A stretch of 26,434 nucleotides of DNA from an uncultured Rickettsiales bacterium (GTDB lineage Bacteria > Pseudomonadota > Alphaproteobacteria > UBA8366): positions 1 to 26,434 of the forward strand of contig CAJWTF010000041.1 in NCBI GenBank assembly GCA_913046825.1, in the 5' to 3' direction. The notes under the pieces were generated by a model that saw nothing but the letters and a program-made list of their open reading frames with translations, was not told the DNA's origin and did no database searches. Shown here one piece after another: positions 1-26,434 of this stretch. How positions within the stretch are numbered: position 1 is the stretch's first letter; each line of letters opens with the position of its first letter. A program made the translations under genes and the position numbers.

Positions 1-461
1 CGCCAATCTTTGCCCGTATGGCGGCGACGGTAATGGAATGGATTTGTGTTGTCGCGTATGACGATATCGAACAGCAGCAGACCGCCAGGCGAGAGACCGG
101 TGAAGCTGGATTGAAGAAAATCTTCGTCAGCAAATGTATCGTTTCCGGCTTCCGAGGTGTTACAAAGCACTTCACCGAGTGCTTCAATCGCTGCCCACCG
201 GGGCAAGGCGAATTCAGCAACGTCGCTGTGATACAGTGCCGCGCTGGGTGCGAGATTTTCCGTTAATGCCAAGGCAGCTGCAGAGAGATCGATGCTGATC
301 GTCGCGTAGCCCAATTGAGCGAGTGCAGCTAAAAGGTGCCCGCCGTTGCACCCAAGATCAATGATCAGGCCATCCGCAATACCGTTCTCTCGTATCGCAC
401 CAATGACTGCAGCGGGCAGTAGTGGATTGGCAAACCCAACGTGATGACAATAGCCCAAGTC
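1..461 (-). CDS. Class I SAM-dependent methyltransferase, partial (C-terminus beyond window edge)
   Basis: Reading the minus strand from about 461 to 1 gives an uninterrupted frame with a SAM-binding motif I (IIDLGCNGGHLL, encoded near 362-330), an acidic post-motif (SIDLS) and a later LSPGGLLLFDIV strand typical of class I Rossmann methyltransferases. The N-terminal part (DLGYCHHVGF) resembles the segment that precedes motif I in small alphaproteobacterial methyltransferases of unknown substrate. An in-frame TAA lies immediately upstream (464-462) and the only nearby start is TTG at 458-456, so the gene either uses a weak TTG start or has lost its true N-terminus. The C-terminal half is outside the window. 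The fold assignment is fairly secure. The substrate is unknown. Confidence 0.7.
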
Positions 462-550
462 TTAGGAGTAAAAATTGTCTATCGGATTTGAGTGTCGACA
501 AAATTGGGGGCCGTGATTAAATGCGCTCTCCGTAATCCAAGTAAACCGTC

Positions 551-1738
551 ATGCACGATCTTCTGGAAAAACCTGTTCTTGTGCCGTTGATCGCCATCGT
601 GCTGATGCAAAGCATGATCGTGATGTCGACATACGGGATCACGATCATCGCCCCAGACGCAGCGGGCGATGTCGGCATTCCGCCGGAATGGATCGGCTAT
701 TTGTTCGCGGTGATCTATGCTTTTGCCAGCGTTTCCGGATTAATGTCCGGCTGGATGATGGCGCATTGGGGAGCGGCGTGGGCATTTCGCGCGATGATGG
801 TCGCGGTGGTTCTCGGCAGCCTGGCTTTCATGGGTGCGCACGCGTGTCTTGCTTTCCTATCTGCGGCGTTGCTTGGCTTGGCGACGGGGCCGATGAACCC
901 GGTGGGAAGCGCGGTGCTGGTGCAGATATCGCCACCCGGATGGCGGGCCTTTATGTTTTCACTAAAGCAATGCGCGACCCCGTTGGGGGGGGTTCTGGCG
1001 GGCTTGATCTTGCCGCCGTTGGCACTGCTTTGGGGATGGCAGGCCGCGTTCGCGGTGGTTCCGGCCATGGCGCTGTTGCTCTTTATAATCGCAGGTATCG
1101 GCGGTCTCGGTGGGCCGACAAAATCCGCGGCACAGCCGAAGCCCTCGGGCGGCATGATGGAATCGTTACGCCTCTCGCTCGGGGGACGGCAGGTCACCGC
1201 CACCTCCGTGGCCGGCGCATTGTTCGCTGGCAGCCAAGTTGCCTTGCTGGCCTATCTCGCGGTTTATCTCTGGCGTGAGGCCGGGATGTCGACGACCGAA
1301 GCGGGTTATGCGTTCGCGATCATCAATGTCTCCGGGGTCGTTGCCCGCATCGCTCTGGGATCGGTCGCGGAGCGCCGTGTCGAAACGGCCTTGCTGCTGG
1401 TGGTCTCGGCGGTGGGTATGGGAGTCGGTGTGATCGCCATCGCCAATTTCAGCGCCGATTGGCCGCTCTGGGCAATGTATTCGGCCATCGCCGTCACCGG
1501 TGCCTTCGGTAACGGATGGGTTGGATTGCTGTTTGCTGAGTTGGCCCGCTTGGCGCCCGAAGGCCGCGCCGCCGAAGTCACAGGCGGCGGTCAGGTATTC
1601 ATGTATGGCGGAGTCTGTGCCACACCGCTGCTCTGCGGCGTGGCGCTCGATTGGACCGGGCAATACGCCGCCGTCTTTGTACTGCTTACCGTTCTGGCCT
1701 TTATTGCTGCGGCTGTCTTGGAGTGGGGACGGCGCTAG
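551..1738 (+). CDS. MFS transporter (12-TM major facilitator)
   Basis: This 395-residue, highly hydrophobic protein has about 12 predicted membrane spans in two halves, with a short polar linker around residues 190-205 (GGPTKSAAQPKPSGG), the usual size and layout of a major facilitator. It sits in the inner membrane and presumably uses the proton gradient to move a small solute. The conserved MFS loop signature between TM2 and TM3 is weak (SGWMMAHWGAAWAFR), as in organic-anion or drug type subfamilies. No Shine-Dalgarno stands out before the ATG, but the frame has no better start. It converges tail-to-tail with the metalloenzyme gene ending at 1743, only 4 nt away, so the two are not one operon. 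The substrate cannot be told from sequence. Confidence 0.85.
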   Translation: MHDLLEKPVLVPLIAIVLMQSMIVMSTYGITIIAPDAAGDVGIPPEWIGYLFAVIYAFASVSGLMSGWMMAHWGAAWAFRAMMVAVVLGSLAFMGAHACLAFLSAALLGLATGPMNPVGSAVLVQISPPGWRAFMFSLKQCATPLGGVLAGLILPPLALLWGWQAAFAVVPAMALLLFIIAGIGGLGGPTKSAAQPKPSGGMMESLRLSLGGRQVTATSVAGALFAGSQVALLAYLAVYLWREAGMSTTEAGYAFAIINVSGVVARIALGSVAERRVETALLLVVSAVGMGVGVIAIANFSADWPLWAMYSAIAVTGAFGNGWVGLLFAELARLAPEGRAAEVTGGGQVFMYGGVCATPLLCGVALDWTGQYAAVFVLLTVLAFIAAAVLEWGRR

Positions 1739-1742
1739 TTCG

Positions 1743-2906
1743 CTAATCCGGCCAGTTCTGCAGTAAATCCACCGGATCGCCGAATTGCGACGCCATTTCC
1801 ACCACGCTCGGTGCGTTGAGGGCATTCAAGAAGCCCTTGTCGATGAGGGTGGTGTTGCCCGCTGTCACGGTTGAGTCGAAGGTGATCAAGTCCATATGGA
1901 CCGGAGGTTCCTCCCATTCCGGCATCATCTTGCGGATGTAATCGTTTGGTTTCGCGAGATCGATGCCGAAATGCAGTGCGCCGACTGAGTTCGAGCCCGC
2001 GGGGTAGATCGTGTGGCGCGGCGCTTTCGGGTTGAAGCCGCAGCCAAGCTCGATCAACTGTCCGCCGACCAGCATGTCGCGCAGGATTGCCGCTTCCTCC
2101 GAATTGCCTTCGACCTCAGTGATCAAATCGTCTTTGAAAATGACCCGGGGTGGGGTCTCGAACGGTTTCTCGAAGCCGACTGCCCAATAGGGAATCACCA
2201 CGCCGTTGGTCTCTACTTGGACTGAATCGTCGTCGTCGACGGAGGTCCGGTCGTAAACGTTGGGACCATGGCAGGGCAGATAGTGGATGTAGCATCCGGG
2301 CTCGTCCGCTGTCATATGGCCGCGCCAGCGGTTGGACTTTAGCAAATTGTCGCGCATTTCGGCAGTGTATTTGATGGTAAGGTCGGTGCCGCGTGGATCG
2401 CCGAACTTTAGGTCGAAATCTTGATCCTTCGGGAACATCTCGGCGGTTTGCCGGATGATTTCGCCGACGATGTCGATGGGGAAACGAGCCTGCGGTGTTT
2501 TCAGTAGGTCCAAGTCGCGGAAATAGGTGATTTTCACCCAGCGTTGACCCTTCTCCTTGCGCATCTTGATGCAAAAGGGATCGATGATCGAGCAGAACCA
2601 AGTGGAGACGACGAAGCTGGCGGTCTCCACCAAGGGGCGCAGTTCGGCCGGAATTTCCGTCGCCTGGCTGCTGTCGGCCATGATCACCGTCGGTTTCACG
2701 CCGCGCGAGCGCGCAAGCCCGCAGATCGCGTGGATGACGCGGGGGTCAAGCTTGCGGTCCGCCAGGAACACCATGGTGTCGTCGGGTCGAATGGCAAATG
2801 TGCGGACGAGATTGTCCATGGCCTCGAAATACTGGCCGGTGAGCACCGTCTCCAGTTTCTCTTCCCGTGGTAACCCAATCAGGGCTTCTTCCGGCGGCTG
2901 GGTCAT
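1743..2906 (-). CDS. M29 aminopeptidase / 2,5-dihydroxypyridine dioxygenase (NicX)-like metalloenzyme
   Basis: This is a 387-residue cytosolic protein with a strong ribosome site (AAGGAGAT, 7 nt before ATG). The C-terminal third has the metal-ligand pattern of the peptidase M29/NicX fold: a Glu in IELGCGFNP, a His in ALHFGIDL and an HxD in VHMDLITFD, with the preceding GSNSVG loop. The N-terminal domain (residues about 1-180) matches the Rossmann-like half of this family. Members include thermophilic aminopeptidase T and the non-heme iron enzyme NicX of nicotinate degradation, so sequence alone does not separate hydrolase from ring-cleaving dioxygenase. No other pyridine-catabolic gene is visible nearby. 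The family is confident; the reaction is not. Confidence 0.75.
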   Translation of the reverse strand: MTQPPEEALIGLPREEKLETVLTGQYFEAMDNLVRTFAIRPDDTMVFLADRKLDPRVIHAICGLARSRGVKPTVIMADSSQATEIPAELRPLVETASFVVSTWFCSIIDPFCIKMRKEKGQRWVKITYFRDLDLLKTPQARFPIDIVGEIIRQTAEMFPKDQDFDLKFGDPRGTDLTIKYTAEMRDNLLKSNRWRGHMTADEPGCYIHYLPCHGPNVYDRTSVDDDDSVQVETNGVVIPYWAVGFEKPFETPPRVIFKDDLITEVEGNSEEAAILRDMLVGGQLIELGCGFNPKAPRHTIYPAGSNSVGALHFGIDLAKPNDYIRKMMPEWEEPPVHMDLITFDSTVTAGNTTLIDKGFLNALNAPSVVEMASQFGDPVDLLQNWPD

Positions 2907-2941
2907 GACGATCTCCTTGCGGTCAAAATTGCGTGTCTAGT

Positions 2942-3205
2942 ATGGTAGCGTGGTGGAAATTATCCGCCAAGGCTTGCCAAGCGCAGCTTTGGTGGGCTGA
3001 GTTCGGCTTTATGCCCCGTTTCGTTGAAATCGCGGCCATTATGGCCTTTATGCTACTTTCCGCCCCCATTGTCGCGGGGTTGGTGACGACGTTATTTGCG
3101 GCGGCCCATTTTATGGTTTTCTCGGAAGCGCCGCTAGAAGAGGCGCAGGCGCTCGAACCGTTCTTTCTCACGGTTGCAACCTTCGTTTATGGGACCTTGT
3201 GCTGA
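2942..3205 (+). CDS. Small hydrophobic protein, doubtful
   Basis: An open frame of up to 87 codons (ATG at 2942; alternative ATG at 3011 giving 64 residues) encodes one or two membrane-spanning segments, roughly from IAAIMAFMLL to LFAAAHFMVF, followed by an acidic stretch (EAPLEEAQALEP) and another hydrophobic end. It diverges from the metalloenzyme gene that starts at 2906. No convincing Shine-Dalgarno precedes either ATG and no family is recognised. It may be a real small membrane protein or a chance frame between two minus-strand genes. Confidence 0.3.
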   Translation: MVAWWKLSAKACQAQLWWAEFGFMPRFVEIAAIMAFMLLSAPIVAGLVTTLFAAAHFMVFSEAPLEEAQALEPFFLTVATFVYGTLC

Positions 3206-3225
3206 CACGTCTTTAAAGAAGGCAG

Positions 3226-5661
3226 CTAGACCTTCATCCGGTCGCCCTTGGGGTCATAAAAGCCTGCGAGCTGCGCGCGTGCCGCCACGCATTCGGAGGC
3301 AATTTCAATAGACCAATTGCCGCTATCGATCCAATCCTTGGTGACACCGTCCGGCTCTGACACATATCCCATGCCCACAGCGGCCCCTATCGCATGCCCA
3401 TAAGACGCCGACGTGGTGTAACCAACACTTACGCCGTCCCGAAAGATCGGCTCATCGTGATACATACGGGCATTGGGATCGGTAAGCAGGAATTGCACGA
3501 GGCGTCGATTGAGCGGTTTGCCACGTTGGGGCTCGAGGACGTTCCGGCCGATGAAATCGGCATTCCAATCGATGGCAAAGCCAAGCCCTGCCTGGAAAGG
3601 CGTGTCTTCTATGCCGATATCGTCACCCCAATGGCGGAAGCCTTTTTCCTGCCGTAACGAGTCCATAGCGTGGTAGCCTGCCATTGTCAGGCCGAAATTC
3701 TCTCCCGTCTCCGCCATGCGGTCGAAAAGATGCTGTGCGAACTCGGTGGCCATGTATAGCTCGTAGCCTAGCTCGCCCATGTAACTAATGCGCACGGCAC
3801 GTACGGGTGCGTAGCCGATCTCCGTCTCTAAAGCGCCGCGATACGGCAACGCATTGTCGGAGACGTCTTCTCCGCAAAGCGCCGCGAGGACCTCGCGGGA
3901 CCGTGGCCCCATTAGACCAAGGGAAGATATTCCCGAAGTTACGTCCGTCGCGACCGCGCGACTCACTCCAATATGCTTTTTCAGCCATGCATAATCGCGC
4001 GACGCAGCGGCGGCGCCGGTAACGACTAGGAAGGCGTCGCTGGTCAATCGCGCAATCGTCAGGTCGGCTTCGATGCCGCCTTTGGCGTTCAGCCATTGGG
4101 TATAGCGTACTTGTCCGGGCTCGATCCGCGTGTCGCAAGTACAGATATTCTGCAGCACGGCCTCGGCATCTGGACCTTCCAGCCGGAATTTCGCGAAAGA
4201 GGACATGTCGAACAGTGCAACGCCGTTCCGGGTTGCCTTGTGTTCTCGTGCCCAGTTGTCGAACCAAGGGGTACGGCCCCAGCCGTAGCTGTATGTGTTG
4301 TCTTGCTCTTTGTCCGCGAACCACATGGGGCGCTCCCATCCCATGGTGACGCCGAAGCAAGCGCCGCGTGCATCAAGGCGGTCGTAAAACGGGCTACGGC
4401 GCGCACCTCGCGCGGTTTCTGGTTGCCGGAATGGCCAGTGCATGGCGTAGAGAAGTCCCAAGGACTCTTTGGTGCGATCATAAAGATAAGTGCGATTACG
4501 TTCGAAGCGATGAAAGCGCCGAATATCAAGTTCGGCCAGGTCCATGGTCGGCGCATCCTCGACGATCCATTCCGCCAAGGCCTTGCCGGCACCCCCAGCG
4601 GATTGAATACCGATGGAGTTGAAACCAGCGGCGATGTAGAGCTTCCGTAATTCCGGTGCCTCGCCCAGAATATAGCGGTTGTCCGGGGTAAAACTCTCGG
4701 GTCCGACGAAAAGCTGGCGAATTTCCGCCTCTGCCAAAGCCGGGATGCGGTCCATTCCGGTATTCATGAAGACCTCGAACTGGTCCCAATCCTCGGGCAA
4801 GGCCTGGAATTCGAACCCGTCCGGAATGCCCTCCATGCCCCAAGGCTTGGCATTAGGCTCGAACCCGCCGAGGAGCAGACCGCCGACTTCTTCCTTGATA
4901 TAGATATAGCCGTCCATATCGCGGATCACCGGCTGGTTGCGCATCACGCCTTCCATCGGCCGGGTGACGATGTAGTAGTGTTCCGCCGCGTGCAGTGGCA
5001 CATCCACGCCGAGCGGCGCACACAATTCCCGCGTCCACATTCCCGCGCAGACAACTACGACTTCCGCGTCTATGCGCCCCTGATCGGTGACGGCGCCCAC
5101 CGCTCGGCCGTTTTCGCTCAATATTTCCGAGACCTGGACGGTTTCGATAATTTTCGCGCCGCGGTTTCGTGCCCCTTTCGACAGCGCCTGTGTGGTGTCG
5201 GTTGGATTCGTCATGCCGTCGGAGGGGATCAGGTATGCGGCGACCAGATCGTTGGTATGCAGCAATGGAGCTTGCGCCTTTGCATCGTCGAGAGAGATGC
5301 GTTTGACTTCGACGCCAAAGGCGGCCGCCATGCCGGCTTGGCGTTTCATTTCTTCTTCGCGCTCCGGCGTGCGCGCGACTGAGATGCTTCCGGTACTGCG
5401 ATAGCCGGTTGCCTGCCCTGTCTCCTCTTCCAGGCTGGTATAGAGGTCACGGGTGTATTGCGCGAGTTCGGTTTGATTGTGAGTGGCGCGTAATTGACCG
5501 ACTAATCCGGCCGCGTGCCACGTGGTACCGCTGCTCAGGCGGCCCTGCTCCAGCAGCACGACATCCGACCAACCGAGCTTGGTCAGATGATAAGCGACAC
5601 TGCACCCGACGATGCCGCCACCGATGATCAGGACCCGTGTTTTAGATGGTAGTTCGGCCAT
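3226..5661 (-). CDS. FAD-dependent dimethylglycine/sarcosine dehydrogenase-like protein with GcvT domain
   Basis: An 811-residue two-part enzyme. Residues 9-40 carry a dinucleotide-binding GGGIVG motif, and the TTWHAAGL motif (His49) is the site where FAD is covalently attached in mitochondrial dimethylglycine and sarcosine dehydrogenases. A DAO-type oxidoreductase core extends to about residue 370. From about 430 onward it is GcvT-like (aminomethyltransferase), the folate-binding half that captures the released one-carbon unit as 5,10-methylene-THF; the GELGYELY motif is visible. The length matches the roughly 810-850 residue family. I chose ATG 5661 because GGGAGAG lies just upstream and the Rossmann motif follows at once; the frame stays open 51 codons further upstream without family-like sequence. 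The substrate (dimethylglycine, sarcosine or another N-methyl amine) is inferred. It diverges from the binding-protein gene at 5762 across a 100-nt shared promoter region. Confidence 0.9.
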   Translation of the reverse strand: MAELPSKTRVLIIGGGIVGCSVAYHLTKLGWSDVVLLEQGRLSSGTTWHAAGLVGQLRATHNQTELAQYTRDLYTSLEEETGQATGYRSTGSISVARTPEREEEMKRQAGMAAAFGVEVKRISLDDAKAQAPLLHTNDLVAAYLIPSDGMTNPTDTTQALSKGARNRGAKIIETVQVSEILSENGRAVGAVTDQGRIDAEVVVVCAGMWTRELCAPLGVDVPLHAAEHYYIVTRPMEGVMRNQPVIRDMDGYIYIKEEVGGLLLGGFEPNAKPWGMEGIPDGFEFQALPEDWDQFEVFMNTGMDRIPALAEAEIRQLFVGPESFTPDNRYILGEAPELRKLYIAAGFNSIGIQSAGGAGKALAEWIVEDAPTMDLAELDIRRFHRFERNRTYLYDRTKESLGLLYAMHWPFRQPETARGARRSPFYDRLDARGACFGVTMGWERPMWFADKEQDNTYSYGWGRTPWFDNWAREHKATRNGVALFDMSSFAKFRLEGPDAEAVLQNICTCDTRIEPGQVRYTQWLNAKGGIEADLTIARLTSDAFLVVTGAAAASRDYAWLKKHIGVSRAVATDVTSGISSLGLMGPRSREVLAALCGEDVSDNALPYRGALETEIGYAPVRAVRISYMGELGYELYMATEFAQHLFDRMAETGENFGLTMAGYHAMDSLRQEKGFRHWGDDIGIEDTPFQAGLGFAIDWNADFIGRNVLEPQRGKPLNRRLVQFLLTDPNARMYHDEPIFRDGVSVGYTTSASYGHAIGAAVGMGYVSEPDGVTKDWIDSGNWSIEIASECVAARAQLAGFYDPKGDRMKV

Positions 5662-5761
5662 TAGCTCTCTCCCTGTGACACCGAAGTTTAACCATTGTTC
5701 GCCGTCAGTCGCAAAGTCGGATGCTGGCTCGTTTCGTTGGTTCGTGATAGCAATTTCCATT

Positions 5762-6781
5762 ATGTCGAAAGTTATAAGAATAGTTTTTTTATTCATTGGC
5801 CTCGTTGCGACCACGAATGTTTTGGCGGCGACCCAAATGACTGTCTATACCGCCGTCGGCGAGACAGAGGCACAGGGGATTGGGCGTGCCTTTACCGCTG
5901 CCCATCCGGATACCGACATTCGGTGGGTGCGGAATTCGGTGGACAATATCCTTGGACGGTTACGGATCGAGCACGATCAACCGAAAGCGGATGTGGTGTG
6001 GGGAATGCCCGCCTCGGCGCTCGTGGGTCTGGTTGCCGCCGGATTTTTCCAACCTTATACGCCAAAAGGGTTCGAGAAATTAGACCGGCGATTCAGCGAT
6101 CCATTGACGCCGCCCCGCTGGGTCGGTCAGCGTGCCTGGGCGAGCGCCCTCTGCGTCAATCCAGAGGTGTTGGCGGCGGAGAAACTGAAGAAACCGGTAC
6201 GCTGGGGGGATTTACTGGATCCGGCTTATAGAGACCGCATATTGGGCCTCGATCCGCTCGCGACACGAACCGGCTTCATGGCGGTCGCCGGCTGGTTTTC
6301 CCTGTGGGGTGATGCGGGTGGATGGCGGTATATGGAGGGGCTGCATCGCAATATCGCCGCTTATATGCGCTCCGGAAACAGTCCTTGCGACTTGGTGGCG
6401 CGGGGCTTTTATCCGATTGGAATTTCCTATGCCTATCGAGCGGCAAACATGCAGGCGAAAGGAAAACCAATCGAAGTGATCGTGCCGGGAGACGGCGTGG
6501 GGTGGGATGTCGAAGCCATGGCGATCGTCAACGGCACTCCTTATGCCAAAGCGGCCCGCCAATTCGTGGATTGGAGCGTTCGCCGCGACGCCATGGGTCT
6601 CCAGGCTCGAGGGTTTGGAATTCTATCTTTGCCAACAGCGACACTGTCTCCACGTTTCTATCCTAAGAAGATTGAAGAACGTCTCTTACCGATGGATCCG
6701 GCTGCAACTGCGGGCAACCGAGAGCGCATTCTCTCTGAGTGGCGCATCCGCTTCGGCGCGAAAGCGGAACCGGGGCGGTAG
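5762..6781 (+). CDS. Periplasmic ABC-type solute-binding protein (possible 2-aminoethylphosphonate binder)
   Basis: A 339-residue secreted protein. Residues 1-22 form a signal peptide (basic MSKVIR, hydrophobic core, VLA cleavage site). The mature part begins with MTVYTAVGETEAQGIG and contains ADVVWGMPASALVGL and later WDVEAMAIVNGTPYAKAARQFVDW, characteristic of the iron(III)/spermidine/AEP type binding-protein group (SBP_bac_6-like). ATG 5762 is preferred because it gives the signal peptide; the frame is open 50 codons further upstream into the divergent gene. The gene lies 81 nt before phnW, so its ligand may be 2-aminoethylphosphonate. No permease or ATPase gene is in the window, so it must work with components encoded elsewhere. 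The ligand assignment is inference. Confidence 0.82.
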   Translation: MSKVIRIVFLFIGLVATTNVLAATQMTVYTAVGETEAQGIGRAFTAAHPDTDIRWVRNSVDNILGRLRIEHDQPKADVVWGMPASALVGLVAAGFFQPYTPKGFEKLDRRFSDPLTPPRWVGQRAWASALCVNPEVLAAEKLKKPVRWGDLLDPAYRDRILGLDPLATRTGFMAVAGWFSLWGDAGGWRYMEGLHRNIAAYMRSGNSPCDLVARGFYPIGISYAYRAANMQAKGKPIEVIVPGDGVGWDVEAMAIVNGTPYAKAARQFVDWSVRRDAMGLQARGFGILSLPTATLSPRFYPKKIEERLLPMDPAATAGNRERILSEWRIRFGAKAEPGR

Positions 6782-6862
6782 TCGAAAACGAAGCTTGGCC
6801 TTCCCGAATAACCGGATGTAAAAATTGTTTATCCACGCTCTCGTTTTATAAGGACATGCAGG

Positions 6863-8002
6863 ATGAGTTCGGCAAACGGCGACGCCCTGTTACTAACTCC
6901 CGGCCCGTTGACCACGTCGATGGCAACTAAAGAAGCGATGCTCCACGACTGGAGCTCCCGGGATCAAGCGTTTATCGATACGACGCAAGCGATGCGTGCT
7001 GAACTGGTTTCGATCTCGGGCGGTGGCGACGCATTCACAGCGGTCCCCTTGCAAGGCAGTGGTACGTTTGCCGTAGAAGCGATGGTCGGCACATTTCTGC
7101 CGCGCGACGGCAAACTCTTGATCGTCATCAATGGCGCTTATGGGCATCGGATCGCGAAGATTTGCGACTATATGAACCGCGCATATGTCGTCTCCGAGAC
7201 GCCGGAGGATACGCCGCCCGATGCGGCGGCTGTGGACGCTATTCTCTATAACGATCCAAATATCGGCCATGTCGTTGTCGTTCATTGCGAGACGACGTCC
7301 GGCATACTCAATCCGATTGCGGAAATCGCCGCTGTTGTCGCGGCACGGGACCGGCGGTTGCTGATCGATTCCATGAGCGCCTTCGGCGCAATTCCACTTG
7401 ACCTTTCGAAGGTTACTTGCGATGCGGTCGCAGCGTCGTCGAATAAATGCTTTGAGGGGGTGCCCGGTATGGGGTTCGTCCTCTGCCGTAAACCGGCCTT
7501 GCTTGAGAGTGAAAATAACGCCCATTCGCTTAGCCTCGATTTGTTCGACCAGTGGAAGGCGATGGAAGGCAATGGCCAGTGGCGCTTTACGCCGCCGACC
7601 CATGTCGTCTTTGCATTCAAGGCAGCGCTCGACGCTCATGCGGCGGAAGGCGGAGTCGAAGGACGTTTCGCGCGGTATAGCGAGAATTGCCAAATCTTGA
7701 CGGATGGGATGCGGGGCTATGGCTTCGAGCCGCTGCTATCGCACAATATGCAAGCGCCCATCATCGTCACGTTTCGGATGCCCGCTGATCCGCGTTTCGA
7801 CTTTCAGGACTTCTACGACCGACTGAAGGAAAAAGGCTTCGTCATATATCCGGGGAAGCTGACGGTGGCGGATAGTTTCCGCATGGGCTGTATCGGCGAT
7901 CTCAATAGCGCCGATATGCGGGCCGCACTGGCCTTTGTTGGAGAGACGCTATCGGAAATGAAAGTCCCCTCCGGCAAACCGGAGTACCACGGCCATGAAT
8001 GA
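6863..8002 (+). CDS. phnW: 2-aminoethylphosphonate:pyruvate aminotransferase
   Basis: A 379-residue PLP enzyme that transfers the amino group of 2-aminoethylphosphonate to pyruvate, giving phosphonoacetaldehyde and alanine. It matches PhnW along its length: the N-terminal LLTPGPLTTS and SSRDQAF, the substrate/phosphate loop VPLQGSGTFAVEA, HCETTSGILNPI, the PLP N1 aspartate in LLIDSMSAFG (Asp169), the Schiff-base lysine in ASSNKCFEGVPG (Lys195) and GFVIYPGK near the end. The start is supported by AGGACAT just upstream. The last codons overlap the start of the oxygenase gene by 8 nt (ATG at 7995, TGA at 8000-8002), so the two are translationally coupled. Recognition is strong. Confidence 0.95.
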   Translation: MSSANGDALLLTPGPLTTSMATKEAMLHDWSSRDQAFIDTTQAMRAELVSISGGGDAFTAVPLQGSGTFAVEAMVGTFLPRDGKLLIVINGAYGHRIAKICDYMNRAYVVSETPEDTPPDAAAVDAILYNDPNIGHVVVVHCETTSGILNPIAEIAAVVAARDRRLLIDSMSAFGAIPLDLSKVTCDAVAASSNKCFEGVPGMGFVLCRKPALLESENNAHSLSLDLFDQWKAMEGNGQWRFTPPTHVVFAFKAALDAHAAEGGVEGRFARYSENCQILTDGMRGYGFEPLLSHNMQAPIIVTFRMPADPRFDFQDFYDRLKEKGFVIYPGKLTVADSFRMGCIGDLNSADMRAALAFVGETLSEMKVPSGKPEYHGHE

Positions 8003-9068
8003 CGCGGTGGAGTCGATTGCCGCCGTGATGCCACCGGGCACCCTGGAAGGGTCTGCCGCTTGGTATGGTCGCGACTATCAGGATATCAGCGATTGGATAT
8101 ATCACCTTTCCGCCGAAGAGATCGAAGAAATCGATACTGCCGTCAGGGCTACGCAAGCCGCGGGACGGGACATCATCGGGGTAACTCGAGATAATTTCGA
8201 ATTGCCGACGCTTGGCGACAAACTCCGCGCTGTCCGGGACGAGGTGCGCGACGGCAGAGGTTTCGCGCTCATCCGAGGGCTGCCGATCGAGTGTTACACA
8301 CTAAGGGAAGCGGCGACTGCGTATTTCGGGATTGGTGCGCATATGGGCTCTGCACGTTCCCAAAACAGCGAGGGGCATGTGTTGGGGCACGTCTGCGATC
8401 TCGGTCACAAGCCGAAGGAGAACCCGCATCAGCGCGGTTATCGCTCCGGTGGCCCGCTTGATTTCCACACCGATTCCACGGATATCGCCGCTTTGCTGAC
8501 CTGGCGGAAATCAAAATCCGGCGGCGAGGGGAAAATCGCGAGTTCGGTCACCGTCTACAATGAAATGCTGCGCCGCTGCCCGGACTTACTGCGCGAGCTG
8601 TTCAAGCCGATACACCGCGACCGGCGCGGCGAAATTCCAGAAGGGATGAAACCCTGGTGGACGATGCCAGTCTATCAATGGCATGCGGGATATCTAAACA
8701 GTCATTTTAATTACAATTTCATCCTCGCGACGGATCGGTTCGAGGAACTGCCGCCGATGAGCGACGCGCTGCGGGACGCCTTTCGCACCATGATGGAGAT
8801 TTGCGAGGTAGTGCATCTGTCTATCGACTATGAGGCGGGCGATATCGGCCTGGTGAATAATCATGGAATTTTTCACGCGCGTGGCGACTACGAGGAGTGG
8901 CCGGAAGCCGACCGGCGCCGTTACTTGTTGCGCCTGTGGTTGTGTCCACCGGATGGCAGACCTCTACCTGAGAGCTACGCCCAGAGATACGGTAGTGTCA
9001 CGCCCGGCGACCGGGGTGGTATTGTCTGTCCCGCGACGGAGTTTAATGCGCCGCTGGAGCCGATCTAG
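7995..9068 (+). CDS. TauD/TfdA-family Fe(II)/2-oxoglutarate-dependent oxygenase
   Basis: A 357-residue double-stranded beta-helix oxygenase. The metal triad is visible as HTD (His158, Asp160) in LDFHTDSTDIAALL and a distal His294 in NNHGIFHARGDY; the 2OG-anchoring arginine is probably Arg313 in RRRYLLRLWL. It is longer than classic TauD (about 280) and belongs to the larger group of unknown substrate. It is not similar in pattern to PhnY*, the known AEP 2-hydroxylase, which belongs to another branch. The 8-nt overlap with phnW and the 20-nt gap to the next gene put it firmly in the phosphonate operon, so a substituted or N-alkylated aminoethylphosphonate is a reasonable substrate guess. Confidence 0.88.
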   Translation: MNDAVESIAAVMPPGTLEGSAAWYGRDYQDISDWIYHLSAEEIEEIDTAVRATQAAGRDIIGVTRDNFELPTLGDKLRAVRDEVRDGRGFALIRGLPIECYTLREAATAYFGIGAHMGSARSQNSEGHVLGHVCDLGHKPKENPHQRGYRSGGPLDFHTDSTDIAALLTWRKSKSGGEGKIASSVTVYNEMLRRCPDLLRELFKPIHRDRRGEIPEGMKPWWTMPVYQWHAGYLNSHFNYNFILATDRFEELPPMSDALRDAFRTMMEICEVVHLSIDYEAGDIGLVNNHGIFHARGDYEEWPEADRRRYLLRLWLCPPDGRPLPESYAQRYGSVTPGDRGGIVCPATEFNAPLEPI

Positions 9069-9088
9069 ATAAGACGATAGAGAGGGTG

Positions 9089-10042
9089 ATGAAATACGGA
9101 TTGCATGTTGGATTGCGCGGCGCTGCCTTGGATCCCGATGGATTGGTTGCGATTGCCCGTAAAGTCGAGGCTTTAGGGATCGAGCATTTGGGTTTCAGCG
9201 ACCACCTCGTGATCGCGGACAAAGTCGAATCGCCATATCCGTATACGAAATCGCGAGTATGGTTTGCCCAGGACAGCGGCGATTGTCTCGACCAACTAAC
9301 GGCGCTGGCTTTTGTCGCGGCGGCGACGACGAAGCTGCGGCTTTTGAGCTCTGTGATGGTGATCCCGCATCGCCCGCCGATGCTGACGGCGAAAATGTTG
9401 GCGACGGCGGATATTCTATCGAAAGGCCGCGTGACGGTCGGTGTTGGTGTTGGTTGGTCGGAGGAAGAGATTTCACTACTCGGCGCACCGACATTTAAAG
9501 GGCGCGGCAAACTAGCCGACGAGACGCTCGCGGCCATGCGTATCTTGTGGACTGAGGCATCGCCGGAATTCGACGGTGAGTACATCTCGTTCAAGGATTT
9601 AAAGTTCGAACCAAAGCCGGTGCAAAAACCGCATCCGCCGATTTGGGTCGGCGGCGAGACCAAGCCCGCGCGCCGCAGGGCCGGGCAGGTCGGCGATGGT
9701 TGGTATCCGGTCGGCAATAATCCGACATCGCCGTATGATACGGTCGCTCGCTTTTCCAAAGGTCTGGCGGATATGCGAGGATATGCGGAAACGGCGGATC
9801 GCGATCCCAGTTCGATTGAAATCGGATTGAATGTGATTTGGTTTAGAATGGATGAGATATATGAAAACGAGGACGGCAATCGGATGCCGTTCACAGGGAG
9901 CGACGCCGCGATCATTGATGATATCGGCGCTTACAAAGCGGCGGGGCTGAACCATCTGGTCATCAATTTAGAAGGTGATGACCTGCAGCTGTCCTTGGAC
10001 CGGCTCGATGCCTTTGCCGAAAGAATCATGACTAAAACCTAG
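9089..10042 (+). CDS. Luciferase-like (LLM class) flavin-dependent oxidoreductase
   Basis: A 317-residue (beta/alpha)8 protein of the bacterial-luciferase superfamily. Visible marks are the N-terminal MKYGLHVGLRG, LGFSDHLV, the barrel strands around LRLLSSVMVIPHRPP, the family-typical RVTVGVGVGWSEEE and the signature KPHPPIWVGG. Such enzymes use reduced FMN or F420; no F420 genes are present, and an FMN monooxygenase partner reductase is not seen either. I use ATG 9089, which follows AGAGAGGG; GTG 9086 directly before it would add one residue. It lies between the 2OG oxygenase and ridA in the phosphonate operon. The substrate is unknown. A role in oxidising a phosphonate intermediate is inference. 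Confidence 0.88.
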   Translation: MKYGLHVGLRGAALDPDGLVAIARKVEALGIEHLGFSDHLVIADKVESPYPYTKSRVWFAQDSGDCLDQLTALAFVAAATTKLRLLSSVMVIPHRPPMLTAKMLATADILSKGRVTVGVGVGWSEEEISLLGAPTFKGRGKLADETLAAMRILWTEASPEFDGEYISFKDLKFEPKPVQKPHPPIWVGGETKPARRRAGQVGDGWYPVGNNPTSPYDTVARFSKGLADMRGYAETADRDPSSIEIGLNVIWFRMDEIYENEDGNRMPFTGSDAAIIDDIGAYKAAGLNHLVINLEGDDLQLSLDRLDAFAERIMTKT

Positions 10043-10054
10043 GGAGAAAGCGAA

Positions 10055-10402
10055 ATGGCTGTCGAACATCTCAATTCTGGAGAAATCCTAAGCCAAGCGA
10101 CAATCTATAACGGTGTGGTAAATGTGTGTGGACTGACTGCCGATGATCGGTCGCTTGACGCCAAGGGGCAGACGGAGGAAATCCTCGCGAAGATCGATGA
10201 CCGCCTCGCCTCCTGTGGGACGGATAAGGCGAAGCTCCTGATGGCGACGATCTATCTGACCAACATGGACGACAAGTCGGGCATGAACGAGGCCTGGACC
10301 GCATGGTTGGGCGATTTGGAGCGTCCGGCGCGGGCCTGTGTTGGTACGGCACTAGGCTCTGCCGATACGTTGGTGGAGATAGTGGTCAGCGCCGCGAAAT
10401 AA
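10055..10402 (+). CDS. RidA/YjgF family enamine/imine deaminase
   Basis: A 115-residue protein of the RidA (YjgF/YER057c/UK114) family. It has the usual small size, the conserved arginine in RPARACVGTAL (Arg93, equivalent to catalytic Arg105 of RidA) and the Glu near the end (Glu108 in LVEIVV). RidA proteins hydrolyse reactive enamines and imines released by PLP or flavin amine-oxidising enzymes. A strong AGGGAGAAAG ribosome site precedes ATG, and only 12 nt separate it from the monooxygenase gene. Its place in a phnW operon suggests it clears an imine made during aminophosphonate breakdown; that role is inferred. Confidence 0.9.
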   Translation: MAVEHLNSGEILSQATIYNGVVNVCGLTADDRSLDAKGQTEEILAKIDDRLASCGTDKAKLLMATIYLTNMDDKSGMNEAWTAWLGDLERPARACVGTALGSADTLVEIVVSAAK

Positions 10403-10425
10403 CGAAGCTATTCCATATTGCCGAG

Positions 10426-10804
10426 CTAACCTGCGATTTTGCGCATGCGCTCGGCCTCGCAGCTGATTGAGCGCACACGGCCCATCATGCATTGCATCAT
10501 TGATTTGATGATTGGGTCAGTGTTGTCGAGGCGGCGGTCGAATTCCTGTTTGCTGACGGCGGGGCAAATTGACTTGGTATCCGATTTTGCCGAGGCCGCG
10601 CGAGCGCTGGCGTCGAACAACGCAATCTCTCCGAAGAGGTCACCTTTGTGGGGGACTGCGAGGCGCGACGGCGCTTCGCTGCGCAAATTCTTGTAGATGC
10701 CGATTTCCTCTTGCATCATCGTATAGGCGTAGTCGTTGGGCCACCATCTTAAAAATGACTTCGCCCTCTCTAAAGACCTGTTTCTTGATCTTGCCGCCGG
10801 GCAT
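10426..10804 (-). pseudogene. Frameshifted cyclic-nucleotide-binding (Crp-like) domain protein
   Basis: The minus strand encodes a short cNMP-binding domain protein broken by a frameshift. The first frame starts at ATG 10804 with MPGGKIKKQVFREGEVIFKM; about 10740 the match continues in another frame as PNDYAYTMMQEEIGIYK, then GDLFGEIALFD and RAASAKSDT, the phosphate-binding-cassette region, ending at TAG 10426. The helix after the cassette (NTDPIIKSMMQCMMGRVRSI) is typical of roughly 130-residue single-domain proteins without a DNA-binding part. A glycine expected between Q and E of MMQEE also seems lost. It lies antisense between ridA and phnA. A sequencing error could explain one frameshift but the extra small loss suggests real decay. 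Confidence 0.75.
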
Positions 10805-10894
10805 CGATTGTTATCCTGAATGCAGCTTGTGGACGGCGGTTTTTGCGTTATTTCAAGATCAAATCAATGCCAAGCTGAAACGCCATAGGCATAG

Positions 10895-12211
<1,317 letters not shown>

Positions 12212-12536
12212 ACGCCCCTATTCTTTGATGTAGCCTTTTTGCTTAAGGCGCGCGCGCCAGGTCTGCCGCCCGTCCCGGTCGATTTTGTGGACCCATTTTT
12301 GGCCCAGATAGCGAAGATCCGGCTGTCTACGCCAAGCTATGGGATAGGCCTTTCGATCGAATAGCTTCAGGGGTTGGAATACCGGATTTTTCTTACAAGC
12401 TAAGGAGGCTTTTGCCGAATCTGGCGGCACAGTGCGGCATAAGACTTATGTCCGCAAATATGACAGAGAAACGAGAGCGGCGGTAATTCTTCGATCTCGT
12501 TCTGATCGACGAGCAGGGCGCAGCGTCGCTCCGCGA
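12212..12536 (-). other. Gene debris or unrecognised small gene downstream of ugpQ
   Basis: This 325-nt stretch directly after the ugpQ stop holds two minus-strand open frames that read like one coding sequence broken by a frameshift near 12400-12425. The upstream part has a CxxC-like LCHICGHKSYAALC motif; the downstream part (12430-12218) is basic and ends KQKGYIKE. Neither has a convincing ATG with a ribosome site in a sensible place. I recognise no family. It may be a decayed zinc-ribbon-like gene of the glycerol operon or chance. Confidence 0.3.
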
Positions 12537-13286
12537 TTATATGTCGAGAAGTCGATCTGGGTGATCGCTGATCACAGCGTTCACGCCCCAACCCCATAAG
12601 TTCCTAGCCTTGCGGGCATTGTTCACGGTGTAGCAGACGAGGTGAAGTCCGGTTTCGCGGATTTTTTCCGCTTCTGCCTTACGCAAGTGACCTTGGTTAC
12701 AGTGAAGAAGGGAGCAACCGAGACGCTTCGTCTGTGCTCGCCAACTGCGCGGCACCCTATCGACGAGGAGAGCCCGTGGAAATCCGGGTGCCTCCACGGC
12801 TACGGATTCCAAGGCTTCCGCTGAAAAACTTGATATGATCGGTGCAATTAGGTTTGTCGGCCATTCCGTTGCCAAATAGCGGCCTAAGGCCCAGCCTGTT
12901 TCTCCCTCATGACCTTTCGCCGGTTTGATTTCGATATTGGCGCTGAGATCGTAACCGGAGATAGCCTCTGTGGCTTCGTAAATCGTTGGGATGCGTTGTC
13001 GGCGAAAGCGTGGATCAAACTTGCAGCCGGCGTCGAGTTTTTTCAATTCTTCGAGTGTCAATTCGGAGACGCTGCCCCTGCCGTCGGTCGTCCGATTAAC
13101 GGTCTCGTCGTGGATAAGAACGAGATTTCCGTCCCCGCTCAACATGACATCGAATTCCACCCATGTGAGACCGATGAGCGAGGCGGCCCGAAACCCAGCG
13201 AGGGTGTTCTCCGGGGCTTGTCCCGCCACGCCGCGGTGACCTATGATTTTTGGCAGGAGTGGTGGTGGAGCGACAGGAAATTCCAT
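12537..13286 (-). CDS. ugpQ: Glycerophosphodiester phosphodiesterase
   Basis: A 249-residue cytosolic TIM-barrel enzyme hydrolysing glycerophosphodiesters (for example glycerophosphocholine) to sn-glycerol 3-phosphate and the alcohol. The catalytic signature IIGHRGVAGQAPENTLAGF near the N-terminus, the metal-binding WVEFDVMLSGDG with VLIHDETVNRTT, NIEIKPAKG, and the C-terminal CYTVNNARKARNLWGWGVNAVISDHPDRL are all present, and no signal peptide is seen, which fits the UgpQ type. It starts 16 nt after the exchanger gene ends and is probably co-transcribed with it and glpK. Confidence 0.92.
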   Translation of the reverse strand: MEFPVAPPPLLPKIIGHRGVAGQAPENTLAGFRAASLIGLTWVEFDVMLSGDGNLVLIHDETVNRTTDGRGSVSELTLEELKKLDAGCKFDPRFRRQRIPTIYEATEAISGYDLSANIEIKPAKGHEGETGWALGRYLATEWPTNLIAPIISSFSAEALESVAVEAPGFPRALLVDRVPRSWRAQTKRLGCSLLHCNQGHLRKAEAEKIRETGLHLVCYTVNNARKARNLWGWGVNAVISDHPDRLLDI

Positions 13287-13302
13287 GTTTCTTTACATAC
13301 CC

Positions 13303-14268
13303 TTAGATGTTAATGATGCCACGTGCAGTCAAACTGCCGACATACACGACGTACGCGCACAATAGAAAAGCCCCTTCGACGCGAGAAACGCGCCATCCCG
13401 TAATCATGAGTGGTAGAGCCACAACTGTCACCCCCAGCATGACCCAAACGTCAATACTGCGTATGTCCGCCGCAAAGGTTAGCGGCTCGATCGCGGCCGT
13501 CGCACCCAATGTTCCCAATATATTGAAAAGATTGCTGCCAAGCACGTTTCCTATCGCCACGTCTCCGTGTCGACGTAACGCGGCAATGACGGTAGCGAAT
13601 AATTCAGGTAACGACGTGCCAAGAGCAATCATGGTGAGGCCGATAATCGATTCAGGAATGCCGAACCCCCGGGCGATGCCAGTGGCACCGTCGATCAGTA
13701 GGGCGGCCCCGCCGGTCAATCCCACGAGTCCGATGATGACGTAGATCAGGTTAACACTGACCCGAGCAGGTGCTTCGGGCAGGTCTTCGGCCTTTTTTTC
13801 ATGCAATTCCGTGGCGGCGTCGGGCGCGGCACGGTCGTGTTTGAATGACCAGCCCAAATAGGTCACGAGTGTGACCACCATCGCGATGCCGATCCAGGAA
13901 CGAATTTCACCGAGAACGGCCAATACGACGCAGAACGTGGTCGCCAGCACCATTGCCATGCCGTCGCGGCGGACGGAACGGGGATCACAGACGAGGGGGA
14001 ATATCAACGCGCCGACACCTAAAATGAGGAGCGTATTGGCGATATTGCTGCCGACGATGTTGCCGATGGCCAGGTCAGGTTTACCGTCGAGGGCGGCTTG
14101 GACGCAGACGACAAGCTCCGGCAAGGACGTGCCAAACCCGACCACGGTCAGCCCAATGACCGCGGGGGAGATATTCAAGTGATGGGCCAATCCGACGGCA
14201 CCGCGCAGTGTGGCTTCGCCGGCAAACCCGAGAATGACGAGACCCGAAAGGAAGTAGATTATGTCCAT
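13303..14268 (-). CDS. Calcium/sodium antiporter (CaCA family, YrbG-like)
   Basis: A 321-residue inner-membrane exchanger of about ten helices. Two inverted alpha-repeats carry the ion-binding signatures: GFGTSLPELVVCVQAAL with AIGNIVGSNIANTLLILG in the first half, and ALGTSLPELFATVIAAL with AIGNVLGSNLFNILGTLG in the second. A charged central loop (about residues 150-172, rich in D, E and K) joins the halves. The family exchanges Na+ or H+ for Ca2+. The gene sits between glpK (68 nt gap) and ugpQ (16 nt gap), an unusual neighbour set; its link to glycerol metabolism is not obvious, though divalent cations are cofactors of glycerophosphodiesterases. Confidence 0.92.
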   Translation of the reverse strand: MDIIYFLSGLVILGFAGEATLRGAVGLAHHLNISPAVIGLTVVGFGTSLPELVVCVQAALDGKPDLAIGNIVGSNIANTLLILGVGALIFPLVCDPRSVRRDGMAMVLATTFCVVLAVLGEIRSWIGIAMVVTLVTYLGWSFKHDRAAPDAATELHEKKAEDLPEAPARVSVNLIYVIIGLVGLTGGAALLIDGATGIARGFGIPESIIGLTMIALGTSLPELFATVIAALRRHGDVAIGNVLGSNLFNILGTLGATAAIEPLTFAADIRSIDVWVMLGVTVVALPLMITGWRVSRVEGAFLLCAYVVYVGSLTARGIINI

Positions 14269-14336
14269 ACTAGATTCGGTGCTTCGGGTTAACTGCGATT
14301 GAAGTTAAGGCGTCTCGTCGTCCTGGTGCGCTAGCG

Positions 14337-15833
14337 TTATTCGTCTGTCGTCGTAAGCGTTCTTGCGACCGCGTCCTGCCATCCGGCATACCGCGTGCTG
14401 CGTTCTTTCTCACCCATACGTGGCTCGAATACCATATCCCTTTCCCAAATTTCGCCAATTTTGGCGGCGTCCGCGTACACGCCTGATTGCAGTCCGGCCA
14501 AATACGCTGCGCCGAGAGCTGTCGTTTCAGTGATGACTGGGCGTTCGACTGGGATCGACAAGGTGTCTGCCAGGAATTGCATGGCCCAACCGTTTCGCGT
14601 TAGCCCGCCGTCCACGCGCAAAGTTGTCGGTGGTGCGGCACCGTCAGCGGTCATTGCTTCGAACAGGTCACGTGTCTGAAACCCAATGGCTTCGAGGGTC
14701 GCACGCGCGATCTCTGCTTTTCCGGCGTTTCGGGTCAGACCGTGGATACTTGCGCGCGCGGTGCTATCCCAATAAGGCGCGCCGAGACCTGTAAACGCCG
14801 GCACCAAATAGACGCTGCTTTCCGGATCGGCGGCGGTCGCCAGCGCTTCGGTTTCCGCTACGTCTTGGATGATACCGAGACCATCGCGGAGCCATTGCAC
14901 GGCCGCCCCGGCAATGAAGATACTGCCCTCCAGCGCGTAATGCGCGGCGCCACCGAAGCGATAGGCAGTTGTGGTGAGAAGTTTGTGCTCGGAGCGTACT
15001 GGTGTCTCTCCCGTATTCAGCAGGGCGAAACATCCAGTGCCGTATGTGCTTTTGATCATGCCAGGCGAGAGACATGCTTGTCCGATCGCGGCCGCTTGTT
15101 GATCGCCCGCCATCCCGCGTATTGGAATTGGCCCGCCGAACAAGGCACTCTCCGTCTCGCCAAACTCCGCTGCATTGTCCAACACATCGGGCAAGAGGCT
15201 GTGGGGGATGTCGAATAACTCGAGCAATTCGTCATCCCAATCTTGGGTATGGATATTGAACAGCATTGTGCGGCTTGCGTTCGTTGCATCGGTCACATGG
15301 CTATTGCCCGCCGTCAGACGCCAGACAAGAAAACAGTCGATGGTGCCAAAGGCCAGTTCGCCAGCCTCCGCCTTCGCCCGCGCGCCGTCGACGTGTTCGA
15401 GCAGCCACGCAATCTTCGTTGCCGAGAAATAGGGGTCGAGCAGGAGACCGGTTTTCCCCGTGATTTGAGGTTCCAGCCTCTGCCTGCGAAGGCGTTCGCA
15501 AAGGTTAGACGTACGTCTGTCTTGCCAGACGATGGCATTGTAAATCGGTTGACCCGTCTTGCGGTCCCACAAGACGGTCGTCTCACGTTGGTTGGTAATT
15601 CCAATGCCCGCGATTGACTGTGATGTTAGGTTGGCTTGTTCAAGCGCGACGACGCATGTTGTCAGACAGTCCTGCCAGATCGTCTCTGGGTCGTGCTCGA
15701 CCCAACCTTGATGTGGATAAATTTGCGGAAACTCGCGCTGAGCCGTCGCGACCACGGCGCCTGCTTTGTCGAAAATCATCGCCCGGCTGCTCGTCGTGCC
15801 TTGATCGATGGCGAGAAGATGGTCAGAGGTCAT
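14337..15833 (-). CDS. glpK: Glycerol kinase
   Basis: A 498-residue FGGY-family kinase making sn-glycerol 3-phosphate from glycerol and ATP. Signatures include [16 protein letters not shown] (phosphate 1), [27 protein letters not shown] (Arg and Glu contacting glycerol), [12 protein letters not shown] (Tyr), [10 protein letters not shown] (catalytic-base Asp) and STYGTGCF. Length equals the E. coli enzyme within a few residues. I start it at ATG 15833, just before [12 protein letters not shown]; the frame remains open for 92 codons upstream but that extension is antisense to the redoxin remnant and has no family sequence. The product feeds the same pool as UgpQ downstream. Confidence 0.95.
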
Positions 15834-15933
15834 GTTTATGATATGATAACAAAGTCCGATGCCTGCAAGACGACTTCGAAATGTGCAGTCCTCCTCTTTA
15901 TGACTATCGAACGGATTAAAGGAGATTTGGAAG

Positions 15934-16119
15934 ATGGCGCTGAATCGGGACGAATACGGCTTCGACGCACCGGTCGAATTGGGCCATCCCATTCGCTCAA
16001 GCCTGCCGGATGGGCATTCGATGGGGCCGGAAGTCGGGGATAGATTGCCCGATTTTAAATTGCCCGACACCACCGATCGGCAAACTTGGATGAAAGCGAG
16101 CTCCATCATAAAGTGGTGA
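15934..16119 (+). pseudogene. Truncated thioredoxin-fold peroxiredoxin-like (redoxin) gene
   Basis: A 61-codon frame with an excellent AAGGAG ribosome site starts [14 protein letters not shown] and reaches [20 protein letters not shown], the segment that opens AhpC/TSA-type redoxin domains. The sequence then departs from the family before the catalytic Cys (or Sec) strand and ends with TGA at 16117-16119. After the TGA the same frame reads [15 protein letters not shown] (to about 16168), resembling the later beta-strand of the fold, as if the region coding for the active site had been deleted. It therefore cannot be an active peroxidase. It lies directly upstream of the PrdB-like gene, and diverges from glpK. 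Confidence 0.6.
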
Positions 16120-16207
16120 GACCGCCTGCGACAATCCGGCTATGAGCTATATGTATGTTGGCATGATCGGCTATGGTTAACCGGCCAGACTAGGAGAGAC
16201 TTAGACG

Positions 16208-17089
16208 ATGACATACGTCCGTTACATCGATAAGACGCGGGAATATTACCGCAGTCAGGGCTATGATAAGCCTTATAAATGGGCACATTTCGAAGAAGCG
16301 CCATTTACCTCCGTCACAAAACCGCTCGCGAAAAGCCGAATTGCCCTGGTATCGACGGGTGAGGTAGAGGTGCGGGATATCGAGTTGTCTGAAGACGAAA
16401 ATCAAATGGGAAATGTCGGTGGGGTGTATTCCATTCCATCGAGCACCCCTGAGGATCGATTGTTCAGCGCGTCTCATAGTTACGACAAGCACGCTACGAC
16501 TCTGGAAGACATCAATGCGTTCTTTCCCGCGGCCCGTCTTCATGAAGCCGTTGAGAGTGGTCGAATTGCGGGCCTGACCGAACGATTTATCGGCGTTTAC
16601 AATGCCTATAGCCAACGCCGTACGATGGAACGTGACGCGCCCGAAGTGTTGAGGCGCTTGCGCGAAGACGGTGCTGATATCGCGGTCATGGTTCCTGTCT
16701 GACCCGTGTGCCACCAGACCGTGAGTCTGGTATCGCGCTACCTGGAAGAAAACGGCGTTCCGACCGTGGTGATGGCGGCGGCCAGAGATATCGTCGAGCA
16801 TTGCGGTGTCGCCCGCATGCTGCATGTCGATTTCCCATTGGGCAGTCCGTGCGGCGAACCATTTCGGGTGGATCAGCAGAGGGAAGCCCTAGAACTGGCA
16901 TTTCAACTGCTGGAGACGGCGGACAACCCGCGCACGACGGTGCAGGCACCTTTCAAATGGAGCGAGGGTGAGGAGTGGAAGGATCTGGTCTTTACCGAAG
17001 CACGCCCCTGGAAATCAGGCGAAGACGAACAGGATTGGTTACGCAAGAAAGAGCTGTATAAATCGCTGAAGGCCGAAGGTAAGGTCTAG
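16208..17089 (+). CDS. Candidate selenoprotein of the glycine/betaine/sarcosine/D-proline reductase B (PrdB/GrdB-like) family, in-frame UGA
   Basis: Two frames, 16208-16702 and 16706-17089, are in the same phase and are separated only by TGA 16700-16702 and one proline codon. Read through, they give one 293-residue protein matching the PrdB/GrdB-like family: N-terminal YIDKTREYYRSQGYDKPYKW, then YSQRRTMERDAPEVLRRLREDG, VPV-U-PVCHQTVSLVSRYLE, VEHCGVARMLHVDFPLGSPCG, and a charged C-terminal tail. The UGA (residue 165) sits exactly where the family has its catalytic Sec or Cys, three residues before Cys168. In clostridial reductases this Sec attacks the amine substrate. An AGGAGA ribosome site precedes ATG. 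In an oxygen-using bacterium the function is unknown. The alternative is a nonsense-mutated pseudogene, but full conservation downstream of the UGA argues against it. Confidence 0.85.
16703..16731 (+). promoter_or_regulatory. Candidate bacterial SECIS hairpin after UGA
   Basis: Immediately after the in-frame UGA, CCAGAC (16714-16719) pairs perfectly with GTCTGG (16725-16730), extended by A16713-U16731, leaving a five-base loop CGUGA. The loop begins 17 nt after the UGA and has a G in its second position followed by U. Bacterial SECIS elements sit within the coding region just 3' of the UGA, with a short apical loop containing G/GU at about this distance. SelB binding is inferred from geometry only. 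Confidence 0.6.
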
Positions 17090-17220
17090 CGGTTACCGTT
17101 GCCTGTGCTTGGCTTACGCATGCCTATCGCATACGGCCAATCAAATGAGACGGGGAAATTTAGATTGAAGCGATTCTCCCACTTTGAGTCGCGGCTCCGT
17201 TTGTTGCCATGGCCGAAGGT

Positions 17221-17637
17221 TTGGTTAAGTTGATCGTGTCGGAACGCTCCTAGCTAAAAGAGCATCCGGCCTTGAGGTTGACCCTCGACCCTGACTTTCC
17301 GCCTGTCGAATTCTTCGAACAGGGAAACTTCAGCGGCATCGCTGCCGACCATGTTGAGATTTTGCAATACAAACTGGGGATAAGGTTCTATGTCCACCAG
17401 GTCGATAGCTGGTCGACATTGGTGCGGCAGACCGAGGCACGGGAGAACGATGTTTGGTCAGCAGTGGCGGAGACGACCGAACGCAAGAAATATATGCTCT
17501 TCTCGGCCCCATATATCGAATCGCAGAGAGTGATAATCGTCCGTGACGACATTAAGGACCCGTTGGATATTTCGAAGCTGAAAGGCCTGAAAGCCGCCGT
17601 GATCAAGAACTACGCGATCGGCGCGTTTTTACGGTAA
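17221..17637 (+). pseudogene. Remnant of a periplasmic sensor / SBP_bac_3 domain protein
   Basis: The frame reads SERS-stop-LKEHPALRLTLDPDFPPVEFF, then GIAADHVEILQYKLGIRFYV, SAVAETTERKKYMLFSAPY and LKGLKAAVIKNYAIGAFLR before stopping at 17637. This is the first lobe of an amino-acid-type binding domain as found in EvgS-like sensor kinases and cyclases, where the motif is usually SEREWLKEHP. The TAG at 17251-17253 stands where the tryptophan (TGG) is expected, so it looks like a nonsense mutation. The second lobe and any kinase or cyclase domain are absent. The 3' end overlaps the TauE remnant on the other strand, suggesting a deletion junction near 17630. Confidence 0.7.
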
Positions 17638-18024
17638 GCCCATCCTGGACAAACGTTCGAGGATGTACCGGATGCGATTTCGGGTTTGAAACGGGTTTCC
17701 TTTGGATCCTTCGATGCCTTGGCGTGGCAGTGGATACTCGTAGGTAGTGCCGTCCCGGTCGACAATTCGCCGCCGTTCCTTGGTTTCCACATCCATTTCG
17801 CTTGCGTCGGGTGCGATACCGCTTTGGCGTTGCAAGATGACGGCAGCCAAAATCAGAATCAAAATGCCGTATCTTGCTTTTAACAGATTGTCATCGACAG
17901 CCTGCGCGAGTAACGCTCCGATAATGCCGAAAGGAACCACGAGCGCGGCAAACGGGATCGCAGTGTTAAAATCAATTAATTGACGCCGGTAGTTGCCGAG
18001 AGAAGCAGACGTAAAGCCAAAACA
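17629..18024 (-). pseudogene. Internal fragment of a TauE/SafE-type sulfite/anion exporter
   Basis: The minus-strand frame from 18024 reads SLGNYRRQLIDFNTAIPF, VVPFGIIGALLAQAVDD and LLKARYGILILILAAVILQRQ, two membrane helices matching the end of the first half of TauE/SafE permeases, followed by the cytoplasmic linker KERRRIVDRDGTTYEYPLPRQ. After that the family match is lost and the frame ends at 17629. The N-terminal helices are missing (in-frame TAA at 18027-18025) and the whole second half is missing. It is a remnant of an inner-membrane exporter of sulfite or organosulfonates, not a functional gene. Confidence 0.7.
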
Positions 18025-18166
18025 TTACGTCAATAGAGCTGCGCCAGTCGCAAGCGGAGACATGAACCATTAAATCGTCCAGCCCATATCCTCACGCCCG
18101 GCAACGGACGTTCCTCTTTTCAGTCGAATCTAGGCCAGATATAAAAAGCTTTAACAGACCGCATGG

Positions 18167-19273
18167 ATGAGCCGCCCTATGGAAATAGACCAGACTAAAT
18201 ATCGAACAATCTGGCCAGCCCAGGACGGTTGGCGCATCCAAATTATAGACCAGACCCGACTGCCGCACGAGTTCGTAATTCGGGAGCTTGAAACGGTCGA
18301 GGCTGTGGCCGAAGCCATCAGAGTGATGCGGGTGCGCGGTGCGCCGCTGATCGGTGCGGCAGCCGCCTACGGCTTGGCGGTGGCAATGCATCAGGATGCC
18401 ACGACCGAAAACTTGGAGCGGGCCTTGGTTTTGCTCGGATCAACGCGACCGACCGCGGTGAATTTGAATTGGTCACTGGACGATATGCGGTTCCGTCTGT
18501 TGCCCCTCGACGAGGGCGAGCGGGAAGCCGCCGCCTACCTTCGTGCGGCAGAGGTTTGTGACGAAGACGTCGAGATCAACAGGCGGATAGGCGCATATGC
18601 GCTGCCACTGATAGAACGCATCGCGGCCACGAAAGCGGCAGGTGATCCCGTTAATATATTGACCCACTGCAACGCCGGATGGTTGGCGACGGTGGATTGG
18701 GGCACAGCGACGTCAGCAATTTATCAGGCTCATAATGCGGGCATTCCTGTGCACGTCTGGGTCGATGAGACACGACCCCGGAACCAAGGGGCGAGCCTGA
18801 CGGCTTGGGAACTTGGGCACCACGGGGTGCCGCATACGGTTGTCGTCGACAATGCAGGTGGGCATTTGATGCAGCATGGAAAAGTTGATCTGTGCATCAC
18901 GGGCACGGATCGCACGACCGCCAGTGGCGATGTTGCCAATAAGATCGGCACATATTTGAAGGCGCTAGCGGCCGATGACAACGGCGTGCCTTTCTATGTG
19001 GCTTTGCCGTCGCCGACGATCGATTGGACGCTTGATGACGGGGTAGCGGGCATTCCAATTGAGGAGCGTGACGGCGCGGAGGTTACGGATATGACGGGAC
19101 TGACCGCGGGTGGGGAAATAGAAACCGTAAAGATTGTGCCGGATGGTTCGTCTGCCGCAAATCCCGCATTCGATGTCACTCCGGCGCGACTCGTTACTGG
19201 ATTGGTGACTGAACGTGGAATTGCCGACGCCTCTCGGGAGGGTTTGAGAAAATTGTTTCCCGAACGAGCTTAG
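18167..19273 (+). CDS. mtnA: S-methyl-5-thioribose-1-phosphate isomerase family protein
   Basis: A 368-residue aldose-ketose isomerase of the MtnA/eIF2B-alpha-like family, converting 5-methylthioribose 1-phosphate (or 5-deoxyribose 1-phosphate) to the ribulose form. Diagnostic motifs: RVRGAPLIGAAAAYG, the catalytic cysteine in ILTHCNAG, VDETRPRNQGASLTAWEL, the catalytic aspartate in ITGTDRTTASGDVANKIGTY and PSPTIDW...IPIEERD. The TGTDRTTASGD loop differs from the more common GADRIAANGD version. ATG 18167 is used; ATG 18179 (MEIDQTKY) is also possible, and no clear ribosome site separates them. It ends overlapping the racemase-like gene by 4 nt, tail to tail. No MtnK, MtnP, MtnB or MtnC gene is visible, but an aldolase fusion follows at 20669. 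Confidence 0.9.
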   Translation: MSRPMEIDQTKYRTIWPAQDGWRIQIIDQTRLPHEFVIRELETVEAVAEAIRVMRVRGAPLIGAAAAYGLAVAMHQDATTENLERALVLLGSTRPTAVNLNWSLDDMRFRLLPLDEGEREAAAYLRAAEVCDEDVEINRRIGAYALPLIERIAATKAAGDPVNILTHCNAGWLATVDWGTATSAIYQAHNAGIPVHVWVDETRPRNQGASLTAWELGHHGVPHTVVVDNAGGHLMQHGKVDLCITGTDRTTASGDVANKIGTYLKALAADDNGVPFYVALPSPTIDWTLDDGVAGIPIEERDGAEVTDMTGLTAGGEIETVKIVPDGSSAANPAFDVTPARLVTGLVTERGIADASREGLRKLFPERA

Positions 19274-19974
19274 GGTAATTCAGATAGCAGACGGCCTAAG
19301 CCTTTAATTGGTTTTTGCACACCCATCGACTTCATTACCGACCAGAGAACGACCTGATTTGTCGTGATTACGGGCTTCCCAAATCGCTCTTCCCATCCGG
19401 CGATATGCCGCATGGTTGGAAAATTTCCGCCGGGGACGACGAGCGCCTCAATTTCCGGGCTGTTGATCTGCTTAAAAGCGGCGAGTGCATGACTTTCGTC
19501 CAAAGCGCCGATGGCATAAGCATCAGTCGCGCCGAAGCCCTCCATGGCCACGACCTCAAGCCCGCTATGGGCTTCGTAATAGCTCTTGGCTCGGCCGATG
19601 ACTTCTTCCGAATAGGGAGAGACGAGAGCAATTTTCTTCGTGCCAAGCGCATTCGCCGCCATGCCGATCGCTTCGGCAGAGGTTGTTGCGGGCACGCTGG
19701 CACCCTTTGCGATCAACTTCTTGATACGCGCGTCATAGCCTTCCTCAAACAAACTTGCGGACGTTTGTATCAAGCAAACGACCTCGACCTTGGAATTTCC
19801 CAACATTTTAGATTGATAGTCGACATCGGCGTCCAGGCTGGGGGAAAACGGCGTATTGCCCCCCTTACCCAAGCGGGCGACGTGAAACTGCAATGATTCC
19901 GGCAACAATCGGGTGAATTCTATTTCAACCGTCGTATTGGTCGACGGGATCAGGACGCCGAAGTGTCGAATCAT
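19270..19974 (-). CDS. Asp/Glu racemase-superfamily protein (maleate isomerase/AMDase-like) lacking both catalytic cysteines
   Basis: A 234-residue protein with the two-lobe Asp/Glu racemase fold. It opens FGVLIPSTNTTVEIEF, equivalent to the PSSNT motif of maleate cis-trans isomerases and arylmalonate decarboxylases, and ends FGKPVITTNQVVLWSVMKSMG as in that group. At the first catalytic position, where the family has ACTSGS, this protein has IQTSAS (Gln70); at the second, where SCT is usual, it has PGGNFPT (Gly182-Gly183). The only cysteine is Cys67. It may therefore use a cysteine-independent mechanism or bind rather than isomerise. I start at ATG 19974 because PSTNT follows as in homologues; the frame is open to 20067. 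Confidence 0.82.
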   Translation of the reverse strand: MIRHFGVLIPSTNTTVEIEFTRLLPESLQFHVARLGKGGNTPFSPSLDADVDYQSKMLGNSKVEVVCLIQTSASLFEEGYDARIKKLIAKGASVPATTSAEAIGMAANALGTKKIALVSPYSEEVIGRAKSYYEAHSGLEVVAMEGFGATDAYAIGALDESHALAAFKQINSPEIEALVVPGGNFPTMRHIAGWEERFGKPVITTNQVVLWSVMKSMGVQKPIKGLGRLLSELP

Positions 19975-20400
19975 TGCAATTTCTTTCTTATGAGAGACAA
20001 GGACTGAACAAAGAGAAGGCTGTGGCGATAGGCTTTTTCTCAAAAGGGGGCAGATCAAGTCCAACATAATGCAATGTGTTCACACGCCAATGGGGGGCGC
20101 CCGCATACGAGCTTGGTGGTGCCCCGTACCATCGAATACTACTGCTACTGAATGGAGTATCAAATTTATGATTATTAAAATTTGATTGTTTAATGATGTG
20201 AGTGACCCATCGAAACCGCGATTGGCATATCTCGTTCCGTGCTGCGGTTCGATAAATGAATGCGTCACAATGATTTTACGGTTTCAGCCGATAAAAATTA
20301 TGAGCCCTCAGCATCTTCGGAAAGATTCAGAAATCAAAAAATTTTGGTAGATGATGAATGTTTGAATTGATTTATTGTGTCCATGCGAGGGGTTAAAGAG
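19975..20400. other. AT-rich intergenic region between the racemase-like gene and a small ORF
   Basis: This 426-nt stretch is visibly richer in A and T than its surroundings and holds no convincing gene. It contains a perfect 9-bp inverted repeat (20159-20186, listed separately) and presumably the promoters of the divergent racemase-like gene and of the rightward genes. No insertion sequence ends or tRNA-like structure were found. Confidence 0.6.
20159..20186. promoter_or_regulatory. Perfect AT-only-core inverted repeat, possible operator
   Basis: ATCAAATTT (20159-20167) and AAATTTGAT (20178-20186) are perfect reverse complements separated by 10 nt. The spacing of arm centres is close to two helical turns, as for dimeric regulators. 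It is too AT-rich and has no T tract in the right place for a strong intrinsic terminator, so an operator is more likely. The regulator is unknown. Confidence 0.4.
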
Positions 20401-20604
20401 ATGTTCGCCAACTCGGAAGGGGCGAATATGGTTTCCAAAGAACGTGCGGCATTCGCTGGCGCGGCGGAGAACGAAGCCGCCCGTGTGTCGAAGGAAGCAG
20501 AGCGTGTCCGTGACGATCTATCGTCTGCGATTGTCGGAATTTGGCGATTTTTCTACGGGAACCTCGACCGCCTGAATTCAGTGGCGGTCGGAATGAGAAG
20601 ATAA
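20401..20604 (+). CDS. Small hypothetical protein, amphipathic helix
   Basis: A 67-residue frame from ATG 20401, with GAGGGG upstream at a workable distance. The first 45 residues are rich in Ala, Glu and Arg (RAAFAGAAENEAARVSKEAE) and should form an amphipathic helix; the end has an aromatic segment (IVGIWRFFYGN). It lies 64 nt before the aldolase/SDR gene. ATG 20383 in the same frame would add six residues. No family is recognised. It could be a real small protein or a leader frame. Confidence 0.4.
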   Translation: MFANSEGANMVSKERAAFAGAAENEAARVSKEAERVRDDLSSAIVGIWRFFYGNLDRLNSVAVGMRR

Positions 20605-20668
20605 AGCGTTGGCAATTCTCGGTCTGTGATCATATCAATCGGCGACGGTAATTCACGGGACGGACGGG

Positions 20669-22720
20669 ATGAAAAGTTTGTGGTCCGACGCCGACGCATC
20701 GACGTACGTCCGGCGCTATGCGAAACAGGGCGTTAAGGAGGACGTGGCACTTCGGGTCTATACGACACGGTTACTGGGTGGTGACCCGCGCTTGGTCATT
20801 CATGGCGGCGGTAATACTTCGGTAAAGACGCAAATGAACGATATTACCGGTCGTGCGCTTGATATCCTATGTGTCAAAGGCAGTGGTTGGGATATGGGCG
20901 ATATTGAACCGCAAGGATTGCCCGCGGTCCGGCTTGCCCCGCTGCAGGAGCTCGTCTCGCTAGATGCCTTGAGTGATGAAGACATGGTGAACGTGCAGCG
21001 CGGAAATCTTCTCGATTCAACCTCACCCAATCCTTCGGTCGAAACATTGTTGCATGCATTTCTGCCGCATAAATTTATTGATCATACTCATTCTAACGCA
21101 GTTTTGGCACTTACCGACCAGCCCAACGGTGCCGAAATTTGTCGCGATCTTTATGGCGACCGGGCTGCGCTCGTCCCTTATATCATGCCGGGCTTTGCCC
21201 TTGCTAAGAAGGCGCAGGAAGTGCAAGCGCAACACCCGGATTGCGAAGGCCTTATCTTGTTGAAACACGGTGTCTTTAGTTTCGGCGCGAGCGCAAAGGA
21301 AGCCTATACGCGCATGATCCGTCTAGTGAGTATGGCGGAGAAGGAAATCGCCAAATCGAAGAGGAAGCCGCTCGCTCAAATCCGTCTTCCGAAGAAATTA
21401 ATGAGACCGTCGGAAATCGCACCCATCTTGCGTGGATTATGCGCTTTGCACGATGAAAGCGGCGACCTTGAGAAACGTTTCGTGATAACCTTTCGTGCCG
21501 ATGCGAAGATCAGGAAATATGTTTCCGCACGTGAGTTGGCGCGGTTCAGTCAGGACGGGAACGTAACCCCGGATCACTCGATCCGAATAAAGCCGGTGCC
21601 GTTGATCGTACCTGCGCCGAACGCCGCAGATCCAGTCGGGTTCGCTAAAGGTGCGGCGGTGGCAATGGCAGAGTTTCGCGCGCGATATCGTGCGTATTTT
21701 AAGACGAACAACGCGAAGTCACCAGTCAAGAAGACCCGGCTCGATGATTCACCGCGTGTCGTTTTGGTCCCGGGTGTTGGATTGTTTGGTATTGGGAGTG
21801 ATGCTAAGTCGGCCCATGTCGCTGCTGACCTGGCGGAGACGACGGTCGACGTGACGACTGATGCGGAGGCTGTTGGTCGGTTCGAGAGCATTTCGAAGTA
21901 CGATCAATTTGAAATCGAATATTGGTCGCTGGAGCAAGCGAAGTTGAATAAAGGCACGGAAAAGCCCTTGGCGCGTCAGGTGGCAGTGGTCACCGGCGCG
22001 GGCGGGACGATCGGCCGTGCAATCGCGGCCGCGTTCAAGGCGCAAGGCGCCGACGTGGCTCTGCTGGACCGGGATGCAAATGCAGTCTCCGCGGCTGCCG
22101 CGGCTGTCGGTGGAATCGCGGTGACGGCGGATGTTACCAATCCTAAATCTGTTGACGCAGCCTTCCGACAAGTGGCCGAAGCTTTCGGCGGCGTCGATAT
22201 CCTGGTCTCCAATGCGGGTGCGGCTTGGCAGGGGCGTATGGACGAGGTTGACGACAAGGTTTTGCGGGAGAGTTTCGAGCTAAATTTCTTTGCTCATCAG
22301 AATGTCGCGAAACGCGCTGTGCAGGTTATGCGCCAGCAAGGTATGGGTGGTGTTATCTTGTTCAACACGTCGAAGCAGGCGGTAAATCCAGGACCAAATT
22401 TCGGACCTTATGGTTTACCGAAGGCGGCGACGATGGCGTTGATGCGGCAATACGCCGTCGAATACGGTGACGAGGGTATTCGCTCCAGCGCGGTCAACGC
22501 GGACCGGATTAAAAGTGGACTTCTAACTGATTCCATGGTCAAGAGCCGAGCGAAGGCGCGGGGCGTCAGCGAAGCAGCATATATGCGAGGCAACCTGTTG
22601 AATCGGGAGGTCACGGCGGAAGACGTGGCACAGGCCTTTGTAAACTTAGCGTTAGCTGAGAAAAGTACGGGCGCGATTATCACCGTCGATGGCGGGAATA
22701 TCGCAGCGGCGTTGCGTTAG
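20669..22720 (+). CDS. Bifunctional class II aldolase / short-chain dehydrogenase
   Basis: A 683-residue fusion. The N-terminal part (about 1-420) is a zinc-dependent class II aldolase: HGGGNTSVK, Glu125 in PSVETLLH, HTHSNAV (His139 and His141) and LKHGVF (His200) supply the usual ligands. The C-terminal part (about 437-683) is an SDR with TGAGGTIG at 442-449, NAG at 515-517 and the YxxxK pair Tyr581/Lys585. The architecture is that of the RhaD-like rhamnulose-1-phosphate aldolase/lactaldehyde dehydrogenase: the aldolase releases dihydroxyacetone phosphate plus an aldehyde and the SDR converts the aldehyde. No rhamnose isomerase or kinase is nearby; the neighbour mtnA suggests 5-methylthio- or 5-deoxy-ribulose 1-phosphate as substrate instead, which is inference. 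Confidence 0.9.
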   Translation: MKSLWSDADASTYVRRYAKQGVKEDVALRVYTTRLLGGDPRLVIHGGGNTSVKTQMNDITGRALDILCVKGSGWDMGDIEPQGLPAVRLAPLQELVSLDALSDEDMVNVQRGNLLDSTSPNPSVETLLHAFLPHKFIDHTHSNAVLALTDQPNGAEICRDLYGDRAALVPYIMPGFALAKKAQEVQAQHPDCEGLILLKHGVFSFGASAKEAYTRMIRLVSMAEKEIAKSKRKPLAQIRLPKKLMRPSEIAPILRGLCALHDESGDLEKRFVITFRADAKIRKYVSARELARFSQDGNVTPDHSIRIKPVPLIVPAPNAADPVGFAKGAAVAMAEFRARYRAYFKTNNAKSPVKKTRLDDSPRVVLVPGVGLFGIGSDAKSAHVAADLAETTVDVTTDAEAVGRFESISKYDQFEIEYWSLEQAKLNKGTEKPLARQVAVVTGAGGTIGRAIAAAFKAQGADVALLDRDANAVSAAAAAVGGIAVTADVTNPKSVDAAFRQVAEAFGGVDILVSNAGAAWQGRMDEVDDKVLRESFELNFFAHQNVAKRAVQVMRQQGMGGVILFNTSKQAVNPGPNFGPYGLPKAATMALMRQYAVEYGDEGIRSSAVNADRIKSGLLTDSMVKSRAKARGVSEAAYMRGNLLNREVTAEDVAQAFVNLALAEKSTGAIITVDGGNIAAALR

Positions 22721-22754
22721 AGCCGCCAGTGCCATTTATACGGAAGGGAAAGTA

Positions 22755-23309
22755 ATGCGTTTGTTGAAATCGATTGCGGCATTGGCGGCCGTGTTAGGAA
22801 TAGGGATTATGACAGCGACAACGGCGGATGCTGCCGATTTGGAAAATACTATCTATCTCAATCTTAAGGACGGTCGGGTTGTGATTGAATTGCGGCCGGA
22901 CTTGGCGCCGAACCATGTGGCGCGGATCAAAGAATTGTCCCGTGCGGGATTTTACGATGGTGTCGTTTTCCATCGGGTGATCACGGGTTTCATGGCGCAA
23001 ACTGGCGATCCGACGGGAACCGGTTCCGGCGGTTCGGATCTACCTGACATTGCCGCTGAGTTTAGCGATGTAAAACATGTCCGGGGAACCGTCTCGATGG
23101 CGCGTTCCCGCAGTCCGAACAGTGCCAACAGTCAATTTTTTATCGTTTATGAGGACGCTTCTTGGCTCGATAACCAGTATACTATTTGGGGTCAGGTGAC
23201 GTCCGGCATGGAATATGTTGATGGTATTAAGCAGGGACATCCTCGGACCGGAAGCGTTGATGTGCCCGATAAAGTCGTCAGCATGAAAGTGGCGGCTGAC
23301 GTGAAGTAA
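22755..23309 (+). CDS. Secreted cyclophilin-type peptidyl-prolyl cis-trans isomerase
   Basis: A 184-residue protein with a signal peptide (MRLLKSIAALAAVLGIGIM..., cleavage after ADA near residue 26) and a compact bacterial cyclophilin domain. Catalytic-site motifs are clear: FHRVITGFMAQTGDPTGTGSGG, then FSDVKHVRGTVSMARS, NSANSQFFIV and WLDNQYTIWGQVTSGM. It catalyses proline isomerisation during folding of envelope proteins in the periplasm. ATG 22755 follows GGAAGGGAAA; the frame opens upstream at 22689, inside the aldolase/SDR gene, without a signal-peptide-like start. The gap to the previous gene is only 34 nt. Confidence 0.94.
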   Translation: MRLLKSIAALAAVLGIGIMTATTADAADLENTIYLNLKDGRVVIELRPDLAPNHVARIKELSRAGFYDGVVFHRVITGFMAQTGDPTGTGSGGSDLPDIAAEFSDVKHVRGTVSMARSRSPNSANSQFFIVYEDASWLDNQYTIWGQVTSGMEYVDGIKQGHPRTGSVDVPDKVVSMKVAADVK

Positions 23310-23394
23310 GCTGGAGCACATCTCAACAGTTTTGCCGAATTTTGCCGGATATGTTAAAGTAATTAAACATGCGCTCTAGAAGGGCATAACCGCT

Positions 23395-23589
23395 ATGGCG
23401 ATAGATTCTCTTGCCGCCGTAAATGTCGTGGCACCTGGTTTTGACAGTTCGTTGCTTTTGTTGAAGCTACAGCTTCAGAATAAGAGCGCGACGGTGAATA
23501 TCATCAATGACGCTGTGAAGCATGTGCAAGCCGCTAATGCCGCGACGGACCGCCAGAATCCACAGAAACTGCTCGATATTGTCGTCTAG
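23395..23589 (+). CDS. Small hypothetical protein (possibly YjfB-like motility protein)
   Basis: A 64-residue protein with AGAAGGG about 10 nt before its ATG. It starts MAIDSLAAVNVV, has a leucine-rich helix LLLLKLQLQNKSATVNIIND and ends KLLDIVV. The pattern of a short, Gln/Lys-containing helix with hydrophobic face is reminiscent of the small putative motility proteins (YjfB type), but the resemblance is weak. No flagellar gene is nearby. The ribosome site and the isolated, well-formed frame suggest it is translated. Confidence 0.5.
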   Translation: MAIDSLAAVNVVAPGFDSSLLLLKLQLQNKSATVNIINDAVKHVQAANAATDRQNPQKLLDIVV

Positions 23590-23697
23590 GCCACGAACCA
23601 CACACCGCGTGGGGCATCTGATTTTATTGCCAGATTCGGGGCAAACTAGTATTTCCCGACAAGTACCACGCTCATATCAGTCACGGCGGTCTCCCCA

Positions 23698-24705
23698 TTG
23701 AAGAAATTTTTGGCATTCGCTCTTAAGGTTGCCGTAACCTCTGGTCTGATTTGGTTGGCGTTACGCGACCAAGATCTCTCGGTCGTCGGTGACCGTTTGT
23801 CGGATATTTCACTAGCCAGTATTTTTTACGCCATTGCATTACTTGCTGGACAGAATGTTCTTGCGGCCCGGCGGTGGGTTGTTGTTATGGGCCTATTTGG
23901 GCAAACGCTGCCTTATCGCTCGGCATTACGTTTCTATTTCGAAGGCCTGTTCTTCAATCAGGCGTTACCGTCCACAGTGGGGGGGGATGGGTTACGAATG
24001 TATCGCGCCGTAAAGGCGGGCTTGCCGGTGGCGGACGGTGTCAATGGTGTCTTGCTGGATCGTATTGCAGGTTTGTTTGCTTTGCTCGCCATTGTGGCGC
24101 TGACCCAGCCTTGGCTATATGACCGGGTCGACGATACCGCCGCGCGTCTCGCATTTGCCATTGTGATTGCGGCGGGTCTTGGCGGTGTGCTGATTCTTGC
24201 TATGTGCGGGTGCATTCCGGGCGGCTTGATGCGCTGGAGCGCCTTACGGGGATTGGTCGGATTGTCGAATGGCCTCGCCGAATTGTTTCGCAACGGTGCC
24301 GCTGCCATGGAAGTTTTCGGGCTTTCGTTAATTGGGCATATTATGATGGTGTCGGCGATCTTTATTCTGACGTTGGACCTGCAGTTAAATGTTTCTTTCC
24401 TTGATTGCTTGATTCTCGTGCCGGGTGTGATGTTGCTTGCCGCCGCACCAATATCGATCGCCGGCTGGGGTGTCCGTGAAAGCATTATGATCTCTGCGAT
24501 GGCGCTGGTTGGTGCGCCGGAAGTGGGCTCGCTCGGCTTATCGTTGGCCTACGGCGTCATCATGATATTGATCGGTTTTATTGGCGGTGTGTTATGGTTG
24601 ACGAATTCTGATCGCCGGGTCGCCGACATCGAAAACACTTCTGAAGTAGCGGGATCTTCGCTTTCCTCTATCGACCGCCAAAAGACAAGCTTAGGGAAGA
24701 TTTGA
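23698..24705 (+). CDS. Lysylphosphatidylglycerol-synthase-type transmembrane protein (UPF0104/YbhN-like)
   Basis: A 335-residue integral membrane protein with about eight helices, matching the flippase-like transmembrane region of MprF/AglD-type proteins. Conserved pieces include ARRWVVVM, FYFEGLFFNQALPSTVGGDGLRMYRAVKAG, GVLLDRIAGLFALL and, near the end, PISIAGWGVRESIM. The catalytic aminoacyl-transfer domain is absent, as in most YbhN-like proteins, so a lipid-transport role is likely but the lipid is unknown. The start is TTG 23698, with no obvious ribosome site. The last 35 residues are polar. Its 3' end meets the decayed caspase gene on the other strand. Confidence 0.88.
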   Translation: MKKFLAFALKVAVTSGLIWLALRDQDLSVVGDRLSDISLASIFYAIALLAGQNVLAARRWVVVMGLFGQTLPYRSALRFYFEGLFFNQALPSTVGGDGLRMYRAVKAGLPVADGVNGVLLDRIAGLFALLAIVALTQPWLYDRVDDTAARLAFAIVIAAGLGGVLILAMCGCIPGGLMRWSALRGLVGLSNGLAELFRNGAAAMEVFGLSLIGHIMMVSAIFILTLDLQLNVSFLDCLILVPGVMLLAAAPISIAGWGVRESIMISAMALVGAPEVGSLGLSLAYGVIMILIGFIGGVLWLTNSDRRVADIENTSEVAGSSLSSIDRQKTSLGKI

Positions 24706-25611
24706 ACTGGGCTGGATTTGGGTGCCGGAGCCCTCTCTGGGTTAGCGAGCGCGAAAACGAAGTCGCCTCGATCAAAGCGGCGGTCGCTCAATTTGCCGTA
24801 TCTGGGAATTTGTCGAGCATCGGTTAGGTTGGTGACACGATCATTTAGGAATAATCCAAGTTCGCTTGCGGTCAGAAACCCATCTCGATTAGCGTCCGCT
24901 GTTTCCTTACCATTTAAGGCGCGGGGAATAATTAGCAAAAGGCGCCATTATCGGACCCTGTTTGATCGGCGTCGTCGGATATCAGAAATTGTCGAAGCGG
25001 CTGCGTCGTTGCATAAGTGATCGCGGTCGGCGGTAGCGCACGTTTGGACGCGAAGAGGGTTCCAAAGAAACATGAATCGAAAACCGCAAATGCATGTTTT
25101 GTCTTGGCAAGGCGCACATAAGCTCCAAGTTTTCGCATTGGTAGGCCTTTAGTTTAAAGGCGGTTTTTTGGTCCGGTCGAGACGCGTCCGCAGGATTAGG
25201 TATCCTTCTGTTCCCATTGTATGTCCGCGACCCGCATACCAAACGAACAATCGAACGTCGGGGCCCGCATCCTCAATGACAAAACCGATTCTAACGCGGA
25301 CTGAAGTTCGACTGTCGTAAGGTTGAGCTTGAGGCTCACGTCAAAGCCTTGTTTTTCATGCGCTGTTGCGACTTGACGTGCGTCTTTATCCGCCATCGAA
25401 AGTTTCGGCCAACCGTTTGTGTAATTGTCGATTCCAATGATTAAGGCTTTTGTACCACGGTAGAGTTGAAATTTTTTGATATTCCGGCACCCTAATCGAT
25501 GCTGGCAGGTAACGGAACGGATAAGCCGCGTTTGATGTCTGACGCGTCGGACTCATGGGCCCAAGCGAGTAAAATAAGTAGCAGTGGAGCGACGTGTCGT
25601 CGCATGAACAT
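24700..25611 (-). pseudogene. Caspase-family (peptidase C14-like) protein, multiply disrupted
   Basis: Pieced across frames on the minus strand: a signal peptide from ATG 25611 (MFMRRHVAPLLLILLAWAH), a stop TAG at 25494-25492, then after a frame change TKALIIGIDNYTNGWPKLS, DKDARQVATAHEKQGFDVSL, another change to DVRLFVWYAGRGHT, then PADASRPDQKTAFKLKA, then KHAFAVFDSCFFGTLFASKR, and finally DANRDGFLTASELGLFLNDR with DRGDFVFAL. This is the order of a secreted bacterial caspase-like domain followed by its EF-hand-like C-terminal piece. The cysteine of DSCF (25072-25070) remains, but the expected catalytic His of YAGHG is Arg (CGC, 25229-25227). At least four frame changes and one stop make it a clear pseudogene. 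Confidence 0.85.
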
Positions 25612-25804
25612 TTAACAAAAGAGAGATGTAGGAGAAGTGTAGTTCATTAAAAATGAGTGTCGCCCACTATGTTTGCCGTTACCCCCCTAAGAAGGAAATG
25701 TGAGCAATCTTTCTCTCACCGATATCTGCCCTGTTGAGATAAGCCTTCCTCACGGAGCAAGATGGGCCAATTCAATAAATATAGGCATATACCTGGGGGC
25801 GGGC

Positions 25805-26434
25805 ATGGAGAAGAAACGGGTCAAGCGGATCGTCGAAAAATACATGTTCCCGACGGAGGGGACGTCCTATATGGGCGGTCTCGAAAATCGGCCCGTCATC
25901 GCGCGAAGCGAGGGGCGTAAGGTCTGGGATACGGACGGCAAGGAATTTCTTGACTTCCAATCCGGTCAGATGGGAGCGGCGCTCGGCCACCAGCATCCCC
26001 GCATGGTAAAGCGCATTCGCGAGACGATGGATACCTTGATGCATTCGACCAACACGATGCTCAATGTGCCGCGTCTGCGCCTACACGAAAAACTCGGCAA
26101 GTTATTGCCGTTGCCGCTGGAGAAATCCGTCTTTCTCGTGTCTGGCAGCGATTCGATCGAAGGGTCGATTGATCTGGCGCGTAAGGCGACTGGGGGCCTC
26201 GATATTATTGGCCTGCATGCGGGGCTGCATGGCTCCACCAGTTATGTGACCCGCTCGGTGTCCTTCAATTGGGACCGCAAGAAACACACGGCCGTGGCAC
26301 CCCACACGGGCGCTGTTCTCACCCCGTATTGTTATCGCTGCCCGTTAAATTTGAAGTTCCCGAAATGTGAGTTGCAATGCCTATCGGCGAGCATGGAGCT
26401 GGCCGATGCCAACTTCACGGCGCAACCGGCTGGC
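25805..26434 (+). CDS. Class III PLP-dependent aminotransferase, partial (C-terminus beyond window)
   Basis: The frame from ATG 25805 runs 210 codons to the window edge. It begins EKKRVKRIVEKYMFP and carries class III aminotransferase marks: VWDTDGKEFLDFQSG, ALGHQHPRMVKRI, FLVSGSDSIEGSIDLARKATG (the family usually has an NSGSEA-type motif) and GLHAGLHGST, the PLP-ring-stacking region. A cysteine-rich segment (YCYRCPLNLKFPKCELQC) follows, as seen in 2,2-dialkylglycine-decarboxylase-like and related omega-aminotransferases of this group. The lysine that binds PLP would lie past the window. A purine-rich GGGGGCGGG precedes the start. Substrate unknown. Confidence 0.85.
   Translation, partial: MEKKRVKRIVEKYMFPTEGTSYMGGLENRPVIARSEGRKVWDTDGKEFLDFQSGQMGAALGHQHPRMVKRIRETMDTLMHSTNTMLNVPRLRLHEKLGKLLPLPLEKSVFLVSGSDSIEGSIDLARKATGGLDIIGLHAGLHGSTSYVTRSVSFNWDRKKHTAVAPHTGAVLTPYCYRCPLNLKFPKCELQCLSASMELADANFTAQPAG

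What the first reader, a model, noticed from the sequence alone, without database searches (positions are those of the whole stretch)
16208..17089. In-frame UGA probably encodes selenocysteine in a PrdB/GrdB-like protein
The two half-frames are in phase around TGA 16700-16702 and together make a full-length PrdB/GrdB-like family protein, with the UGA at the family's catalytic position (VPV-U-PVCHQT). The sequence beyond the UGA (PVCHQTVSLVSRYLE, VEHCGVARML, DFPLGSPCG) is intact, which is unexpected for a dead gene. Automatic annotation would report two broken ORFs. The clostridial homologues work in strictly anaerobic Stickland reactions; relatives in oxygen-using proteobacteria have no established function.
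Basis: partly seen in the sequence, partly recalled or inferred. Interest (0 to 1): 0.88.

Follow-up and report, generated by a model that had tools for sequence, protein, structure and literature searches.

The report
Marine bacterial PrdB-like selenoprotein gene
An apparent stop codon in this bacterial gene very probably encodes the rare amino acid selenocysteine; the protein belongs to a selenoprotein family already reported from the ocean, but its chemical job in these bacteria is still unknown.

Summary
Window 16208-17089 is one 293-residue frame broken only by TGA 16700-16702. In the 80 related loci kept, that codon is TGA in 70 and Cys in 10. Right after the UGA lies a hairpin whose 7 inner pairs are complete in 65 of 71 UGA rows and 0 of 10 Cys rows, with compensating changes: a bacterial SECIS element. 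SelB is over cut-off in 37 of 40 UGA-locus genomes and 2 of 9 Cys-locus genomes. The nearest relative's genome has selA, selB, selD and tRNA-Sec; the window's own genome is not held. Both halves are under similar purifying selection. The selenocysteine reading is supported. It is not new in kind: UxxC "PrdB" selenoproteins were reported from the Sargasso Sea in 2005 and GOS in 2008. It is not D-proline reductase proper: 104 bits against a cut-off of 300 that a clostridial PrdB passes, and in 49 related genomes the PrdA model gives one weak hit. Most likely Sec-165, backed by Cys-168, is the redox nucleophile of a stand-alone enzyme. The substrate is unknown.

The parts
16208..17089 (+). PrdB-like selenoprotein gene, 293 residues with TGA read as Sec, stop TAG
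   Evidence: AlphaFold2 model mean pLDDT 90.4
16700..16702 (+). In-frame TGA = Sec-165, first residue of the U-P-V-C motif
   Evidence: TGA in 70 and Cys in 10 of 80 loci; aligns with the Sec of a clostridial PrdB
16706..16738 (+). Bacterial SECIS-like hairpin: inner stem 16713-16719/16725-16731, apical loop 16720-16724 (CGUGA), lower stem 16706-16710/16734-16738
   Evidence: -16.9 kcal/mol, z -2.39 against shuffles
16192..16196 (+). AGGAG, probable ribosome-binding site, 11 bases between it and the ATG
   Evidence: read directly from the sequence
15934..16071 (+). Context: remnant (first 46 codons) of a neighbouring redoxin-like selenoprotein gene that is 386 residues long in L001
   Evidence: tblastn 80% identity over residues 1-46 only; intact frame with AVWUPPC in L001 4518-5678
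17230..17766 (+). Context: remnant of the sensor-kinase-like gene (name recalled) that follows in L001 (residues 44-222 of 672)
17713..18087 (-). Context: remnant of a TauE/SafE-like gene (name recalled; residues 1-160 of 284 in L001)

Best explanation
This is a working selenoprotein gene. Ribosomes read UGA 16700-16702 as selenocysteine because a bacterial SECIS hairpin at 16706-16738 recruits SelB with Sec-tRNA. [Shown: hairpin, covariation, UGA/Cys exchange. Inferred: SelB binding, and the machinery in this very genome.] The product is an alpha/beta protein homologous to the Sec subunit PrdB of D-proline reductase. Sec-165 sits at the start of a helix after a strand, with Cys-168 one turn on. 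[Shown by model and alignment.] PrdB and GrdB act on substrates held as a Schiff base with the help of a pyruvoyl subunit, and that subunit was not found in nearly all related genomes searched. The protein therefore most likely works without it: the Sec selenolate attacks a polarised bond of a small molecule (C-N, C-halogen, C-O or S-S), and Cys-168 plus a cellular thiol (thioredoxin or glutathione) releases product and restores the selenol. [Inferred, by analogy with PrdB, GrdB and FarB.] I put about 0.96 on Sec insertion, about 0.9 on 'not D-proline reductase', and about 0.35 on the nucleophilic reductive-cleavage mechanism.
For: UGA/Cys exclusivity: 70/10 of 80 loci; 95 Cys, 24 ending exactly at residue 164 and 1 gap of 120 listed proteins. 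At least 8 (parsimony 13) UGA/Cys exchanges on a 175-row tree. Hairpin: all 7 inner pairs in 65 of 71 UGA rows, 0 of 10 Cys rows; covariation score 0.134 against a shuffled mean of 0.069, 0 of 500 shuffles as high. Synonymous-codon bias in the hairpin: Ser AGT in 66 of 66 Ser rows against 6% of 828 Ser codons elsewhere in these genes. Similar purifying selection up- and downstream of the UGA. SelB over cut-off in 37 of 40 UGA-locus and 2 of 9 Cys-locus genomes. tRNA-Sec of 59 bits or more in 33 of 40 and 3 of 9. selA in 16 of 16 and selD in 15 of 16 genomes given. Homology to clostridial PrdB: 35% over 222 residues, Sec aligned with Sec. That PrdB scores 310 bits on TIGR04483, the window protein 104, cut-off 300. 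PF09338 in 3 of 49 genomes and PrdA model 1 weak hit in 49; both models find the clostridial subunit.
Against: The window's own genome is not held, so its Sec machinery and any partner subunit are unseen. Two UGA-locus genomes, G004 and G040, showed neither SelB over cut-off nor a tRNA-Sec of 59 bits; incompleteness is possible but untested. The 59-bit line is mine; the family's own line of 47 bits is passed by 44 of 49 genomes and by 5 of 14 control genomes. One Cys-locus genome, G039, misses the SelB cut-off by under 1 bit and has a strong tRNA-Sec. On two of the five covariation measures the hairpin does not stand out (pairs changed on both sides: 114 of 500 shuffles as high; further pair types: 498 of 500). 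Folding energy against codon shuffles is only modest in many rows (mean z -1.06 over 71 UGA rows against -0.14 over 10 Cys rows), though that null was drawn partly from the hairpin's own codons. Neighbouring genes on both sides are remnants in the window, so a recent loss of function here cannot be excluded. Nothing identifies the substrate. Some paralogs have UxxD instead of UxxC, so the Cys is not needed family-wide.
Confidence: 0.88

Rival explanations
1. Plain UxxC thiol-disulfide or peroxide oxidoreductase: Sec-165 and Cys-168 cycle through a selenenyl-sulfide, as in thioredoxin-like proteins, serving redox homeostasis rather than catabolism.
For: Both motif residues are invariant in the 71-row alignment A1. 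A redoxin-like selenoprotein gene is the upstream neighbour in L001, and a glutathione-reductase-like gene (name recalled) lies directly upstream in L005, L007 and L008. The Sargasso paper lists PrdB among thiol-dependent UxxC redox proteins.
Against: The fold searches gave no clear thioredoxin match, which excludes little. His-169, Gln-170, Thr-171 and many other residues are invariant, which suggests a substrate pocket. The UxxD paralogs lack the second Cys. Glutathione-reductase-like genes were not enriched against other stretches of genomes in the set (1 of 42 against 1 of 38).
Confidence: 0.3
2. Genuine D-proline reductase subunit with a diverged pyruvoyl partner elsewhere in the genome.
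For: Homologous to PrdB with Sec in the same place; TIGR04483 is the best family hit.
Against: 104 bits against a cut-off of 300 that a clostridial PrdB passes with 310. 0 of 49 genomes have a PrdB over cut-off. The PrdA model gives one weak hit in 49 genomes (G005, E 7e-10), against E 1.5e-167 in the clostridial control, which itself stays under the 700-bit cut-off. The broader pyruvoyl-subunit family occurs in 3 of 49.
Confidence: 0.04
3. Pseudogene or sequencing error: the TGA is a real stop in a recently broken Cys gene (TGC or TGT to TGA).
For: Neighbouring genes are remnants in the window; the gene's 37-row group on the tree is mostly Cys (34 of 37).
Against: The same TGA is in L001 (83% identical) and in 69 further loci. 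The hairpin is complete here and in none of the 10 Cys loci. The downstream half is intact and conserved.
Confidence: 0.02
4. TGA reassigned to Trp or another residue in this genome (variant genetic code).
For: TGA is a rare terminal stop among the ORFs checked (2 of 17).
Against: No in-frame TGA in 17 other large ORFs of the window, two of which end in TGA. The relatives examined have Cys or TGA, never Trp, at the site.
Confidence: 0.01

Closest known systems
Marine 'proline reductase PrdB' UxxC selenoprotein family (Sargasso Sea 2005, PMC1088965; GOS 2008, PMC2398784; passages seen)
   Same: PrdB homolog, UxxC motif, bacterial SECIS, Cys homologs; among the commonest marine selenoproteins (42 and 235 sequences as printed)
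   Different: The 2005 paper assigns the D-proline reaction by name. Their sequences were not compared here, so identity of subfamily is likely but untested
Clostridial D-proline reductase PrdB (TIGR04483; Peptoclostridium acidaminophilum, L097)
   Same: 35% identity over 222 residues, Sec aligned with Sec, following Cys-His conserved
   Different: 104 against 310 bits on TIGR04483; PrdA lies next to the clostridial gene and is not found, one weak hit apart, in the related genomes; about 40 extra C-terminal residues
Glycine/sarcosine/betaine reductase GrdB family (PF07355, TIGR01918)
   Same: C-terminal half homologous
   Different: Lacks the N-terminal half; below the cut-offs; GrdE-type partner family in 3 of 49 related genomes
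FarB of Synergistota fluoroacetate reduction (PMC10838667, passages seen)
   Same: GrdB-like Sec protein proposed to attack a carbon-leaving-group bond, with a partner that forms no pyruvoyl group; said to lack the conserved CxxC, which recalls the UxxD paralogs
   Different: Anaerobic bacteria, works with FarE; sequence not compared here

Membership tests
Bacterial selenoproteins (UGA-encoded Sec) | In-frame UGA at a position where homologs have Cys | tested here: met
   70 TGA, 10 Cys of 80; 95 Cys, 24 truncated, 1 gap of 120
Bacterial selenoproteins (UGA-encoded Sec) | Stem-loop directly after the UGA with a small apical loop holding G (as stated in PMC1088965) | tested here: met
   Loop CGUGA, 17 nt between UGA and loop; covariation
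Bacterial selenoproteins (UGA-encoded Sec) | selA, selB, selC, selD in the same genome | tested here: inconclusive
   Own genome not held; present in the closest relative G001
Bacterial selenoproteins (UGA-encoded Sec) | Sec found in the protein | not testable with these tools
   Needs mass spectrometry or 75Se labelling
D-proline reductase PrdB (TIGR04483 equivalog) | Score over the curated cut-off of 300 bits | tested here: not met
   104.4 bits against 310.2 for a clostridial PrdB; 0 of 49 related genomes over cut-off
D-proline reductase PrdB (TIGR04483 equivalog) | Sec in UxxC aligned with the clostridial Sec | tested here: met
D-proline reductase PrdB (TIGR04483 equivalog) | Pyruvoyl partner PrdA in the genome | tested here: inconclusive
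   Own genome not held. In relatives: one weak hit in 49, wider family PF09338 in 3 of 49. Control W01: both models find the subunit beside prdB, though under the PrdA cut-off of 700, so the cut-off itself is not the test
GrdB (glycine/sarcosine/betaine reductase B) | Full-length GrdB of about 430 residues | tested here: not met
   Only profile positions 199-345 of 347 matched, 18.4 bits against 22
Marine PrdB UxxC selenoprotein family (Sargasso/GOS) | PrdB homology with UxxC and Cys homologs | tested here: met
   their own sequences were not compared
Thioredoxin fold | Thioredoxin-like structure around the UxxC | tested here: inconclusive

The most novel reading that the evidence does not exclude
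The gene belongs to a large radiation of stand-alone selenoenzymes in non-clostridial bacteria. TIGR04483 matches run to 12 in one genome, nearly all listed ones with one in-frame TGA. They have shed the pyruvoyl partner and use a lone selenocysteine (UxxC or UxxD) as nucleophile to cleave polarised bonds of small organic molecules: reductive lyases of unknown substrates outside Stickland fermentation, with Cys versions in organisms that do without selenocysteine.
Probability: 0.3. Interest if true: 0.72.

Novelty: new member of a known kind. Interest (0 to 1): 0.42.

Why it matters
Gene finding cuts these genes at the UGA: 24 of 120 listed database relatives end exactly there, one of them named as a 164-residue selenoprotein B family protein. 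The half that holds Cys-168 and many of the invariant residues is then missing. The scarcity of a PrdA-type partner suggests that 'D-proline reductase', a name some database copies carry, is wrong in these organisms. Cys orthologs in cultivable bacteria make the real reaction testable.

Tried and rejected
Pseudogene, sequencing error and variant genetic code were considered and rejected. Rfam: gathering scan of the window 0 hits, permissive scan of 16640-16800 two chance-level snoRNA hits. No relative confirmed in viral contigs. No solved structure by sequence: three rows with E 0.55-0.94. Fold searches gave no clear match, which does not show that the fold is new.

Neighbourhood lead, tested and mostly not replicated: class III CoA-transferase genes (CaiB type, name recalled) lie within 500 bp in 27 of 81 loci (80 plus window), among them L004, which shares the window gene's 37-row group. 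Any such gene occurs in 18 of 42 gene loci of 12 kb or more against 2 of 38 other stretches of genomes in the set. The query proteins were picked from the same loci and many loci are close kin (Belnapia, Rokubacteria). In 37 paralog stretches fetched afterwards (40 fetched; L173, L177 and L180 dropped as already seen) it lay within 1 kb in 2 and anywhere in 3. The window has none and L001 none in the stretch held. So I do not use it for the window gene. Of the other neighbour families tested, SDR was 9 of 42 against 2 of 38 (p 0.036, uncorrected); the rest had p above 0.05.

Searches were added as controls.

Literature: that these PrdB-like paralogs without PrdA are little described rests only on the searches in one open library and on passages, not whole papers; I do not claim it is unpublished.

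Full report
What is there. Window 16208-17089 (+) reads as one frame of 293 residues plus a TAG stop, with a single TGA at 16700-16702, residue 165, in the context VMVPV-U-PVCHQTVSLV. An AGGAG stands 11 bases before the ATG. ARAGORN finds no tRNA gene in the window and no whole genome is held for it, so everything about Sec machinery comes from relatives.

The UGA is conserved and exchanges only with Cys. A scan of genome contigs found 228 relatives; the best 80 were kept. Residue 165 is TGA in 70 and TGC or TGT in 10. The nearest, L001 (a Rhodospirillaceae MAG, 83% identical), has TGA. In the large protein database 1224 proteins matched and 120 were listed: 95 have Cys, 24 end exactly at residue 164 and 1 has a gap. 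A 175-row tree (71 Sec, 104 Cys; 294 of 361 columns kept) needs at least 13 changes of Sec/Cys state, 8 forced by well-supported branches. The window gene and L001 sit in a group of 37 rows of which 34 are Cys, including a Bordetella protein named only 'reductase'. One Cys locus, L006, carries an internal TAA.

A SECIS element follows the UGA. The 46 bases from the UGA fold at -16.9 kcal/mol against a shuffled mean of -11.06, z -2.39: a 7-bp inner stem, a five-base CGUGA loop 17 nt after the UGA, and a lower stem. All seven inner pairs form in 65 of 71 UGA rows (70 loci plus the window) and in 0 of 10 Cys rows. Gln CAG with Leu CTG changes together to CAA with TTG in 4 rows, silent on both sides. 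His CAC to CAT goes with Val to Ile (C-G to U-A) in 16 rows, 15 of them distinct. The covariation score is 0.134 against 0.069 in shuffles and no shuffle of 500 is as high; the share of paired cells and the number of cells changed on both sides also beat all shuffles, while two other measures do not stand out (114 and 498 of 500 as high). Sliding the stem drops pairing from 98.7% to at most 29.9%. Shared ancestry inflates such numbers. Codon choice is distorted where the hairpin needs it: Ser AGT 66 of 66 against 6% of 828 Ser codons elsewhere in these genes, Thr ACC 71 of 71 against 44%, Val GTG 71 of 71 against 38%. Against: a codon-shuffle test of folding energy alone was weak for many rows (mean z -1.06, Cys rows -0.14), its codon pool being drawn partly from the hairpin itself; the window row had z -2.59.

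Selection. Between the window and L001 the non-synonymous proportion is 0.115 before and 0.115 after the UGA. Synonymous proportions are 0.83 and 0.66 (0.73 without the first 14 codons after the UGA). The half after the stop is as constrained as the half before it.

Machinery in relatives. I gave 50 of the 80 loci to the genome searches; 49 genomes are held. SelB over the curated cut-off: 37 of 40 genomes reached through a UGA locus and 2 of 9 reached through a Cys locus, Fisher p 4e-5; one of the nine, G039, misses by under 1 bit. tRNA-Sec at 59 bits or more, my own line: 33 of 40 and 3 of 9; the family's own 47-bit line does not discriminate (44 of 49, and 5 of 14 control genomes). G004 and G040 have a UGA gene but neither signal. 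In a 16-genome subset SelA is over cut-off in 16 and SelD in 15. L001's genome G001 has selA and selB side by side (C27), tRNA-Sec at 78.7 bits (C23) and SelD inside a 767-residue frame (C40).

What the protein is. The best family is TIGR04483, D-proline reductase PrdB, at 104.4 bits against a cut-off of 300; GrdB models match weakly. The members of alignment A1 hit the same families. A clostridial PrdB from Peptoclostridium acidaminophilum scores 310.2 on the same model and is 35% identical to the window protein over 222 residues with the two Sec residues aligned. The pyruvoyl subunit needed by D-proline reductase is scarce in related genomes: the PrdA model gives one weak hit in 49 (G005, E 7e-10) and the wider PF09338 family occurs in 3 of 49. 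Both models find the subunit beside prdB in the clostridial record (E 1.5e-167 and 8.2e-23), although under the PrdA cut-off of 700 bits. So the protein is PrdB-like but should not be called D-proline reductase. The window's own genome could still hold a partner.

Structure and mechanism. The AlphaFold2 model (71-row alignment) has mean pLDDT 90.4. Strand 158-162 leads to residue 165 just before helix 166-181. C165 (Sec), C168, H169, Q170, T171, R177, E180, D194, E197, G200, R203 and D208 are among the invariant positions of A1. Foldseek and VIA-align gave only generic alpha/beta matches. By analogy with GrdB and with FarB, a GrdB-like Sec protein proposed to attack the C-F bond of fluoroacetate with a partner that forms no pyruvoyl group (PMC10838667, passages), I favour Sec as a nucleophile that breaks a polarised bond, with Cys-168 and a cellular thiol as recycling system. 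A general thiol-disulfide role is nearly as likely.

Surroundings. In L001 the gene follows a 386-residue redoxin-like selenoprotein gene (AVWUPPC). In the window only its first 46 codons remain, and the sensor-kinase-like and TauE-like genes downstream are also remnants. The gene stands intact between decayed neighbours. The ORF clustering showed no neighbour shared by most loci (its largest cluster is an antisense artefact of the gene itself). A CoA-transferase association in some clades did not carry over to later-fetched paralogs.

Paralogs. TIGR04483 finds up to 12 matches per genome (G005 12, G026 11). Among the rows printed, a list cut short at about E 6e-25, I saw three that carry anything but one TGA (G036 and G001:C10 none, G006 one TAA). 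Nine of the 40 paralog stretches fetched have U-P-L-D-H-Q-T, Sec without the following Cys.

Novelty. The 2005 Sargasso Sea study lists PrdB (42 sequences, UxxC) as its third commonest selenoprotein family among the known ones, and the 2008 GOS study lists 235 (passages). A 2021 study repeats it at 6.4% of marine selenoprotein genes (passage). A 2026 review describes PrdB through the clostridial reaction and says aerobic bacteria rarely retain selenoproteins (passages). The gene is thus a new member of a known kind. What I did not find described, in the searches named under Tried and rejected, is that such genes lack PrdA and have many paralogs. I have no direct evidence that the source organism is aerobic.

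Noticed in passing
genomes of L005 (G005), L035 (G026) and others: Up to 12 TIGR04483-matching paralogs per genome; nearly all printed rows carry exactly one in-frame TGA.
   Followed up: partly
L152, L153, L154, L158, L159, L161, L162, L163, L165: Paralog subfamily with U-P-L-D-H-Q-T: Sec present but the second Cys of UxxC replaced by Asp.
   Followed up: no
window 15934-16071 and 17230-18087: Remnants of a redoxin-like selenoprotein gene, a sensor-kinase-like and a TauE-like gene on both sides of the intact gene; longer in L001.
   Followed up: partly
L006 6001-6870: Cys copy with an in-frame TAA at codon 86 of the matched stretch, probably a broken gene or sequence error.
   Followed up: no
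L003, L004, L013, L031, L032, L034, L036, L039, L052, L054-L057, L059, L062 and others: A class III CoA-transferase-like gene within 500 bp of the PrdB-like gene in several clades (27 of 81); mostly not seen beside later-fetched paralogs (2 of 37).
   Followed up: partly
L027, L028, L031, L036 and L087: A methyltransferase-like gene (name recalled) of about 344-356 residues follows the PrdB-like gene, or in L087 its CoA-transferase-like neighbour, in one clade and in a Cys paralog of G001.
   Followed up: no
window 6863-12211: Genes that look like an aminoethylphosphonate transaminase, a TauD-type dioxygenase, a luciferase-like monooxygenase and a phosphonoacetate hydrolase (names recalled from the translations, no search): possible phosphonate use.
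   Followed up: no
G001:C40, G014:C34, G016:C33, G019:C97, G024:C25, G026:C18: SelD lies in frames of about 750-820 residues, which recalls the Ndh-SelD fusions described for GOS; several genomes have SelD with its own in-frame TGA.
   Followed up: no
G047:C223, G030:C100, G032:C1, G038:C17: tRNA-Sec lies beside selB, in line with the selB-selC overlap cited in PMC13188914.
   Followed up: no
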